Shown piece by piece: positions 1 through 64,000 of a stretch of 64,000 bases of DNA (position 1 is its first letter; each line of letters starts with the position of its first letter). The notes below the pieces were generated by a model that saw only the letters and a list, made by a program, of their open reading frames with translations, made no database searches and had not been told where the DNA came from. Source of the stretch: Aquabacterium sp. (GTDB lineage: Bacteria > Pseudomonadota > Gammaproteobacteria > Burkholderiales > Burkholderiaceae_C). A program made the translations under genes and the position numbers. The stretch is taken from assembly GCF_016195855.1 (NCBI RefSeq), contig NZ_JACPYU010000016.1:434001-498000 (forward strand), in the 5' to 3' direction.

Positions 1-188
1 CCACCGCTGGACTTCTTCACGATGTCTTCCAGCGACAGGTTCTCGAACTCGGTGCCGGGGATCAGGTTGTTCAGGTTGGTGACGTAAGCCTGATGGTGCT
101 TGCCGTAGTGGTATTCGAAGGTTTCCTTCGACAGGTGGGGGGCCAGTGCGTCTTGCGCGTAAGGCAGAGGAGGAAGCGTGTGTGCCAT
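1..188 (-). CDS. sodB: Superoxide dismutase (Fe/Mn family), N-terminal part
   Basis: The minus strand encodes the first 62 or so residues of an iron-type superoxide dismutase, the cytoplasmic enzyme that converts superoxide to peroxide and oxygen. The start at 188 gives [10 protein letters not shown], the usual opening of bacterial Fe-SODs, followed by the helix with H-Y-G-K-H-H-Q-A-Y, which carries the first metal-binding histidine, and an N-N-L-I-x-G-T-E-F segment. The gene runs off the left edge, so metal specificity cannot be judged from the C-terminal half. It lies directly downstream of xseA in the same direction, about 80 bases away, and may be co-transcribed with it. Confidence 0.93.
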
Positions 189-269
189 GGTGCTTGTTCC
201 TGATGGATGTGAAGAAAATCGACGCGCGATTGTAGGCACGCCAGGCCTGCGCTTGCGAGCCTGGGGGCT

Positions 270-1625
270 TTAGCGATCGTCTGTGTCGGGCATAGGGGGG
301 CGATCAGGCCGAGATGCCGCATCCAGCGTGACCTCGGTGATGTTCATGCGCAACAGGCCGTCGGCCAGAACCCCTGTCACCTTGCCACCCGCATGGGCCT
401 GGCTTGCGCGGGTCATGGGCTGCCCGGTGTCGTCGGTCAGCCAGGCAAAACCACGCTCGAGCACCTTGTGGGGGTTGAGCGCGGACAAGCGCGCCTCCCA
501 GGACTGAAGGCTGTGCGCCTGCCGGCCTTGTTGAACAGACACAGCCCGCGTCATGCGGTCCTGCAGATGCGGCAGTTGCTGGCGTGCGCGCCGAACACGC
601 GCCTGGCAGGCCGACAGCATGCGGTGCTCCAGCAGGCTCAAGTCTTGCCGCTGCCGGTTCAGCACCTGTGCGGGACGCGCCATGCGCACGGCGGCCTGAT
701 CCAGCCCTTGTGCCAGGCCGTCGAGCCGCTGGTGGACGCGGTGCGCCAGGTGGCGTGACAGGGCATCGAGTTGGGCCAGCGACGCCCCCTGATCTTGCGC
801 CACCAACTCGGCTGCCGCGGTGGGTGTGGGCGCGCGCAGGTCGGCGGCGAATTCCGCCAGCGTGAAGTCGGTTTCGTGCCCCACGCCGCAAATCACCGGA
901 ATGGGGCAGCCTGCGATGGCGCGCACCACCCTTTCGTCGTTGAAAGACCACAGGTCCTCCAAAGAGCCGCCGCCACGGCAGACGATCACGGCGTCGATCT
1001 GCATGCCAGCGCGATGGCTCAGGGTCACGTTGGTGATGGCCTGCACGATTTGCGCAGGCGCTTCTGCGCCCTGCACCGCGCACGGTGCGATCACGACCTC
1101 TACATGCGGGCTGCGCCTGCGCATGGCGGTCAGGACATCTCGAAGTGCCGCCGCCGCTGTCGAGGTGACCACGGCCACGCGAGATGGGAAGCGAGGGATG
1201 GCGCGCTTGCGCCCCGCATCAAACAGCCCCTCGGCTTCCAACCGGGCTTTCAGGCGCAGGAACTGCTCGTACAGGGCGCCCGCTCCGGCGCGCTGCAAGC
1301 CTTCCACCACCAGTTGCAACTCGCCGCGCGCTTCGTAGACCGACAGGTTGCCGCGCGCCTCCACCAGCATGCCCTCGCCGGGCGTGAAGTCCACCTGCGA
1401 CAGGGCGCGGCGAAACATGGCGCAGCGCAGCGAGGCATTGCCGTGCTCGTCCTTGAGCGTGAAGTAGCCGTGCCCACTGGCGGCGCGGGTGAAGCCGCTG
1501 ATTTCGCCTTTGACCACGCAGGAGGAAAACCGTGCGGCCAAGGTGTCGCCCACCGCCTGCACCAGCGCCGCCACGCCCCAGACCCTGGCCTGCGCCGATG
1601 GGCGCTCCGGCATCCAGCTGCTCAT
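270..1625 (-). CDS. xseA: Exodeoxyribonuclease VII large subunit
   Basis: Large subunit of exonuclease VII, which together with XseB degrades single-stranded DNA to oligonucleotides during mismatch repair and recombination. An N-terminal OB-fold (about residues 10-105, with G-E-I-S-G-F and G-H-x-Y-F-T-L-K-D) is followed by the catalytic domain with R-G-G-G-S-x-E-D-L-W-x-F-N-D-E and G-H-E-T-D-F-T-L-x-D-x-x-A-D-x-R-A-x-T-P-T. The frame is open 39 codons further upstream, but the start at 1625 (M-S-S-W-M-P-E) matches the usual position just before the OB-fold and has a G-rich stretch in front of it. The protein is about 450 residues, normal for the family. No xseB is adjacent. Confidence 0.92.
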   Translation of the reverse strand: MSSWMPERPSAQARVWGVAALVQAVGDTLAARFSSCVVKGEISGFTRAASGHGYFTLKDEHGNASLRCAMFRRALSQVDFTPGEGMLVEARGNLSVYEARGELQLVVEGLQRAGAGALYEQFLRLKARLEAEGLFDAGRKRAIPRFPSRVAVVTSTAAAALRDVLTAMRRRSPHVEVVIAPCAVQGAEAPAQIVQAITNVTLSHRAGMQIDAVIVCRGGGSLEDLWSFNDERVVRAIAGCPIPVICGVGHETDFTLAEFAADLRAPTPTAAAELVAQDQGASLAQLDALSRHLAHRVHQRLDGLAQGLDQAAVRMARPAQVLNRQRQDLSLLEHRMLSACQARVRRARQQLPHLQDRMTRAVSVQQGRQAHSLQSWEARLSALNPHKVLERGFAWLTDDTGQPMTRASQAHAGGKVTGVLADGLLRMNITEVTLDAASRPDRPPMPDTDDR

Positions 1626-1631
1626 CGGCTC

Positions 1632-1643
1632 GCCCCCCAAGGG
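1632..1643. repeat. Short C/G-tract motif shared with the CoA-transferase spacer
   Basis: A C6-A2-G3 block immediately upstream of the xseA start. Its complement shares a 12-base core with the 21,586-21,621 spacer between the two CoA-transferase genes. It may be a decayed member of a small intergenic repeat family, or chance in a G-rich ribosome-binding region. Confidence 0.3.
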
Positions 1644-1895
1644 TGCGCTGCCAACGGGTGGGCTGCAGGCCATGAACAAGTGCGCGCACAACTGTCTTGA
1701 CAAGTGCCGCCACGCAGGTGGCACGAGAGGACAAGTCCACACCCCGCAGCGGGCTGCGCCGCAAGGGCTGAGCGCCTGTCACGGCGCCTTAATATTGTCC
1801 TAAGCATATGATTTATATGACTTTTTATCTGCTTAAAAATGAGGCAATCTGTTGATTGCCGTTGATTTTCGCGGGTTTGGGCGCGATCGAGCCTA

Positions 1896-1917
1896 TTTAC
1901 CCACAAAGTTATCCACA
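1896..1917 (+). promoter_or_regulatory. Pair of DnaA-box-like 9-mers in an AT-rich intergenic region
   Basis: The 500-base gap between xseA and the exbB homologue contains an unusually AT-rich stretch at about 1795-1860. It is followed by TTACCCACA (1897-1905) and a perfect TTATCCACA (1909-1917), spaced three bases apart in the same orientation. TTATNCACA is the DnaA box consensus. Neither dnaA nor dnaN is present, so this is not evidence for oriC. DnaA-responsive transcription or a titration site is possible. Nothing else in the gap looks coding. Confidence 0.4.
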
Positions 1918-2127
1918 GCTTCGGTGGATGATTTTGCCGCACCGCAACACGCGTGCCTGAAACGGTCGTTTCAGACCCATTGGGGGTAAGTCCTGAGCCA
2001 GCCTGACAACGCTCCACGATGCGGGAACCCTTGATTTCAGCCCCATAATCAAGGGCTTGTCTCGCACCTTGTCAGGTCGCGCCACATCACGGGCGCCCAT
2101 GGTGCCCTGCCCTTCGGGAGTCCTCTG

Positions 2128-2766
2128 TTGCTGTCGATCCTTCAAGCCGCCGGTTGGCCCATCATTCCCCTCGTGCTGTGCTCCATTGTGGCGCTGGCCC
2201 TGGTCATTGAGCGCTTTCTCAGTCTGCGTGAGGCGCGTGTCGCCCCCAATCGTCTGGTCGATGAGGTGATTTCGGTCACCCGCTCCGGCCTGCCCTCGGC
2301 CGACACCGTCAACAAGCTGGCCGAGAACTCCATCCTCGGCTTGTTGCTCGCTCAAGGCTTGCGCGCCGCGCTGGCCGAGCCTCGCATCAGTGATGCCAAC
2401 CTGCGTGGTGCGTTCGAGTCTGCGGGCCGCGATGCGGTCCACCAGATGGAACGCAACCTCAATGCCCTGGGCACCATTGCCAGTGCAGCCCCGCTGATGG
2501 GCCTGCTGGGCACCGTGATCGGCATGATCGAGATTTTTGGCGCCTCGGGCGCGGCCACGGGCACGTCTGGCGCCAACCCCATGGAGCTGGCGCACGGCAT
2601 TTCCGTGGCGCTGTACAACACGGCCTTTGGCCTGATCGTGGCCATTCCCTCGCTGATGTTCTACCGCCATTTCCGTGCGCGCATCGACGCCTACACCGTG
2701 GCCATGGAACAGGCCGCCGAGCGCATGGTGCCGCACCTGCTGCGCCTGACTTCCAGCCGCCGCTGA
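2128..2766 (+). CDS. exbB: ExbB/TolQ/MotA-family proton channel protein
   Basis: Inner-membrane proton-channel subunit that, with ExbD, energises TonB- or Tol-type transport across the outer membrane. There are three membrane segments: residues 8-28, a central one around 125-150 containing A-P-L-M-G-L-L-G-T-V-I-G-M-I, and one at about 170-190 with N-T-A-F-G-L-I-V-A-I-P-S-L. These are the MotA/TolQ/ExbB signatures. The 212-residue length fits short ExbB proteins. The start is TTG at 2128, chosen because GGGAG lies about eight bases upstream and the first helix begins at once. It is followed 18 bases later by exbD. Assignment to ExbB rather than TolQ rests on the lpxK neighbourhood common in betaproteobacteria. 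Confidence 0.88.
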   Translation: MLSILQAAGWPIIPLVLCSIVALALVIERFLSLREARVAPNRLVDEVISVTRSGLPSADTVNKLAENSILGLLLAQGLRAALAEPRISDANLRGAFESAGRDAVHQMERNLNALGTIASAAPLMGLLGTVIGMIEIFGASGAATGTSGANPMELAHGISVALYNTAFGLIVAIPSLMFYRHFRARIDAYTVAMEQAAERMVPHLLRLTSSRR

Positions 2767-2784
2767 GCGACAAGGGCCCCACCC

Positions 2785-3240
2785 ATGTCGATGAACTTTC
2801 GCAAGCACCACCTGCGCGAAGAAGAGCCTGAGATCAACCTCATCCCCTTCATCGACGTGCTGCTGGTCATCCTGATCTTCCTGATGCTGACGACCACCTA
2901 CGCCAAGCTCACGGAACTCAAGATCAACCTGCCCACGGCGAATGCGCAGGCCTCCAAGCCTCGTCCGCATGAGCTGGTGGTGGTCGTGACGGCAGACGGG
3001 CGTTACACCGTCAACCAGCGCCTCATCGAAGGCCGCAGCGTGGACGTGCTGGCCGCCGGGCTGGCTGCGGCAACCGGGGGCATCAAGGACACCGTGGTGG
3101 TGGTCACCGCCGATGCCTCGGCAACGCACCAGAGCGTGATCAATGTGATGGATGCGGCCAGGCGTGCCGGCCTCAGCCAGCTCACCTTTGCCACCCAAGG
3201 GCAGACCGAGCCTGGTGCCGCTGGTGCCGCTCAACCTTGA
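2785..3240 (+). CDS. exbD: ExbD/TolR-family biopolymer transport protein
   Basis: Periplasm-facing partner of the ExbB-type channel. One N-terminal transmembrane helix (about residues 15-40) contains I-N-L-I-P-F-I-D-V-L-L-V-I-L-I-F-L-M, including the conserved aspartate required for proton flow. The periplasmic domain of about 100 residues ends with the typical T-x-x-S-V-I-N-V-M-D-A-x-R-x-A-G segment. At 151 residues it is slightly longer than usual because of a T-E-P-G-A-A-G-A-A tail. It is the second gene of the exbB-exbD-lpxK run. Confidence 0.9.
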   Translation: MSMNFRKHHLREEEPEINLIPFIDVLLVILIFLMLTTTYAKLTELKINLPTANAQASKPRPHELVVVVTADGRYTVNQRLIEGRSVDVLAAGLAAATGGIKDTVVVVTADASATHQSVINVMDAARRAGLSQLTFATQGQTEPGAAGAAQP

Positions 3241-3296
3241 GGCCACAGCGGTGGCCGTCGATCTGATGGCCTGTGCTCGCCAGGCCCACATGCTGC

Positions 3297-4379
3297 ATGA
3301 GCCGTCTTGAAGCCCGCCTCAATCAGGCCTGGTTGCACAAAGGGCCCCTGGCCATGTCGCTGCTGCCGCTGGCCTGGCTGATGGGCGCGCTCGTGGCGCT
3401 TCGGCGCCAGGCCTACCGGATGGGCTGGCTGGCGGGCGGCAAGATGCCGGTCCCGGTCGTCGTGGTGGGCAACCGGATCGTCGGCGGCGCCGGCAAGACG
3501 CCAACCACGATGGCCCTGCTCGCCCATTTGAAGGCCCAGGGCTGGCGCCCGGGTGTCCTGACGCGCGGCTACAAGGCCGCGTTGCCTGAGGGGCAGCAGG
3601 GGTTGCTGATCGATGCCGATTCGGCCTCTCGGCTGAGCGCCAGGCAGACCGGGGACGAGCCCCTGCTCATCTGGCGGCGCACGGGCGCGCCGATCATGGT
3701 CAACCGTGACCGTGCGGTGGGCGGGCTTGCGCTCCTGCGGGCGCACCCCGAGGTCGACATCCTGGTCTGTGACGACGGCCTGCAACACCTGCGCCTTCAG
3801 CGCGACATCGAAATCATCGTGTTCGATGGGCGAGGTGCAGGCAATGGCTGGCTGTTGCCGGCAGGCCCCTTGCGCGAGCCCGTCGACACACCGCCGACGC
3901 CTGGCCTGTGCGCGCCGCCGCTGGTGCTTTACAACGCGCAGCGTGCCAGCACTGCCCTGCCCGGCCACCTGGCCACCAGCACCATGGCGCCTTTGTGTGC
4001 ACTGAGGGATTGGTGGCATGGCCAGCAGTCAAGCAGCAAGCTGAACCCGTCTGAGGCCTCGCAGGCTGGCGTATGGGCGGTGGCCGGTATCGCCCATCCT
4101 CAGCGCTTTTTTGACGCACTGCGTGGTCAGGGCTTTCAGATCACGCCCCTGGCTTTGCCTGATCATGCCGAGCTTGTCGACATCCCCTGGCCGCAAGAGG
4201 CCCGCGAGGTCATCGTGACCGAAAAAGATGCCGTCAAACTTGACCCGGATCGACTGGCTCGCGAACGCCCAGGCTGCCGCGTGTGGGTTGCGGCACTAGA
4301 CTTCCACCCTCAGACTTCTTTCTGGCGCGAGCTTGACGCGGCGCTGGCAAAGCTTCCGAATCGCCACCAACCTGGCTGA
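3297..4379 (+). CDS. lpxK: Tetraacyldisaccharide 4'-kinase
   Basis: Inner-membrane-associated kinase that phosphorylates the 4' position of the lipid A disaccharide precursor, the sixth step of lipid A synthesis. A hydrophobic N-terminal helix (L-P-L-A-W-L-M-G-A-L-V-A) precedes V-V-V-G-N-x-x-V-G-G-A-G-K-T-P-T, the unusual P-loop of LpxK. Further on are R-G-Y, G-D-E-P-L-L and D-D-G-L-Q-H, all LpxK hallmarks. ATG at 3297 (M-S-R-L-E-A-R-L) is preferred over one eight codons upstream because it begins at the conserved N-terminal amphipathic segment. It is followed by the Trm112-like gene and kdsB, a common betaproteobacterial envelope cluster. Confidence 0.94.
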   Translation: MSRLEARLNQAWLHKGPLAMSLLPLAWLMGALVALRRQAYRMGWLAGGKMPVPVVVVGNRIVGGAGKTPTTMALLAHLKAQGWRPGVLTRGYKAALPEGQQGLLIDADSASRLSARQTGDEPLLIWRRTGAPIMVNRDRAVGGLALLRAHPEVDILVCDDGLQHLRLQRDIEIIVFDGRGAGNGWLLPAGPLREPVDTPPTPGLCAPPLVLYNAQRASTALPGHLATSTMAPLCALRDWWHGQQSSSKLNPSEASQAGVWAVAGIAHPQRFFDALRGQGFQITPLALPDHAELVDIPWPQEAREVIVTEKDAVKLDPDRLARERPGCRVWVAALDFHPQTSFWRELDAALAKLPNRHQPG

Positions 4380-4388
4380 AGAACCGCT

Positions 4389-4601
4389 ATGGACACTCGA
4401 CTCATTGAACTGCTGGTCTGCCCTGTCTGCAAAGGGCCCTTGCAGCGCCTGCCTCAGGGCCAGCACCTGATTTGCCACGCCGATCGCCTGGGTTTCCCCA
4501 TTCGCGACGGCATCCCCGTGATGCTGGAAAACGAGGCCGTTGCGCTGGATGACAACGATGTTCCCGTGACCCCGGCGCCAGCCGCCCCGATGGGGTCTTG
4601 A
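4389..4601 (+). CDS. Trm112-family small zinc-ribbon-like protein
   Basis: A 70-residue protein of the Trm112/YcaR family. It starts [18 protein letters not shown] and continues with [20 protein letters not shown], the classic pattern. In eukaryotes Trm112 activates methyltransferases; the bacterial role is unclear, although the gene almost always sits between lpxK and kdsB as it does here. It ends in an alanine/proline tail and its stop is immediately followed by kdsB. Confidence 0.92.
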
Positions 4602-4603
4602 GC

Positions 4604-5356
4604 ATGGGCTTCACCGTCCTGATTCCTGCGCGGCTGGCGTCCACGCGTCTGCCGGACAAACCTTTGGCCGACATCGCTGGCCTGCCCATGGTGGTGCGCG
4701 TGGCGCAGCGCGCGGCGCAGAGTGCCGCCAGCCAGGTCGTCGTGGCCACGGATGACCCACGGATCCAGCAGGCCTGTGAACGGCACGGCGTGCGCTGCGT
4801 CATGACCCGCGCGGATCACCCGACCGGCAGCGACAGGCTGGCAGAGGCCTGCACCATCCTGAGCCTGGATGGCCTGGATGCGGTGGTCAACGTGCAAGGT
4901 GATGAGCCCTTGATCGACCCTGCCTTGATCAACGCCTGCGCTGCGCAACTGGATCAACGCCCCGACTGCGTGGTCAGCACGGCGGCGCACCCGATCGAGG
5001 ACGATGCCCATTTTGGCAACCCCAATGTGGTCAAAGTGGTGCTGGATGCCCAAGGGCGTGCCTTGTATTTTTCGCGCGCACCCATCCCGTGGTGGCGTGA
5101 TGCGCCGCGAGCTGGTCAGCCCGGCAGCGGGGACGCCAGGCCGCTGCGCCACATTGGCATCTATGGCTACCGCGCGGGTTTCCTGCGGCGCTTTCCGCAA
5201 CTGCCGCCCAGCCCCCTGGAGGCAGCCGAGTCGCTGGAGCAACTGCGGGTGTTGTGGCACGGCGAGCGCATTGCTGTGCACGTGACACAACAGGCACCTG
5301 GCGCTGGTGTGGACACGCCTGAAGATCTGGAGCGGGTTCGCGCCCTCTTTACCTGA
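4604..5356 (+). CDS. kdsB: 3-deoxy-manno-octulosonate cytidylyltransferase
   Basis: Activates Kdo as CMP-Kdo for the lipopolysaccharide inner core. The N terminus [19 protein letters not shown] is the nucleotide-binding signature, followed by [16 protein letters not shown] and F-S-R-A-P-I-P-W, all conserved in KdsB. ATG at 4604 aligns with known KdsB starts; a TTG six bases upstream would overlap the previous stop codon and is less likely. The product is 250 residues, as usual. It is translationally close-coupled to the Trm112-like gene. Confidence 0.95.
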
Positions 5357-5480
5357 CGCAATCAGGTATGCGAATTGCTGGCGGCTGCTGGTCGCATGCG
5401 GTGAATCCCCCGCCCTATGTGGGGGTACCCATGCTATCCTCCCGCCCTTGAAGGACTGATCGGCTCATGGCCATCAGTGA

Positions 5481-6158
<678 letters not shown>

Positions 6159-6186
6159 GCTGCTTGTCAGCCCCCAGGCTGACGAC

Positions 6187-6220
6187 AACGGCCCCGTCGC
6201 CAAGCCGCGTCGGGGCCGTT
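6187..6220 (+). terminator. Hairpin after adk
   Basis: A perfect 10-base inverted repeat (6187-6196 with 6211-6220) with a 14-base loop, located 28 bases after the adk stop. There is no strong T-tract after it, so it may slow or partly terminate transcription, or protect the adk mRNA end, before dnaG begins 36 bases later. Confidence 0.55.
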
Positions 6221-6255
6221 GCGCTTGAAGCGCCTCATCTGTTCTTGTTGCTGCC

Positions 6256-8403
6256 GTGATCCCACCGTCATTCATTCAGGACCTGCTGGCCCGCACCGAC
6301 ATTGCCGACCTGGTTGGTCGCTATGTCACCCTGAAGAAGGCCGGGATCAACTTCAAGGGCCTGTGTCCTTTCCACGGCGAAAAATCCCCCAGCTTCATCG
6401 TCAGCCCCTCGCGCCAGACCTACCACTGCTTCGGTTGCGGCGTGCATGGCAACGCCGTCGGCTTCCTCATGGAGTACGGCGGCCTGGGCTTTGTCGATGC
6501 CGTCAAGGACATGGCCCAGATGCAGGGCATGCAGGTGCCCGACGACAACATCCGGCCGGAAGAGCGCGAGCGCCAGAAGCAGATCAAGGAAAAGCAGGTC
6601 TCGCTGACCGATGTGATGGCCAAGGCCGCGCAGCACTGGAAGCAGCAACTCAAGAAGACGCCGCGTGCCGTCAACTACCTCAAGGGCCGTGGGCTCACGG
6701 GCGAAGTGGCGGCCCGCTTTGCGCTGGGTTATGCGCCTGACAGCTGGCGTGGGCTGGCCAGCGCCTTCCCCAAGTACGACGACCCGCTGCTGGTGGAGTC
6801 CGGGCTGGTCATTGCGCATGATCCCGATCCCGGTGAAACGGAGGGCAAGCGCTACGATCGCTTTCGTGACCGGATCATGTTCCCGATCCGCAACCCGCAG
6901 GGAGAGGTCATCGGTTTTGGTGGGCGCGTGCTCGACAAGGGTGAGCCCAAATACCTGAACTCGCCCGAAACGCCGGTCTTCATCAAGGGCCGAGAGCTTT
7001 ACGGCCTTTACGAGGGGCGCGCGGCCTTGCGCAACAAGGGTTACGCCATCGTCACCGAAGGCTATATGGACGTGGTGGCCCTGGCCCAATGGGGATTTGG
7101 CAACGCCGTGGCCACCCTGGGCACCGCCTGCACGGCCGACCATGCTCAAAAGCTGTTCCGTTTCACGGACCAGGTTGTGTTCAGCTTCGACGGTGATGCC
7201 GCAGGGCGCCGCGCCGCGGGCCGCGCGCTGGAGGCCGCCCTGCCCTATGCCACGGACACCCGGCGCATCAGCTTCCTGTTCCTGCCCAAGGAGCACGATC
7301 CGGACAGCTACATCCGGGAGTTCGGCGCGGAGGCCTTCGAGCAATGCGTCAAGCAGGCCGTGCCGCTGTCGCGCCAGGTGCTGGAGCATGCCGCGGCCGA
7401 CTGCGACATGGACAGCGCCGAAGGCCGCGCACGCCTGCTGGTGCAGGCCATCCCGCTGATTGCGCAGTTCCCTGAAGGGGCTTTGCAAGGCCTGGTGGCC
7501 GACGACCTGGCCCAGATGGCGCGCACCTCGCCCGATGAAGTGCGCCGCCGGCTGGCCGAGCATCAGCAAAAAGCCCGCCAGCAAAGCGCGGGGCGTGACC
7601 GCCGTGCGCCTGGCGGTGGTGCTTCGGGTGCGCAGCATCCGCGCTCAAGTGACGCGTCTTCGGATTGGGATGGCAACTTTGGCGACATCCCGGCGTTCGA
7701 GCCCGATGGCGGCGGCAGCGAAGACTGGAGCCAGGCTGGAGGCGGTGGCGCAGCTTATGGCGAGTACGAGCCTTCGGCGCCATCCAGCCAAGGCTGGCAA
7801 GGGCAAGGCGGCTACAAACAAGGCGGTGGCCAGCGCCGCGATGGCAAACCCTGGAAGCCCTGGAAAGGCGGCAGCGGTTCACGCTGGCAGAGCCGAGGCA
7901 GCCCGGTCGAGCAAAGGCCCCTGCCCCAGGCTGCCACGCCCCTGGATCGCATCGTCTGGGTGTTGGTGTGCCACAGCGAGTTCTGGGAGCAGTTGCCCAG
8001 CGCCACGCACGATCTGCTGTGCGACCAGCCCGCCCCGTATGGTGAATTTTTCCGCTGGCTGGACCGCATGCTGCTGGCCCAGGGGCTGCTGCCTGCCGAG
8101 GCACTGCTCCAGCTCATGCGCGGGGACGCACAAGACCCTGAGCACCCCGAGGAAACCGGGCACTTCCAGCCCCTGGCCAAGCGCATCGCCCAGTTCGTGG
8201 ACGTACCGGATAACAAGGACACCGTGGAGCAATTGATGAACCTGATCCGCCCCATCGAGCTGGTGGCCCTGCGGGAGGAGCTGGACCTGCTCACGCAATC
8301 TGGCGAACTGTCCGAGGCGGCCGAGGCCCGGAAAATGGAACTGGTCAGGTTGACCCTGGCCATGAAACTTGAAATCAGCCAGAGCCGCCCCATCTCAGGA
8401 TGA
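6256..8403 (+). CDS. dnaG: DNA primase
   Basis: Synthesises RNA primers at the replication fork. The N-terminal zinc finger is complete (C-P-F-H then C-F-G-C, CHC2 type, residues about 38-64). The catalytic TOPRIM core shows V-T-E-G-Y-M-D and F-D-G-D-A-A-G-R-R-A-A. The C-terminal helicase-binding region (about 560-715) is present. The start is GTG at 6256, giving M-I-P-P-S-F-I-Q-D-L-L, the standard DnaG opening. The 715-residue length exceeds the approximately 580 of E. coli because of a Gly/Ser/Gln-rich linker at about residues 440-555. dnaG followed by rpoD is the ancestral macromolecular-synthesis arrangement without rpsU. Confidence 0.97.
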   Translation: MIPPSFIQDLLARTDIADLVGRYVTLKKAGINFKGLCPFHGEKSPSFIVSPSRQTYHCFGCGVHGNAVGFLMEYGGLGFVDAVKDMAQMQGMQVPDDNIRPEERERQKQIKEKQVSLTDVMAKAAQHWKQQLKKTPRAVNYLKGRGLTGEVAARFALGYAPDSWRGLASAFPKYDDPLLVESGLVIAHDPDPGETEGKRYDRFRDRIMFPIRNPQGEVIGFGGRVLDKGEPKYLNSPETPVFIKGRELYGLYEGRAALRNKGYAIVTEGYMDVVALAQWGFGNAVATLGTACTADHAQKLFRFTDQVVFSFDGDAAGRRAAGRALEAALPYATDTRRISFLFLPKEHDPDSYIREFGAEAFEQCVKQAVPLSRQVLEHAAADCDMDSAEGRARLLVQAIPLIAQFPEGALQGLVADDLAQMARTSPDEVRRRLAEHQQKARQQSAGRDRRAPGGGASGAQHPRSSDASSDWDGNFGDIPAFEPDGGGSEDWSQAGGGGAAYGEYEPSAPSSQGWQGQGGYKQGGGQRRDGKPWKPWKGGSGSRWQSRGSPVEQRPLPQAATPLDRIVWVLVCHSEFWEQLPSATHDLLCDQPAPYGEFFRWLDRMLLAQGLLPAEALLQLMRGDAQDPEHPEETGHFQPLAKRIAQFVDVPDNKDTVEQLMNLIRPIELVALREELDLLTQSGELSEAAEARKMELVRLTLAMKLEISQSRPISG

Positions 8404-8453
8404 GGTTTTGAGCGGCGGGCTGAGGATTTAAACAGCCCATTTGGACAAGATTT

Positions 8454-8482
8454 TTGACGACCCCCTTCCATTGCGCGATAAT
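8454..8482 (+). promoter_or_regulatory. Sigma-70-type promoter of rpoD
   Basis: TTGACG at 8454-8459 and GATAAT at 8477-8482 are separated by exactly 17 bases, a near-consensus housekeeping promoter. The -10 box is 43 bases before the rpoD start codon. RpoD is therefore likely transcribed partly independently of dnaG and by its own product. Confidence 0.75.
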
Positions 8483-8525
8483 GGAAGGTTCGATAAGCAC
8501 CCAGAATTCTCTTTCGAGGAAGCGC

Positions 8526-10766
<2,241 letters not shown>

Positions 10767-10806
10767 TGGGTTCGGCCTCCCAGGTCGAGCTTCATGAAGG
10801 TTACTG

Positions 10807-10831
10807 AACCCGGCCATGCGCCGGGTTTTTT
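10807..10831 (+). terminator. Rho-independent terminator of rpoD
   Basis: Stem of eight bases (10807-10814 with 10820-10827), five-base loop, and a run of six T from the last stem bases onward. It starts 41 bases after the rpoD stop. Confidence 0.88.
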
Positions 10832-10935
10832 CTTGGCGGCCCCGTGCCTGCCCCTGCCTCACCCGAAAAATCGCGCCCAAAAACCGTGCATTTCGTCACG
10901 CTGGCATTTTGCAAAGCGCGCGAACATACTGAGCT

Positions 10936-11871
10936 ATGGGCACGACCAAAGAACGCGCCATCCTGTTTGCGGACCTCCGCGGCAGCACGGCGCTCTACCT
11001 CAAGCTGGGCAACACTCAGGCGGCTACCGTCGTCACGCACAGCCTCGCCATGCTCGGGCAGATCATTGCCCGGTCGGGCGGGCGTGTCATCAAGACGCTG
11101 GGCGATGGCCTCATGGCGGTGTTTGACGACGCCGAGCGCGCCGTCGAGTCCGCCGTGAGCCTGCATGACTCTCTGGAGCGCATTGCACCCGTTGGCGAAG
11201 GCATGCCGGTCAAGGCCGCGGCCATCAAGCTGAAAGTGGCCATCGCCTGGGGCGAAATGGTCGAGGTCGATGGCGACTGCTTTGGTGATGCCGTCAACGT
11301 TGCTGCGCGCCTGCTGGACCTGGCCGGCGACAACGAGACGCTGACCACGGCCCAGCTGTTGCGCGAATTGCCCACCGACCAGCACGAGCGCTTTCGCAGC
11401 ATCGACAAGCTGCACCTGCGTGGTCGCAAGGAGCCTGTGCCCGTGTTGCGAATGGACTGCCGCCGCTTCGGCGACACCATGTCCACCATGATCATGGACG
11501 CGGCCCCCAGCGACATGCCCGATGGCGTGCGCCTGACCTGGCTGGGCACCGAGCGGGTGTTCTCGCCGGCCAGCATGCCGTTGATCCTGGGTCGCAGCCC
11601 CCAGGCCTCGTTTTGCGTGAGCGACTCCCGCGCCTCACGCTCGCACGCACGCATCGAATCCCACAGCGGTCACTTCTACCTGACCGACCTCAGCTACAAC
11701 GGCACCCACGTCAAGTTTGATCACGACGATCAGGTGCTGACGCTGCGCCGTGGCACCTGCACCTTGCACGGTAGCGGCATCATCAGCCTGGGCGCCCCGC
11801 CCACGGACCCCTCCAGCACCCAGATTCACTTCGAGGTGTTGAGCTTTTCAGACACCCTGCCTCAGTATTGA
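10936..11871 (+). CDS. Class III adenylate/guanylate cyclase with C-terminal FHA domain
   Basis: Residues 1-170 form a class III nucleotide cyclase catalytic domain. I-L-F-A-D-L-R-G-S-T carries the first metal-binding Asp, K-T-L-G-D-G-L-M-A-V-F the second, and D-A-V-N-V-A-A-R-L-L the transition-state segment. Residues about 200-305 form a forkhead-associated domain with L-I-L-G-R-S and S-R-S-H-A-R-I, then L-S-Y-N-G-T-H-V; FHA domains bind phosphothreonine. There is no membrane segment, so it should be cytosolic. It lies between rpoD and a giant sensor kinase in the same direction. Substrate (ATP or GTP) cannot be settled by eye, and I see no Ser/Thr kinase gene nearby to feed the FHA domain. 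Confidence 0.85.
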   Translation: MGTTKERAILFADLRGSTALYLKLGNTQAATVVTHSLAMLGQIIARSGGRVIKTLGDGLMAVFDDAERAVESAVSLHDSLERIAPVGEGMPVKAAAIKLKVAIAWGEMVEVDGDCFGDAVNVAARLLDLAGDNETLTTAQLLRELPTDQHERFRSIDKLHLRGRKEPVPVLRMDCRRFGDTMSTMIMDAAPSDMPDGVRLTWLGTERVFSPASMPLILGRSPQASFCVSDSRASRSHARIESHSGHFYLTDLSYNGTHVKFDHDDQVLTLRRGTCTLHGSGIISLGAPPTDPSSTQIHFEVLSFSDTLPQY

Positions 11872-11937
11872 CGTGTAGGCGTGATGACGCCCACATAGGC
11901 TAGAGTCTGGTCATGACCGTCTTCAGATGACGCAGGC

Positions 11938-14900
11938 ATGACCCTGAACGCTGTTCCCCAAGATGACAACGAGCGCGTCACCCTGTTGCACGCGACCAAA
12001 CTTCTTGATGCAGAGGTCGCGCCAGCCTTTGAAGCCATTCAACGCCTGATCAGCAGCAGCCTGCATTGCCCTGTTGCCGCCATCAACCTGGTGGACACGC
12101 ACCGCGTCTGGAGCATGGTCAGGCAAGGCCTGGATGTACGCCAGACCTCGCCCTCGGACTCCTTCTGCCATACCGTGGTCCAGCGCAAAGCGGGGCTGCA
12201 AGTGGCTGACGCCAGCACCGACCCGCGCTTCCAGGATCTGTCCATGGTGACGGGCCCTGCGCGGGTTCGTGCCTACCTGGGCATGCCTGTGCTGGTGGAG
12301 GGGCAAGCCCTGGGCACGGTCTGCGCGATGGACCATCAAGCCCGCGTCTGGTCGCGGCAAGAGGCCGCCGCACTCCAGGACATGGCCACGGCCGTGGCGG
12401 CCTTGGTGCAGTCTCGGCTCGATACCCAGCGCCTGCGCAAGATGGAAGCCCGCGTGCGCACCGCCAGCCTGGCCGGCAGCGACTGGCTCTGGGAGACCGA
12501 CAAGAACGGCATCCTGCAATGGGTGTCGGCGGGGCTCAAGCAGCACACCGGCCTGGACCCATCGACCGAGATCGGCGTCAAGGGGGCCGACCTGTATGTG
12601 CCGCGCGAAGGCGAAACCCGTGAAAGCTGGGATCGCTTCGTGCAGGCGCGCGCCCGCCGCGAACCCTTCAGCGACGCCATTGGTGTGCGGATGACGCCGC
12701 GTGGTCCCATCACCGTCAGTATCAGTGGCACGCCCGTGTTTGACAGCCGCGGCCAGTTCATGGGCTACCGTGGGGCGAGCCGCAATGTCACCCGGCAAAT
12801 CGACGCCGAGCACGAGGCCCGCCGTGCGGACCAGTTGCTGCGCCAGGCCATCGAGTCCTTTCAGATCAGCGTGATGATCACGGACCCGGACGGCCGTGTG
12901 GTGCTGTCCAACCAGCATTGGCGCGACCACGCAGGCCAGGCGCACGACGACGCCAACCCTTACTGGGTCGATACCTTGCGGCGCATGATCAGCCAAGGCG
13001 CCTACCCGCAAGCTGAGGGGCGCGAGGACGAGTACGTGACCTGGCGGTTGAACCTGCACACGCAGGCCGAGCCGACCGAGGTGCAGTTCCACAACCGCTG
13101 GATCCTGGTCAAGGACCATGAGTTGCCCGATCACAGCGTGGTGCATTTCGCCATGGACATCACGCAGAGCAAGCGGGATGCCGAGAAGCTGCGCGAGAAG
13201 CAGAAAGCGCTGGCCGAGACCAAGGCCCGCTTGCGCGCCGTGCTGCGCGCCCTGCCCGACCTGTGGTTCGTGATCGACAACAAGGGGCGCTACATCGATG
13301 GCCATGCCGATCACCCCTTGCTGCTGCGGCCCATGGCCGAACTCAAGAAGACCCCATTGGGCAGCCACTTGCCCCCGGAGACGGCGCAGCTGCAACGGCA
13401 GGCCTTGCACCGCCTGCAAGAGACCGGGCAGCCTCAGCGCTTTGAATACGAGTTGACCATGGCCGGCAACGGCACGCGGCACTTCGAGGCCCGCATGACA
13501 CCCATGCCTGAGGGACATACCCTGTTCCTGACGCGTGACATCACCGAGCGGCAACTGGCCGCCGAAAAACTGCGTGTCAGCGAGGAGCTCTACAGATCGG
13601 TGGCGGCCACCATCAGCGATGGCCTGGTCATCGTCGAACTCAGTGGTCGCATCGTGGCGCTCAACCCGGCCGCCAGCCGCATCCTGGGTGTCACGCCGGA
13701 GCAGTTGATCAACCTGACTTCACCGGCCGTGCCTGGGTTGACGCTGCTGGAGGACGACCTCGTCACGCCACTGCCATTCGACCAGTGGCCCATCAACCAG
13801 GTCCTGGCCACCAGCCAGCGCGTGGACAACCGTGTGCACCCCTTGCGGCGGGCCGATGGTGAGCTGCTGTGGGTCCAGGTGTCCTGCCATTTGCTGCGGG
13901 TTGCCGCCGACGCCCCACCTTTTGCCGTGATGGCCACCTTGCGCGACATCACTCAGGAGCGCCACGCCCAACAAGAGTTGCAACTGAGCGAAGAGCGCTG
14001 GAAGTTCGCCCTGGAGGGCGCTGGTGATGGCGTGTGGGACTGGGACCTCGACACCGGCCGTGTCTTCTATTCGCAGCGCTGGAAGACCATGTTGGGCTAC
14101 GAGGCCGATGAGGTGCTCAACAGCGCGGAGGAATTCCTCAACCGCGTTCATCCCGCCGATCGGGACTTGATGGTGCGCAGCCTGAACCGCTATTTTCAGG
14201 AAGGCGAAGGCCTCAACCAGACCGAGTTCAGGCTTCAGCACAAGGACGGGCACTACCTGTCCATCCTCTCGCGCGGCAAAGTGGTCAGCCGCACGCGCGA
14301 CGGCAAGCCCTTGCGCGTGGTGGGCACGCACTCGGACATCACGCCGGTCAAGCAGGCCGAGCGCGCCCTGCGTGAGAAGCAGACGGCCGAGGCGGCCAGC
14401 GCGGCCAAGTCCGAATTCCTCTCGCGCATGAGCCACGAAATCCGCACGCCGCTCAATGCGGTCAACGGCTTTGCCCAGTTGCTGCAATTGCAGCTCTCCC
14501 AGTTGGGTGCCGAGAGCGGCCCCCTGAACTATGTCGAGCAGATTCTCCATGCCAGCCGACACCTGATGGGGCTGGTCAATGACGTGCTGGATCTTCAACA
14601 GGTGGAGGCAGGTGTACTGAGCTTCAAACCCGAACGCCTGGCGTTGGCCGATGAGGTCAGGCAGTGCCTGTCCATGCTCGCCCCCCTGGCGGACAAACGC
14701 GGCATCACCTTGCTCAACATGCTCGATCAGCCCTGGCCCATCGTGGCCGATCGCCAGCGCTTGAGGCAGGTGATCATGAACATTGGCTCCAACGCCATCA
14801 AGTACAACCAAACCGGTGGCACCGTGCGTTTATACGCAGAAGTCTTGCCTGAAACCGAACTTATGCTCACAATCGAGGACGCCGGTCCTGGCATGAGCCC

Positions 14901-15597
14901 CCAACAGTTGTCGAAGCTGTTTCAACCATTCGAGCGTCTTGGGCGTGAGACATCCAGTATCGAAGGGACCGGTCTAGGCCTTATCATCACGCGCTCATTG
15001 CTCGAAGCCATGGGAGGTCGCATGGATATTCGCAGCCAGCCCGGTGCTGGAACCCGGGTCAACATCATCCTCCCGCTGGCGGCGCGCACGCCTTCTCTCA
15101 TTGACCCCGCACCAGATTCTGCCTATCCGCCTTTGTCGGACTCGGGCAGCCCGCTCGAACCGACCATGTCCCCGACTGACTTGAACTCAGACGGTGCGAA
15201 GGGCTTGCGCCCACTGCACGTGCTGTACGTAGAAGACAACCGCATCAACGCGATGCTGTTTGAAGAGGCCCTGCGCCCCTATCCGCAAATTGACCTGGCC
15301 ATTGCCGAGGATGGGCAAATGGCCCTGTCCATGGCCCGTGACCGCGCCCCCGATGTATTGGTCCTGGATGCCCATCTACCGGGCATGTCCGGTTTCGAGG
15401 TGCTGGAGGCGCTGCGCGCCCTGCCCGATCTGGTCGATGCGCCAGCCTTCATGTGCTCGGCCGATGCCATGCCCGATGACGTGGCCCGCGCCCAGGCTGC
15501 AGGCTTCACAGGCTACTGGACCAAACCCATCGACATCGTGGCAGTGACCACAGAGCTGTGCAGGTTGGCCGCCAGAGGCGACAATGCTGCGCCATGA
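11938..15597 (+). CDS. Hybrid sensor histidine kinase, GAF and multiple PAS domains plus receiver
   Basis: A 1219-residue cytoplasmic sensor. An N-terminal GAF domain (about 25-165; F-C-H-T-V-V, D-P-R-F, F-Y-L-G-M-P-type signatures) is followed by four or five PAS/PAC units up to about residue 810, each recognisable by D-I-T-x-x-K/R or D-I-T-E-R endings. The kinase core has the phospho-His in S-H-E-I-R-T-P-L-N-A (His 833), an N-box (N-I-G-S-N-A-I-K-Y), and G-P-G-M / G-T-G-L-G-L ATP-lid motifs. A C-terminal receiver (about 1093-1215) has V-E-D-N, phospho-acceptor Asp 1144 in L-D-A-H-L-P-G-M-S-G, and K in T-K-P-I-D. No membrane helices or output domain were seen. It overlaps hemH by four bases. 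Confidence 0.9.
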   Translation: MTLNAVPQDDNERVTLLHATKLLDAEVAPAFEAIQRLISSSLHCPVAAINLVDTHRVWSMVRQGLDVRQTSPSDSFCHTVVQRKAGLQVADASTDPRFQDLSMVTGPARVRAYLGMPVLVEGQALGTVCAMDHQARVWSRQEAAALQDMATAVAALVQSRLDTQRLRKMEARVRTASLAGSDWLWETDKNGILQWVSAGLKQHTGLDPSTEIGVKGADLYVPREGETRESWDRFVQARARREPFSDAIGVRMTPRGPITVSISGTPVFDSRGQFMGYRGASRNVTRQIDAEHEARRADQLLRQAIESFQISVMITDPDGRVVLSNQHWRDHAGQAHDDANPYWVDTLRRMISQGAYPQAEGREDEYVTWRLNLHTQAEPTEVQFHNRWILVKDHELPDHSVVHFAMDITQSKRDAEKLREKQKALAETKARLRAVLRALPDLWFVIDNKGRYIDGHADHPLLLRPMAELKKTPLGSHLPPETAQLQRQALHRLQETGQPQRFEYELTMAGNGTRHFEARMTPMPEGHTLFLTRDITERQLAAEKLRVSEELYRSVAATISDGLVIVELSGRIVALNPAASRILGVTPEQLINLTSPAVPGLTLLEDDLVTPLPFDQWPINQVLATSQRVDNRVHPLRRADGELLWVQVSCHLLRVAADAPPFAVMATLRDITQERHAQQELQLSEERWKFALEGAGDGVWDWDLDTGRVFYSQRWKTMLGYEADEVLNSAEEFLNRVHPADRDLMVRSLNRYFQEGEGLNQTEFRLQHKDGHYLSILSRGKVVSRTRDGKPLRVVGTHSDITPVKQAERALREKQTAEAASAAKSEFLSRMSHEIRTPLNAVNGFAQLLQLQLSQLGAESGPLNYVEQILHASRHLMGLVNDVLDLQQVEAGVLSFKPERLALADEVRQCLSMLAPLADKRGITLLNMLDQPWPIVADRQRLRQVIMNIGSNAIKYNQTGGTVRLYAEVLPETELMLTIEDAGPGMSPQQLSKLFQPFERLGRETSSIEGTGLGLIITRSLLEAMGGRMDIRSQPGAGTRVNIILPLAARTPSLIDPAPDSAYPPLSDSGSPLEPTMSPTDLNSDGAKGLRPLHVLYVEDNRINAMLFEEALRPYPQIDLAIAEDGQMALSMARDRAPDVLVLDAHLPGMSGFEVLEALRALPDLVDAPAFMCSADAMPDDVARAQAAGFTGYWTKPIDIVAVTTELCRLAARGDNAAP

Positions 15598-16691
15598 GCG
15601 TAGCCAAAGAACCCGAATACCAACACGGCCAAGCCCCTCGTACCGGCGTTTTGCTGGTCAACCTGGGCACCCCCGAGTCCCCCACCGCTGGCGCGCTGCG
15701 CCAATACCTGGCGCAGTTCCTCGCTGACCCCCGCGTGGTCGAGATCCCGCGCCTGGTGTGGATGCCCATCCTGCACGGCATCATCCTGCGCGTGCGCCCG
15801 GCCAAATCCGCGGCCAAGTACGCCAGCATCTGGATGAAGGAAGGCTCGCCGCTGCGCGTGTGGACGCAAAAGCAGACCGCGCTGCTGCAGGGCTTTCTGG
15901 GTGAGCAAGGCCACCAGGTGGTGGTCGAGCACGCCATGCGTTACGGGCAGCCCAGCATCGCCAGCCAGTTGAGCGCACTCAAGGCCCAAGGCGTGCAGCG
16001 TGTGCTCGTGCTGCCGCTCTACCCTCAGTACTCGGCCGCGACCACGGCCAGCGTGATGGACGAGGTCTTCACATGGGGCCGCCAGACCCGCTGCTTGCCC
16101 GAGCTGCGCCACATCAACCATTTCCACGATGACGCCGGCTACCTGGACGCCTTGGCCGAATCCGTGAAGACCCATTGGCAGCGCCACGGCCGTGCCGGCA
16201 AGCTGGTCATGAGCTTTCATGGCATGCCCCACCGGACCTTGCTGCTGGGTGACCCCTATCACTGCGAATGCCTGAAGACCGGCCGCCTGCTGGCCGAACG
16301 GCTGGGCCTGGGTGCAGACGAGTACCTCGTCACCTTCCAGAGCCGCTTCGGCAAGGCCAAGTGGCTGGAGCCTTATACCGAGCCCACCTTGCGGGCACTG
16401 GCTCAAAAGGGCGAGCAACGCGTGGATGTGATCTGCCCTGGTTTTGTCGCCGACTGCATCGAGACCCTGGAAGAAATCGCCATGGAGGGCAAGCAGGCGT
16501 TTCTGGACGCGGGTGGCAAGCAATTCAACTACATCCCCTGCCTCAACGACGACAAACGCTGGATCCGTGCCTTGAGTGAGCTGACCTTGCAGCATCTGCA
16601 GGGCTGGCCCACCAGGCCGTCAGAGCAAGTTCGGCCCGAAGCCTTGGCGCAGCAGCGTGCCCGTGCGTCAGCCGCAGGCTGCCGCCACTGA
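15594..16691 (+). CDS. hemH: Ferrochelatase
   Basis: Inserts ferrous iron into protoporphyrin IX, the last step of haem synthesis. L-L-V-N-L-G-T-P near the N terminus, L-P-L-Y-P-Q-Y-S, the catalytic-His motif S-F-H-G-M-P, Y-x-x-x-F-Q-S-R-F-G, and C-P-G-F-x-x-D-C-x-E-T-L-E-E-I are all present. The chosen start at 15594 overlaps the stop of the sensor kinase gene in an ATGA arrangement, implying translational coupling. An in-frame start 12 codons earlier lies inside the kinase gene and is less likely. The last 24 bases overlap the convergent EAL gene. Confidence 0.96.
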   Translation: MSVAKEPEYQHGQAPRTGVLLVNLGTPESPTAGALRQYLAQFLADPRVVEIPRLVWMPILHGIILRVRPAKSAAKYASIWMKEGSPLRVWTQKQTALLQGFLGEQGHQVVVEHAMRYGQPSIASQLSALKAQGVQRVLVLPLYPQYSAATTASVMDEVFTWGRQTRCLPELRHINHFHDDAGYLDALAESVKTHWQRHGRAGKLVMSFHGMPHRTLLLGDPYHCECLKTGRLLAERLGLGADEYLVTFQSRFGKAKWLEPYTEPTLRALAQKGEQRVDVICPGFVADCIETLEEIAMEGKQAFLDAGGKQFNYIPCLNDDKRWIRALSELTLQHLQGWPTRPSEQVRPEALAQQRARASAAGCRH

Positions 16692-19226
16692 CTCCGACTC
16701 GACAGGGCGTGCCAGCCAGCTGCGGGCGGCATCGGCTTCGAGCGGGCGACTGAAGAAGTAGCCCTGCACCACGTCGCAGCCGTGATCGGCCAGCCAGTCC
16801 ACGCTGGTGCCGTGCTCGACACCTTCGATGGTGACGGTCAGGCCCAGGCGGTGGCCCACCTCGATCATGGCCTGTAGCACCGCCTGCTTGCGCCCGAAAT
16901 CCTCGATGTCGGTCACGAAGCTGCGGTCCACCTTCATCTCGTCCAGCGGCATTTCCTGCAGGATGCCCAGTGAGGAGTAGCCGGTGCCGAAGTCATCCAG
17001 CGCGATCTTGACGCCCTCACTGCGCAACCTCGACAGGATCTGCGTGGCGCGCTCGCGGTCGCTCAGGGCCGCAGACTCGGTCACCTCCAGGATCAGGCGG
17101 CATGGCGGGCAGCCGACATGGCGCAAGGTCTCCAGCACCTTGTCCACAAAACGGGGTGTGGCCAGGTCAAAGGCGGTGATGTTGACCGAGACGCGCACCT
17201 GCGGATCAGGCAGCGTCAGGAGGAAGCGCGCGGCCTCGCCGATGGCCCACATGGTCAATCGGTTGATGGCACCGGTGGCCTCGGCTTCGGCAATGAAGGC
17301 GCCCGGCGGGATCATGCCGCGCTCGGGATGGCGCCATCGCACCAGCGCCTCCAGCGAGTCCGTGCGGCGGGTTTCCAGCGTGACCTTGGGTTGATAGTGC
17401 AGCAGCAACTCGCCCCGGTCGATGGCGCCTTCCAGGTCCAGCGTCAGGCCATAGGCCAGTTGCTCGCGCTTCATGCGCTCTGCATCAAAGGGCACCACGC
17501 GCCGGTGGGCGCTGCACCACTGCAAGGCAATGCGGGCCTCGTCGCTCACGCCCACAGACTGAGCCAGGTGCGCCTTGCTCACCGACGCGACGCCCACGTG
17601 CGGGTCCCAAGCGACAAACAGCCCTTGCCACTCGAAGCGGCGCACCAGGAAGCTCTCCAGATCGCTCATCAGCGTCTCGGGGGGATCGCAGATGGTCACG
17701 AAGGCCAGGGTACTGTCGTCCAGCGCAGCCAGGAGATGTTCGCCTTCGATGCTCATCAAAGGCGTCTGCACCCTGGCCGTGAACCAGTGGCGCAGCTCTT
17801 CTGCATAGATCTTGACGACCTGAGTCAAGGTGTCGGGCGGCAGAATGGATTCCAGAAAGCCAAAGCGGTTGAGCTTGACGATCCAGATCGACAGGCCTTC
17901 GTCAGCCTGCTCCAGCCGGCTGCGCACCGACTCTTCCAGCATGGCCTGATTGGGCATGCCGTAGCGTGGGTGATGCGACACGACGTCACGCAACTGGGCC
18001 TCGTAGGCCAGGCGGCGCTCCAGCTCCATCGTGTGTTCCGCCTGGGCCCGGGCCCGCTCGCGGCGGTCTTCCTTCATGCGATAGAACAGGGCGGCGGCCA
18101 GCGTCAAGGCCTTGATGACGCAGGCGTACATGCTGGCCACGCCAAACTGCCCGTGGTAGATGCCCAGCACCCCGACGGCGTTGATCAACAGCGCCACCAT
18201 CTGCACGCCCATGCCCAGGCACAGCAGGCGCGCGACGGCGCCCTCATGCCAATGCCGCGCGCTGATCCAGATCAGTGCGATCGGGTAGATCACGGAGACG
18301 CCTTGGACCAGTGCGCTGATCTTGGGGGCGTGAAGCGGGAACAGCCACGCAAAGGCGAGGATCAGGACGGACGACAGGGCCAGCGCCTTGATGACCTGAT
18401 CTTCCCTGCGGGTGGGTTGAATGATCAGCCGGAACACCATCGTTGCGGCGGCGATGCCGATCAGAATCCACATGTAGGGCGGTATGTTGAATTCGGGGTG
18501 CGTGGGCCAGAGCAACTGGTAGGCATCACCTTCACGGCTGGCCGTGGCCGCCAGCACGGGCAGGATCTCTGCCAGCATCAGGAAGGACAGCGGGTTGCCG
18601 TTGATGAGCGCCAGCACGATGGACACCAGCAACGTGAAAATCAAAGCGCCATAACAAAGCGCGCGGGAGAAGGCGGTTTCGCGCTCCTGTATGGCGTAGC
18701 TCTCGGGTGTCCAGTACTGGAAGGTGGCCGCGGTTGACCCGTTGTTGCGCAGCAGGCACTGGAGCGTCACGGTGCTGCCTGGGTACAGGTTCACCGGCAC
18801 GGCCATGGCTGGGTATTTGATCGGGCGGACATCGAAGAGGCGTCTGTCGCCCATGCGGTAGACGTCGATCGCGCTGCCATCGGAGTCGACAAAGCAGTCG
18901 ACGTAGTCGGTGTAGGGCTCGGTCACCAGGATCCAGCCCAGCACGGGTGTGTCGGAGCTGTTTTTCAGGGCGGTGCGTGCCCACACGCCCTTGTATTCAA
19001 AGCCGATGGTGCGCACGCCATGGCGCTGGGTTTGCCAGGCAGCCTTGTCGTCCGGTGGATGGGGTGGGCCTGCTTCAAGTGGCGGCTGGCTGGAAGCCAG
19101 GGTCTCCATGTCCAGCCATTCGCCCTGCCCCTTGGCGTGGGCGACGTCGAAGGGCGTGCCTGCCCAGGCCGGCGCCACGAGCAGCAATTGGATCAGCAGC
19201 AGAAAGAGGTTCAGCAGTGATTTCAC
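16668..19226 (-). CDS. Membrane EAL-domain protein with 7TMR-DISM-type sensor
   Basis: Predicted cyclic-di-GMP phosphodiesterase. A signal peptide (residues 1-22, ending P-A-W-A-G) leads into a periplasmic domain of about 160 residues, then seven or so membrane helices (about 185-390), a typical 7TMR-DISM layout. A coiled segment joins to a degenerate GGDEF-like region (about 410-575) with no GG(D/E)EF motif, so no cyclase activity is expected. The EAL domain (about 590-840) keeps E-A-L-V-R-W, D-D-F-G-T-G-Y-S-S-L and V-Q-G-Y-F-F-S-R-P, which suggests an active phosphodiesterase. It is convergent with hemH and overlaps its end. Confidence 0.87.
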   Translation of the reverse strand: MKSLLNLFLLLIQLLLVAPAWAGTPFDVAHAKGQGEWLDMETLASSQPPLEAGPPHPPDDKAAWQTQRHGVRTIGFEYKGVWARTALKNSSDTPVLGWILVTEPYTDYVDCFVDSDGSAIDVYRMGDRRLFDVRPIKYPAMAVPVNLYPGSTVTLQCLLRNNGSTAATFQYWTPESYAIQERETAFSRALCYGALIFTLLVSIVLALINGNPLSFLMLAEILPVLAATASREGDAYQLLWPTHPEFNIPPYMWILIGIAAATMVFRLIIQPTRREDQVIKALALSSVLILAFAWLFPLHAPKISALVQGVSVIYPIALIWISARHWHEGAVARLLCLGMGVQMVALLINAVGVLGIYHGQFGVASMYACVIKALTLAAALFYRMKEDRRERARAQAEHTMELERRLAYEAQLRDVVSHHPRYGMPNQAMLEESVRSRLEQADEGLSIWIVKLNRFGFLESILPPDTLTQVVKIYAEELRHWFTARVQTPLMSIEGEHLLAALDDSTLAFVTICDPPETLMSDLESFLVRRFEWQGLFVAWDPHVGVASVSKAHLAQSVGVSDEARIALQWCSAHRRVVPFDAERMKREQLAYGLTLDLEGAIDRGELLLHYQPKVTLETRRTDSLEALVRWRHPERGMIPPGAFIAEAEATGAINRLTMWAIGEAARFLLTLPDPQVRVSVNITAFDLATPRFVDKVLETLRHVGCPPCRLILEVTESAALSDRERATQILSRLRSEGVKIALDDFGTGYSSLGILQEMPLDEMKVDRSFVTDIEDFGRKQAVLQAMIEVGHRLGLTVTIEGVEHGTSVDWLADHGCDVVQGYFFSRPLEADAARSWLARPVESESVAAACG

Positions 19227-19312
19227 TCAGCAACCGGGAGCACTCATGGCCCCAAATCGGTAAACAGGACACTCGGTCTCTGTCTATCGGTTATTTATGC
19301 TGAGGACTTGAG

Positions 19313-20818
19313 TCAGGCCTCGTCTTCCAAGGGCAAACCCGGCTCCAAACCTGGCTCGCTGGGCAGCAAGGTCTGCGTTTGCGCATCAGGCATGGCTTCA
19401 ACCTGTTTGAGTGCGCGTCCCATCACGCGGGTGCGGGTTTCAACAGACGAAATCGTGTTGCTGGCTTCTTCCAACTTCTTGCGGGTCCTGGCCAGCACGT
19501 CGCCGAACTTGCCGAACTCGGTCTTGACCGCCCCCAGCACCTGCCAGACTTCGCTGGAGCGCTTTTCCAGCGCCAGGGTGCGGAAACCCATCTGCAGGCT
19601 GTTGAGCGTGGCCAGCAAGGTCGTGGGGCCGGCCAGCATCACGCGGCATTCGCGCTGCAGGGATTCGACCAGGCCGGGGCGGCGCAGGGCCTCGGCATAC
19701 AGGCCTTCGGTCGGCACGAACAGAATGGCGAAATCCGAGGTGTGGGGCGGTGCGAGGTATTTGTCCCGGATCGTGCGGGCTTCCAGGCGCAGGCGCTGCT
19801 CCACGGCTTTGGCCGCGGCTTCCACGGCGGGGGCATCGGCCCGGTCTTGTGCGTCCAGCAGGCGCTCATAGTCTTCGCGGGGGAATTTGGCGTCGATGGG
19901 CAGCCACAGGGGCGCCCCATCGGTGCCGCCCTGCCCTGGCAGCTTGATGGCGAACTCCACGCGGGCACCGCTGCCCGGTACGGTCTCGACGTTGACGGCG
20001 TACTGCTCGGGCGTGAACACCTGCTCCAGCAAGCCCGCCAGTTGGACCTCACCAAAAATACCGCGCGTCTTGACGTTGTTGAGCACCCGGTTGAGCGAGC
20101 CCACGTCGCTGGCCAGGCGCTGCATTTCGCCCAGCCCGCGGTGGACCAGTTCCAGCCGCTCGGCCACTTGTTTGAAGCTCTCGCCCAGGCGGGCTTCCAA
20201 TGTGGCGTGGAGCTTTTCATCCACGGTCTGGCGCATCTGCTCCAGCTTTTTCTCGTTGTCGGCCTGCAAAGCCTGCAAGCGGGTCTCGACGGTGGTGCGC
20301 ACGTCGTTCAGGCGGCGCTCATTGGCCTCGGACAGCACGCGCAGTTGCTCGGCCACGCCCTCGCCCAGTCGGCGCAGCGCGGCCTCCTGAGCCTCGTTGA
20401 ACCGCGCCAGGGCCTGAGCCTGGGCCTCGCGCAGGCCGGCCGCTTGAAGGCCTTGTTGGTGGGTGGTGTCGCGCAGGCTGTCCACCAGGCCTTGCTGCAT
20501 GCTGGCGAGCTGGGTGCGAAAGCTGTCCAGCTGTTCGTTCTGGGTGCGGGTGGCGTCGCCCTGAAGCGAAGTCAGGGTTTGCTGGAAGGTGCCCAGTGTG
20601 GCGCCCAGTTCTTGTCGCGTCCCGGTTGCGCTGCGGGCCACTTCGTCGCGCAGATTGCGCTCAAGCTGGTCACTGCGCTCGCGCAAGGCCTGGCTCAACT
20701 CGGCCCCGACCTTGTTGACGGCCTCATCGTTCTGCCGGGCTGGGCGCACCAGCAGCCAGACGAGGAGCAAGAGGTTGACAACAAGCAGCAGCGAGGTGAT
20801 CCAGTTCATGGGCCGCAT
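19313..20818 (-). CDS. rmuC: DNA recombination protein RmuC
   Basis: Member of the RmuC family, which limits DNA inversion and repeat recombination and has a predicted restriction-endonuclease-like fold. A short N-terminal membrane anchor (I-T-S-L-L-L-V-V-N-L-L-L-L-V-W-L-L) is followed by a long coiled coil (about residues 35-220). The conserved core has R-G-x-F-G-E-V-Q-L, P-I-D-A-K-F-P-R-E-D-Y-E-R-L and F-V-P-T-E-G-L-Y. ATG at 20818 is chosen, with an alternative in-frame ATG at 20809; upstream codons lack RmuC character and cross a terminator hairpin. Confidence 0.9.
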   Translation of the reverse strand: MRPMNWITSLLLVVNLLLLVWLLVRPARQNDEAVNKVGAELSQALRERSDQLERNLRDEVARSATGTRQELGATLGTFQQTLTSLQGDATRTQNEQLDSFRTQLASMQQGLVDSLRDTTHQQGLQAAGLREAQAQALARFNEAQEAALRRLGEGVAEQLRVLSEANERRLNDVRTTVETRLQALQADNEKKLEQMRQTVDEKLHATLEARLGESFKQVAERLELVHRGLGEMQRLASDVGSLNRVLNNVKTRGIFGEVQLAGLLEQVFTPEQYAVNVETVPGSGARVEFAIKLPGQGGTDGAPLWLPIDAKFPREDYERLLDAQDRADAPAVEAAAKAVEQRLRLEARTIRDKYLAPPHTSDFAILFVPTEGLYAEALRRPGLVESLQRECRVMLAGPTTLLATLNSLQMGFRTLALEKRSSEVWQVLGAVKTEFGKFGDVLARTRKKLEEASNTISSVETRTRVMGRALKQVEAMPDAQTQTLLPSEPGLEPGLPLEDEA

Positions 20819-20876
20819 TGTCTCAGAGCAAACCGGGTGGCCTGTCGAGCGACTGATCGGGGCGCCAGAAACAGAC

Positions 20877-20899
20877 AAGGCCGCCTGATCGGCGGCCTT
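20877..20899 (-). terminator. Terminator hairpin after scoB
   Basis: Perfect nine-base stem (20877-20885 with 20891-20899) and five-base loop, 24 bases past the scoB stop, followed on the minus strand by a T-rich stretch. It also sits just upstream of rmuC and so insulates the two genes. Confidence 0.75.
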
Positions 20900-20922
20900 G
20901 CTGCAAAAGCAGGTGAGCGTGC

Positions 20923-21573
20923 TCAGGCTTCCAGGTGAGACAGGTGCACGTGCGCGCCGGTCTTCAGCCGGACCTCTTCGAGCGTCACGCCGGGCGCCAG
21001 CTCCACGCACTTGAAGCCCTCAGGCGTCACATCAATCACACACAGCTCGGTGATGATGCGGTCCACCACGCCCAGGCCGGTCAGGGGCAGCGTGCACTTC
21101 TGCAACAGCTTGTGCTCGCCGTTCTTGGCGGCATGCTCCATCAGCACGACCACGCGGCCCACACCGGCCACCAGGTCCATGGCGCCGCCCATGCCCTTGA
21201 CCATCTTGCCGGGGATCATCCAGTTGGCCAGGTCGCCCTTCTCGGACACCTGCATGGCGCCCAGGATGGACAGGTTGATCTTGCCGCCGCGGATCATGGC
21301 AAAGCTCTCGTGCGAGCCAAAGATCGAGGAGCCGGGCAGCACGGTCACGGTCTGCTTGCCAGCGTTGATCAGGTCAGCGTCCACCTGGTCGTCTGTCGGG
21401 AAGGGGCCGATGCCCAGCATGCCGTTCTCGGACTGCAGCCAGACGTCGATGTCCGGGCTCACAAAGTTGGCCACGAGGGTGGGCAAGCCAATGCCCAGGT
21501 TCACGTAGAAGCCGTCTTGCAACTCGCGGGCAGCGCGTGCCGCCATTTCGTCATGTGTCCAGGGCATGTTCAA
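20923..21573 (-). CDS. scoB: 3-oxoacid CoA-transferase subunit B
   Basis: Beta subunit of a succinyl-CoA:3-ketoacid (acetoacetate) CoA-transferase, used to activate ketoacids or acetoacetate. It shows the family core N-L-G-I-G-L-P-T, the catalytic-glutamate motif S-E-N-G-M-L-G-I-G, and later [17 protein letters not shown] and P-L-T-G. Length 216 residues is standard. It is the second gene of a minus-strand operon, 75 bases after scoA. Confidence 0.92.
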
Positions 21574-21585
21574 GCCTTCCGCAGA

Positions 21586-21621
21586 GCCGCCTCAAGGGAG
21601 GCTTGCGCCCCCTTGGGGGGC
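21586..21621. repeat. Intergenic palindromic element between scoA and scoB
   Basis: Two small imperfect palindromes in tandem, the second being GCCCCC-TTG-GGGGGC, fill half of the 75-base gap. Its appearance suggests a short dispersed intergenic repeat, and a 12-base part recurs in front of xseA. It may act as an mRNA hairpin inside the operon. Confidence 0.4.
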
Positions 21622-21648
21622 AGAAACGAAGTGATAGTGGGGGTCATA

Positions 21649-22356
21649 TCAAGCTCCTGCCTTTTCAGTGATGGTGCGCTTCTCGATGCGCTTTTCCGGC
21701 GTCGCGTTGAGCACGATGCGGTGCACATAGATGCCCGGCAGGTGAACCGAGTCAGGGTCGAAGGTCCCGGTCTCGACGATTTCTTCCACTTCCACCACCG
21801 TGATCTTGCCGGCCATGGCCGCGGCCGGGTTGAAGTTGCGTGCCGTGCGGCGGAAGATCAGGTTGCCGGACTTGTCTGCCTTGTAGGCCTTGACCAGCGC
21901 GACCTCGGGCAACAAGGCCCGCTCCATCACATAGACCTCGCCGTCGAACTCGCGGGTTTCCTTGCCTTCGGCCACGATGGTGCCGACACCGGTCTTGGTG
22001 AAGAAGGCGGGGATGCCTGCGCCACCGGCGCGCAGCTTCTCGGCCAGCGTGCCCTGGGGTGTGAACTCCAGCTCCAGCTCGCCGGCCAGGTACTGGCGCT
22101 CGAACTCCTTGTTCTCGCCCACATAGCTGGAGATCATCTTCTTGATCTGACGCGTGTTGAGCAGCTTGCCCAGGCCGAAGCCATCCACACCGGCGTTGTT
22201 CGAGATCACCGTGAGGTTCTTCACGCCCGTTGCCTGCAAGGCATCGATCAGCGCTTCAGGGATGCCACAGAGGCCAAAGCCCCCGACCGCGAGCAACTGC
22301 CCGTCTTTCACAATCCCAGCCAGCGCGCTGGCGGCGTCGGGATAGACCTTGTTCAT
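21649..22356 (-). CDS. scoA: 3-oxoacid CoA-transferase subunit A
   Basis: Alpha subunit of the CoA-transferase. It begins M-N-K-V-Y and has [16 protein letters not shown], the glycine-rich CoA-binding signature, followed by V-I-S-N-N-A-G, and later G-x-G-I-P-A-F-F-T and [10 protein letters not shown]. At 235 residues it is full length. It heads the scoA-scoB operon on the minus strand. Confidence 0.93.
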
Positions 22357-22599
22357 CCAATCACTCCTTGGCTACAGGGGTTCATCAATGCGGCTTTCGC
22401 TGCACTGCAACATGGAAAGCGTACACCGGGTCGCCGTCAAAAATCCAGCGTTTTGAATGAAAAAGACACGCCAGCATGTGCATGACGTGTCCTGGTGACG
22501 CCTTGAAGGCGTGGGCTGTGGTTTCAGTGCTGACCTGGCCTGCCGACATGGGCAGGCCGATGCACCAATCCAGTGATCGCGAAGCCGCTTCTTCCCTGC

Positions 22600-23067
22600 T
22601 CACTTGCCCGGCAAGGCGCGCGGGGCGTCCGTGCCCGGCAGGGCCGGTGTGCCCTTCAATGCGCGAATGGGTTCGGGCAGCGGCACAGGGCGCCCATCCA
22701 CATTGCTCACCCAGACCAGGGTGGCGCCACCGGCGGCGTAGGGTGAGCCGGGCTCGTCCGCACGTTCGATGGTCACGTAGGTGTCGATGCTGGTGCGCCC
22801 CGGGTCGGCCACATACAGCTTGGCAACGAGGTTGCCCGGGAAGACGAGGGGGCGATAGAAGTTGAAGAAGGCATTGGCGATCACCGGGCCTTCCTTGTCG
22901 CCCCCGACGGCGCCATTGATGGCTTCGATCCAGGACACGCGAGCCTGCTCCATGTACTTGAAGTAGACGGTGTTGTTGACGTGGCCGAGCGCGTCCATGT
23001 CGCCCCACATGATGGGCAAGGACAACTCGTGGACGAGGATCTTGTGTTCCGGGATGTCTAAACGCAT
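22600..23067 (-). CDS. 4HBT hotdog-fold acyl-CoA thioesterase
   Basis: Predicted thioesterase of the 4-hydroxybenzoyl-CoA thioesterase / YbgC type. The N-terminal W-G-D-M-D-A-L-G-H-V-N-N-x-x-Y-F-K-Y-M-E-Q-A-R is the hotdog active-site motif with catalytic Asp. It continues with N-F-Y-R-P-L-x-F-P-G-N-L and a T-L-V-W-V strand. Length is 155 residues with a Pro/Ala-rich tail. It sits near scoAB and an SDR on the same strand, suggesting a fatty-acid or ketoacid CoA role, though a terminator separates it from the SDR. Confidence 0.85.
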   Translation of the reverse strand: MRLDIPEHKILVHELSLPIMWGDMDALGHVNNTVYFKYMEQARVSWIEAINGAVGGDKEGPVIANAFFNFYRPLVFPGNLVAKLYVADPGRTSIDTYVTIERADEPGSPYAAGGATLVWVSNVDGRPVPLPEPIRALKGTPALPGTDAPRALPGK

Positions 23068-23082
23068 GGTGTCAACGGCATG

Positions 23083-23132
23083 AAAAAGCCCGCAAGGGCG
23101 TCACAAAGGGTCTGTGATGCCAGATGCGGGCT
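23083..23132 (-). terminator. Terminator after the SDR gene
   Basis: On the minus strand an eight-base stem (23125-23132 with 23087-23094) with a 30-base loop is followed directly by five T. It lies 54 bases past the SDR stop and just before the thioesterase start. Confidence 0.65.
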
Positions 23133-23185
23133 GCGCGCTTGAATTCAAGTCGGGTATGGGCCCGACCCTGCTTGATCATGGTGCG

Positions 23186-23971
23186 TCAGGCGGCCACCAT
23201 GCCATCGTCGGCAGAGATGATGGCACCATTGATGAAGTCGCTCTGGGCCGCACACAGGCTCACCAGCATGGCATCCAGGTCCTTGGGTTGGCCCACGCGC
23301 TTGCGCGGCAGCATGCTGACCAGCTTCTTGCCTGCTTCGGTGTTCCAGTGGTGGTGGTTGATCTCGGTGTCGATGTAGCCAGGGCAGATGGCATTGGTCG
23401 TGATGCCAAAGCGCCCCCACTCGGCGGCCATCACCTTGGTCATGTGGACCACGGCAGCCTTGCTCATGCAGTACACCCCGATCTGCGGCATGGTGCGCAA
23501 GCCCGCAGCCGAGGCGATGTTCACGATGCGGCCACCGGTGAAGGTACCGGGCGCCGAACCCTGGGCGCGAGCCAGCATGCGCTTGGCCACTTCCTGGGCC
23601 ACGAAGAAGGCGCCGCGGGTGTTGGTGTCAAAGATGAAGTCATAGCTGTCTTCACTGACATCGATCAGGCGCTCGGTGGTGCTGACGCCCGAGTTGTTGA
23701 TCAGGATGTCGATGGCGCCGACTTCGGTCTCGGCGTGGGCCACGGCAGACTTGATGGACGCCACATCGGTCACGTCCAGCCCGACCACATGGGCATCACC
23801 GCCATAGGCCTCGATCTCGGAGCGCAGGGTCTTGAGCCGCTCGACACGGCGACCTGCCAGGACCACGGCGGCACCGGCCTTGGCCAGCGTGTGAGCAAAC
23901 TGGGTGCCCAGGCCACTGGAGGCGCCGGTGATCAGGGCCACGCGGCCCGACAGGTCGATGGTGTAACTCAT
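23186..23971 (-). CDS. Short-chain dehydrogenase/reductase
   Basis: Classical SDR of 261 residues. The cofactor motif T-G-A-S-S-G-L-G is at residues 15-22, N-N-S-G in the core, and the catalytic Ser in N-I-A-S-A-A-G with Y-C-M-S-K completing the Ser-Tyr-Lys triad. An arginine pair (G-R-R-V-E-R) after the second strand suggests NADP(H) preference. P-G-Y-I-D-T-E-I-N follows the active site. It resembles beta-oxidation or 3-oxoacyl reductases of the FabG type, but the substrate cannot be named. Confidence 0.85.
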   Translation of the reverse strand: MSYTIDLSGRVALITGASSGLGTQFAHTLAKAGAAVVLAGRRVERLKTLRSEIEAYGGDAHVVGLDVTDVASIKSAVAHAETEVGAIDILINNSGVSTTERLIDVSEDSYDFIFDTNTRGAFFVAQEVAKRMLARAQGSAPGTFTGGRIVNIASAAGLRTMPQIGVYCMSKAAVVHMTKVMAAEWGRFGITTNAICPGYIDTEINHHHWNTEAGKKLVSMLPRKRVGQPKDLDAMLVSLCAAQSDFINGAIISADDGMVAA

Positions 23972-24089
23972 GCAATGTGCTCCTATGCGAGATGCGACAG
24001 CTTTTCGCTGTCAGAAACGGCTGTGACCTTAGCACGACGTCCCCCGTCGAATCCCTTTTGTTGCGGGAGAGACCACAGTCAATCTTGAT

Positions 24090-24107
24090 CCCCCGTATTA
24101 GCGGGGG
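24090..24107. promoter_or_regulatory. Hairpin/operator-like dyad upstream of the ETF-QO gene
   Basis: Perfect six-base inverted repeat CCCCCG / CGGGGG around a six-base AT-rich loop, in the 250-base gap between the divergent SDR and ETF-QO genes. It could be an operator or the end of an upstream transcript; no T-tract follows. Confidence 0.35.
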
Positions 24108-24222
24108 AATTATCGAACGGTCGTGCTATTTTTTGTCAGAATATGGGCTCGGCCTCGACTTAGAATCGCGGACTTCATTAAAAACAACTGAACCCTGTTT
24201 TGTCCGAACAGAAGGAATCACG

Positions 24223-25908
24223 ATGACGCCCCAGGAAATCCTTGAGCAGTTTGGCCCCCGCGAGTCGATGGAATACGACGTTGTGATCGTCGGCGCCGGC
24301 CCTGCAGGTCTGTCCACTGCCATCCGCCTGAAGCAACTGGCCGAGAAGGCCGGCAAGGAAATCAACGTCGTCGTGCTCGAAAAGGGCTCAGAACCTGGCG
24401 CGCACATCCTGTCCGGCGCCGTGATGGACCCACGCTCGATCACCGAGCTCTTCCCCAACTGGAAGGAACTGGGCGCACCGCTGAACCAGCCTGTGACCGG
24501 CGACGAAGTCTTCGTGCTGACCGAAGGCGGCCAGATCAAGACGCCTGACGCGCTGGTGCCCAACTGCATGCACAACGATGGCAACTACGTTGTGAGCCTG
24601 AGCGACGTGACCCGTTGGCTGGCGCAGCAGGCTGAAGGCCTGGGTGTGGAAATCTTCCCAGGTTTTGCTGCGGCCGAAGTGCTGTACGACGACAACGGTG
24701 CCGTCAAAGGTGTGGCCACCGGCAACATGGGCATCGACAAGACGGGCGAGCCCACAGCTGACTTCCAGCTGGGTATGGAACTGCTCGGCAAGTACACCAT
24801 CTTTGCAGAAGGTGCACGCGGCCATCTGGGCAAGCAGTTGATCGCCAAGTTCAAGCTGGATGACGGCAAGGCCCCGCAAAGCTACGGCATCGGCATCAAG
24901 GAACTGTGGGAAATCGATCCCGCCAAGGCCAAGCCAGGCCTGGTCGTTCACACCGGTGGCTGGCCCATGGACACCGAGACCTTCGGTGGTGGTTTCCTAT
25001 ACCACCTGGCTGACAACAAGGTCACGCTGGGCTTCGTGGTTGGTCTGGACTACAAGAACCCCTGGTTGAGCCCCTTCGAAGAAATGCAGCGCTGGAAGAC
25101 CCACCCGGTCATCAAGCAGTACCTGGAAGGCGCCAAGCGCATCAGCTACGGCGCGCGCGCCATCAACAACGGCGGCCTGCCCAGCCTGCCCAAGACGGTC
25201 TTCAAGGGCGGCGCCCTGGTTGGCTGCGACGCTGGCTACATGAACGCAGCCCGCATCAAGGGTTCGCACGCTGCCATGAAGTCCGGCATGCTGTGCGCTG
25301 AGGCCGTGTTCGAAGCCGTGATGGCAGGCCGTCAGCAAGATGAACTGACCGCCTACCCCGCCTTGTTCGAAAAGAGCTGGCTGCATGACGAGCTCAAGAC
25401 CTCGAAGAACTTCAAGACCTGGTTCAAGAAGGGCTTCTACGTCGGCACGATCATGACGGCCGTCGAGCACTGGCTGCTGCCCCGCCTGGGCATCAAGGAG
25501 GCCCCGTGGACCTTGCGTAACCCCGCACCGGACCACACCTTCCTCAAGCCTGCGGCCACGATGCCCAAGATCGACTACCCCAAGCCCGATGGCAAGATCA
25601 CGTTTGATCGCCTGAGCTCGGTGTTCGTCTCCAACACGAACCACACGGAACACCAGCCCGCTCACCTGACGCTCAAGAACGCGTCGGTGCCCGTACAGAC
25701 CAACCTGGCTCAGTTCGCCGGCCCCGAGTCGCGTTACTGCCCGGCCGGTGTGTACGAGTTCGTGAAGAACGACGACAACAGCGACCGCCTGGTGATCAAC
25801 GCGCAGAACTGCGTGCACTGCAAGACCTGCGACATCAAGGACCCGACCCAGAACATCGTCTGGATCACGCCTGAAGGCGGCGGTGGCCCGAACTACTCGG
25901 GGATGTAA
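24223..25908 (+). CDS. Electron transfer flavoprotein-ubiquinone oxidoreductase
   Basis: Passes electrons from ETF (fatty-acid and amino-acid dehydrogenases) to ubiquinone at the membrane. The N-terminal FAD site V-V-I-V-G-A-G-P-A-G-L-S follows a short leader; G-A-V-M-D-P and E-G-A-R-G-H-L-G are conserved. The C-terminal ferredoxin-like part has R-Y-C-P-A-G-V-Y-E and C-V-H-C-K-T-C-D-I-K-D-P-x-Q-N-I-x-W, giving four cysteines for one 4Fe-4S cluster. ATG at 24223 has AAGGAA upstream; the frame is open 82 codons earlier but lacks similarity. The 561 residues match the family. Confidence 0.95.
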   Translation: MTPQEILEQFGPRESMEYDVVIVGAGPAGLSTAIRLKQLAEKAGKEINVVVLEKGSEPGAHILSGAVMDPRSITELFPNWKELGAPLNQPVTGDEVFVLTEGGQIKTPDALVPNCMHNDGNYVVSLSDVTRWLAQQAEGLGVEIFPGFAAAEVLYDDNGAVKGVATGNMGIDKTGEPTADFQLGMELLGKYTIFAEGARGHLGKQLIAKFKLDDGKAPQSYGIGIKELWEIDPAKAKPGLVVHTGGWPMDTETFGGGFLYHLADNKVTLGFVVGLDYKNPWLSPFEEMQRWKTHPVIKQYLEGAKRISYGARAINNGGLPSLPKTVFKGGALVGCDAGYMNAARIKGSHAAMKSGMLCAEAVFEAVMAGRQQDELTAYPALFEKSWLHDELKTSKNFKTWFKKGFYVGTIMTAVEHWLLPRLGIKEAPWTLRNPAPDHTFLKPAATMPKIDYPKPDGKITFDRLSSVFVSNTNHTEHQPAHLTLKNASVPVQTNLAQFAGPESRYCPAGVYEFVKNDDNSDRLVINAQNCVHCKTCDIKDPTQNIVWITPEGGGGPNYSGM

Positions 25909-25919
25909 GCCCAAGCGAC

Positions 25920-25945
25920 AAGGGAGCCTGCGGGCTCCCTTTTTT
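25920..25945 (+). terminator. Rho-independent terminator after ETF-QO
   Basis: Nine-base stem (25920-25928 with 25933-25941), four-base loop and six T. It lies 12 bases after the stop codon. Confidence 0.9.
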
Positions 25946-25964
25946 GTGTCTGTGGTGATCACCT

Positions 25965-27062
25965 ATGCAAGACGCGCTGTTCCCTGACCCGCCTTCAACG
26001 GCCAGCGAAGTTTCGCTGGCCAAGCCACAAGTGGCACCGAAGGCGAGCGCCAAGGTCAAGGGCGATCTGAAACACGTGCAGGCGGCCCAAGTTCAGGCTG
26101 AGCACATGGCCCTGGCCGCCCGATTGCCGCCCCTTGCAAGGCTGGGTACCTCGTCCTGGAGCTACCCGGGTTGGACTGGCCTGGTGTGGGCTCAGGATGT
26201 GGGCGAGTCATTGCTGTCCCGGCATGGTTTGCCCGCCTACAGCCAGCACCCCTTGATGCGCACGGTCAGTGTCGACCGAGCGTTCTACCGGGCACTGAGT
26301 GTCAGCCAGTACGCCGCCTATGCCGAACAGGTGCCCGATGACTTCCGCTTCATCGTCAAGGCGCCATCGTCCGTTTGTGACGCCTTGGTACGGGATGACA
26401 AAGGGCGGGGGCTTCAACATAACCCGGTGTTTCTGGACGCGGGCCTGGCCGAGCAGGAGTTCATCCGGCCTGCGCTGCATGGCCTGAGGCACAAGGTGGG
26501 TGCCCTGGTGTTCCAGATCAGTCCCCTGCCTCCAGAGTGGCTTCGGCAACGCGACAGGCTGTTGGCGCAACTGCATGCCCTGCTCCGCCCCCTGCCTGCA
26601 CTGCGCCCCACAGCACCCGATGGCGTGATCGCCGTGGAATTTCGTGATGCGGCCATGGTCGCGCCCGAGATCATCCCGGATCTGGTGGCCATGCTGCGCG
26701 ACGTTGGTGCCACCTACTGCCTCGGACTGCATGCCAAGATGCCACCCGTCGAGGCGCAACTGCCCATCCTGCGCAGGCTCTGGCCGGGGCCCTTGGTCTG
26801 CCGCTGGAACTTGCATCGGCGCCATGGAGCCTACGGGTATGAAGACGCGCAGGCCATGTACGCCCCCTTCGATCACATCCAGGATGCTGACGAAGAAACC
26901 CGCCAGACGCTGGCTCGCGTGATCCTGGGCACAACTGGCGCAGGGCTGCCGGCTTATGTCTCGATTAGCAACAAGGCAGAAGGGTGTGCGCCGCTGTCGG
27001 TTGTGGCGCTGGCGCAGGCCATCAGGGATGGACTGCCATCGCCTGCCCGGCCATCGCCTTGA
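25965..27062 (+). CDS. DUF72 (YecE-like) family protein
   Basis: Belongs to the DUF72 family, TIM-barrel-like proteins of unknown biochemical role. After a variable 60-residue N-terminal part comes L-G-T-S-S-W-S-Y-P-G-W, the family opening, then V-D-R-A-F-Y, F-R-F-I-V-K-A-P, G-A-L-V-F-Q-I-S-P-L-P, and V-A-V-E-F-R-D. The C terminus keeps a Y-V-S-I-S-N-K-A-E-G-C-A-P segment. It is convergent with tadA, separated by only three bases. Confidence 0.85.
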   Translation: MQDALFPDPPSTASEVSLAKPQVAPKASAKVKGDLKHVQAAQVQAEHMALAARLPPLARLGTSSWSYPGWTGLVWAQDVGESLLSRHGLPAYSQHPLMRTVSVDRAFYRALSVSQYAAYAEQVPDDFRFIVKAPSSVCDALVRDDKGRGLQHNPVFLDAGLAEQEFIRPALHGLRHKVGALVFQISPLPPEWLRQRDRLLAQLHALLRPLPALRPTAPDGVIAVEFRDAAMVAPEIIPDLVAMLRDVGATYCLGLHAKMPPVEAQLPILRRLWPGPLVCRWNLHRRHGAYGYEDAQAMYAPFDHIQDADEETRQTLARVILGTTGAGLPAYVSISNKAEGCAPLSVVALAQAIRDGLPSPARPSP

Positions 27063-27065
27063 CGG

Positions 27066-27689
<624 letters not shown>

Positions 27690-28298
27690 TCAAGGCTTGG
27701 GCAATGGCGATGCAGGACGCAAAGGCCAGCGTCCCTCTTCAATATAGACGCCTTCGCCCACCACGGAACGGATCAACACGAAATCCTGCGCCCGCCAGGT
27801 AATGGGATCGATGGGCCGCTCCAGCGCCGGCGAGCGACCATAGAACAAGGTCAGATGAGGCGTGAACTGGCGGTGATGCTCTCCGTGCGTCAAACCAGCC
27901 CGCTTCATCATCTGATCCAGATCGGACTGGAATGACATCAACCCTGGTGACGCGGCCCCCAGCAGCACGATCGGCAAGCGCCCTGGTTTGCCCTTGAAGC
28001 TTCCCACCTTGTCGAACGCCACATCAAACGGCGCGGCGGCCATGCGCTGTGCCGCCTGCCTGACAGCACTCAGCGTGCTCGCCGGGATCTCGTCCAGAAA
28101 GTTGCCAACGTGGAACAGCGTTACGTGAAAGCGAGCTGTTCGCGTGGCTTTCACCGCAACGCCTTGCGCTTGCCCCAGGCTCATGGCCAGGGCTTGCGCG
28201 CGCGCTGCGGCGCCTGCATCGGGCATCAAAGCCAGAAACAGGTTGTAGAGCCGCGTTGTCTTGGGCTCGAAACCATCCAGAGACATTTGACCGGACAT
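27690..28298 (-). CDS. thpR: RNA 2',3'-cyclic phosphodiesterase (2'-5' RNA ligase family)
   Basis: Member of the 2H phosphoesterase superfamily. Two H-x-T motifs are visible: H-V-T-L-F at about residue 61 and H-L-T-L-F-Y at about 148, both needed for catalysis. R-L-Y-N-L-F-L-A-L at the N terminus is the usual first strand. Length 202 residues is normal. It is immediately upstream of tadA, and its physiological substrate remains uncertain. Confidence 0.88.
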   Translation of the reverse strand: MSGQMSLDGFEPKTTRLYNLFLALMPDAGAAARAQALAMSLGQAQGVAVKATRTARFHVTLFHVGNFLDEIPASTLSAVRQAAQRMAAAPFDVAFDKVGSFKGKPGRLPIVLLGAASPGLMSFQSDLDQMMKRAGLTHGEHHRQFTPHLTLFYGRSPALERPIDPITWRAQDFVLIRSVVGEGVYIEEGRWPLRPASPLPKP

Positions 28299-28327
28299 GA
28301 GTCAGAAATCCGGGTTGGGACGCTTGC

Positions 28328-28591
28328 TCAGGGCTTGTCGGCGCCTTCGACGCCGCGATCCACCTCGGAGGCCCTGCCCTGCGTCAAGCGGTTCATGTCG
28401 TCCTGAACGCGCTGCTGAACTCGGCGGGCATCGTCAGCGTTATCCACCTTGGGCAGGTCAATGCCGGCGCTGGAGGCGGCAGAGGCCGCAACGCCCGACG
28501 CTCCCTGATGTGTGGCACTCAACTGCTTTCTGGTCAGGACGGCCACGATCAACAAGGCCAACAACAAGGACAACAGGCCCAGCGCTTTCAT
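28328..28591 (-). CDS. Small single-pass membrane or secreted protein, unknown function
   Basis: An 87-residue protein with a hydrophobic N-terminal segment (residues 2-20, L-L-S-L-L-L-A-L-L-I-V-A-V-L) followed by an Ala/Ser-rich linker and a charged C terminus with R-R-V-Q-Q-R-V-Q-D-D-M-N-R-L. I do not recognise the family. It is 29 bases upstream of thpR on the same strand. Before island insertion it would have followed guaA directly. Confidence 0.65.
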   Translation of the reverse strand: MKALGLLSLLLALLIVAVLTRKQLSATHQGASGVAASAASSAGIDLPKVDNADDARRVQQRVQDDMNRLTQGRASEVDRGVEGADKP

Positions 28592-28639
28592 ATGGCACTC
28601 CTATGCAGGTTCACCAGCCCACCCAAAGCAATCGTCCGC

Positions 28640-28672
28640 TTATTCCCACTCGATCATTTCCGGCACCTTGAG
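28640..28672 (-). other. Attachment site: 3' end of guaA, left boundary of the island
   Basis: Read on the minus strand, this segment encodes K-V-P-E-M-I-E-W-E followed by TAA. Bacterial GMP synthases end K-P-P-A-T-I-E-W-E-stop, so the last four codons are a guaA 3' end and the codons before them diverge, as expected where an element's own DNA replaces the original. No guaA reading frame continues to the right. The likely crossover core is 28642-28655. On its left are genes typical of the guaA region; on its right an XRE regulator and an integrase. Confidence 0.75.
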
Positions 28673-28990
28673 AGCCGCATGAACACTAGGTTTTTGAAGT
28701 TCCAAGATTTCTTTCTACCGTCATTTTTACCGACGCTGGAAGGTGGTGATTGCAACGATGGTTGCCGGTCAAACGACAGCCATAACGCGGTTTCTAGTGT
28801 ACACGGCGAGCCTGAAAACTGTGGGGGACAGGAACACCCCTCGGGTTGCAGCTTCCAGCACGTCGGGCATGAGAACCTAGCGGTTGGGGTGCCGCCTTGA
28901 GCCGCGCCAGTCTACAGAAAGAGTCAACATGCCCAGATGATCCTCGGCCACCCACTGCTCGGCGTGCGCATCTGGCAAAGTAGACGCAGT
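28673..28990. other. Non-coding end of the island
   Basis: A 318-base stretch with no convincing gene. It lies between the attachment site and the XRE gene, where integrase arm-binding sites would be expected, but I could not identify clear direct repeats by eye. Confidence 0.4.
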
Positions 28991-29662
28991 TCATTGGGCG
29001 GTGGTCACACGGACTCGCTTTGCAAGCCGCCTCAGGCTTGGGCATAAGGGGACGTTTGCAGGACCTATTTGCGCGACGACCCAATCAAAGTGTGGTTCCC
29101 ATACCTGCAACCCAGACACCTTGCCGTCAAGCTTGCGCGTGTACACCCTGATGCCTAATTGCAACTCCAAGATGACGTATAGGTCACGGATAGGTCCATC
29201 CCCCAACCCGAGCCAGTTACGCAGGTTGAGTGCATCCTGTTCGGCCTGTTGGCGCACATCTCCGGCCAGGATGCTCTTTTCGGCGGGATAGTTGTAGGTC
29301 TTTTGAACACCAAGAATGTTCTCAAGCTCGACCTCCGCCTTGACCAAGTCGTTGAGCAACCTTGCTGCCGTATCTATACATGGTTCGCCAGTTTCAGCGA
29401 GTGTGCGAAACCGAGGTACGAGGTCCACATGGACAGACTCACGACGCAGGATTGAATTGACGGACACGCCGTAGGACCTGCACAGGTCCTGCAGCTCCAT
29501 GAGCTTGGCAGCGCGGTGCCCCTTCTCGATGGCCACCAACGTGGTTCTTGAAAGTCCGGCAGCCTTCGCAGCCACGTCTTGCGTCAGGTTAGCGGTCTCC
29601 CGCGCGCTTCTAAGTCGCTCGCCGAGCTCAAATTGGCTCAGTTCATAGTTCTCTTTAGTCAT
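28991..29662 (-). CDS. XRE-family regulator with apparently truncated ImmA/IrrE-like C terminus
   Basis: Residues 10-68 are a helix-turn-helix of the Cro/C1 type (L-R-S-A-R-E-T-A-N-L-T-Q-D-V-A-A-K-A-G-type repeat, then S-R-T-T-L-V-A-I-E-K-G). Residues 150-200 (L-R-x-W-L-G-L-G-D-G-P-I-R-D-L and L-G-I-R-V-Y-T-R-K-L-D-G-x-V-S-G-L) resemble the beginning of the ImmA/IrrE protease module found in many mobile-element regulators. The protein ends before any H-E-x-x-H zinc motif, so protease function is presumably lost. It may be an island repressor whose C terminus was lost near the boundary. Its start overlaps the end of the next gene upstream. Confidence 0.72.
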   Translation of the reverse strand: MTKENYELSQFELGERLRSARETANLTQDVAAKAAGLSRTTLVAIEKGHRAAKLMELQDLCRSYGVSVNSILRRESVHVDLVPRFRTLAETGEPCIDTAARLLNDLVKAEVELENILGVQKTYNYPAEKSILAGDVRQQAEQDALNLRNWLGLGDGPIRDLYVILELQLGIRVYTRKLDGKVSGLQVWEPHFDWVVAQIGPANVPLCPSLRRLAKRVRVTTAQ

Positions 29663-30093
29663 GATGCACTACTACGTATCCACTGCCTCACGAAAGACCT
29701 CGGTCCAAGGTCCTTCGTGAAGGCTGACCATTCCTTGGCGTGCTGCCGCAGGAGCCGGTCAAGCTTTTGCGACACGCTGACGGGGCTCTCCCCGAGGGAC
29801 TCAGCCAGTTCAAAATTGCTTAGTCGTCTGGTCAGTTGGTAGTCAGACCTACTTTGAAGCCCTGCTAAGTGCTCGAAGTGGAAAACCGGCATCACCAACC
29901 CCATGGCTGCAGAAATGCACAACTGGGACGGATCACCCGTTTCGTTTTTAAGAAAGACCGAGTTGACCGGTGTCGATGCATCCAAGCAAGCACACCGACC
30001 GACAAACCTTTGGGTAGGCGCCGCACCTGTCGTGGTCGCGTGCGGCGCTGAATTCTTGACCACGAACCGATGGGGCGACGGAATCCGTGCCAT
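29659..30093 (-). CDS. Unknown protein, operon partner of the XRE regulator
   Basis: A 144-residue protein; I do not recognise the family. ATG at 30093 is chosen because GGAG lies eight bases upstream; the frame is open a little further. The C-terminal part (F-E-L-A-E-S-L-G-E-S-P-V-S-V-S-Q-K-L-D) could be a helix-turn-helix. Its stop overlaps the XRE gene start by four bases, implying coupled translation. It is divergent from the integrase, 81 bases away, so the pair may regulate integration. Confidence 0.5.
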   Translation of the reverse strand: MARIPSPHRFVVKNSAPHATTTGAAPTQRFVGRCACLDASTPVNSVFLKNETGDPSQLCISAAMGLVMPVFHFEHLAGLQSRSDYQLTRRLSNFELAESLGESPVSVSQKLDRLLRQHAKEWSAFTKDLGPRSFVRQWIRSSAS

Positions 30094-30174
30094 TGGCGAT
30101 CTCCATGAGATTCCACCTTCACTCACGACCAACCCGCTGTTCGGGCGGCGGGCCCTTGACCATGGGCACACATC

Positions 30175-31356
30175 ATGTCTGACTCATCCACCTCTCGATC
30201 CTCAAAGCGCCGGGTTCAGGAGACATCCAGCCCTGGGCGCTCAAGCCAGCACCAACCCGCACGCCGTCAAAGTTGGGCAGGCAAGTCGCCCCAGGACATC
30301 CTGGCCCACTACCCCACAGGCAAGACGCCTCCGCTCAAGGTGCTGGAGGTGTTGATCGAACTGTTCAACACCCTGCATACCTCGATGGCCAAAACCGTCT
30401 CACACAAGACAAGGCAGGAGCGCGCCCAGTTCCTTCGCCGATTCTTTCGAGACTTGAAGACGAAGGCCGGGTTCAAGACGGTGCCTGACCCACGCAACCT
30501 GGGGCAAAAGCACCTCCGGGCCATGGTGCAGGTCTGGCAGCGAGAGCACCTAGCCCCGGCGACGATCCAGACCTACCTGAGCTTTCTGCGTGGGTTGGCC
30601 ATGTGGATGGGCAAGCATGGCTTCGTGCGATCACCAGACCACTATGGTTTGAGCATTGACGAATACCAGCGCCATGAGTACGCCAGCCGAGACAAGGGTT
30701 GGTCGACACAAGGGGTGGACATCGACACCGTGATCACCCAGGTCTGTGACCACGACCGCTTTGTGGGAGCCTCGTTGCGGCTGATCCGCGCCATGGGGCT
30801 GCGGCGCAAGGAATCGGTGCTCTTTCGGCCATTTGAGAGCATCGTGCCCTTCGAGTCCACGGGCCTGCCGCCCGAGGACAAGTTGGCGGATCGGTACGCC
30901 AAGATCAAGGGCAAGGGAGGCCGGGTGCGCCACATCCCGCTGGACAGCTCTGCGCGACTCGCCGCCGTGACATTCGCGCAGGGCGTGGTCAGCAGCCAGG
31001 ATGCCCACATGGGCAACCCAGCCCATGACCTGCGCAAGAACCTCAGGCATTTTGACTACGTGTTGACCAAGTTCGGCATCACCGTGCGCGAACGGGGAGT
31101 GACCGCACATGGCCTGCGCCATGAGGCGCTGATCTCGCACTATGAGGCCCTGGCCGGGACCGCGCCCCCAGTGCGGGGCGGGCAGGTGGTGCCGCCGGAG
31201 CTGGACCGTCGGGCCCGGCAATCCGTGTCGAGGTTAGCCGGGCACGCGCGCATACGGGCTTCGGGGGCCTACCTTGGTGCGGTGCAGGTGCAGCGCCATC
31301 CAGGATCACGTGATGTGGATGGCATGAGCGACGCACCGCCAGAGCGGTCGTCGTGA
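30175..31356 (+). CDS. Integrase-domain (tyrosine recombinase-like) protein
   Basis: Likely the island integrase. A basic, serine-rich 40-residue N terminus precedes an N-terminal SAM-like DNA-binding domain (about 60-170, K-T-V-S-H-K-T-R-Q-E-R-A-Q-F-L-R-R-F-F). The catalytic half shows the first Arg in R-A-M-G-L-R-R-K-E-S, a Lys-containing hairpin (K-G-K-G-G-R-V-R-H-I-P-L), H-G-L-R-H-E for the His-x-x-Arg box, and a candidate nucleophile Tyr in G-A-Y-L-G near the end. This pattern is that of the 'integrase domain' subfamily on proteobacterial islands. It lies about 1.5 kb from the attachment site. Confidence 0.82.
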   Translation: MSDSSTSRSSKRRVQETSSPGRSSQHQPARRQSWAGKSPQDILAHYPTGKTPPLKVLEVLIELFNTLHTSMAKTVSHKTRQERAQFLRRFFRDLKTKAGFKTVPDPRNLGQKHLRAMVQVWQREHLAPATIQTYLSFLRGLAMWMGKHGFVRSPDHYGLSIDEYQRHEYASRDKGWSTQGVDIDTVITQVCDHDRFVGASLRLIRAMGLRRKESVLFRPFESIVPFESTGLPPEDKLADRYAKIKGKGGRVRHIPLDSSARLAAVTFAQGVVSSQDAHMGNPAHDLRKNLRHFDYVLTKFGITVRERGVTAHGLRHEALISHYEALAGTAPPVRGGQVVPPELDRRARQSVSRLAGHARIRASGAYLGAVQVQRHPGSRDVDGMSDAPPERSS

Positions 31357-31417
31357 CAAACGCCAACGGCGCAGAGCCCTTGTCTGCGCCGGGTTGGTGG
31401 GAAAAGCTCTGTGAGCC

Positions 31418-33469
31418 TCAGGCCGCTGACTCCGCGAGTTCATCGACCTCAGAATGGGAATCGTCCAGGCTGGCCGTCTCGACTTCGCCTGTCGCCGCAA
31501 CCGAGGCAGCTTGCCCCCTCAGGCATGACGGCAACCAACCCGACCCAACCAAGGCCAACTCGGCGGCCACCACGGCGGCATCCTTCTTCATACCTGCCAG
31601 CGGCGCTGCCGCGTTGATGTCCACCGCCTCTGTGACCACGTCCACCACGCGGCTCTTGGACACATGGTTCAGGTAGGAAGGGCCGTTGGCGGTCCACCAG
31701 CGGCGCATGTCCAGGCCCAAGGCCTGTGCCAGCACATCGGTGCGTTGGGTCGGTGACTCCACGCCCTGAATGCCTGTGACTGAGCACGCCACCGCCACGG
31801 TCAGCAGTTGGAGCACTGTGGCTTGGTCTTGCGCCAGCAACCACGGGAACACGGCATCCAGATCTTGGGGCAGCTTCTGCGCCCAGGCGCTGCGCTCGGC
31901 CTCCATGCGCAGCCATGCCGGGCTGGCCTCGATGTCATCGGCAGCAGATTGCAGCGCAGACTGGCTGTCCGTGACCGAGACATCCAGCACCTGTGGCTGC
32001 TGGTGGTAGCGATAGTCGCGGCTCAAGAACAGCTTCTGCGCCAACTGGGCCGTGAGCGCCACCAAGGCCACGTCCGGGCGGGCAATCAACTCAGCCTGTA
32101 CGGCGGCGACCCGGTGTGCCGTCAGGCGGCGCATCAGCTTGTCAGAGTGAACCGGTCGAGCCTTGGCCGGTGGGCCGGACAGCATGTCACCTTGCCCACC
32201 GCACTCGCCTGTCTGCCCTGTGCCCTGGGTCAGGACATGGGCCATGGCGCTGCGGTCCTCCGGGCGGATCAGGCCACATTTCACCGTGGCCGCGCCGTTG
32301 TGCCCCACGTGGACCACGCACCCGGCCTGCGCCATCAGGTCGGCGGGCCACACGCTCAGTTCATCGTCGATGGCCTTGAGCCGCAATTGCAAGGCTGCTT
32401 GCTCGCTTTCAAGCTCCTGGTACACCGCGCCATCACCCTGATCGGCGTCATCGTCGTCCATGTCATCCAGCGCATCCAGACGCTGTTGAACGGCCTGCAT
32501 CGCGGCCTCCAGTTCCGCCAGCGCAGTGGCCTCGTGCTCGGTGGGTTCGCGTCGCACTTTGCGCAACTCGACGTGGCCGTTGTACTCGTCACGGTCATAG
32601 CGCACTCGAACGTCCACCCACTTCCAGCCCTCGGCACGCACCTGCTTGGCCTTCTTGTTGAGCTTCTCCATGGCCAGACGTTCCAGCAATGGCGCGTCCA
32701 GCAAGTAAGCCTTCTTGTCGTCGTCGCTGAACAGGTCACGGCGCGTGGCCCCACCGGCCTTCTCGTATGCCTTGAGCGTCACGTACTTCGCCACCGGGTC
32801 ACGGTCGGACTCGATGTCGCCCTGCGTCAGCAACTGACGCAAGTAGTCGGGGCGGCGGTTCCATTGGGGCAAGCCAGCCCAGGCCTGTTCCTGCTTTTCG
32901 TGGTCATCGACCGACGCCAGCACCATCAGGCATTCCAGGCTGATGTCATCCGCCCGGAACTCGTCCATCAGCTTGGGCGACACGCTTGCCAGCTTCATGC
33001 GGCGCTTGACCACCAAGGGTGTGACGCCAAAGGCCGCTGCCACCGTCTCGACGGACTTGCCCTCGCCCAACAGGCGAGAGAAAGCAAGGTACTCGTCGGC
33101 GGCATGCATGGGCACGTGAAAGATGTTCTCGGACAGGCTGGCCATCAGCGCCTTGTCAGCAGGCACGATGAGGATGGGCACAGGGTAGTTGTCGGGGATA
33201 TCGCCGTTGCTCATCAGCAAGTTCAGCGACTCCAGGCGACGGCCACCGGCGCACACTTCAAACAGGCCACGCGGGCCCTTGATGACGATCAGGTTCTGCA
33301 ACACGCCGCAGTCCAGGATGGACGCGGCCAACTCGGCGATGCTCATCTTGCTGGTGCTGCCGCCTGGGCGCACCTGATGGTCTGCCGACAGCACCAGCTT
33401 GTTCAAGGGGGCTGTGGTGCGGGGGGATGCCGCGATCACGGCATCGATCTCTGCCTTGGTGAATTTCAT
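31418..33469 (-). CDS. ParB/RepB/Spo0J-family partition-like protein
   Basis: A 683-residue protein with an N-terminal ParB domain: Q-V-R-P-G-G, I-A-E-L-A-A-S-I, V-C-A-G-G-R-R-L (the GxRR CTP-binding-type motif) and S-E-N-I-F-H-V-P-M-H-A-A-D-E. A helix-turn-helix follows (S-V-E-T-V-A-A-A-F-G-V-T-P-L-V-V-K-R-R). Residues about 330-400 are a charged coiled coil; the last 250 are unfamiliar. ATG at 33469 has AGGAG seven bases upstream; an earlier in-frame ATG lacks one. No ParA partner is next to it, typical of large ParB-like proteins on integrative elements, which may act in maintenance or regulation. Confidence 0.82.
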   Translation of the reverse strand: MKFTKAEIDAVIAASPRTTAPLNKLVLSADHQVRPGGSTSKMSIAELAASILDCGVLQNLIVIKGPRGLFEVCAGGRRLESLNLLMSNGDIPDNYPVPILIVPADKALMASLSENIFHVPMHAADEYLAFSRLLGEGKSVETVAAAFGVTPLVVKRRMKLASVSPKLMDEFRADDISLECLMVLASVDDHEKQEQAWAGLPQWNRRPDYLRQLLTQGDIESDRDPVAKYVTLKAYEKAGGATRRDLFSDDDKKAYLLDAPLLERLAMEKLNKKAKQVRAEGWKWVDVRVRYDRDEYNGHVELRKVRREPTEHEATALAELEAAMQAVQQRLDALDDMDDDDADQGDGAVYQELESEQAALQLRLKAIDDELSVWPADLMAQAGCVVHVGHNGAATVKCGLIRPEDRSAMAHVLTQGTGQTGECGGQGDMLSGPPAKARPVHSDKLMRRLTAHRVAAVQAELIARPDVALVALTAQLAQKLFLSRDYRYHQQPQVLDVSVTDSQSALQSAADDIEASPAWLRMEAERSAWAQKLPQDLDAVFPWLLAQDQATVLQLLTVAVACSVTGIQGVESPTQRTDVLAQALGLDMRRWWTANGPSYLNHVSKSRVVDVVTEAVDINAAAPLAGMKKDAAVVAAELALVGSGWLPSCLRGQAASVAATGEVETASLDDSHSEVDELAESAA

Positions 33470-33748
33470 GAGGGGCTCCTGCACGGTTGAGGGACATGCC
33501 TTGTGCGCGTCCATGCATTCAGAATCTCATCCGCCCCTCTGAAATCAAGGTCGTGGACATGGCCGTCCACAGGCCCTCAATCCACTCCACCCATCGATCC
33601 ACAAGGAACTTTGTGGCCGCAACCCTTCCTTGAAGCGCTGTACCATTTCCACTGTTTCGGTCTGGTTGCCACGCGCGCAGATCACCCACCCTTGATCGGT
33701 CAGGACACGCTGTAAGTACGCGCCGATATTCACCGACGAGGTCTTTCG

Positions 33749-36700
33749 TTGAACGCATCGGCTACCGCTCCGCTTTCTGTCCTGCGCTTCTGGCGTGACC
33801 TGGAAGTCTTCAACATCCCCACCGCACCATCGGCCAAGGACAGCAGCGACCAGGTCAAGATCGTCACGCTCAGGCGCGGCGATGTCCTGCCTTGGCAACA
33901 CCCTCACTTTCAGCCAACACAAGAGCATGGCTACGTCCATGTCGTCTATGTGGGCGTGGCCGACACGGAGGACCTCTCCCGGTTGATGCTGCAATCGGTG
34001 TTCCCCGAGGAAGACCTCAGCGAGCGCGAACGCCAGCGCGCAACCGGAAACGGCTGGCTTGCTGCCTTCGTCGCCAACGAAGATGGCCACCCCAAGCTCG
34101 ACAGCTACCTGCCTGCCAGCTTTGCACACGGGGTCGATGCGCTGTGGCATTCCGAGCCGCTGGAGAACGTCAACGCCCGACTGGCACGTGCCACCGATGA
34201 GTTCGGTCAACGACGCCACCACCTTCGGCCCGTCGCCACCGACGCGCAGCAAACACCGACCACTGGCCAGCCGGACACCCCACCAGCGCCAAACCCCTTG
34301 ACCTGGGGCGATCTGGACGAAGAGTTGCGCGCCGTGTGCAAGCTGCTGGGCCCAGGGGCCGATGCGGCTGGTCTGGACTGGCGTGTGGTGGTTCGGGTGT
34401 CACGGGTCAAGCGCCGTTTCCTCGACGACAGCCTCAACGCCGCCATCGACTACCTGAACTCCTTCTACCTGGATGACCTCAACCGCCTGATCACTCAGGG
34501 GGGCAAGAACAAGCCTTTTGGCAAAGCCCTGAGCACTTTTCTGGGCGCGCCCATAGCACCCGAACAACGCATCGACATCCTGAACGACCACGCGGCCATG
34601 GGTGAACTGGTGAGCGTGGCCCGCTTGCCCAGCGCTCGTTGGCCAGCCTCACCAGAGGCCCCGCTGGTGCTGGCTCAGCAGGCCGCGGTGGCCCAGGTGC
34701 TCAGCACCTTGGGACGCGATGGCGGCACGCTGGGCATCAACGGCCCACCGGGCACGGGCAAGACCACCTTGCTGTGCGACGTGATCGCCGAGGTGGTCAC
34801 AGAGCGCGCACGCAAGATCGCCGCGCTCAGCCGCCCCATCGAGCTGTTCGAAGACAGCGTGAGCGTGGCGGGCAGGAATTTCTTCCCCCTCAAGGCCAAG
34901 GTGGTGGGCGGCTCGTCCATCGTTGTGACCAGCACCAACAACAACGCGGTCAAGAACATCACGCAAGAGCTGCCTGCACGCGAGAAGGTGCACAGCGACT
35001 TTGCCTCGGCCACCTACTTTGACGAGGTGATCCGAGAGGTGTTCGCGGCCCAGAAGGTGGTGGACGACGACAAGCAACCCATCGACTGCTGGGGCCTGGT
35101 GGCTGCCGCATTGGGCAACGCCGGGAACCGCCGATCTTTCGCCCGGGGATTTTTTCGGGACGAAGCGCGTCAGGCACCCAACACCGAGACGTCATCGCCC
35201 GGCAATGCACAAGTAGACGATGCCCCAGGTGCGGCCGCTCAAGCTAGCACGCCTGCGCCCGCCGATCCGTTGCCACCGTCGATCAAACAACTGCTGGAAG
35301 CGGCCAGCAACGACTACACGCGCTATCAGGGCGAATGGCATGCGGCCAAGAAGTCCTTCCTGGCGCTGCTGGATGACTTCGATGCCCGCCGTGGCGTCTT
35401 GCTTCAAGCTGAAAAAGCGGCTCAGCGGATCGATGCCTGCCAACTGCGGGTCAATGCCCAGCGTGATGCCGTGCAGGCCCTGGCCGAAGCCATCGACCAA
35501 GCCAGCCGCCACCTCAAACAGCTTCAGGACAACAAGGCCATCCAGCATGCCTTGGTCGATTCCCGCCGGGCCACGCTCGACCAGGCGCGTTCACAATGCC
35601 TGCCCAAGCTTTGGGACAAGCTGTGCGCTTTGTTTGGGCAGGACACCGAACGCATGAAGACGCTGCGCGCCACGCTGGTCGAGCCCACGCTGGCCTTCGC
35701 ACAATCCACCGAAGCGCTGGCCCAACTGGCGCAGGATGGCGCCATGGCCGAGGCACGGCTTGAGCAACAGCGCGAGGCGCACCGCACCCAGGTCTTGACA
35801 CTACAGGGTTCCGAGCGCGAACTGCAAGGCCACCAACGTGCGCTGAAAGCCGGACACGACGCCGGGGCGCGGCACTTCCCCAACGCCAGTTTCTGGCAAC
35901 TGCCCGCCGATCAGCGCCATCGCGCGTCGGTGGCGGTCAGCCCCGCGCTGGACGCACTGCGGGCTCGCATCTTCCTGCAAGCCATGGAGCTGCACCGACT
36001 GACAGTGCTGGCCAACGCAGGCAAGTTCATCGGCAACCTGCGCGCCGTCAACGGCATGCTCACCGGTTCGCTGAAAGACAAGCTGTCCTTGGAGCAGCGC
36101 CCCCTGTTGTGGGACGCCTTCTTCTTCATCGTGCCGGTGGTCTCGACCACCCTCGCCTCATTCGACCGCCTGTTCGCTGGCATGGGTCAGGACAGCCTGG
36201 GCTGGCTGCTGATCGATGAGGCAGGACAAGCCACCCCGCAATCTGCAGCAGGTGCCATCTGGCGCAGTCAGCGGGCAGTGCTCGTGGGCGATCCCTTGCA
36301 GATCGAACCCGTGTTCACCGTGCCCCTGATGCTGGTCGAAGAGTTCCGCCGCCGCCACGCCGTGGACCCCTTGTGGTCACCCAATGACGAATCGGTTCAG
36401 ACCCTGGCCGACCGTGTCACCCGGCATGGCTCCTGGGTCGCATCCCAAGTCACGGGCACCGTCGTAGATTCGGAGAAGGCTCAGCCCATTTGGACAGGCA
36501 TGCCCTTGCGCACGCACCGTCGCTGCGACGATCCCATGTTCAACGTGGCCAACCGCATCGCCTACGCCGAACAGATGGTGCATGGCCGTGTGGACGATCA
36601 AGGCCAGCCTGAGAAAACGAAGTTCACCTGCGTGCTTGGTGACAGCGCCTGGCTGGACGTTCGCGCCACCCGCGCCAGCCATCCGGTCGTCGAAGACGAA

Positions 36701-37162
36701 CTCCATGTCCTGGTGAACTGCCTGCGCCAACTTCAACAGCAACCGGCGTTCACACCTGCCAGGAAGGCCGGAGGCAAGGACAAGGCCGCCAAGGTGTTCG
36801 TGATCTCGCCGTTTCGCAAGGTCAAGAACGCCTGCATCAAGCGGATCAAGGATGCAGGGTTGGGCCAGATCGAATGCGGAACCGTGCACACCTTCCAGGG
36901 CAAGGAAGCAGAAATCGTGTTCCTGGTGCTGGGCACGGCCCCTGGTCAGGCCGGGTCAGGAGCGCGTGCCTGGGCCTCGGGCAAGCCCAACCTGCTGAAC
37001 GTGGCCATCACGCGGGCCAAGCATCGCCTGTATGTGATCGGGGATGCCTCGCAATGGGGTGGACTCAACCACTTTGACCAATTGGCCGAAGACATGCCTG
37101 CCCGACAAACCCCATCAACGCCCCGGTCGTTTGACGCCATTGCTCATGAAGCCCGCCTCTAG
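33749..37162 (+). CDS. Superfamily 1 (Upf1-like) helicase/ATPase with coiled-coil insertion
   Basis: A 1137-residue protein. Walker A (G-P-P-G-T-G-K-T-T-L-L) begins at residue 332; Walker B (L-L-I-D-E-A-G-Q-A) is near 820, followed by G-D-P-L-Q-I-E-P (motif III). The C-terminal RecA lobe has V-H-T-F-Q-G-K-E-A (motif V) and V-A-I-T-R-A-K-H-R-L-Y-V-I-G-D (motif VI). About 200 residues of predicted coiled coil (about 515-720) separate motifs I and II. The N-terminal 300 residues (R-F-W-R-D-L-E-V-F-N-I-P) are unfamiliar. TTG at 33749 with GAGG upstream is the likely start. Its end overlaps the next, convergent gene by 48 bases. Confidence 0.85.
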   Translation: MNASATAPLSVLRFWRDLEVFNIPTAPSAKDSSDQVKIVTLRRGDVLPWQHPHFQPTQEHGYVHVVYVGVADTEDLSRLMLQSVFPEEDLSERERQRATGNGWLAAFVANEDGHPKLDSYLPASFAHGVDALWHSEPLENVNARLARATDEFGQRRHHLRPVATDAQQTPTTGQPDTPPAPNPLTWGDLDEELRAVCKLLGPGADAAGLDWRVVVRVSRVKRRFLDDSLNAAIDYLNSFYLDDLNRLITQGGKNKPFGKALSTFLGAPIAPEQRIDILNDHAAMGELVSVARLPSARWPASPEAPLVLAQQAAVAQVLSTLGRDGGTLGINGPPGTGKTTLLCDVIAEVVTERARKIAALSRPIELFEDSVSVAGRNFFPLKAKVVGGSSIVVTSTNNNAVKNITQELPAREKVHSDFASATYFDEVIREVFAAQKVVDDDKQPIDCWGLVAAALGNAGNRRSFARGFFRDEARQAPNTETSSPGNAQVDDAPGAAAQASTPAPADPLPPSIKQLLEAASNDYTRYQGEWHAAKKSFLALLDDFDARRGVLLQAEKAAQRIDACQLRVNAQRDAVQALAEAIDQASRHLKQLQDNKAIQHALVDSRRATLDQARSQCLPKLWDKLCALFGQDTERMKTLRATLVEPTLAFAQSTEALAQLAQDGAMAEARLEQQREAHRTQVLTLQGSERELQGHQRALKAGHDAGARHFPNASFWQLPADQRHRASVAVSPALDALRARIFLQAMELHRLTVLANAGKFIGNLRAVNGMLTGSLKDKLSLEQRPLLWDAFFFIVPVVSTTLASFDRLFAGMGQDSLGWLLIDEAGQATPQSAAGAIWRSQRAVLVGDPLQIEPVFTVPLMLVEEFRRRHAVDPLWSPNDESVQTLADRVTRHGSWVASQVTGTVVDSEKAQPIWTGMPLRTHRRCDDPMFNVANRIAYAEQMVHGRVDDQGQPEKTKFTCVLGDSAWLDVRATRASHPVVEDELHVLVNCLRQLQQQPAFTPARKAGGKDKAAKVFVISPFRKVKNACIKRIKDAGLGQIECGTVHTFQGKEAEIVFLVLGTAPGQAGSGARAWASGKPNLLNVAITRAKHRLYVIGDASQWGGLNHFDQLAEDMPARQTPSTPRSFDAIAHEARL

Positions 37163-37567
37163 ATGTTCAAAGCGTGTCCATGTGTCTTTCTTGAGGAAGG
37201 ACACCGTCGCATCGTCATCCAGCCCTTGGCGAAAATTCATTTCCTCCTGAATGATCGCATCGGCAATGGCGATGCACCACTCAGGCGCGTACTGGGTTTC
37301 GTCTAGAAGAACGTTGTCTTGGCGCCCGGAATTCACCGCCAAGCAGGCTTTGTCCCACCAACGAATCACCCTGAGCAGCTCGTCCTTCAGACCAGGCTTC
37401 TCTGGGAGTTTCCCAGCTATGCACGATGTGCTGAGGGCATCAATGGCTGAGCGACGAGCGAGTTGCTTCAGCCGGTCCTCCTCATGATGCGCTTCACACA
37501 AGCCTCCCAGGAACGGAGCCTCCTCACAGCCCCATCGTCTGCAGGTCAGCGTTTTCTTTCTTCCCAC
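37115..37567 (-). CDS. Unknown protein with N-terminal Cys/His cluster
   Basis: A 150-residue protein I do not recognise. The N terminus (C-R-R-W-G-C-E-E-A-P, then G-G-L-C-E-A-H-H) offers three cysteines and a histidine suited to zinc binding. The rest is largely helical. It is the last gene of the minus-strand run headed by the TIR protein, 30 bases after the previous gene, and its 3' end overlaps the helicase gene tail-to-tail. Confidence 0.6.
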   Translation of the reverse strand: MGRKKTLTCRRWGCEEAPFLGGLCEAHHEEDRLKQLARRSAIDALSTSCIAGKLPEKPGLKDELLRVIRWWDKACLAVNSGRQDNVLLDETQYAPEWCIAIADAIIQEEMNFRQGLDDDATVSFLKKDTWTRFEHLEAGFMSNGVKRPGR

Positions 37568-37597
37568 GTTGTACCTTTCGTGTTGACACCAGTTGCG

Positions 37598-38317
37598 TCA
37601 GCTGCGCAATCCAAACACATCATTCGCAGCAAACAACAATGTCGGTCCCGGGCACCATGCCGCCTGGTCATCCGACGGCAGTTCATGGGGAAACGGCACC
37701 ATGTTGAGTTCGTAGAGGTGCAGCATGCCTTCTATGGGCATGTAACTGCCATCCAGCTTTGAACACGTTGGGCAAGCATGGCGTGAGCCGACGGCATGCA
37801 CGTCATGGTTCTTCAACATCCTGGATCGCCGCAACACCTCATAGTTGCGACTGAGGGCCCGAACGAAGCCGCCGACAGCTAAGTTGTCGCAAACCCCCAT
37901 GAGCGCGTCCAATCCTTCGTTGGCGACCCGATAGTCAGGTGATGACGCCATGAACAGTGCGTCCACAATAGGCATACAGCCCAAGGTAAGACCTGCCAAA
38001 TCCGGCATGAAGCTCACTTCACTGAGGGTTGGCAAAAAGCGGTTGAAATCGGGGGCACTCATGTGATACCCATTGAGCTCGATATCCCGTTCCTGCGCGA
38101 TCAAGCGGTTGGCAGCATCGACCCGGTCTTGCTCCATCTGGAAAGGGGACCGTCCTGCCTGACGCGCCTGGACGATCTGAGCCAGCGTCTCCGCCTCCAC
38201 CTTGTCCATCAGACGTTTGTAATCAGGCTCGGTCAGGGTCAGATACGCGCCGACAAGTCCATTGATCTCAGTCCTGATCTTTTGCTTGTACCGCTCTTCC
38301 TCAGGTGTCAGATGCAT
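37598..38317 (-). CDS. Unknown protein with C-terminal CxxC segment
   Basis: 239 residues. The N-terminal 80 residues are helical and charged; the C-terminal part has H-A-C-P-T-C-S-K-L-D-G-S-Y-M-P-I-E and P-F-P-H-E. A C-P-x-C-x-x-L-D-G pattern occurs in the C-terminal domain of phage head-morphogenesis proteins (Mu F/SPP1 gp7 type), but the resemblance is short and the context does not fit, so I do not assign it. It is 21 bases after the 77-residue gene upstream. Confidence 0.6.
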   Translation of the reverse strand: MHLTPEEERYKQKIRTEINGLVGAYLTLTEPDYKRLMDKVEAETLAQIVQARQAGRSPFQMEQDRVDAANRLIAQERDIELNGYHMSAPDFNRFLPTLSEVSFMPDLAGLTLGCMPIVDALFMASSPDYRVANEGLDALMGVCDNLAVGGFVRALSRNYEVLRRSRMLKNHDVHAVGSRHACPTCSKLDGSYMPIEGMLHLYELNMVPFPHELPSDDQAAWCPGPTLLFAANDVFGLRS

Positions 38318-38338
38318 ATGCCTTGTCCACAGTCCGCG

Positions 38339-38572
38339 TCAATCGCTGACGCTGAAGTTGATGGCGCTGATCGGGATCCGAGCGTGCAGGCATTCTGGAT
38401 CTGTCAGCCACTGTGGCAACAAGGACAGCTCAAGATGGATGGGGATGGAGGCATCTTCCATGGTCCCCTTTGTCAGGGCATGGACCAGCGCCTGGCGATC
38501 ACGGGAAGACAGGTGAAAGTTGAGCATCGCGCCATCGGATCGATGGCGAACGTAGATTTCAATACCGCTCAT
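38339..38572 (-). CDS. Small unknown protein
   Basis: 77 residues, no recognised family. It begins M-S-G-I-E-I-Y-V-R-H-R-S-D-G-A-M-L-N-F-H-L and ends with alternating hydrophobic residues, suggesting a small alpha/beta fold. It lies within the minus-strand TIR gene run, 184 bases after the 297-residue gene and 21 bases before the 239-residue gene, and probably starts a second transcription unit. Confidence 0.55.
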   Translation of the reverse strand: MSGIEIYVRHRSDGAMLNFHLSSRDRQALVHALTKGTMEDASIPIHLELSLLPQWLTDPECLHARIPISAINFSVSD

Positions 38573-38649
38573 GTTCGGCGCCTACACACACGTAGGTGTT
38601 GATTGTGCCCACGGTGCAGGACAGGTGTCATTCACCCTGGCGGGCAAAT

Positions 38650-38672
38650 TTATCCACAGAAACTGGGGATAA
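38650..38672. promoter_or_regulatory. DnaA-box-like site in an imperfect dyad
   Basis: A perfect TTATCCACA (38650-38658) faces GGGGATAA (38665-38672), whose complement is TTATCCCC, with six bases between. It lies in the 184-base gap upstream of the 77-residue gene. It could be a promoter-proximal operator or a DnaA site; isolated 9-mers also occur by chance. Confidence 0.35.
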
Positions 38673-38756
38673 CTTACCGCATTGGAGGGCAATTGTCCGC
38701 CTGCCCATAGCAGAAACCTCGGGCTGCTCCTTTTTGGGGCAACCCTTGCCAAGGGC

Positions 38757-39650
38757 TCAACGCGCCCAACCCAGATCACGAAGCACAAACCCAAGGGCCT
38801 CGATAGCGAAGGCACCATCGGCGTCCGTGACGTCGCGGGTGCCCAGACGCTGCTGCTCATTGGACTTGCCCCTGGGGTGGAGCTTGCAGACGACATCTGC
38901 TGCTGCACGAAACAGCTTTGATTCCGGTGGCAGCTTCGCAATCAACGCGCCAAGGTCCTTTTCAATGACCTTCGCATCCTCCCCGGCATCCAGATGAAGG
39001 TGCGCGGACAAGATCACGCCCATCGCATCTCGGCAGAGGTCCACCACAGTGATGCCACTAGATCGATGCGCGCCGTCTACCACCTTGATGACGGCGGCGC
39101 TCACACGCTCTCTCGCTGCTGACGGAATGGCATCCAAGACCAGATCGGGCAGAAAACCGAGGTTCGAGCGGGCACGCATTGTCACCACATCCTCGTCGTT
39201 GCCCGACCGCTCGACTGAGACGATGTTCCAGACTGTGACTGCCGCCCCCGCACCTAGAACGACCAGCGTGCGTGGCGTGGTCACCAATCGCTGACTCACA
39301 TTGCCCATTGGGCTGAACGAAATGAGCGACTTGGTGAATCGCCCTTCATGGGCTTGGTGACCGACATCCTCGGGCAAGACCGGGTGCTTGTGGACCCACC
39401 ACTGATCAGGCTGTTGCCGCCCCGCCACCTCGTAGAACCGGCCCCGCCTGATGCGACTGACAGGGTCGAAGTAATCTTCCCTGAAGACGCACATGGCGCT
39501 GCGAAGAGCACCGCTGCAGGGCACTTTGCGCCAGTCGGCCTCAGCCTGAACGAAGGTGGCAACAGAAACCATCGGGGCTGGTGAGACGCCATGTCCGTGG
39601 TTGGACAAGCCTTCGTACATCAGCCAGGTGTTGGGGTCGAACGCAATCAT
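38757..39650 (-). CDS. Unknown protein, possible HEPN/abortive-infection-like C terminus
   Basis: 297 residues. The N-terminal 150 residues are of mixed secondary structure (W-L-M-Y-E-G-L-S-N-H-G-H-G, G-R-F-Y-E-V-A-G-R). The C-terminal 120 residues are helical, with V-D-L-C-R-D-A-M-G-V-I-L-S-A-H, D-L-G-A-L-I-A-K-L and a terminal G-F-V-L-R-D-L-G-W. That terminal pattern reminds me of Abi-type/HEPN-like modules, but no R-x4-6-H motif is clean, so this is a weak suggestion. It lies 79 bases after the PD-(D/E)xK-like gene in the same direction. Confidence 0.55.
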   Translation of the reverse strand: MIAFDPNTWLMYEGLSNHGHGVSPAPMVSVATFVQAEADWRKVPCSGALRSAMCVFREDYFDPVSRIRRGRFYEVAGRQQPDQWWVHKHPVLPEDVGHQAHEGRFTKSLISFSPMGNVSQRLVTTPRTLVVLGAGAAVTVWNIVSVERSGNDEDVVTMRARSNLGFLPDLVLDAIPSAARERVSAAVIKVVDGAHRSSGITVVDLCRDAMGVILSAHLHLDAGEDAKVIEKDLGALIAKLPPESKLFRAAADVVCKLHPRGKSNEQQRLGTRDVTDADGAFAIEALGFVLRDLGWAR

Positions 39651-39729
39651 GTGTTGGCGATTGAAGAAAGTTGCTCAGCAGGCCATTGAGCCCAGGAAAG
39701 ACGAGACAAATGCATGAACCTACCGCCCT

Positions 39730-40749
39730 TCAGGCGCGCTCCCTGACCGACATGAGCGTGCGCACCAACAGAAAGTCCTCAGGGGCATCAATGAGCAGCT
39801 CGCCGTCGGTCGCCACATGTACCTCTGCAACCCGCGCGTGAGAAAGCATGCCCTTGGCAATCGGGCGACGTGCAAATGGGTTGTGCAGCACGTAGGCGCC
39901 GTCGAGCAAGTGCTCCTCGTAAGCAGCCTTCAACGTGGCCTTGATCCTGGGCTTGATGTCATCGCCATTGGGGTGATAGGTGGTGTAGACCGTCTTTGCC
40001 AACGGGTTGTCCGCCAACGCACGCACTTTCCCCCAGGTAGCCAGGGAGCTGTACACGACAGCGGAGACTTCAGCATATTGGTCGTCGCAGAACAAGCCGA
40101 GCGGGATGTCAACGGTTTCCGACTTCGCAGCAGAACTGACGTTGTAGCTGACAACACGACGCGCTCCTCTCGGCGTTGCACTTTCATCGTGGTACAGACC
40201 ATAGAGTGCAGCAAAGATTGGACGACTGGCCGCGAAGTGCGCAAGCGGGCGATCAAAAGCGCCAATGCCGATGACAAAAGGCTTGTCAGCGACATGGGGC
40301 AAGGTCGAGTAGTAATTGCGATAGCGCCTGACTTTGGCATTGAAGCTATTACAAATCCGCAAAGCCGCCTCTCTGTTGAACTCAGTGAAATCGTCTGGAA
40401 TGTCTGCGATCGAATATCCGATGGGGGCCTTCCCGCCTTTAGCTGGCGCGGCAATGGCCGCCTCGACGCACAACGGCATCGGTTCACCAACCACAAAATC
40501 GGGAGAGGCAAAGGACATATCGGGGGACAGCCCCCAGCCCCTCAAAGCGGCATTGAGATACAACTCCCAAAGACCTGACTCAAAAGTCATCTGAAATTCC
40601 TGTACGAACTTCCCGTCGCGGTCTTCAAATCCTCTAGCCCAAGCATTGAGCACGGCACGCTCAGGCGCGTACTGTTCGTCCAGCAGCATCCTGAAAACCT
40701 GATGCTGCCGGGCCGTTTCCACTTGCGGGGTGAACAGATCGAATGTCAT
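39730..40749 (-). CDS. Unknown protein, possible PD-(D/E)xK nuclease fold
   Basis: 339 residues. The N-terminal half has F-E-S-G-L-W-E-L-Y-L-N-A-A-L, then S-P-D-F-V-V, then L-C-V-E-A-A-I-A. Glu 62, Asp 84 and Glu 96 could form the metal-binding E...D...(E/Q)xx core of restriction-endonuclease-like folds, although the usual lysine after the final Glu is absent. This is an inference from spacing only. It starts 13 bases after the TIR gene, so the two are almost certainly co-transcribed and may act together. Confidence 0.6.
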   Translation of the reverse strand: MTFDLFTPQVETARQHQVFRMLLDEQYAPERAVLNAWARGFEDRDGKFVQEFQMTFESGLWELYLNAALRGWGLSPDMSFASPDFVVGEPMPLCVEAAIAAPAKGGKAPIGYSIADIPDDFTEFNREAALRICNSFNAKVRRYRNYYSTLPHVADKPFVIGIGAFDRPLAHFAASRPIFAALYGLYHDESATPRGARRVVSYNVSSAAKSETVDIPLGLFCDDQYAEVSAVVYSSLATWGKVRALADNPLAKTVYTTYHPNGDDIKPRIKATLKAAYEEHLLDGAYVLHNPFARRPIAKGMLSHARVAEVHVATDGELLIDAPEDFLLVRTLMSVRERA

Positions 40750-40762
40750 TGTTCCCTTTGGC

Positions 40763-41728
40763 CTACTGCAATTGCTTGATCAACAGCTCCCAGAAGAACT
40801 CAGCGAGTCCCTCGTGAGAAAGCTTGTCATCCCTTCCCCTGTGCATCGCCATGCCCAAAGGTTTGAAGTACATGGCCTGATCGTCCTTGTCCACAGACAC
40901 CATCTCGTTGTAACTGCCTGCCGGTGCAGAAGGATCTGACGAATAGGTGATCCCACCGCTGCGGAACCCCAAAGCACCAAGACGGATACCGCACTGGCTA
41001 ACTTTCTTGCCGTCACGGTAGATCACGCCACTGAACGCATTGGCGTCTATCCGACGAAAGACGCCTTCGACGCCCGTCGTTCTGGCTTGCAATTCAGCCA
41101 GAGATCCTTCAAAAAAACGCGCCAGGTAATCAAATGCGGCATGCAGGAATTCATCCTGGTCACGCTCGGTGAACTCCTTGCGCATGCGCAGGTTGCTGGA
41201 TCGAGGCAGCGACACCTGTTCTGCTCGAACAGGGCTGGCCACTGCAGGCGGCTGAGCCCTGCTGACGGTACCCGCGTCATGAGCACGCCCGCCCAGTTGC
41301 GTCACAACAGCCCGGATACTGCGCGCCACGTCGGTGTAAGCCTCGTCGTGGTTGGCCCACATGGTGATGGCCTTGCCATCCTTGGGTACCGCCATCAAGC
41401 CACTGAGGGGCGGTTGCTGCCAATCGCAAGGCCGAACGATCACCGGAATGACTTGCGCTTCCCCCCTGCTCTGGCGCTCCAGCGCACGCGCCATTTCAAT
41501 GGAATAGCAGTAGCGCGAGGACAAAAAACTCGCACTCACCAGCAGCAAGATCACATCCGCCTGGTTCAACTGATCGTCAATGACCTGGTTGAGGTCGGCG
41601 CCCGCCAGGATACGACGGTCATGCCAGGATTCGATCAGCCCCTCATGTCGGAGCAACGCCAGGTGCTTCTCCAGTTGGTCCCGGTATGCCTCATCGTCAT
41701 GCGAATAGGAAAAGAAAACCTTGGCCAT
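40763..41728 (-). CDS. TIR-domain protein
   Basis: 321 residues. The first 130 are a TIR_2-type domain: K-V-F-F-S-Y-S-H-D-D (residues 3-12), W-H-D-R-R-I-L-A-G-A, V-I-L-L-L-V-S-A-S-F-L, and Y-C-Y-S-I-E-M-A with Glu 78 at the catalytic position of bacterial TIR NADases. A serine/glycine-poor linker leads to a 110-residue C-terminal domain (R-K-E-F-T-E-R-D-Q-D-E-F-L onward) that I do not recognise and that may sense a trigger. ATG at 41728 is chosen because the TIR fold starts immediately; earlier in-frame ATGs would add 36 unrelated residues. It heads the minus-strand gene run. Confidence 0.85.
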   Translation of the reverse strand: MAKVFFSYSHDDEAYRDQLEKHLALLRHEGLIESWHDRRILAGADLNQVIDDQLNQADVILLLVSASFLSSRYCYSIEMARALERQSRGEAQVIPVIVRPCDWQQPPLSGLMAVPKDGKAITMWANHDEAYTDVARSIRAVVTQLGGRAHDAGTVSRAQPPAVASPVRAEQVSLPRSSNLRMRKEFTERDQDEFLHAAFDYLARFFEGSLAELQARTTGVEGVFRRIDANAFSGVIYRDGKKVSQCGIRLGALGFRSGGITYSSDPSAPAGSYNEMVSVDKDDQAMYFKPLGMAMHRGRDDKLSHEGLAEFFWELLIKQLQ

Positions 41729-41915
41729 GCGTGTCTGTGGATTCGTTGAAGTTTGGGGCAGGGTTTGCCCCTTGCTGGCACTCGCGCACAACGAGTGCCA
41801 AACACTATATCTAGTTATTCTCGCGCACTCAAGCACTACGGGTAGTGCCCACCACAGAGGCCACTCGCTGACTCGTGCGGACGCCGAGCAGTTTCATCGG
41901 TGAAAATACGTGACC

Positions 41916-43013
41916 ATGAACGAATCAAAAACCTTGGCAGACATCGGCAAAATTGGTGGGATAGATTGGCGACGCCAATTACCTGACACCTTGGTGCAGT
42001 CCATGATGAAGGCCTCCGACGTCACTGCGGGCTGGCGCAAGCATCTGGACGCGCTAGGGTCGGCGGCGGACCTCCAACGCATCTTGCGTCAGCACGAAGG
42101 GCTCAGCGCGCATGCTGCGGCGATCCGCGCAGCGCAACTGAGTCAGCAGCAGATGCTGGGCAAACAATACGCGGACATCCTTGCCAAGGCCGCTCCTTTC
42201 ACAGGAAACGCGGCGTTGTTTGGCGATCTTCAACGGCAAGTTGACGCCGCTTCCAGCAGCGTTTCAGTTGAGTTAATGCGCATGGTTGACGACATGTCCA
42301 GGGGCACCGCATTGAAGGCGGCAATGGACATGGCCAAGGCTTGGCAAGATCCATTCGAAGACATCCGAAAGAGCCTGCTGGGATATCAAGCGCCGTTTCA
42401 AAGACTGACTGAAAAGGCGCTCATCGATTCCATCGCCAAGTCGGGCTTTCACGCCAGCCTCAAGAGCACCGATTTCAGCGCCGTTTGGCAAGAGTTAGAC
42501 GCCAAGCTCAAGGCGCAAGCATCCTTGACAATGCGGACCATCGCTCACGAGGCTGCCGAACAACCGACCCCAGAAGCTGCTCTTCAACAAATCCTGGCAG
42601 CCATTGCCCAGACAAGCGAGCCCAAGCTGCAGAAGGTGCTGTGGCTCATCGTTGTTCCCATGGTGTTTCTGCTGCTCAATGCGTTCTTGGCGCCTATCGG
42701 CGACTTCTACGTCAAGAGGTTGCTGGAAGAAAAGCCTCGCCAAGAGGCGCACAAAGCGGTCAAGCAAGCTGCGTCGGATACCGTGGGAGACCTGAGGCTC
42801 TTGAGCGACCACCGCTACGTTGCCACGCAATCCCTGATGGTTCGCTCAAGTGCGTCGGCCCGATCACCAGTCATAGGTCAGCTCCACTTTGGCCAGGCCG
42901 TGCATGTTCTACAGAAAAACAAGGACTTCACGCTCGTTTCGTGGACCAGCCCTGACCACACATCCGTCATTCGAGGTTGGGTTTTTTCTCGGTATTTGAA
43001 GCGCTTTGACTGA
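41916..43013 (+). CDS. Single-pass membrane protein with C-terminal SH3-like domain
   Basis: About 365 residues. The first 235 are helical and probably coiled coil; one transmembrane helix follows (about 245-265, L-W-L-I-V-V-P-M-V-F-L-L-L-N-A-F). The last 65 residues resemble a bacterial SH3 domain (L-M-V-R-S-S-A-S-A-R-S-P-V-I-G-Q-L, then G-W-V-F-S-R-Y-L). ATG at 41916 is used; a GTG two codons before is possible. It is divergent from the TIR gene with about 190 bases between. Whether it belongs to the TIR group is unknown. Confidence 0.68.
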   Translation: MNESKTLADIGKIGGIDWRRQLPDTLVQSMMKASDVTAGWRKHLDALGSAADLQRILRQHEGLSAHAAAIRAAQLSQQQMLGKQYADILAKAAPFTGNAALFGDLQRQVDAASSSVSVELMRMVDDMSRGTALKAAMDMAKAWQDPFEDIRKSLLGYQAPFQRLTEKALIDSIAKSGFHASLKSTDFSAVWQELDAKLKAQASLTMRTIAHEAAEQPTPEAALQQILAAIAQTSEPKLQKVLWLIVVPMVFLLLNAFLAPIGDFYVKRLLEEKPRQEAHKAVKQAASDTVGDLRLLSDHRYVATQSLMVRSSASARSPVIGQLHFGQAVHVLQKNKDFTLVSWTSPDHTSVIRGWVFSRYLKRFD

Positions 43014-43506
43014 GCTGCGCCTCAGCAAAAAACTGTCGCCCATGCTCAATCAATCCACCTAGGTCGCAGTTGCTTGCTCATACCAATCTTGAGCACCAAT
43101 CGGCCACGGCAAAGCGATGCCATTTGCCAAGCCTTGTTGATGGCGCTTCCTGTCACCTTGGCTGCATAGATTGAGAAAAATACAGGGGGAATCCATACTG
43201 CAGCGGCTACCTGTGGACATCGCGTTCACGCAGCCTTCAATGGAGATTTAGGTCTCCCTGAAGTCCAGCCATGCTGGCGTCGCAGTCGTGACCTGCCTTG
43301 TAGAAGCTGAACCTCGGTTCAGCTTGGCCATGTCAATGGCCTTGTGCCTCGTTCAGCACTCATGCTGAACACCGTGTCATCGGCGCACCTCACCGTGCCG
43401 CCGCCGAGCCGCTTCAACCGCCAAGGTTGAAGCATCCCAAGTTGGGGAACCACCATGTTCCCCATCGGGACGAGGCGTTCCCCTTCACACCCTGAAGGAG
43501 AACGTC
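43014..43506 (+). promoter_or_regulatory. Long structured leader upstream of the 58-residue gene
   Basis: A 493-base stretch with no gene but many hairpins in a row. They include 43306-43323 (six-base stem), a GGCCATGTCAATGGCC hairpin just after it, a GTTCAG...CTGAAC stem, a GCTTCAACC...GGTTGAAGC stem, and 43444-43450 with 43457-43463. A 23-base motif at 43276-43298 recurs at 46162-46184 with one difference. The last hairpins end about 20 bases before AAGGAG and the ATG of the next gene. It may be a transcribed 5' leader controlling expression. Confidence 0.6.
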
Positions 43507-43683
43507 ATGAACGCATGCCCTCATGCGACAAGGGAAACGCGCGCCATTTGCGTGCTGTTGGGTGGCTCCGGGCTTGCCCGCGAGCCTGTGATCCGTCCTG
43601 CAGTGCTACCCGCATTGCTGAAGCCTGCGCCGCCTGTCTCGCGACAGGTCGAACAGGTCATGGCTTACCGTGCTGCCGCCTGA
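43507..43683 (+). CDS. Small 58-residue protein
   Basis: Starts at 43507 with a strong AAGGAG eight bases upstream and reads M-N-A-C-P-H-A-T-R-E, ending Q-V-M-A-Y-R-A-A-A. It has a hydrophobic, proline-rich middle (P-A-V-L-P-A-L-L-K-P-A-P-P-V). I do not recognise it. The good ribosome-binding site and its place between two structured leaders, in the same pattern as the neighbouring genes, support it being real. Confidence 0.55.
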   Translation: MNACPHATRETRAICVLLGGSGLAREPVIRPAVLPALLKPAPPVSRQVEQVMAYRAAA

Positions 43684-43985
43684 ACCACTTGACTGTGGTA
43701 CAGCGTCAGCACATTGACACCGTGGCGATTGACCTCGCCTGCAGTTCGGGTCGAACACGAAATGACGCGCAGACCTCCCCGGTCTCGCCCAACTTGTGTT
43801 CACCCGCGTTCGCATCCCATTGAAGTCAAACCCGATTGATCGGGAGCCCTCGACTTCATGGGATGTGAACCGTCTTTCATGTGCCTCAGCCATTCGGCTG
43901 TGCTGCACTTCCACGCAACCCTTTGGGGAGTCCACCGTCTCCCCGCCGGGATAGGTGTGCCCTCATCCTTTCTGGAGTTCACACC
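43684..43985 (+). promoter_or_regulatory. Second structured leader
   Basis: 302 bases without a gene. A long imperfect stem pairs CATCCCAT(T)GAAGTC with GACTTCATGGGATG (about 43807-43866), enclosing a smaller CCCGAT/ATCGGG hairpin. CAGCC-ATT-CGGCTG and GGGGAG/CTCCCC hairpins follow before CTGGAG and the next start codon. Confidence 0.55.
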
Positions 43986-44492
43986 ATGAATCATGAAGCG
44001 TCTCGCGCTCGCTCCAAACGCACCTGTGTCGAGATTGAAGAGTCCCGTGCCTGGATGGGCTTTTACCGCCGTGTGGGTCAGGACCCCGTCATGGCCGCCG
44101 AAGTCATGGCCCAGTTGGAGGCTGATCCGCTGATGAAGCGCAACCACCTGGCCCTGTACCTGTGCTGCAAGCAATCCTTGCGGACACACAAAGCCACAGC
44201 CGCACGCAACAGGCGCATCGGTCAGTTCGTGCGTTGGCTGTTCCATGGCGTTTTTGTTGCGCCAGCTTTGGCACTTCGACAAGTGCTGCGCCAAGGCGGC
44301 GACATCGCCGTTGAATGCCTGCCACCTACTGCCAACGAACCAGCTGCAACCCAGGTCAAGCGCCTGAAGAAAGCGCCGGAGTTTGCGCAGGCTCAATCGT
44401 CTTTTGAGGTCCAAGGTCCTGTGCCCAAGGACGTGCCATCCGCCACGTCGGGCGAGCTGTCAAAGCCCAATGCTGTGCCTCAAACAGCCTGA
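43986..44492 (+). CDS. Unknown protein
   Basis: 168 residues, family not recognised. The N-terminal part is basic (R-A-R-S-K-R-T-C-V-E-I-E-E-S-R-A-W-M-G-F-Y-R, broken here for length), followed by H-L-A-L-Y-L-C-C-K-Q-S-L-R-T-H and a hydrophobic V-R-W-L-F-H-G-V-F-V-A-P-A-L-A-L stretch. The C-terminal 55 residues are low-complexity. CTGGAG precedes the chosen ATG. It belongs to the run of small island genes each preceded by hairpins. Confidence 0.55.
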   Translation: MNHEASRARSKRTCVEIEESRAWMGFYRRVGQDPVMAAEVMAQLEADPLMKRNHLALYLCCKQSLRTHKATAARNRRIGQFVRWLFHGVFVAPALALRQVLRQGGDIAVECLPPTANEPAATQVKRLKKAPEFAQAQSSFEVQGPVPKDVPSATSGELSKPNAVPQTA

Positions 44493-44664
44493 TTCCCCGC
44501 ACGTCAAGACCACCGCGTCTTGACCGTGCCGGGGCCAGCGCCCTGGCCCTGCCCAGATCGACCCACGCGCCTGCCCACCTGCTGGTGGTGCATGCCGCGT
44601 CCTCCCCCATTTCGCCCGAATCTGCCCGAGTGGCAGTGCGGCACACCCACGGAAGGAATTTCCC
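44493..44664 (+). promoter_or_regulatory. Third structured leader
   Basis: 172 bases with a strong compound hairpin at its start: CCCCG-CAC-GTCAAGAC pairs with GTCTTGAC-CGTGC-CGGGG around a six-base loop (44495-44535 region), and a GGCCAGC/CTGGCC hairpin follows. GGAAGG precedes the next start. The first hairpin could terminate or attenuate the upstream message. Confidence 0.5.
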
Positions 44665-44895
44665 ATGACCACTGCAACCGACGCCTTGTGCGCCATCGAG
44701 AAGCGTGCCCACCGGGCCATCGTGCAGGAACTGCGCTTGCTGATCAAGGAAGTGCAGGCCCTTCAGCCTGGCCTGGCAGGTGATGACCGCGCACATGCCC
44801 ATGCACTGCTGCTGAAGCTGGAGCACCTCCGACAAAGCCAAGTGGTGGACAGCGTCTGCGATCAGCCCCCCATCCGGTTGGCCGCGCAAGGCTGA
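44665..44895 (+). CDS. Small unknown protein
   Basis: 76 residues, predicted helical (A-H-R-A-I-V-Q-E-L-R-L-L-I-K-E-V-Q-A-L, then H-A-L-L-L-K-L-E-H-L-R-Q). Family not recognised. AAGGAA lies before the ATG. It is in the same direction and spacing pattern as its neighbours. Confidence 0.55.
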   Translation: MTTATDALCAIEKRAHRAIVQELRLLIKEVQALQPGLAGDDRAHAHALLLKLEHLRQSQVVDSVCDQPPIRLAAQG

Positions 44896-44980
44896 TCCCG
44901 ACCTGATAGCGACACAACACGCCTGCGGGGCCACGGCCCGAGCGGCGGTGCGCCCCAAGGCTTCCACACAAGGAATCCTC

Positions 44981-45652
44981 ATGACCACGGTCACACTCAA
45001 CTTGGAGCAAAAGCTCTATGTCATCACGGAGCGATCAGGCCACAGTTGCTTTGGCTTTGACAATGCTCGCGATCATGCCAACCAGATCGCACAGCAACTC
45101 GACCAAAGCCACCTGGCCTTTGCGCCAGGCGACTATGCCACGCTGGCGGGCTATCAGAAATACCTGATGGCCACAGCCGCATGGGGCCGCTCCCCACAGA
45201 GCCAACGCACCTACTTTGCGCCCGGGACCGATCCTAGAGCGGCCAAGGTGCTGGAGTCCTATCGCCGAACTGGCGAGAAGATCCGCCTGATACTTGGCGA
45301 CCTCGCCACGGGTGAACCGTGGCTTGATGAGCATGGCGTGGTCGGCCGCATTGGCCGATCTGGCGGCATGCTCAAAATCCCCCTGCTGGTCGAGCCCGGC
45401 CAGTCAGGTGGCGGCGCCATCTTGACCGACTGCATCCTGTGCCTGGTGGACTGGCAGACCGGCAACACGCCGTATCGGCATCCAGCCTATCGCGAGGCCA
45501 ACTTGAGCCTGTCGCCCAATGAAAGCCCGAACCTGCCATGGGCCGTGAGGCGAGGCAGCGATGCCATCGCTTGTTTCGCGGACATCGGCAAGGCCGCTTC
45601 CTACCTGGCCTTCATGCGCGGCGCCACCATCGAGCCACGTGTCTTTGCTTGA
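44981..45652 (+). CDS. Unknown island protein
   Basis: 223 residues. It begins M-T-T-V-T-L-N-L-E-Q-K-L-Y-V-I and contains G-F-D-N-A-R-D-H-A-N-Q-I, G-R-I-G-R-S-G-G-M-L-K-I-P-L-L-V, and I-L-T-D-C-I-L-C-L-V-D-W-Q. No catalytic motif stands out; I cannot name it, although such proteins are common on proteobacterial islands next to radC. AAGGAA precedes the ATG at 44981, which is preferred over one 11 codons upstream. Confidence 0.6.
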   Translation: MTTVTLNLEQKLYVITERSGHSCFGFDNARDHANQIAQQLDQSHLAFAPGDYATLAGYQKYLMATAAWGRSPQSQRTYFAPGTDPRAAKVLESYRRTGEKIRLILGDLATGEPWLDEHGVVGRIGRSGGMLKIPLLVEPGQSGGGAILTDCILCLVDWQTGNTPYRHPAYREANLSLSPNESPNLPWAVRRGSDAIACFADIGKAASYLAFMRGATIEPRVFA

Positions 45653-45678
45653 TGAACCGCCAGGCTGCGTGCGCATTG

Positions 45679-45927
45679 CTACGCCACTGAGCGGCATTGC
45701 TGGTACTCGCGGTCGATCAGCCAATGCAGAAACTGGGTGTCCCTGGAGACGCCCCAGTAGTGCGCCTTGCATTGCGCGATGTAGGCATCCAGGTCAGCCA
45801 GCGTGCGGATGCCGACTGGCTCCAGATCGGTGATCAGCTTGAAGCGCTCAGTCTCTCGCCGAGTGAGCCGGATGTGGGGGCCAAAACGGATCATGGTCGT
45901 GCTCGTTGCATGGATTCGAGTCGCCAT
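45679..45927 (-). CDS. Small unknown protein
   Basis: 82 residues on the minus strand, opposite to the surrounding run. R-F-G-P-H-I-R-L-T-R-R-E-T-E-R-F-K and L-D-A-Y-I-A-Q-C-K-A-H-Y-W look protein-like, perhaps a small DNA-binding or antitoxin-like fold. The start could instead be the ATG 11 codons inside (45894). No good ribosome-binding site is seen for either. Confidence 0.45.
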   Translation of the reverse strand: MATRIHATSTTMIRFGPHIRLTRRETERFKLITDLEPVGIRTLADLDAYIAQCKAHYWGVSRDTQFLHWLIDREYQQCRSVA

Positions 45928-46284
45928 CTTGGCGAAATTTCAGGCCCGTGTCACGGCTTTGGCCACCCACTGAAACAAGATTTCTGTACTGAACTTCAGG
46001 TGATATTCAGCTATCACCCAGGCGTGCACTCAACAATGACCCGGTTCCATGGGGCCTTGTCCATGGCATGCAGCGATCAAGGCTTGAACGCTTCTGACCA
46101 TCACGACACACTGCCCACCGCTACATGCATTCCATCGCGGAATGCGCTCCGACCTTGAGTCGGCGTCGCAGTCGTCACCTGCCTCATTGACCGTGCTGAC
46201 CTCGCGTCAGCACATCCCGAGCGGGAACATCCATCCCCTCGGGACAGGACGTTCCCGCTTTTCCTTTTTGTGAAGGAGAAATCC
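45928..46284 (+). promoter_or_regulatory. Structured leader of radC, homologous to the 43,276 leader
   Basis: 357 bases without a gene. It repeats three elements of the first leader in the same order: the 23-base motif (46162-46184), a GCTGAC-type hairpin with a perfect eight-base stem (46193-46200 with 46206-46213), and a G-rich hairpin with a perfect eight-base stem (46221-46228 with 46251-46258). The last is followed by TTTTCCTTTTT, so it looks like a terminator or attenuator placed only about 15 bases before the AAGGAG of radC. Confidence 0.62.
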
Positions 46285-46866
46285 GTGAATGTCACCCACT
46301 TGTCCAGTGCCGAACTGGTCAGCGAGTTACTCGCCGCACCTGTTCGCCAAGCCCCACTCCCTTTGCCATGCGCCTGCGATGCTGCAGCGACGTACCAGGC
46401 CTTTGAGCACGCTCCCCCAGAGCTGGCCTACAAACTCAGCGTCGCACGCGAACTGCTGCTGCGCGACATGCGCGCCAAGATGCTGGACGGCCCAGTCATG
46501 GCCTCGCCCAAGGTTGTGAAAGACTGGCTGAGCATGTACTGCGCCGGGTTGGAGCACGAGGTGTTCCTGGTGCTTTACCTTGACGCGCAGCAAGTCCTGA
46601 TAGAGGCCGAAGAGCTGTTCCGGGGCACGCTGACCCAGACTTCGGTTTACCCACGCGAGGTTGTCAAAAGATCCCTGGCCCACAACGCGGCATCCGTTTT
46701 GTTGGCCCATAACCACCCGAGCGGTCAATTGTCGCCAAGCAGTGCAGACGAGCTCTTGACCCAGACGCTGAAATCCTCTTTGATGATGGTGGACGTGCGC
46801 GTGCTCGACCACTTCATCGTGGGAGGTGACCGCGTCCTGTCTTTTGCGGAACAGGGTTTGCTGTGA
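46285..46866 (+). CDS. radC: RadC/MPN-domain protein
   Basis: 193 residues with the JAB1/MPN metalloprotease-like core of RadC: the first Glu in L-E-H-E-V-F-L-V-L-Y-L-D, H-N-H-P-S-G as the zinc-binding JAMM box, then D-V-R-V-L-D-H-F-I-V-G. The N-terminal helix-hairpin-helix of housekeeping RadC is replaced by a short unrelated segment, typical of island-borne copies. GTG at 46285 is chosen since AAGGAG lies seven bases upstream. Function is unproven for the family despite its name. Confidence 0.88.
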   Translation: MNVTHLSSAELVSELLAAPVRQAPLPLPCACDAAATYQAFEHAPPELAYKLSVARELLLRDMRAKMLDGPVMASPKVVKDWLSMYCAGLEHEVFLVLYLDAQQVLIEAEELFRGTLTQTSVYPREVVKRSLAHNAASVLLAHNHPSGQLSPSSADELLTQTLKSSLMMVDVRVLDHFIVGGDRVLSFAEQGLL

Positions 46867-46926
46867 AGAGGCCAGCCTACCTGCCTCGCGTGGCACAGCC
46901 AAATTCTTGCCAAGAAGGAGTACGCC

Positions 46927-47232
46927 TTGGATAAGACCATCGTGACCAGGTTGTTGGAACTGGTCGAGCCTCTGGCCGCCTTGTCGATCAGCCACCTGAC
47001 GGCCACCACACGCCAGAAGCTGGCCAATGACGATTTGTCGGTCAATGTATACCCGAACGACTATGGCGGCTTCGTCTACGTAGGCGCCCCGCCCTACACG
47101 GTCCCCGCAGAGAGCGACATGGCCATGATCTTCGAAGCGGCCAGGTTGGCTGGCATCGTCTGGCTCAAGTTCGACAGCGATGCGGCCATCGTGGACGGCC
47201 TGCCCATCTTCGAAGACACCGATCCCCTTTGA
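46927..47232 (+). CDS. DUF5983-family protein
   Basis: 101 residues, with A-L-S-I-S-H-L-T-A-T-T at the N terminus, G-G-F-V-Y-V-G, E-S-D-M-A-M-I-F-E-A-A-R and W-L-K-F-D-S-D-A. This pattern matches the DUF5983 proteins found beside radC on many mobile elements; function unknown. The start is TTG at 46927 with AGAAGGAG upstream. It follows radC by 60 bases in the same direction. Confidence 0.75.
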   Translation: MDKTIVTRLLELVEPLAALSISHLTATTRQKLANDDLSVNVYPNDYGGFVYVGAPPYTVPAESDMAMIFEAARLAGIVWLKFDSDAAIVDGLPIFEDTDPL

Positions 47233-47241
47233 TCCCCCACC

Positions 47242-47276
47242 GGGCGTCGCGCCATCAGGCCGACGCCCATTTTTTT
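47242..47276 (+). terminator. Terminator of the radC-DUF5983 unit
   Basis: Perfect eight-base stem (47242-47249 with 47261-47268), 11-base loop, then A and seven T. It starts 10 bases after the DUF5983 stop and overlaps the end of the convergent SbcC-like gene. Confidence 0.82.
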
Positions 47277-49741
47277 GCTCCATCCTCGGTCACCCCGTGA
47301 TCGCGCATCGCATCCAGGTCGATCACGGCGTCGGCCATGGCGGTCAACTCCGGCGTTTGAGACACAAAGAACTCCCGCTGGTAGCCGCCCACGCGCAGCA
47401 CCTCGCGCTTCATGGCCATGAACATGCGTTTGCGCTCCGGGTCCAGCGCCCCATCGGCTTCGTCCGAAAACAAGGCGTCGTAGCGCCGACCGGCATGCTG
47501 TGCCAGGTACAGCGCCACCGCCCGCGTCAGGCACTCGTTGACCCACACGCGCTCCCCTCCGCTCATCAGGCCCAGGCTCTTGCTGTCCCCCGACTCGCCG
47601 TCATGCACGACGATGTCAAAGCCCTCGCGTTGCTCGCCCTTGCCTGTCTCCACCAGCGTGAGGATGGACACGGAAAAGCGTGGCCCATAACAGGCCAGCA
47701 GCAAGTCATTGGCCAAGCCAGACAAAGCTGGTCCTGCATCGTCAATGGCCAGGGCGATCAGGCCATCGTTGCTCATGCATCGGGCAAACAGGTTCCAACT
47801 TCCCAAGCTGTCCTCCGCTCGGGCCATGCGAGATTGCACCTGCACACGCCGGTCAGCCAGGGCCCGCGCCTGAGCCATCAATTCAATCCTGGACTGGGCA
47901 TCGCGCTCGGCGGCCAGGTGGGCTTGCTCTGCGGTGGACAAGGCCAGGCGCTCTTGGGCCTCAGCCTGGGCGGCAGCGGCCAGCATCTGATGGTCAAAGG
48001 GCGTTGGCAACCCCTGAAGCACCGCATCCAGGCGATTGAGCGCCTCCCGAAAATGCTGCGCCTGTTGCACCAGCGCCTGCGCGATCCGCTGTCGTGTTGC
48101 CTCGATCTGTAGGCGCTCGGCCTGCTCTTCGGTCGTCTCGTTGCCTTGGGTCCGGCCAAGCTCTGCCATCAATGAGGACAGTTCAAGCTCAAGGGTCTGC
48201 AAAGCGGTGCGGGCTTGGCTGATCTGGCCTGCCCTGGTCGCCAGCAGCGACAAGCGAGACACCCGTGTTCGAGCCATATCGACCAAGCGTTCGACCCGGG
48301 CCAGCGCTTGCGGCGCCTGGGCCAGCTCTTCGTACCGATGGCGGATCAGGGAGAGTTCCTGTTCTGCCAGGGACTTGTCCTGCGCCAGGCGACTGATCTG
48401 GCCTTGTGCGCTGGGCATCAGAGACTGGGCTTCATGCGCATCCCCCAGCAGCTTGCATTGCCCTTGCAGATCAGTGCCCGCACAAGGCACCTCACCGACC
48501 AGGCCAAAGCGGTGCGCCAACTCCTGGGCCTTCAAAGCCGCCCTGCCTGCCTCCAGTTCGATGCTGGCTAGCTTCTGCACTAGCAGTCGTTCCGTGGCCT
48601 GTGCATCCCTCATCGCCTGCACCTGCTGTCGGCACACAACGATCTCCTGTTGCCTGGCACTCAGCACCAGTTCAGCCAGAGGCAGGCGATGTGCCGCACG
48701 CTGGACCGTGTCAGCTTCTTCCAGCACGTTCAGGCACTGGCGACGTGATTGCATGAGCGCGCTTTGCCGAGACTGCGCTTGCGTGCGCCTACTGTTGATG
48801 CGTTGCGCCAAGCGCTCCAAGCCTTGCAAGGCATCCTGCTCTTGAGCCTTGAGCCCCTCGATGGCTCGCGTGCCGGCAACGATCAACGCCTTGCGCTCCT
48901 CAAGCAACTGCGCACGACGCGCCTCGGTGCTCTGTGACTGATCCCGTTGTGCCTGCAAGCGGGCATGGCCAACCCGATGCCCATCCAATGCCTGCTGCGC
49001 TTGTTCTCGCTCAATCAAGGTCTGCGCAACTCGGTCGGATGCACCTTGCAAGCGATGCAGTCCCGCATCCAGGCGAGCATGCTCCGCATCTAGGCCGGCC
49101 AACTCCTGCCTGATGGACGACAGCCCGGCCTTGATCAGTTTGGCGGTGTCATTGGCCTTTTGCCCCAACGCTCGGATTTCTTCCTGGCCGAGCAAGTCGG
49201 ACAGCAGGCTCTTGATCTCGGCATTGCGGTAGGTGCTGAGTTGGCGCTTGCCCTGCGCTGAGAACGCGGAGGTGAAGAAGGTATCAGCGCTGCCACAAAT
49301 GGATTCCACACAGCGGCTGTAGGTCTCGACCTTGCCATCGGACACCAGACCATCGTCGAGACAGACGGGGCGCCATTGGCCCTCATCACTGAGTGCATGC
49401 AAATAGGCCTCGGTCTTGCGGCGCCCGTTGAGCCGGATCACCACTTGGGATCGATAGCACCTGCCTTCATGTGACCAGGTCAGATCCTTTTCGTTTTCCG
49501 GTAGACAGACATGGTCGTAGTAGGAAAAGCCGCCGGGGCCGCTCAAGGCCGCCCGTGACGGCATCGTCAGATAGGGGTGCATGTTGTCCATCAGCGTGGT
49601 CTTGCCCCGCCCATTGGCCCCTGCAATGGCGACGAGTTCAGCGCCATCGGCCAGGCGCTCGAAGTCCAGGGTCAACACGTCTTGCCCCAGGCCATAACGG
49701 ATGCCCCGAAAGCCTTTGAGGGTGAGTTTCAGTGGTTGCAT
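47255..49741 (-). CDS. SbcC-like SMC-family ATPase
   Basis: 828 residues. Walker A G-A-N-G-R-G-K-T-T at residues 41-49; two long coiled-coil arms (about 190-380 and 420-640) around a C-A-G-T-D hinge resembling the zinc-hook region, where only one clear cysteine pair candidate is seen; ABC signature S-G-G-E-R-V-W at about 727; Walker B/D-loop D-E-A-D-G-A-L-D near 759. This is the architecture of SbcC/Rad50. Its nuclease partner lies 8.7 kb upstream on the same strand, with a cargo block between. Confidence 0.82.
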   Translation of the reverse strand: MQPLKLTLKGFRGIRYGLGQDVLTLDFERLADGAELVAIAGANGRGKTTLMDNMHPYLTMPSRAALSGPGGFSYYDHVCLPENEKDLTWSHEGRCYRSQVVIRLNGRRKTEAYLHALSDEGQWRPVCLDDGLVSDGKVETYSRCVESICGSADTFFTSAFSAQGKRQLSTYRNAEIKSLLSDLLGQEEIRALGQKANDTAKLIKAGLSSIRQELAGLDAEHARLDAGLHRLQGASDRVAQTLIEREQAQQALDGHRVGHARLQAQRDQSQSTEARRAQLLEERKALIVAGTRAIEGLKAQEQDALQGLERLAQRINSRRTQAQSRQSALMQSRRQCLNVLEEADTVQRAAHRLPLAELVLSARQQEIVVCRQQVQAMRDAQATERLLVQKLASIELEAGRAALKAQELAHRFGLVGEVPCAGTDLQGQCKLLGDAHEAQSLMPSAQGQISRLAQDKSLAEQELSLIRHRYEELAQAPQALARVERLVDMARTRVSRLSLLATRAGQISQARTALQTLELELSSLMAELGRTQGNETTEEQAERLQIEATRQRIAQALVQQAQHFREALNRLDAVLQGLPTPFDHQMLAAAAQAEAQERLALSTAEQAHLAAERDAQSRIELMAQARALADRRVQVQSRMARAEDSLGSWNLFARCMSNDGLIALAIDDAGPALSGLANDLLLACYGPRFSVSILTLVETGKGEQREGFDIVVHDGESGDSKSLGLMSGGERVWVNECLTRAVALYLAQHAGRRYDALFSDEADGALDPERKRMFMAMKREVLRVGGYQREFFVSQTPELTAMADAVIDLDAMRDHGVTEDGAKKWASA

Positions 49742-49776
49742 GGTTGGCTCCAGCGGTTTGCTGAAACCAGTTTCCG

Positions 49777-49796
49777 ACGTGATGTCACGTTGTCAA
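49777..49796 (-). promoter_or_regulatory. Promoter-like -35 with operator palindrome upstream of the SbcC-like gene
   Basis: On the minus strand TTGACA (49791-49796) is followed directly by a perfect 14-base palindrome ACGTGA-CA-TCACGT (49777-49790), ending 35 bases from the start codon. The -10 region is poor. This arrangement suggests repression between -35 and -10. Confidence 0.42.
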
Positions 49797-50042
49797 CGTC
49801 TGCCTGTCAGTACGGTGAATGCCAGCACTGCAGCGGTTGCTGCCTCTCAATAGGGCGACCGTGCATGACCGCTCTCGATGCCATTGAGGTCATTGAGCAA
49901 CAGCGCTCAGTGCTGCAGCAATGACTTCAATACAGGTGACAGCGGCCTGCATGGTTGCCATCCCTCTGACCCTCATTCACGGCTAAGTATGGTTCCATAT
50001 TCTCTTAGAAACGCAAATGTCGCATTCTTTCGGAGAGACACC

Positions 50043-50378
50043 ATGTACCGTTACACCAGAGTGGGCCTGTTGGCCACAGTCATCATCGCCACTGGCGTTA
50101 CCGCACTCGCGGCCAAGGCCAGTAACGACAACGATGCTAAACACATCCCGCAAGCAGCAGTAACGCTTGGGCAGGCTGTCGCTGCTGCGGAGCAGCATGT
50201 ACATGGCCGAGCCGTTCGCGCCGAATTCGAGCGGGCTCGTCAGGGCTGGGTATACGACATTGAGGTGATCCAAGGATCCAAAGTCTTTGACATCAAGGTC
50301 GATGCAGAGAAGGCAAGCGTCCTCTCTGCAGTAGAGGACCGCGTGGATCGTGACGACGATCACGACAAGCAAGACTGA
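50043..50378 (+). CDS. Secreted PepSY-domain protein
   Basis: 111 residues. A signal peptide (residues 1-25, ending A-L-A-A-K-A) precedes a single PepSY domain: L-G-Q-A-V-A-A-A-E-Q-H-V-x-G-R-A, W-V-Y-D-I-E-V, F-D-I-K-V-D-A. The C terminus is a run of Asp/His/Arg. PepSY proteins are often controlled by a neighbouring two-component system, and one lies 3 kb downstream. GGAGAG precedes the ATG. It is the first gene of the plus-strand cargo block. Confidence 0.85.
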   Translation: MYRYTRVGLLATVIIATGVTALAAKASNDNDAKHIPQAAVTLGQAVAAAEQHVHGRAVRAEFERARQGWVYDIEVIQGSKVFDIKVDAEKASVLSAVEDRVDRDDDHDKQD

Positions 50379-50390
50379 CTAGACCAAGCG

Positions 50391-50410
50391 GGAGCTCGCT
50401 ATCGAGCTCC
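50391..50410 (+). terminator. Hairpin after the PepSY gene
   Basis: Perfect eight-base stem (50391-50398 with 50403-50410) with a CTAT loop, 12 bases after the stop and just before the next start. The T-tract is weak (GGCTTT), so it may be a partial terminator or mRNA-stability element giving higher PepSY expression. Confidence 0.5.
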
Positions 50411-50417
50411 TGGCTTT

Positions 50418-51026
50418 ATGGCACCCCGAATGGAATACTTCAATCACGTGCTGTTCATATGGCTCAACGCTCCGGCACAGCCGGCTGCTTCCGTTCTATT
50501 TGGTGCAGTCTTCTTGGCGGAGTGGCTCATTTGGTCGATTCCTATCTACCTCGGGGCGGGCTGGCTCTTAGGCGGCCGGCAGCTGCGCAAATCCGTATTG
50601 ATTGCAGGCGTGGCGGCGCTGATTAGCCTTGCTATCGCGCAAGCACTTGGGTCATGGTGGCCTCATCCACGTCCATTCATGATTGGACTGGGGCATCAGC
50701 TCGTCGCACATGTACCGGATGCCTCATTCCCAAGTGACCATCTGACATTGTGGTGGGCTGTGACTTTGGGATCCATGACGCAGCGATGTACGCGTACCAC
50801 CGGCTCAGTGATGGCCCTCACAGGGATTGCCATGGCGTGGGCACGTATCTACGTGGGGGTGCACTTTCCATTGGACATGCTCGGGGCGTTTGTCGTCGCG
50901 ATGGCTGGAGCCTGGCTGAGTTGGTACCTGGCACCCTTTTACATGCCTGCCGCCTATAGCTTGGCGCAACGCGTCCACCTGTATCTGTTCGGAGCGCTGA
51001 TTCGGCGTGGTTGGGTTCGCGAATAA
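50418..51026 (+). CDS. PAP2-family phosphatase (undecaprenyl-diphosphatase-like)
   Basis: 202 residues with five or six membrane helices. The PAP2 motifs are present: W-P-H-P-R-P-F, S-F-P-S-D-H, and A-R-I-Y-V-G-V-H-F-P-L-D, where the His residues are catalytic. The spacing and S-F-P-S-D-H variant resemble BcrC-type undecaprenyl pyrophosphate phosphatases, which recycle the cell-wall lipid carrier and can confer bacitracin tolerance. An in-frame ATG four codons later is an alternative start. Confidence 0.82.
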   Translation: MAPRMEYFNHVLFIWLNAPAQPAASVLFGAVFLAEWLIWSIPIYLGAGWLLGGRQLRKSVLIAGVAALISLAIAQALGSWWPHPRPFMIGLGHQLVAHVPDASFPSDHLTLWWAVTLGSMTQRCTRTTGSVMALTGIAMAWARIYVGVHFPLDMLGAFVVAMAGAWLSWYLAPFYMPAAYSLAQRVHLYLFGALIRRGWVRE

Positions 51027-51100
51027 GTCTGCGACCTATGCCTGTGCTAAGTCGTCTTCATCAGACTGAAAGCATCGCGAATTTATCTGTGGAGAAATTC

Positions 51101-51883
51101 ATGAGCTGCATACCTGCCCAGCCAACCAAGAGCTGGCTGAACAAAGTGCCGGAGGTCACGCTGGCCTTCTGGATCATCAAGATCATGTCCACTACGGTTG
51201 GCGAAACCGTGGCTGATTTCCTCGCTGTCAATGCGGGGTGGGGGCAAGGCGCTACCCGTTCAGTCATGGGCGCATTTTTGATTGCCGCATTGGTCATGCA
51301 AGTCCGCACGAGGCGATACACCCCGTGGATTTACTGGCTGACGGTCGTGCTGATCAGCGTGGTCGGCACTCAAATCACAGACTTGCTGACGGACGGTTTG
51401 GGCATCAGCCTTTATCTCAGCACGGCTGCATTTTCCGCCCTGTTGGCGGCCCTGTTCTACGTCTGGTATCGAGTGGAACGCACACTGTCCATCCATGACA
51501 TTGTGACAAGGCGTCGGGAGCTGTTTTACTGGGCCACGATCTTGTGCACCTTTGCATTGGGTACCGCTGCAGGTGACTTGGCCACGGAAGCCCTTGGACT
51601 TGGGTTCACGCTTGGCGTGATGGCCTTCGGCTCGTTAATCGGACTCACGTTTGCTATTTGGCGGATGGGTGGCCATGCTGTCTTGACATTCTGGATCGCC
51701 TACATCCTGACGCGTCCATTTGGTGCCGCCTTGGGTGACCTGCTGACCCAGGCCAAGGCATACGGTGGGCTCGGCCTGGGTGCGATGTGGACCAGCGCCT
51801 TGTTCCTATCGGTCATTGTCATTTTGGTTTCCATCGCACAGCGCCACACCAGATCGCCTGAACTTGTACCCACTTCGCGTTAA
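51101..51883 (+). CDS. COG4705-type multi-pass membrane protein (copy 1)
   Basis: 260 residues, about eight membrane helices. Each half contains repeated short motifs: T-T-V-G-E-T-V-A-D-F, V-V-G-T-Q-I-T-D-L, A-L-G-T-A-A-G-D-L and P-F-G-A-A-L-G-D-L. Four G-x-x-x-x-D-like repeats set in helices are typical of the uncharacterised COG4705 family. GGAG lies before the ATG at 51101. It shares the K-V-P-E-V-T-L-x-F-W opening with a second copy 500 bases downstream. Function is unknown; the repeats suggest a transporter or ion-binding role. Confidence 0.75.
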   Translation: MSCIPAQPTKSWLNKVPEVTLAFWIIKIMSTTVGETVADFLAVNAGWGQGATRSVMGAFLIAALVMQVRTRRYTPWIYWLTVVLISVVGTQITDLLTDGLGISLYLSTAAFSALLAALFYVWYRVERTLSIHDIVTRRRELFYWATILCTFALGTAAGDLATEALGLGFTLGVMAFGSLIGLTFAIWRMGGHAVLTFWIAYILTRPFGAALGDLLTQAKAYGGLGLGAMWTSALFLSVIVILVSIAQRHTRSPELVPTSR

Positions 51884-51919
51884 GCCCCTTCCTTACGCGC
51901 CAAACAACGAGAGTCCAAC

Positions 51920-52351
51920 ATGCTGATTCCAAAGACATGCTTCCGCCCTGCAGTCGCTGCATCCTTGACCTTGCTCCTGACGTTCGCCTCAGGGTGTACG
52001 AAGCACACCGACACGCCCACGGCGACAACGAACGCTCAAGCGCCTCAAAGTGGCGTCGCGTCAAAACTTGGTGACTTGTCCACTTTCCAAAGCATCGCCA
52101 CCGATGTTTCTTCGTTGGTGGACAAGGGGGATCTATCCCAGGCAAAAGCGCGCATCAAGGACCTGGAAGTCGCGTGGGATGCGGCAGAAGCCGGCTTGAA
52201 GCCTCGCGCAGCCGAAGACTGGCACAAGCTCGACAAAGCGATCGATCAAGCCCTTGAGGCACTGCGAGCCGATACGCCCAATCAGACTGCTTGTAAGACC
52301 GCCATGACACAGTTGATGCAGACATTTGCCGCGCTGGCAGGCAAGCGCTGA
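51920..52351 (+). CDS. Small lipoprotein, unknown function
   Basis: 143 residues with a signal peptide and lipobox F-A-S-G-C (Cys at about 26). The mature part is helical ([26 protein letters not shown]). It resembles helical periplasmic proteins placed beside histidine kinases. It is located between the two COG4705-type genes, so it is probably part of their system. Confidence 0.72.
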
Positions 52352-52368
52352 ATCGAAAGAACCTCACC

Positions 52369-53127
52369 ATGACGTCCACCACCGAACGAACGCTGGCCAA
52401 AGTGCCTGAGGTCACGCTGGGCTTCTGGCTCATCAAGGTTGCCGCTACCACCCTTGGAGAAACCGGTGGCGATGCAGCATCGATGTCCTTGAATCTGGGC
52501 TATCTGCTCAGCACGGGCATCTTTGCTGCGGTGTTCCTGGTCGCCGTCATCGCTCAGATCAAGGCCCGAAAATTCCACCCTGGCCTGTACTGGACCACTA
52601 TCGTTGCGACGACGACCGTTGGCACAACTCTGGCAGATTTCGCCGATCGATCACTCGGGATTGGCTACGCCGGCGGCAGCAGTCTGCTGATGGGCCTGCT
52701 GCTCGCCTCGCTGCTCATCTGGTACCGCACGATGGGTTCTGTGTCGATTGATGCGGTGAACTCGCCCAAGGCCGAGGCGTTCTACTGGATCACGATCATG
52801 TTTTCCCAGACACTGGGCACTGCCCTCGGAGACTGGACCGCCGATACAGCAGGGATGGGCTACACAGGTGCGGCACTGCTGTTCGGTGGCATGCTGACTC
52901 TGATCGCGGCGGCCTATAGTTGGACCAACATCTCCCGAACGACTTTGTTTTGGAGCGCTTTCATCTTGACTCGCCCGCTGGGCGCAGTGGTCGGTGACTT
53001 CCTGGACAAACCACTGAGCAGCGGCGGCCTGGCGTTGAGCCGCTATGGCGCGTCCTTGGCTTTGTTGGGCTTCATGGCTGGTTGCATGTTGGTGTTCAGG
53101 CAGCGCGCAGCATCGGCAGCGCACTGA
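52369..53127 (+). CDS. COG4705-type multi-pass membrane protein (copy 2)
   Basis: 252 residues, paralogous to the gene at 51,101: K-V-P-E-V-T-L-G-F-W-L-I-K opening, then T-T-L-G-E-T-G-G-D, T-V-G-T-T-L-A-D-F, T-L-G-T-A-L-G-D-W and P-L-G-A-V-V-G-D-F. The two proteins probably arose by tandem duplication and may form a heteromer. It starts 18 bases after the lipoprotein stop. Confidence 0.75.
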   Translation: MTSTTERTLAKVPEVTLGFWLIKVAATTLGETGGDAASMSLNLGYLLSTGIFAAVFLVAVIAQIKARKFHPGLYWTTIVATTTVGTTLADFADRSLGIGYAGGSSLLMGLLLASLLIWYRTMGSVSIDAVNSPKAEAFYWITIMFSQTLGTALGDWTADTAGMGYTGAALLFGGMLTLIAAAYSWTNISRTTLFWSAFILTRPLGAVVGDFLDKPLSSGGLALSRYGASLALLGFMAGCMLVFRQRAASAAH

Positions 53128-53167
53128 GTACACTCTGAATCCAGTCGAATGAATGACAGGAGAGCGC

Positions 53168-53833
53168 ATGCGGGTCCTGCTTGTAGAAGATGATCCCATG
53201 ATTGGTGATGCCATCCAAGCAGCCTTGAAGGACGCCTCCTATGCTGCGGACTGGGTCCGCAATGGCTTGACCGCCATGGGGGCGCTGAAGAGTCAGCATT
53301 ACGACCTTGTGTTGCTCGACTTGGGTTTGCCGGGCAAGGATGGTTTGGAGGTGTTGCGCAGCGTACGTGCGGCCAACAACCCCGTACCTGTGCTCGTCAT
53401 CACGGCCCGAGACGGCCTGGATGACCGCCTGCAAGGCTTGGATGGGGGCGCCGATGACTATGTGCTCAAGCCTTTTCAGATGGCCGAGTTGCTGGCCCGC
53501 ATGCGCGCTGTCCTGCGGCGCAAAAGTGGTCAGGCGACGCCAGTATTAGGCAACGGGATCGTTTCGCTCGATCCTGCCACCAGGCAAGCTCAGGTGCGCG
53601 ATGCCAAAGCCATTCAATTGTCCGGTCGGGAGTTCGCCTTGTTGCAGGCGCTTCTGATTCGTCCTGGAGCCATCTTGTCGCGCGGTGAATTGGAAGACCG
53701 CATCTACGGCTGGGGCGAAGAGGTCGAGAGCAATGCTGTGGAATACCTGATTCACGCCATCCGGCGCAAGTTGGGTGCTGACGTCATCAAGAATGTGAGG
53801 GGGGTGGGATGGATGGTTTCCAAACCCGCTTGA
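53168..53833 (+). CDS. OmpR-family response regulator (QseB/PmrA-like)
   Basis: 221 residues. Receiver domain with V-E-D-D (residues 6-9), phospho-acceptor Asp 51 in L-L-D-L-G-L-P-G-K-D-G, and K in L-K-P-F. The winged-helix output has L-S-G-R-E-F-A-L-L-Q-A-L and V-E-Y-L-I-H-A-I-R-R-K-L-G. ATG at 53168 has AGGAG nine bases upstream. Its end overlaps the kinase gene by 25 bases. It probably regulates the PepSY, PAP2 and COG4705 genes around it. Confidence 0.92.
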   Translation: MRVLLVEDDPMIGDAIQAALKDASYAADWVRNGLTAMGALKSQHYDLVLLDLGLPGKDGLEVLRSVRAANNPVPVLVITARDGLDDRLQGLDGGADDYVLKPFQMAELLARMRAVLRRKSGQATPVLGNGIVSLDPATRQAQVRDAKAIQLSGREFALLQALLIRPGAILSRGELEDRIYGWGEEVESNAVEYLIHAIRRKLGADVIKNVRGVGWMVSKPA

Positions 53834-55191
53834 GGGCACATCTGACGCACTCCCTGCAATTCAGGCTGTCTTTCTACCTGGCCGTCACCAGCCTCATTGC
53901 CGCATTGGCTGCCGGCGTGGTGTCATTCAGTGCGGCTTTGGCAGAGGCGCATGAGTTGCAAGACAGCATGCTCAAACAAATCGCCGTTTTGGCAGCCATG
54001 ACCCCGGACCAGCACAAGGGTCGCGTGAGTGCAGATTTGGCGACGCCCGATGCGGATGAGGAGACGCTCGTTTCAGTGCAATGGTTGCCCCGCAGAGGCC
54101 AGCCCACGACGAGTCCAGCTTCAGCATCCAACTTGCCTATCCCCGCGGACATGCGCGATGGTCTTCACACCTTGACCGTGGATGGAGAGGACTATCGCAT
54201 CGTGATTCGGTCCACAACAGACGGCTCTCGCGTGGTCGTTGCTCAGGAAGCCGGCATGCGCGATGAAATCGCCAGAGGCAGTGCCTTGCGGACGATTGCG
54301 CCCATGCTGCTGCTTGCGCCCCTGTTGGTCCTGGTGGTCACCTTCATGGTGAGACGATTGTTGACCCCGGTCACACTGCTTTCGCAGGAGGTCAACGCGC
54401 GCTCCGAACAAGCTTTGCATCCAGTTCAAGCTGAGAACGTGCCTATCGAATTGCGTCCATTCATGGCCGCCGTCAACGGGCTGCTTGCCAGAGTGAAGCA
54501 ATCCATGGACATGCAACGGCGCTTCCTGGCTGATGCAGCGCATGAGCTGCGATCGCCGCTGGCAGCCCTGTCTTTGCAGACAGAGCGTCTGGCACAAGCC
54601 GAGATGTCAATCACAGCCCGAGACCGGTTGATCACCGTACGGGAGGGAATTGAGCGAGGGCGTCACCTGTTAGAACAGCTTCTGTCGCTCGCTCGAGCTC
54701 AGGCGGACGCGCCGAGACGGGCGACAACATCGGTGTCTGTGGGTGGCTTGGTACGCAAAGTGATTGAAGACTTCATCTGTCAGGCGGAGGCCAAAGGCAT
54801 CGATCTGGGGATGACCAACAGCGATGACGCGGAGGTCGATGCCGATGAAATGGCGCTCATGACTGCTGTGAAGAACTTGGTGGACAACGCCATCCGCTAC
54901 AGCCCGCAGGGAAGCCAGGTCGACGTTGGCGTACACCTGATCGACGAGCATGTCAGCATCACTGTCAGCGACCATGGCTCCGGCATTCCTGCGCCAGAGC
55001 GGGAGCGCGTTTTCGAGCCCTTTTATCGGATCTTGGGCACTGAGGAAAGCGGCTCTGGCTTGGGGCTGTCCATCGTCAAGGAAATCACTACTCGCCTCGG
55101 AGCCGAAGTCATCCTGACTTGCACAGAGCCAGAGCATGATCGTGGCTTGACGGTGGCGTTGCGTCTCCCTTGTCGCCCCCCATCGACCTAG
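53809..55191 (+). CDS. Sensor histidine kinase (QseC-like)
   Basis: 460 residues. Two membrane helices (about 20-45 and 162-182) frame a periplasmic sensor of about 115 residues. A HAMP-like linker follows, then the phospho-His in D-A-A-H-E-L-R-S-P-L-A-A-L (His 245), N-box V-D-N-A-I-R-Y-S-P, G1 D-H-G-S-G-I-P, F-box E-P-F-Y-R and G2 G-S-G-L-G-L-S-I-V. It overlaps its response regulator, and the next gene starts five bases after its stop. The signal cannot be read from sequence. Confidence 0.92.
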   Translation: MDGFQTRLRAHLTHSLQFRLSFYLAVTSLIAALAAGVVSFSAALAEAHELQDSMLKQIAVLAAMTPDQHKGRVSADLATPDADEETLVSVQWLPRRGQPTTSPASASNLPIPADMRDGLHTLTVDGEDYRIVIRSTTDGSRVVVAQEAGMRDEIARGSALRTIAPMLLLAPLLVLVVTFMVRRLLTPVTLLSQEVNARSEQALHPVQAENVPIELRPFMAAVNGLLARVKQSMDMQRRFLADAAHELRSPLAALSLQTERLAQAEMSITARDRLITVREGIERGRHLLEQLLSLARAQADAPRRATTSVSVGGLVRKVIEDFICQAEAKGIDLGMTNSDDAEVDADEMALMTAVKNLVDNAIRYSPQGSQVDVGVHLIDEHVSITVSDHGSGIPAPERERVFEPFYRILGTEESGSGLGLSIVKEITTRLGAEVILTCTEPEHDRGLTVALRLPCRPPST

Positions 55192-55195
55192 GCCC

Positions 55196-55870
55196 ATGTC
55201 TTCTTCGATTGATCGGTTCTTCGAGCGGAAGGTCGTTCTGGCTTTCAGCCTCTTGTGCGCGCTGACATGGTTGCTGGTCAAGGTCACCAGTGAAGTCGTT
55301 GAAGGAGATGCCCTGCGCGTAGATCAAGTGATTGTGCAAGCGCTGAGGCACGAGGACAACACACCCATTGGTACAGCGGCTCTCGTCGATGTCGCGCGAG
55401 ACATCACAGCCTTAGGCAGCCCGATCGTCTTGTCATTACTGGTGATCGTGACGACAGTGGGGCTGCGATTGGCGCGACAGCGCCTCATGGCTGGCGCAGT
55501 GCTGGTATCAAGCGTTTCGGGCTTCGGTGCCACCTTGCTGATGAAGACGGCGATCGCCAGAGGGCGGCCTGATGCCGCATACAGACTCATCGAGGTCAGT
55601 GGCATGAGTTTCCCAAGCGGACACGCCATGATGTCCTCTGTCATCTATCTCACGCTGGCCATTTTGATAGCCAAGGCCAGCCGGGATATCCGCATGAAGT
55701 TGTTTGTTTTGGTTGTAGCCTTGACGCTGGCGGGGCTGGTTGGGCTGAGCCGCGTTTACCTTGGCGTGCATTGGTTTTCCGACGTGGTCGGTGGCTGGGT
55801 CGCAGGAGGTGTATGGGCTATGGCTTGCTGGATCACGGTGGACAGACTTAGCCAGAGCGAGCAATCCTGA
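55196..55870 (+). CDS. PAP2-family membrane phosphatase
   Basis: 224 residues with six predicted membrane helices. All three PAP2 motifs are intact: K-T-A-I-A-R-G-R-P-D, S-F-P-S-G-H-A-M, and S-R-V-Y-L-G-V-H-W-F-S-D-V. This form is close to phosphatidylglycerophosphate or undecaprenyl-diphosphate phosphatases. It follows the kinase directly, so is part of the same operon. It is the second PAP2 enzyme of the cargo block. Confidence 0.88.
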   Translation: MSSSIDRFFERKVVLAFSLLCALTWLLVKVTSEVVEGDALRVDQVIVQALRHEDNTPIGTAALVDVARDITALGSPIVLSLLVIVTTVGLRLARQRLMAGAVLVSSVSGFGATLLMKTAIARGRPDAAYRLIEVSGMSFPSGHAMMSSVIYLTLAILIAKASRDIRMKLFVLVVALTLAGLVGLSRVYLGVHWFSDVVGGWVAGGVWAMACWITVDRLSQSEQS

Positions 55871-56363
55871 CGCCCCGCCTGTGTATTCAGATCCTATGGA
55901 TGGCCTGGATGAGGTACACAGCGAGCTCAGTGTCGCTATCGTCATTGTCAGTTGGCTCTGAAAGCCATCCCTGCACGGCATGGAGGATAGCCAAACCTGA
56001 GAGGGCCAGCATCATCAGCGTCATCAGTCTGCTTGACATGTCGGAGCGATGTTCGAAAGACATGCCACAGGCTATCCGGGAATACTTAGCGGTGAGTTAG
56101 GGCGTACCACGCCAAACGAACGAAGTAGCGACAAAATGACTCATGTGCGCAGGGCGCCTGCACGAGCCGCGCATCGCCCCTGAACTTTGATTCAAACGGC
56201 TTGGCAAGAGCTAAGCAGGCAACAGCCTGGCATTGGCGCCTGCAGGCCATTCACAGGTGCCCGTCCCTGGTCAGATGCCTGCGCCACGTTTCTTTACATG
56301 CCGTGAAATCTGGCTGTCATCTGCCTTATCGAGCATGCTGACTTCACTTTGCATGAGGTAGGC
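55871..56363. other. Intergenic region upstream of the phosphodiesterase gene
   Basis: 493 bases without a supported gene. It contains a few short palindromes (for example CCTGCAGG-like sequence near 56,245) but no terminator with a T-tract. A promoter for the next gene is presumably here. Confidence 0.4.
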
Positions 56364-58067
56364 ATGAAGAAATCCGCTCTCTCCCTGGCCGTGATGGCCA
56401 CTGTGGCCTTGTCCGGCGTGGCGCACAGTGCAGACACCCTTAAGCCGGTCGCCAGCAGCGTACTGCTGATCTCGGTTGACGGCTTGCACCAGAATGATCT
56501 GGACTGGTTCGTCAAAAACCATCCGAACTCAGCCTTGGCACGCATGGTCCATGACGGAGTGAACTTCAAGAGTGCGCGCACGCCATTCCCATCTGACTCC
56601 TTTCCGGGCATGGTGGGTTTGGTCACCGGCGGCAACCCACGTACCACGGGTGTCTACTACGATGATGCCTACAGTCGCAAGCTCCTACCTGCCGGCACCA
56701 CAGATTGTGCTCATGCGGCGCTTGGCGCTGAGGTCCAGTATGCGGAGAACGTAGACAAGAACCCAGACCGCTTGGATGCTGGACAGAACATCCCAGGCCT
56801 GTACAACAACTTCGATTTGATCTCGCGGTTGAGCGCGCATCCAGCCAAGGACCTGATCGACCTGGCTCAACTGCCTGTTGATCCCAAGACCTGCTCGCCT
56901 GTCTTCCCGCACCAGTACATCAAGGTCAATACGGTGTTTGAAGTGCTGCATGCCAACGGTTTGCACACCGCCTGGTCTGACAAACACGCTGCTTATGACA
57001 TCCTCAACGGTCCATCGGGGGTTGGCATTGACGACCTCTTCACTCCCGAGATCAACGGCTCGGTCACCGACCCCAGCTTGCCTGGCGGCGCAGGCGCCGA
57101 CTTCACCAAGGACAACCTCAATACTCAGCGCTACGATAGCCTCAAGGTCAAAGCTGTTCTGAACTGGATCCAAGGGCATGACCATGCCGGTAATGGCAAA
57201 CCAGGCACGCCTGCTTTGTTCGGCTTGAACTTCCAGTCGGTATCAACTGCACAAAAACTCAATGTGTCGAGCTATCTGGACAACAAAACGTCCACTGTGA
57301 TTGCCGGTGGTTTGGCAGGGTATGTGATCGACGCCAACGGCAAGACGGTACCTGGCCCTGTTCTGGAAGGCGCCCTCACGTTTGTTGACCAGCAAATCGG
57401 CCAGTTGCTCAATGCTGCGGACTTGAACAAGACCGTATTTATCGTCACAGCCAAGCACGGCCAATCACCTCAGGCCCGCGAAGAGCTGACCATCATCAAC
57501 GATGGCGCGATGATTGATGCTCTCAACGCGGCATGGGCCAGCAAGTCAGGCGCCGCTGCGACCCCGCTGGTCGCTCACGCGATGGACGATGACGGTGTGC
57601 TGTTGTGGCTCAATGATCGATCGGAAGCGGCAGCTCAATTCGCGGGAGACTTCCTGGCCCGTTACGCCGGCACCGGCATCGGCTCGGATGCCCAGGGTAA
57701 TAAGCTCGCCAAGAGCTTCACCAACGCAGGCTTGAAGAAGATTTTGATCGGCCATGAAGCTGCGGAGTTCATTGGCGTGAATACTCATGACGACCGCGTG
57801 CCAGATCTCATTGGCATTGCCAAACAAGGCAGTGTCTACGGTGGGGCCAAGTTGTCCAAGATTGCCGAGCATGGTGGCGACGCCGCTGAAGACCGCCATG
57901 TGGGGCTGGTCGTATATGGCAAGGGTATCCATGCCGCAGAAGTCAATGCACCGGTGGAAACCACACGCGTCGCGCCAACCATCCTCAAGCTCCTTGGATT
58001 GCCTGTTGACAAACTTCAGGCCGTGCGAATTGAAGGCACTCGGGCTCTGCCAGGCGTTGCCGACTAA
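56364..58067 (+). CDS. Exported nucleotide pyrophosphatase/phosphodiesterase-like protein
   Basis: 567 residues in the alkaline phosphatase superfamily (type I phosphodiesterase). A signal peptide (residues 1-22, ending A-H-S-A) is followed by L-L-I-S-V-D-G-L with a metal-binding Asp, T-P-F-P-S-D-S-F-P-G containing the probable nucleophile, and T-G-G-N-P-R-T-T-G-V-Y-Y. T-A-K-H-G-Q-S-P and I-A-E-H-G-G-D provide the later metal-binding His residues. ATG at 56364 has GAGG upstream. It could release phosphate or cleave nucleotides in the periplasm. It ends the plus-strand cargo block. Confidence 0.83.
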   Translation: MKKSALSLAVMATVALSGVAHSADTLKPVASSVLLISVDGLHQNDLDWFVKNHPNSALARMVHDGVNFKSARTPFPSDSFPGMVGLVTGGNPRTTGVYYDDAYSRKLLPAGTTDCAHAALGAEVQYAENVDKNPDRLDAGQNIPGLYNNFDLISRLSAHPAKDLIDLAQLPVDPKTCSPVFPHQYIKVNTVFEVLHANGLHTAWSDKHAAYDILNGPSGVGIDDLFTPEINGSVTDPSLPGGAGADFTKDNLNTQRYDSLKVKAVLNWIQGHDHAGNGKPGTPALFGLNFQSVSTAQKLNVSSYLDNKTSTVIAGGLAGYVIDANGKTVPGPVLEGALTFVDQQIGQLLNAADLNKTVFIVTAKHGQSPQAREELTIINDGAMIDALNAAWASKSGAAATPLVAHAMDDDGVLLWLNDRSEAAAQFAGDFLARYAGTGIGSDAQGNKLAKSFTNAGLKKILIGHEAAEFIGVNTHDDRVPDLIGIAKQGSVYGGAKLSKIAEHGGDAAEDRHVGLVVYGKGIHAAEVNAPVETTRVAPTILKLLGLPVDKLQAVRIEGTRALPGVAD

Positions 58068-58451
58068 GGAAGACGAAGGTCAGCACAGCGCAAGTTCGTG
58101 CTGACCGCTCATCGGCAGAGCCAGGTACTCACGTTGAAGTGCCGGATGGCGTCTGTTTGCTTCAACGTAGTCCCTGCGCTTGGGAACGATCTGCCTCCGA
58201 CCGGTTACAGCGCGGACCTGACTTACGCCAGTGGAAACCATCAACGTCAGCTTTAAGTTGGCGCCGACGTTCAGTGTCGAAACTCATGCGACTGCAAGCA
58301 GCCTTGGCCTGCCGCTCAGGTGCGTGGGCACAACGACTGCTCATGGCAGATCCGCGTTGGTCGATGGCACCCCTCATCCACCCTGCACGTGTATGACTGC
58401 GGAACGGTAGATCGACACAGCAGAACGTCATCGCTAGACACCATTCGCGGC
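58068..58451. other. Intergenic region with terminator-like hairpin
   Basis: A perfect eight-base stem (58079-58086 with 58098-58105) lies 11 bases past the phosphodiesterase stop. A second inverted repeat (CACGTTGAAG with CTTCAACG, about 58,131-58,170) follows. Short open frames here show no protein character. This is the right junction of the cargo block with the SbcD-like gene; I found no inverted repeats matching the left junction. Confidence 0.45.
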
Positions 58452-59714
58452 TCATACGCCCTTGATGCCACCATCACCGCAACTTAGGCATTTCGCTTCC
58501 AAAATTCTGCCAGCGATTTCATCGGGCTGTGAACACACCAATTCACCAAGGCATCTCAGCAGCCCCGCATGCTGAACACCCGTTGCCTGCGCCCAAGCCG
58601 TGACTTTCTGTTCCAAACTGTCCAACTGCGAAATGCCCGCCGCTCTGGTCCGCACAACCGGCACGATGCGCCCTTCTAACTTGACTTCAGCTGCCGCACC
58701 CAACGCCTCCTGAATGGCCTGGCGATTGACCTCATGGCGATCTTCGTCCGCCACCGTCCACCGGACACGCACGAACGCCCCGGCAACGTCCTGTTGCGCC
58801 ACCGCATCCCGCAAGGTGTCGAGGTCTGGCTTGCCGTCAAACACAATGTCAACCGTTCGCCGAGCAGGTGTCGGCTGCAGCGTGCAGACCGCTGACGAGG
58901 TATCCACCTCCCACAGCAGCCAGCCCTTGTCGCCATCCTCCCCATAGTGGAAGCGCCCGATGGAGCCCGCATAGGCGATGCGCTGCTGCCCATGCCGCGC
59001 CTCACAGTCCCATGCCTGATGTCGGTGGATGTGCCCCAGCATGAAAGCCTGGGCCTCGGCAGCAAACAATGCGCCCGTGGTGAACTCGTGGTCGAATCCG
59101 GCCATGGGAACGCCGTGCTCGCTCATGCAGCCAAAGACGGTGCCATGCGATACGCCGATGGACGGCACCGCCAAGGTCTGTGCGCGTCGGTGGCTCTCGG
59201 CAAACCCGGCCAGCAAGACGGCCAGGTGCTCGCCCACTGCCTCGGCAGCAGCCCCCGCCCCCACCGTCGCCGCCACAGCAGCCTTGTTGACCGTGGGCAC
59301 GCAACTGAACAGGGCCATGAGCCCATCTGGCAGCACATCGAAACGCCAGCTTGAAGAAACCTGCCAGCAGCCGTTCGGCATGAGCGCCACTTGTCCAATC
59401 TGGTCGACCACATGGACAGGGTAACGCCCGCCCAAGGATTTGAAGATGGACAGGGTGCCCGGTGGCTCATGAGAGAACGTGCCTTGCAGCATCAGCACCG
59501 GACAATGGTCAGCCAGGCGACGCACCTGCGCCACCAGGCGTTCGGCAGCGGGCGAATGCAGGTCCAGGGCGTGATCGGTTGAATCCCCAGACAGCACTGC
59601 AGCCTGCACACCTGAGGCCATGGCCATGTCGATGGCTGCCCCGAAACAGCGGTCGGCCTCGATCAGGTTCTTGGGGCCGTAGTGAAGGTCAGAAAAATGA
59701 GCAATGCGAACCAT
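58452..59714 (-). CDS. SbcD-like metallophosphoesterase (nuclease subunit)
   Basis: 420 residues. The calcineurin-like phosphoesterase core has F-S-D-L-H-Y-G (Asp 9, His 11), L-S-G-D-S-T-D, and G-H-I-H-R-H-Q. The usual G-N-H-D is replaced by Q-G-T-F-S-H-E, a variant found in mobile-element SbcD homologues. The C-terminal 150 residues would bind the SbcC partner. With the SbcC-like protein it should process DNA ends or hairpins. It lies 12 bases after the Cys-rich gene upstream. Confidence 0.82.
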   Translation of the reverse strand: MVRIAHFSDLHYGPKNLIEADRCFGAAIDMAMASGVQAAVLSGDSTDHALDLHSPAAERLVAQVRRLADHCPVLMLQGTFSHEPPGTLSIFKSLGGRYPVHVVDQIGQVALMPNGCWQVSSSWRFDVLPDGLMALFSCVPTVNKAAVAATVGAGAAAEAVGEHLAVLLAGFAESHRRAQTLAVPSIGVSHGTVFGCMSEHGVPMAGFDHEFTTGALFAAEAQAFMLGHIHRHQAWDCEARHGQQRIAYAGSIGRFHYGEDGDKGWLLWEVDTSSAVCTLQPTPARRTVDIVFDGKPDLDTLRDAVAQQDVAGAFVRVRWTVADEDRHEVNRQAIQEALGAAAEVKLEGRIVPVVRTRAAGISQLDSLEQKVTAWAQATGVQHAGLLRCLGELVCSQPDEIAGRILEAKCLSCGDGGIKGV

Positions 59715-59726
59715 GCCGTATCTCCT

Positions 59727-61022
59727 TCATGTCACCCGGTGCAGTTCGCTCTCGATCTTGTCGAGGTAGCCCTGCGGGTCGTTGCGATAGCGATCCAGTT
59801 CATCCCAAGCACGGCGACGACCATGCGGGTTAAGCCGCCACCCTCGGCCCCACCGTCGGTCGGCGTAGGCCTGGTATTGGTCCGCAGCAATGCCATAGGC
59901 TTGGGCACGCGCCAGGAGGTGTTCCAAGGTGAGATCCCCGTCGTGCACCGGGGCGTCCTTGGGTGCCTCAGCGATCACCGACGCCACAACGGCATCCACA
60001 TCGGCATCCACATCGGCACCAGCACCCTCCCACGTTGGGGCCCCATCCAGGACCTGAGTGGCCAGTTGCGCTTGAACAATGGCCGTGTCTTCGTCCTCCC
60101 TGTCACGCAACAAGGCGGTCACATCCACAGGCGCTTCCAATTCGATGATCCATTGCGGCACACGGGTGGGCAGGCCCGTCTCGTCGATGTGGGCAACCTC
60201 CATCAAGCGCTTGGTCAGGTAAAACGGGGTGCGTTGCCGATCCAGAAAGCCAGAGATACGACCGCCACGCAGAAAGCCGATGGTTTCGAACTTCTGGATG
60301 GCCGCGTTCATCGCGTAGAAGCTGTTTGTAGGCAACTCGAACGCACTGATGGAGCGGATACCCGGGATGAAGAACAGGAACCGCCCGGTCAGGTTGCAGC
60401 GCCGCTGCTGGTAGTCAGCGCAGGACTCGGGCTCGCAAATGCCGCCGTTGTCTTCGCGCAGAACCGTCTTGCGCCCACCGAAGATGCGGATAGAGCGCCG
60501 GCCCGTGTTGTCCATGGGCACAGGTGCATGGCACATGCAGTGGCGCACACGGCCATCAGCCGAATACTGCGACCAGTAGCGCTTGTCCTGCGCCCCCCAG
60601 GCCGCGAGTTCATGCGGCATCACGGTCTGCCACTGGTCAGCCGGAAAGACGATGGGGAAGCGATAGAGGTGAAGGCCTTCACCACGGTCCTCGCCATAGG
60701 CTTGCAGGATCTGCTTCGGTGTCTCGGGATTGGGGAAGTCTTGTGCCCGCACGGTAAACCAGGGCACGTTGCGCGGGATCAGCGGTGACTTGAGATGCGG
60801 GAGCGCACCCACGATGGCGCGCTCGATCTGGTCGAAGGACTGGCCGGCTTCAACGCCCTCGTCGTAGAGGCTTTGAGCCTGGGGCTGCTCCGCCGCCTTG
60901 CGGGTGAGCACCTTGATGCCTGCGCGGATCTTTCCGCCTGTGGGGATGCGGGCGGGGCCTTGCCCGAGCAGGGTCGGCAGGGCCGCCGAACCGCCCTGGA
61001 CGGTGACAGTGGTTTTGACCAT
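59727..61022 (-). CDS. Unknown Cys-rich protein, possible recombination-directionality-like (Gp3-like) family
   Basis: 431 residues. The N terminus K-I-R-A-G-I-K-V-L-T is followed by V-P-W-F-T-V-R and a Y-R-F-P-I-V-F-P segment. A central cysteine cluster (R-H-C-M-C-H-A, then G-I-C-E-P-E-S-C-A-D-Y and R-R-C-N-L) could bind zinc. The overall layout reminds me of phage Gp3-type recombination directionality factors and of proteins often labelled metal-binding on islands, but I cannot confirm this by eye. It heads the operon with the SbcD-like gene, 12 bases apart, and has palindromes in front of its start. Confidence 0.5.
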   Translation of the reverse strand: MVKTTVTVQGGSAALPTLLGQGPARIPTGGKIRAGIKVLTRKAAEQPQAQSLYDEGVEAGQSFDQIERAIVGALPHLKSPLIPRNVPWFTVRAQDFPNPETPKQILQAYGEDRGEGLHLYRFPIVFPADQWQTVMPHELAAWGAQDKRYWSQYSADGRVRHCMCHAPVPMDNTGRRSIRIFGGRKTVLREDNGGICEPESCADYQQRRCNLTGRFLFFIPGIRSISAFELPTNSFYAMNAAIQKFETIGFLRGGRISGFLDRQRTPFYLTKRLMEVAHIDETGLPTRVPQWIIELEAPVDVTALLRDREDEDTAIVQAQLATQVLDGAPTWEGAGADVDADVDAVVASVIAEAPKDAPVHDGDLTLEHLLARAQAYGIAADQYQAYADRRWGRGWRLNPHGRRRAWDELDRYRNDPQGYLDKIESELHRVT

Positions 61023-61321
61023 GGTGGCGCTCCTTCATGAACATGCGATGGTTCATGCTCTCGCGACTTCATGCTGCGTCAACCCATTGAAAATGCCCGG
61101 CAAAGCAAAGCGCGATTAAGCGAAGAAGTCTCGGCAGTACAGATTCACGCCTCAGCCCTCACAGATCAGATCCGTGCGTTAACGCAACGGCTGACACATG
61201 GGCAATCCCCGAAGTACTTCCCGGATCTCACGCCTTCAAGGACCTGAGCAACCGATGGACATGCAATGCCTTAGGCTCTAAGGCAGCTTTGGTCAGAGCC
61301 ACCGAAGCTTGGCAGCCAAGT
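61023..61321. promoter_or_regulatory. Regulatory region with two palindromes
   Basis: CATGAAC (61036-61042) and GTTCATG (61051-61057) form a perfect seven-base inverted repeat with an eight-base gap, 14 bases before the start of the Cys-rich gene. A 12-base perfect palindrome TGCGTTAACGCA lies at 61175-61186, flanked by CCG/CGG. Both look like repressor sites. Confidence 0.5.
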
Positions 61322-61540
61322 TCAGGCACGCCCGCAACACCCGCGCTCCTGCTGAATGGGCGGGCATGGCACCGATCCGAACGAACAGAACACGCAGCAA
61401 TCGCCCGGCTTGGGACGCAGAAGCGTATGGCAGGCCAAGCACTCGTAGTAGAACTGGCAGGCGTCCGTGGGCATGGCTTCCTTCTGAGTGTGGCCGCAGT
61501 GCGGGCAGGTCAGCACGGATTCGAGGATGACGGCGCTCAT
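61322..61540 (-). CDS. GDCCVxC-domain small protein
   Basis: 72 residues. It has C-P-H-C-G-H near the N terminus, Y-Y-E-C-L-A-C-H in the middle, and G-D-C-C-V-F-C-S-F-G-S-V-P-C-P-P-I near the C terminus. The last is the signature of a small cysteine-rich family often encoded beside mercury or other heavy-metal genes, some members being selenoproteins. Function is unproven. ATG at 61540 is chosen because C-P-H-C-G follows closely. It is the last gene of the merT-merP run. Confidence 0.82.
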   Translation of the reverse strand: MSAVILESVLTCPHCGHTQKEAMPTDACQFYYECLACHTLLRPKPGDCCVFCSFGSVPCPPIQQERGCCGRA

Positions 61541-61547
61541 CTTGGCA

Positions 61548-61823
61548 TCACTTCTGTACGGTGGACGGATAGCCTGCATCCGTTGTGGCCGCTGTCAGCG
61601 CCCCCAGCTGAGCTTTATCGGCGTCATAGGTAACAGTCGCCGTCTTCTTGCCGAAATCGACTTTGACCTCACTCACGCCAGGCACCTTTTCCAGCGACTT
61701 CTTGATCGTGATCGGACACATCTCGCAGGTCATGTTCTGCACGGCCAGCGTGACGGCTTTTGGGGCGGCAGCCAGCACCACGAGGGGCGCGGCGACTAGC
61801 AGGACAATCAGCAGCTTACGCAT
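61548..61823 (-). CDS. merP: Periplasmic mercury-binding protein
   Basis: 91 residues. A signal peptide (residues 1-19, V-L-L-V-A-A-P-L-V-V-L-A-A-A) leads to a heavy-metal-associated domain with the binding motif N-M-T-C-E-M-C-P. It passes Hg(II) to MerT. It lies 12 bases after merT in the same operon. Confidence 0.94.
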   Translation of the reverse strand: MRKLLIVLLVAAPLVVLAAAPKAVTLAVQNMTCEMCPITIKKSLEKVPGVSEVKVDFGKKTATVTYDADKAQLGALTAATTDAGYPSTVQK

Positions 61824-61835
61824 GGAAATCTCCTT

Positions 61836-62195
61836 TCAGTAGAACAACAGGACAAGCCACGGCGTGGCCAACAGACCAAGAAGCAGCATGGTGATGATCC
61901 AGAACGTCAGGCGCTGCCTTTGGCGTGCACGCGGATCAGCGCATAGCGCGCCGTGCGTGCAGACCTGTGGCACCAGATAGAGTTTTCGGAAAGACAGCCC
62001 AAGAAACAACAGTGTCAGGCCGATGAAAACGGGTCGGTACGGCTCCAACAAGGTCAGGCTGCCAACCCATGAACCACCGATGCCAAGTGCCAGCAGAACA
62101 AGCGGCCCGACACAGCACGCCGACGCACCAATGGCGGCCAGTACACCCGCGATCAACGAGCCTTTTTCAGTGAGTTGTGTCATGTCTCTGTCCAT
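61836..62195 (-). CDS. merT: Mercuric ion transport protein
   Basis: 119 residues with three membrane helices. The first helix carries the Cys pair A-S-A-C-C-V-G-P-L-V; the cytoplasmic loop has the second pair in V-C-T-H-G-A-L-C-A. Both are needed for Hg(II) uptake. An in-frame ATG four codons inside is an alternative start. It is transcribed from the mer promoter just upstream, divergent from merR. Confidence 0.94.
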   Translation of the reverse strand: MDRDMTQLTEKGSLIAGVLAAIGASACCVGPLVLLALGIGGSWVGSLTLLEPYRPVFIGLTLLFLGLSFRKLYLVPQVCTHGALCADPRARQRQRLTFWIITMLLLGLLATPWLVLLFY

Positions 62196-62217
62196 GAACT
62201 TGTTTGCCCAAGTGTTA

Positions 62218-62248
62218 CTCTAAATGCCGTACCTAAGTACGGAGTCAA
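62218..62248 (-). promoter_or_regulatory. mer promoter-operator
   Basis: On the minus strand TTGACT (62243-62248) and TTAGAG (62218-62223) are separated by 19 bases, the overlong spacer typical of MerR-activated promoters. The spacer contains the dyad CCGTAC-TTAG-GTACGG (62227-62242), the classic MerR operator half-sites. MerR should bind here to repress, and activate merTP when Hg(II) is present. Confidence 0.9.
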
Positions 62249-62257
62249 GGGGCTGAT

Positions 62258-62656
62258 GTGGCAACAGAACTGACCATTGGCAAGCTTGCTGATGCTGCCG
62301 GGGTGAACATCGAGACGATTCGCTACTATCAGCGGCGTGGCCTGCTGGACGAGCCACCCAAGCCGGCAGGTGGGCATAGGCGCTATGCGCCCGAGCAGGC
62401 CAAGCGCCTGCGCTTCATCAAGCGGGCACAGGCGCTTGGTTTCACGCTGGACGAGGTAGGCGCACTGCTGACCCTGGATGCCGCGTGCGCCTGCGGTGAG
62501 ACCCGGGCGCTGGCCGTTCGCAAACTGGGTCTGATCGATCAGAAGATGGCTGACTTGGCGGCCATGCGGCAGGCACTAGGGGGATTGGTACAGCAGTGTG
62601 ATGAAGGCAAGAATGGGACCAACTGCCCCATCATCGATGTGCTGGCGTGTGACTGA
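62258..62656 (+). CDS. merR: Mercury-responsive regulator MerR
   Basis: 132 residues. The MerR helix-turn-helix (I-G-K-L-A-D-A-A-G-V-N, I-E-T-I-R-Y-Y-Q-R-R-G-L-L) is followed by the dimerisation helix. Three candidate Hg-binding cysteines are present: one in C-A-C-G-E-T, one in Q-Q-C-D-E-G and one in T-N-C-P-I-I. The start is GTG at 62258 with AAGGGG in front. It is divergent from merT across the operator. Confidence 0.93.
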   Translation: MATELTIGKLADAAGVNIETIRYYQRRGLLDEPPKPAGGHRRYAPEQAKRLRFIKRAQALGFTLDEVGALLTLDAACACGETRALAVRKLGLIDQKMADLAAMRQALGGLVQQCDEGKNGTNCPIIDVLACD

Positions 62657-62763
62657 TGCCATCACCTCTCTGCCAAGGCAGCGCCGAAAGTTGACTTGAC
62701 GAACGGAGACTGACTCACCTAAACTACGTTTAATAGTACAGACTTTAGGCAAATCCGCTTCAC

Positions 62764-63195
62764 ATGCCCACCCACGCCTTCACCGTTCGCAAGCTCGCCG
62801 ACACAGCAGGTGTCGGCGTAGAAGCGGTGCGCTTTTACCAGCGGCGTGGGTTGTTGCGTGAGCCTGCCCGTGAAGGCAATGGCTTTCGGCAGTATGACGA
62901 GGGCGACGTGCGGCGCCTGCGCTTCATCAAGCGTGCGCAAGAGTTGGGCTTCTCCCTCGACGATGTGGCCTCGTTGGTGTCCTTGAGCGCCGAGACCGAT
63001 CAGGTGCGCGTGCGCGAGATCACCCAGCAACGTGTGCTGGACATCCGCCAGCGAGCCACTCAACTGGAGGCCATGGCCGTTGCCCTTGAAGGCTTGGTCA
63101 CTTGTTGCCAGAAGTCGGCCAAAGGCGATCACTGCCCCATCATCGCGGCCCTGGTCGATCACGGCACCCGACCTGCAGAGCAGGTGGCCGCATGA
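62764..63195 (+). CDS. MerR-family metal regulator, non-canonical cysteines
   Basis: 143 residues. It is a close relative of MerR (V-R-F-Y-Q-R-R-G-L-L, L-R-F-I-K-R-A-Q-E-L-G-F-S) but the first Hg-ligand position is not a cysteine (S-L-S-A-E-T-D-Q instead), while the later C-C-Q-K-S and H-C-P-I-I cysteines remain. It may therefore sense another metal or need a different dimer site. The upstream region (62,690-62,750) contains AAACTACGTTT and CCTAAA/TTTAGG dyads that could be its operator. It overlaps the following gene by four bases. Confidence 0.83.
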   Translation: MPTHAFTVRKLADTAGVGVEAVRFYQRRGLLREPAREGNGFRQYDEGDVRRLRFIKRAQELGFSLDDVASLVSLSAETDQVRVREITQQRVLDIRQRATQLEAMAVALEGLVTCCQKSAKGDHCPIIAALVDHGTRPAEQVAA

Positions 63196-63632
63196 CCATG
63201 CCCCGCGCGTTCAAGCATTGGATTTGTCGACTGATGGTCGGCGTGATCCTGCTCGCGCAGATGAGCGTGGCGGCCTATGCCTGCCCCGGCAACATGGCCT
63301 TCGGCAATGCTCCCGTCGAAGCCATGACCACGATGGACGCCATGGTCGATTGCGATCAGATGGGCGGGCAAATTGGCGAAGAAATGGGCGAGGGAATGGG
63401 TAGGTACCTGGACCAAGCCAACCCCAGCTTGTGCGCAGAGCATTGCCACCCCACCCAGCAAAGCGATCACACCCAGGTGCCCACGGTGCCTGCGGCGCTG
63501 TTGATCGCGCTGTACACCGTCGCCCTGACGGTGGATGCGTCCGGGCCTGATGGTCTGGCGCCGACTGCGGACAGCCGCCTTCATGCGGTGCCACCGCCGC
63601 TGTCCATATTGCACTGCTGCTTCCGAATTTGA
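63192..63632 (+). CDS. Exported Cys/His/Met-rich small protein
   Basis: 146 residues. A signal peptide or anchor (R-L-M-V-G-V-I-L-L-A-Q-M-S-V-A-A-Y-A) is followed by a Met/Gly-rich stretch (A-M-T-T-M-D-A-M, Q-M-G-G-Q-I-G-E-E-M-G) and C-A-E-H-C-H, then a hydrophobic segment and a C-terminal H-C-C-F-R-I. The residues suggest binding of a soft metal, probably copper or a relative, in the periplasm. It overlaps the upstream MerR-type gene by ATGA, so they are coupled. Confidence 0.65.
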   Translation: MTMPRAFKHWICRLMVGVILLAQMSVAAYACPGNMAFGNAPVEAMTTMDAMVDCDQMGGQIGEEMGEGMGRYLDQANPSLCAEHCHPTQQSDHTQVPTVPAALLIALYTVALTVDASGPDGLAPTADSRLHAVPPPLSILHCCFRI

Positions 63633-63772
63633 CACGCTGAGCGACGCGGTGCTGAAGGCCTGATGGCCGCTTCAGCGCCTGGTCGTGGAGGTTGCTGGCC
63701 AATGCAGACGCCTGGCGTTCTGCCGCGCTCGCCCTGCACGCGCCAACGCCATTGGCTTCATTCGGAGGTGTC

Positions 63773-64000
63773 ATGTTTCCCCATTTTTCGCTGCTGCCCC
63801 GCAGGGGCATGCAATGGGTCGTCCTCGACCTGCCCACTCGCATGCGCTTGCAGCGTGTCGCCATTGTGGTGGCCCTCAGCCTTGCTACCTTCCAGGCCCA
63901 TGCCCAGGGTGTCCTGGCGTTTGAACAGGCACTCAGCCTGTCTCAAGCACGCTCGCAGCAACTGGTGGCCCAAGATCACGCCACATCGGCTGCGCGCGAC
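63773..64000 (+). CDS. Outer-membrane efflux protein (TolC/CzcC-type), N-terminal part
   Basis: The first 76 codons. A long leader (M-F-P-H-F-S-L-L-P-R-R-G) with signal peptide (I-V-V-A-L-S-L-A-T-F-Q-A-H-A) leads to V-L-A-F-E-Q-A-L-S-L-S-Q-A-R-S-Q-Q-L, the usual first helix of outer-membrane channel partners of RND efflux pumps. GGAGG lies six bases before the ATG. It continues beyond the right edge, where the membrane-fusion and pump genes are expected. Confidence 0.72.
   Translation, partial: MFPHFSLLPRRGMQWVVLDLPTRMRLQRVAIVVALSLATFQAHAQGVLAFEQALSLSQARSQQLVAQDHATSAARD

Follow-up and report, generated by a model that had tools for sequence, protein, structure and literature searches.

The run of six genes between positions 37115 and 41728 of the window (the 64,000-nucleotide stretch of Aquabacterium sp. 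DNA which was analysed) raises the question of whether genes this closely arranged on one strand constitute a single defence system. A first-pass annotation had proposed one undescribed system headed by a TIR gene, and the six minus-strand ORFs on which it was based were all found to be present. The first two are separated by 13 bases (40750–40762), as had been noted, with the remaining gaps downstream in the run being 79, 184, 21 and 30 bases, and the last gene overlaps a convergent helicase gene by 48 bases. Purifying selection was detected on five of the six genes, with dN/dS values against genus relatives of 0.03–0.10 for the TIR gene, 0.05–0.06 for full-length p297, 0.03–0.05 for p150, 0.15–0.21 for p239 and 0.29–0.38 for p77; the gene encoding the 339-aa protein, comparable to more distant relatives only, lies outside this set. 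Profile searches, which had been suggested as a check, assigned the first two genes of the run to known families (ThsB and PD-T7-5) and gave no family match for the other four. Pfam detected TIR domains in the 321-aa protein and had no match in the other five, while NCBIfam and PHROGs added no function for the run proteins beyond the two named by PADLOC. On the evidence below, the run is very probably a stack of separate defence modules, held in a slot of an integrative element whose cargo varies.

The leading gene (40763..41728, minus strand) encodes a TIR protein of 321 aa as counted from an ATG codon, the longest ORF beginning with GTG at 41836. The protein matches the PADLOC ThsB model (PDLC00420) over its full length (434.8 bits, residues 1–321) and consists of a TIR domain (~1–145) followed by a conserved C-terminal domain (~175–321), for which PF27176 is the precomputed assignment in TIR relatives among the 120 matches listed. 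Glu78, previously put forward as the catalytic residue, does not vary across an alignment of 50 sequences that includes the window protein. The family is large, with 5704 proteins at E ≤ 0.001 among 7998 scored. The gene set had earlier not been recognised as a named TIR system. This stands insofar as no ThsA, cyclase or Argonaute match was obtained, but the TIR protein does belong to the ThsB family of Thoeris. CBASS and pAgo systems were ruled out, ten proteins having been scanned with no cyclase or Argonaute match.

Thoeris resembles the locus in the full-length ThsB match and the conserved Glu78, and differs from it in that no ThsA was recognised beside the TIR gene, either in the window or in the relatives examined. 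Profile scans of nine proteins neighbouring the TIR protein gave no SIR2, SLOG, macro-domain or ThsA match, and no ThsA was recognised in the TIR neighbourhoods of relatives, where many neighbours are unnamed. Plasmid loci were represented by 11 of the 49 records with a match; no SIR2 protein was annotated in these stretches, whose gene tables are incomplete with many hypothetical neighbours. The full-length match would be expected if the TIR protein were a true ThsB with its ThsA partner elsewhere in the genome. However, a search of 15 TIR-bearing genomes for ThsA of the SIR2_2 type (macro-domain and other ThsA types lying outside it) gave a match in nine, and only that of G604 lay near the TIR gene (2.4 kb), this protein being PDC-S65 and not ThsA; the match in G427 was on the TIR contig at a distance of 37 kb. 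In the genome containing the window the sole SIR2_2 match was a 291-aa ORF on another contig, with no PADLOC match at 1e-10. No STALD match was found either, which shows little, as the control also gave none. A true ThsB working with a distant ThsA is highly improbable, and the TIR protein is a portable effector rather than a proven part of Thoeris.

Portability is also seen outside the genus, where nine genomes carry a full-length or nearly full-length copy. In G528 the TIR gene lies within a type I restriction-modification (R-M) operon (HsdR-HsdS-TIR-HsdM), in G527 it is 7 kb away from an N6_Mtase match, and the other seven have no such match on the TIR contig; two of the copies, with an internal stop (G643) or on a contig of 3.2 kb (G153), say little on context. 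These counts leave out partial TIR-domain matches (G629, G484, G264, G224, G221, G170, G205 and G187) and a second full-length TIR of G315 (C88, L106) which is 44% identical. A reverse transcriptase (RT) gene precedes the TIR relative in two of the 11 plasmid loci, the one RT scanned being PADLOC RT_VI. The available part of PMC10952713 names a retron and TIR combination, which these two plasmids resemble; the window differs, since none of the ten proteins scanned at 30–43 kb, around the TIR gene, matched an RT. A gene of ~161 aa was observed after the TIR gene on pNGR234a and in G681 (L100:5870-6355 and L060:4983-5468, 50% identity) and is a possible TIR partner. Three stretches of viral contigs fitted a pattern, none of them encoding a TIR relative.

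The organization of the slot became apparent from a DNA search over 61 genomes, 37 of them from the genus (the genome containing the window included), after which the stretches around the matches were compared. The TIR gene was present in six of 42 genus genomes and p297 in ten, one of these a remnant. Conservation of the neighbourhood, another check proposed at the outset, proved partial: TIR, PD-T7-5 and p297 occur together only in the near-identical copies G000, G311 and G319, and other partners are found elsewhere. In G000 and G311 the order is TIR, PD-T7-5, p297, the p77-p239-p150 trio and the helicase, and G319 has the same gene set spread over two contigs. A type I R-M operon follows the TIR gene in PD-T7-5's place in G315, G302 and G309. 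It is succeeded by p297 in the first two, G315 having HsdM-YhcG-HsdS-HsdR, p297 and the trio, and G302 having an incomplete operon with truncated hsdS and hsdR (HsdS 1–206 and HsdR 126–984 only), p297, a bSEFIR gene and p215; in G309 the contig stops within hsdR. The R-M operon and p297 occur without TIR in G300 and G328 (followed by bSEFIR), in G324 (up to the contig end, with a short YhcG frame) and in G314 (a p297 remnant followed by the trio). In G317 a PDC-S28 helicase precedes p297 and bSEFIR, with no TIR or R-M within the stretch examined, and G335 retains just a 31-residue p297 end, p239, p150 and the helicase. Downstream of p297 there is thus either the trio or a bSEFIR gene. Separately, G314, G328, G300 and G324 (L053, L054, L055, and L056 with L046) were observed to carry, in place of TIR, three genes that diverge from the R-M operon and encode proteins of 343, 390 and 569 aa.

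The homology of the window to its relatives breaks off beside the stop codon of the TIR gene and restarts just before the p297 start codon. Since homology ends near gene borders and partners are exchanged, these genes appear to be independently swapped cargo modules. Divergence also differs by module, with dS of 0.13–0.33 for the helicase, 0.62–1.04 for full-length p297 and, for TIR, ~0.63 against G315 and G302 and a saturated 3.2 against G309, as would be expected of a mosaic. The direction of exchange is one we infer, and the exchange history is based on about ten loci from one genus. A single six-gene system was ruled out by the exchanged contents, and the earlier proposal of one undescribed system could not be upheld, its two leading genes falling in known families and its partners differing elsewhere.

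The slot is bordered by the superfamily 1 helicase gene (AAA_11/AAA_12; 33749..37162, plus strand) in every genus relative examined whose contig extends to it. The helicase aligns only to the middle of PADLOC MkoC (residues 303–1101), and may be a defence gene itself or part of the element backbone. On the other side, an SH3-domain protein (41910..43013, plus strand) is encoded divergently from the TIR gene. Integrative-element genes around the slot encode a tyrosine recombinase (30175-31356), a ParB-like protein (31418-33514), a RadC-like protein (46270-46866), an AAA_23/SMC_N-like ATPase (47255-49741) and a Gp3-like recombination directionality factor (59727-61022). Together with the ThsB and PD-T7-5 matches, these bear out the original suggestion of defence genes on a mobile element. 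A search for near-identical plasmid DNA gave no match.

The second gene (39730..40749, minus strand) encodes a protein of 339 aa which is a full-length match to PADLOC PD-T7-5 (PDLC04110; 338.5 bits, residues 4–335 of 339, profile 2–341 of 346), with 151.9 bits against PD-T7-1. PD-T7-5 probably acts as a single-gene system. It reportedly goes back to Vassallo et al. in 2022. The suggestion of a possible PD-(D/E)xK protein was partly supported by P83, D84 and E96, which are invariant in 15 aligned PD-T7-5 rows, as is K139. It is further favoured by the placement of PD-T7-5 under PD(D/E)XK in the accessible part of PMC10952713. It did not hold for the lysine of the ExK motif, which reads EAA, EAT or EAV in the 15 rows, with Ala, Thr or Val at the canonical lysine place. 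The PD-T7-5 profile gave nothing credible against the PDB. The window protein thus shares with PD-T7-5 its full length and PD-(D/E)xK-like core residues, and differs in that its gene sits behind a TIR gene.

This arrangement would fit a two-gene, Thoeris-like system in which a nucleotide signal from the TIR protein activates the PD-T7-5 nuclease in place of ThsA, and the shared strand, the 13-base gap, the intact pair in all three copies and the ThsB-family membership of the TIR protein are consistent with it. However, PD-T7-5 is probably a single-gene system, the R-M operon stands after TIR in three genus relatives, and the 339-aa protein lacks a known signal-binding domain, since no Pfam or NCBIfam domain was found in it. 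Moreover, among 15 PD-T7-5 loci in genome contigs, one (L002) is of the window's own kind and none of the other 14 has a TIR match at 1e-4 within the sequence covered, six of these (L005, L007, L009, L010, L012 and L016) having short flanks. Three of the 92 plasmid records with a PD-T7-5 match were examined and had no annotated TIR, one of them being wholly unannotated. An established two-gene system is accordingly very unlikely. Under the reading of stacked modules, the two genes are probably co-transcribed in the window through recent juxtaposition, and, as none of the three copies shows signs of decay, each being intact and having the gap of 13 bases, a newly acquired cooperation may exist.

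The third gene, p297 (38757..39650, minus strand), encodes a protein of 297 aa with an N-terminal beta domain and a C-terminal HEPN helical fold, which supports the HEPN-like end noticed in the first-pass annotation. H258 and K262 are invariant in an alignment of 65 rows, and R260, D204 and R207 nearly so. The canonical Rx4-6H RNase motif was not found, there being no Arg 4–6 residues before H258 in the window protein, and in this p297 differs from canonical HEPN RNases. The window protein has no match in Pfam, PADLOC, NCBIfam or PHROGs, its profile found nothing credible in the PDB by sequence, and a plain Foldseek search gave nothing below 1e-3, the top rows being weak ones to cereblon and Lon N-terminal domains.

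Outside the genus, three of six genomes (G286, G439 and G659) have p297 directly 3′ of hsdS in an hsdM-bearing operon, and within the genus it follows hsdR. The HsdR of G286 (L111:1210-4707, 1165 aa) was observed to have a match to Y1_Tnp, an IS200-like transposase, at residues 808–902 (26.4 bits). These positions beside hsdS/hsdM or hsdR, together with the HEPN fold, are shared with PrrC/RloC and other R-M-linked HEPN proteins, whereas p297 has an N-terminal beta domain where PrrC/RloC have an ABC ATPase. The positions, and the precedent of PrrC as a guard with R-M in the available part of PMC2610378, are in keeping with an ancestral unit of p297 and the R-M operon, with p297 as a PrrC-like RNase held by R-M and the window as its decaying remnant. 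However, p297 is under strong selection and is intact in G317, G302 and the three window-type copies, in all of which R-M is absent or broken, which argues both against a toxin needing silencing by R-M and against decay, and we regard this explanation as rather unlikely.

We read p297 as an R-M-linked HEPN effector which has been separated from R-M in the window. The theme is already known, as the accessible portion of PMC3710099 reports a link to R-M for at least 16 clades of HEPN proteins; this and the available part of PMC12839542 were the literature consulted for R-M-embedded HEPN proteins of this kind. It is tentatively suggested, at somewhat below even likelihood, that p297 is the founding member of a family, as yet undescribed, of HEPN effectors with two domains that are embedded in type I R-M operons, with the beta domain as sensor and a rearranged H-x-R-x-K active site. 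It would provide a second line of defence once restriction is blocked, and would have been released from R-M here to act beside TIR and PD-T7-5.

The remaining genes, p77 (38339..38572), p239 (37598..38317) and p150 (37115..37567, GTG start), all on the minus strand, encode proteins of 77, 239 and 150 aa for which no family was found. They travel as a block and are an element-specific module. The spread of p239 is narrow, with seven homologues, one of these a fragment. Its C-terminal motif CPTC ... WCPGP recalls a zinc site, and its profile gave nothing credible against the PDB; p150 has a Cys/His-rich N terminus.

The run is thus best described as four modules, namely a ThsB-family TIR protein with no identifiable ThsA beside it, a PD-T7-5 nuclease-like protein where relatives have a type I R-M operon, the p297 HEPN protein which ends or follows that operon in relatives, and the element-specific trio. 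Gene content, families, exchanged contents and selection were observed directly, and all biochemical activities are those we infer. The C-terminal domain of the TIR protein would sense infection, upon which Glu78 would cleave NAD+ or convert it to a signal; PD-T7-5 would be a DNA nuclease acting alone, and p297 an RNase-type backup. The locus is composite cargo, and every part of the run to which a name could be given is a defence gene. It calls for caution, in that a tight run of genes on one strand need not be one system, the modules here having been exchanged separately, and it offers p297 as a new and testable candidate family of R-M-linked HEPN proteins.
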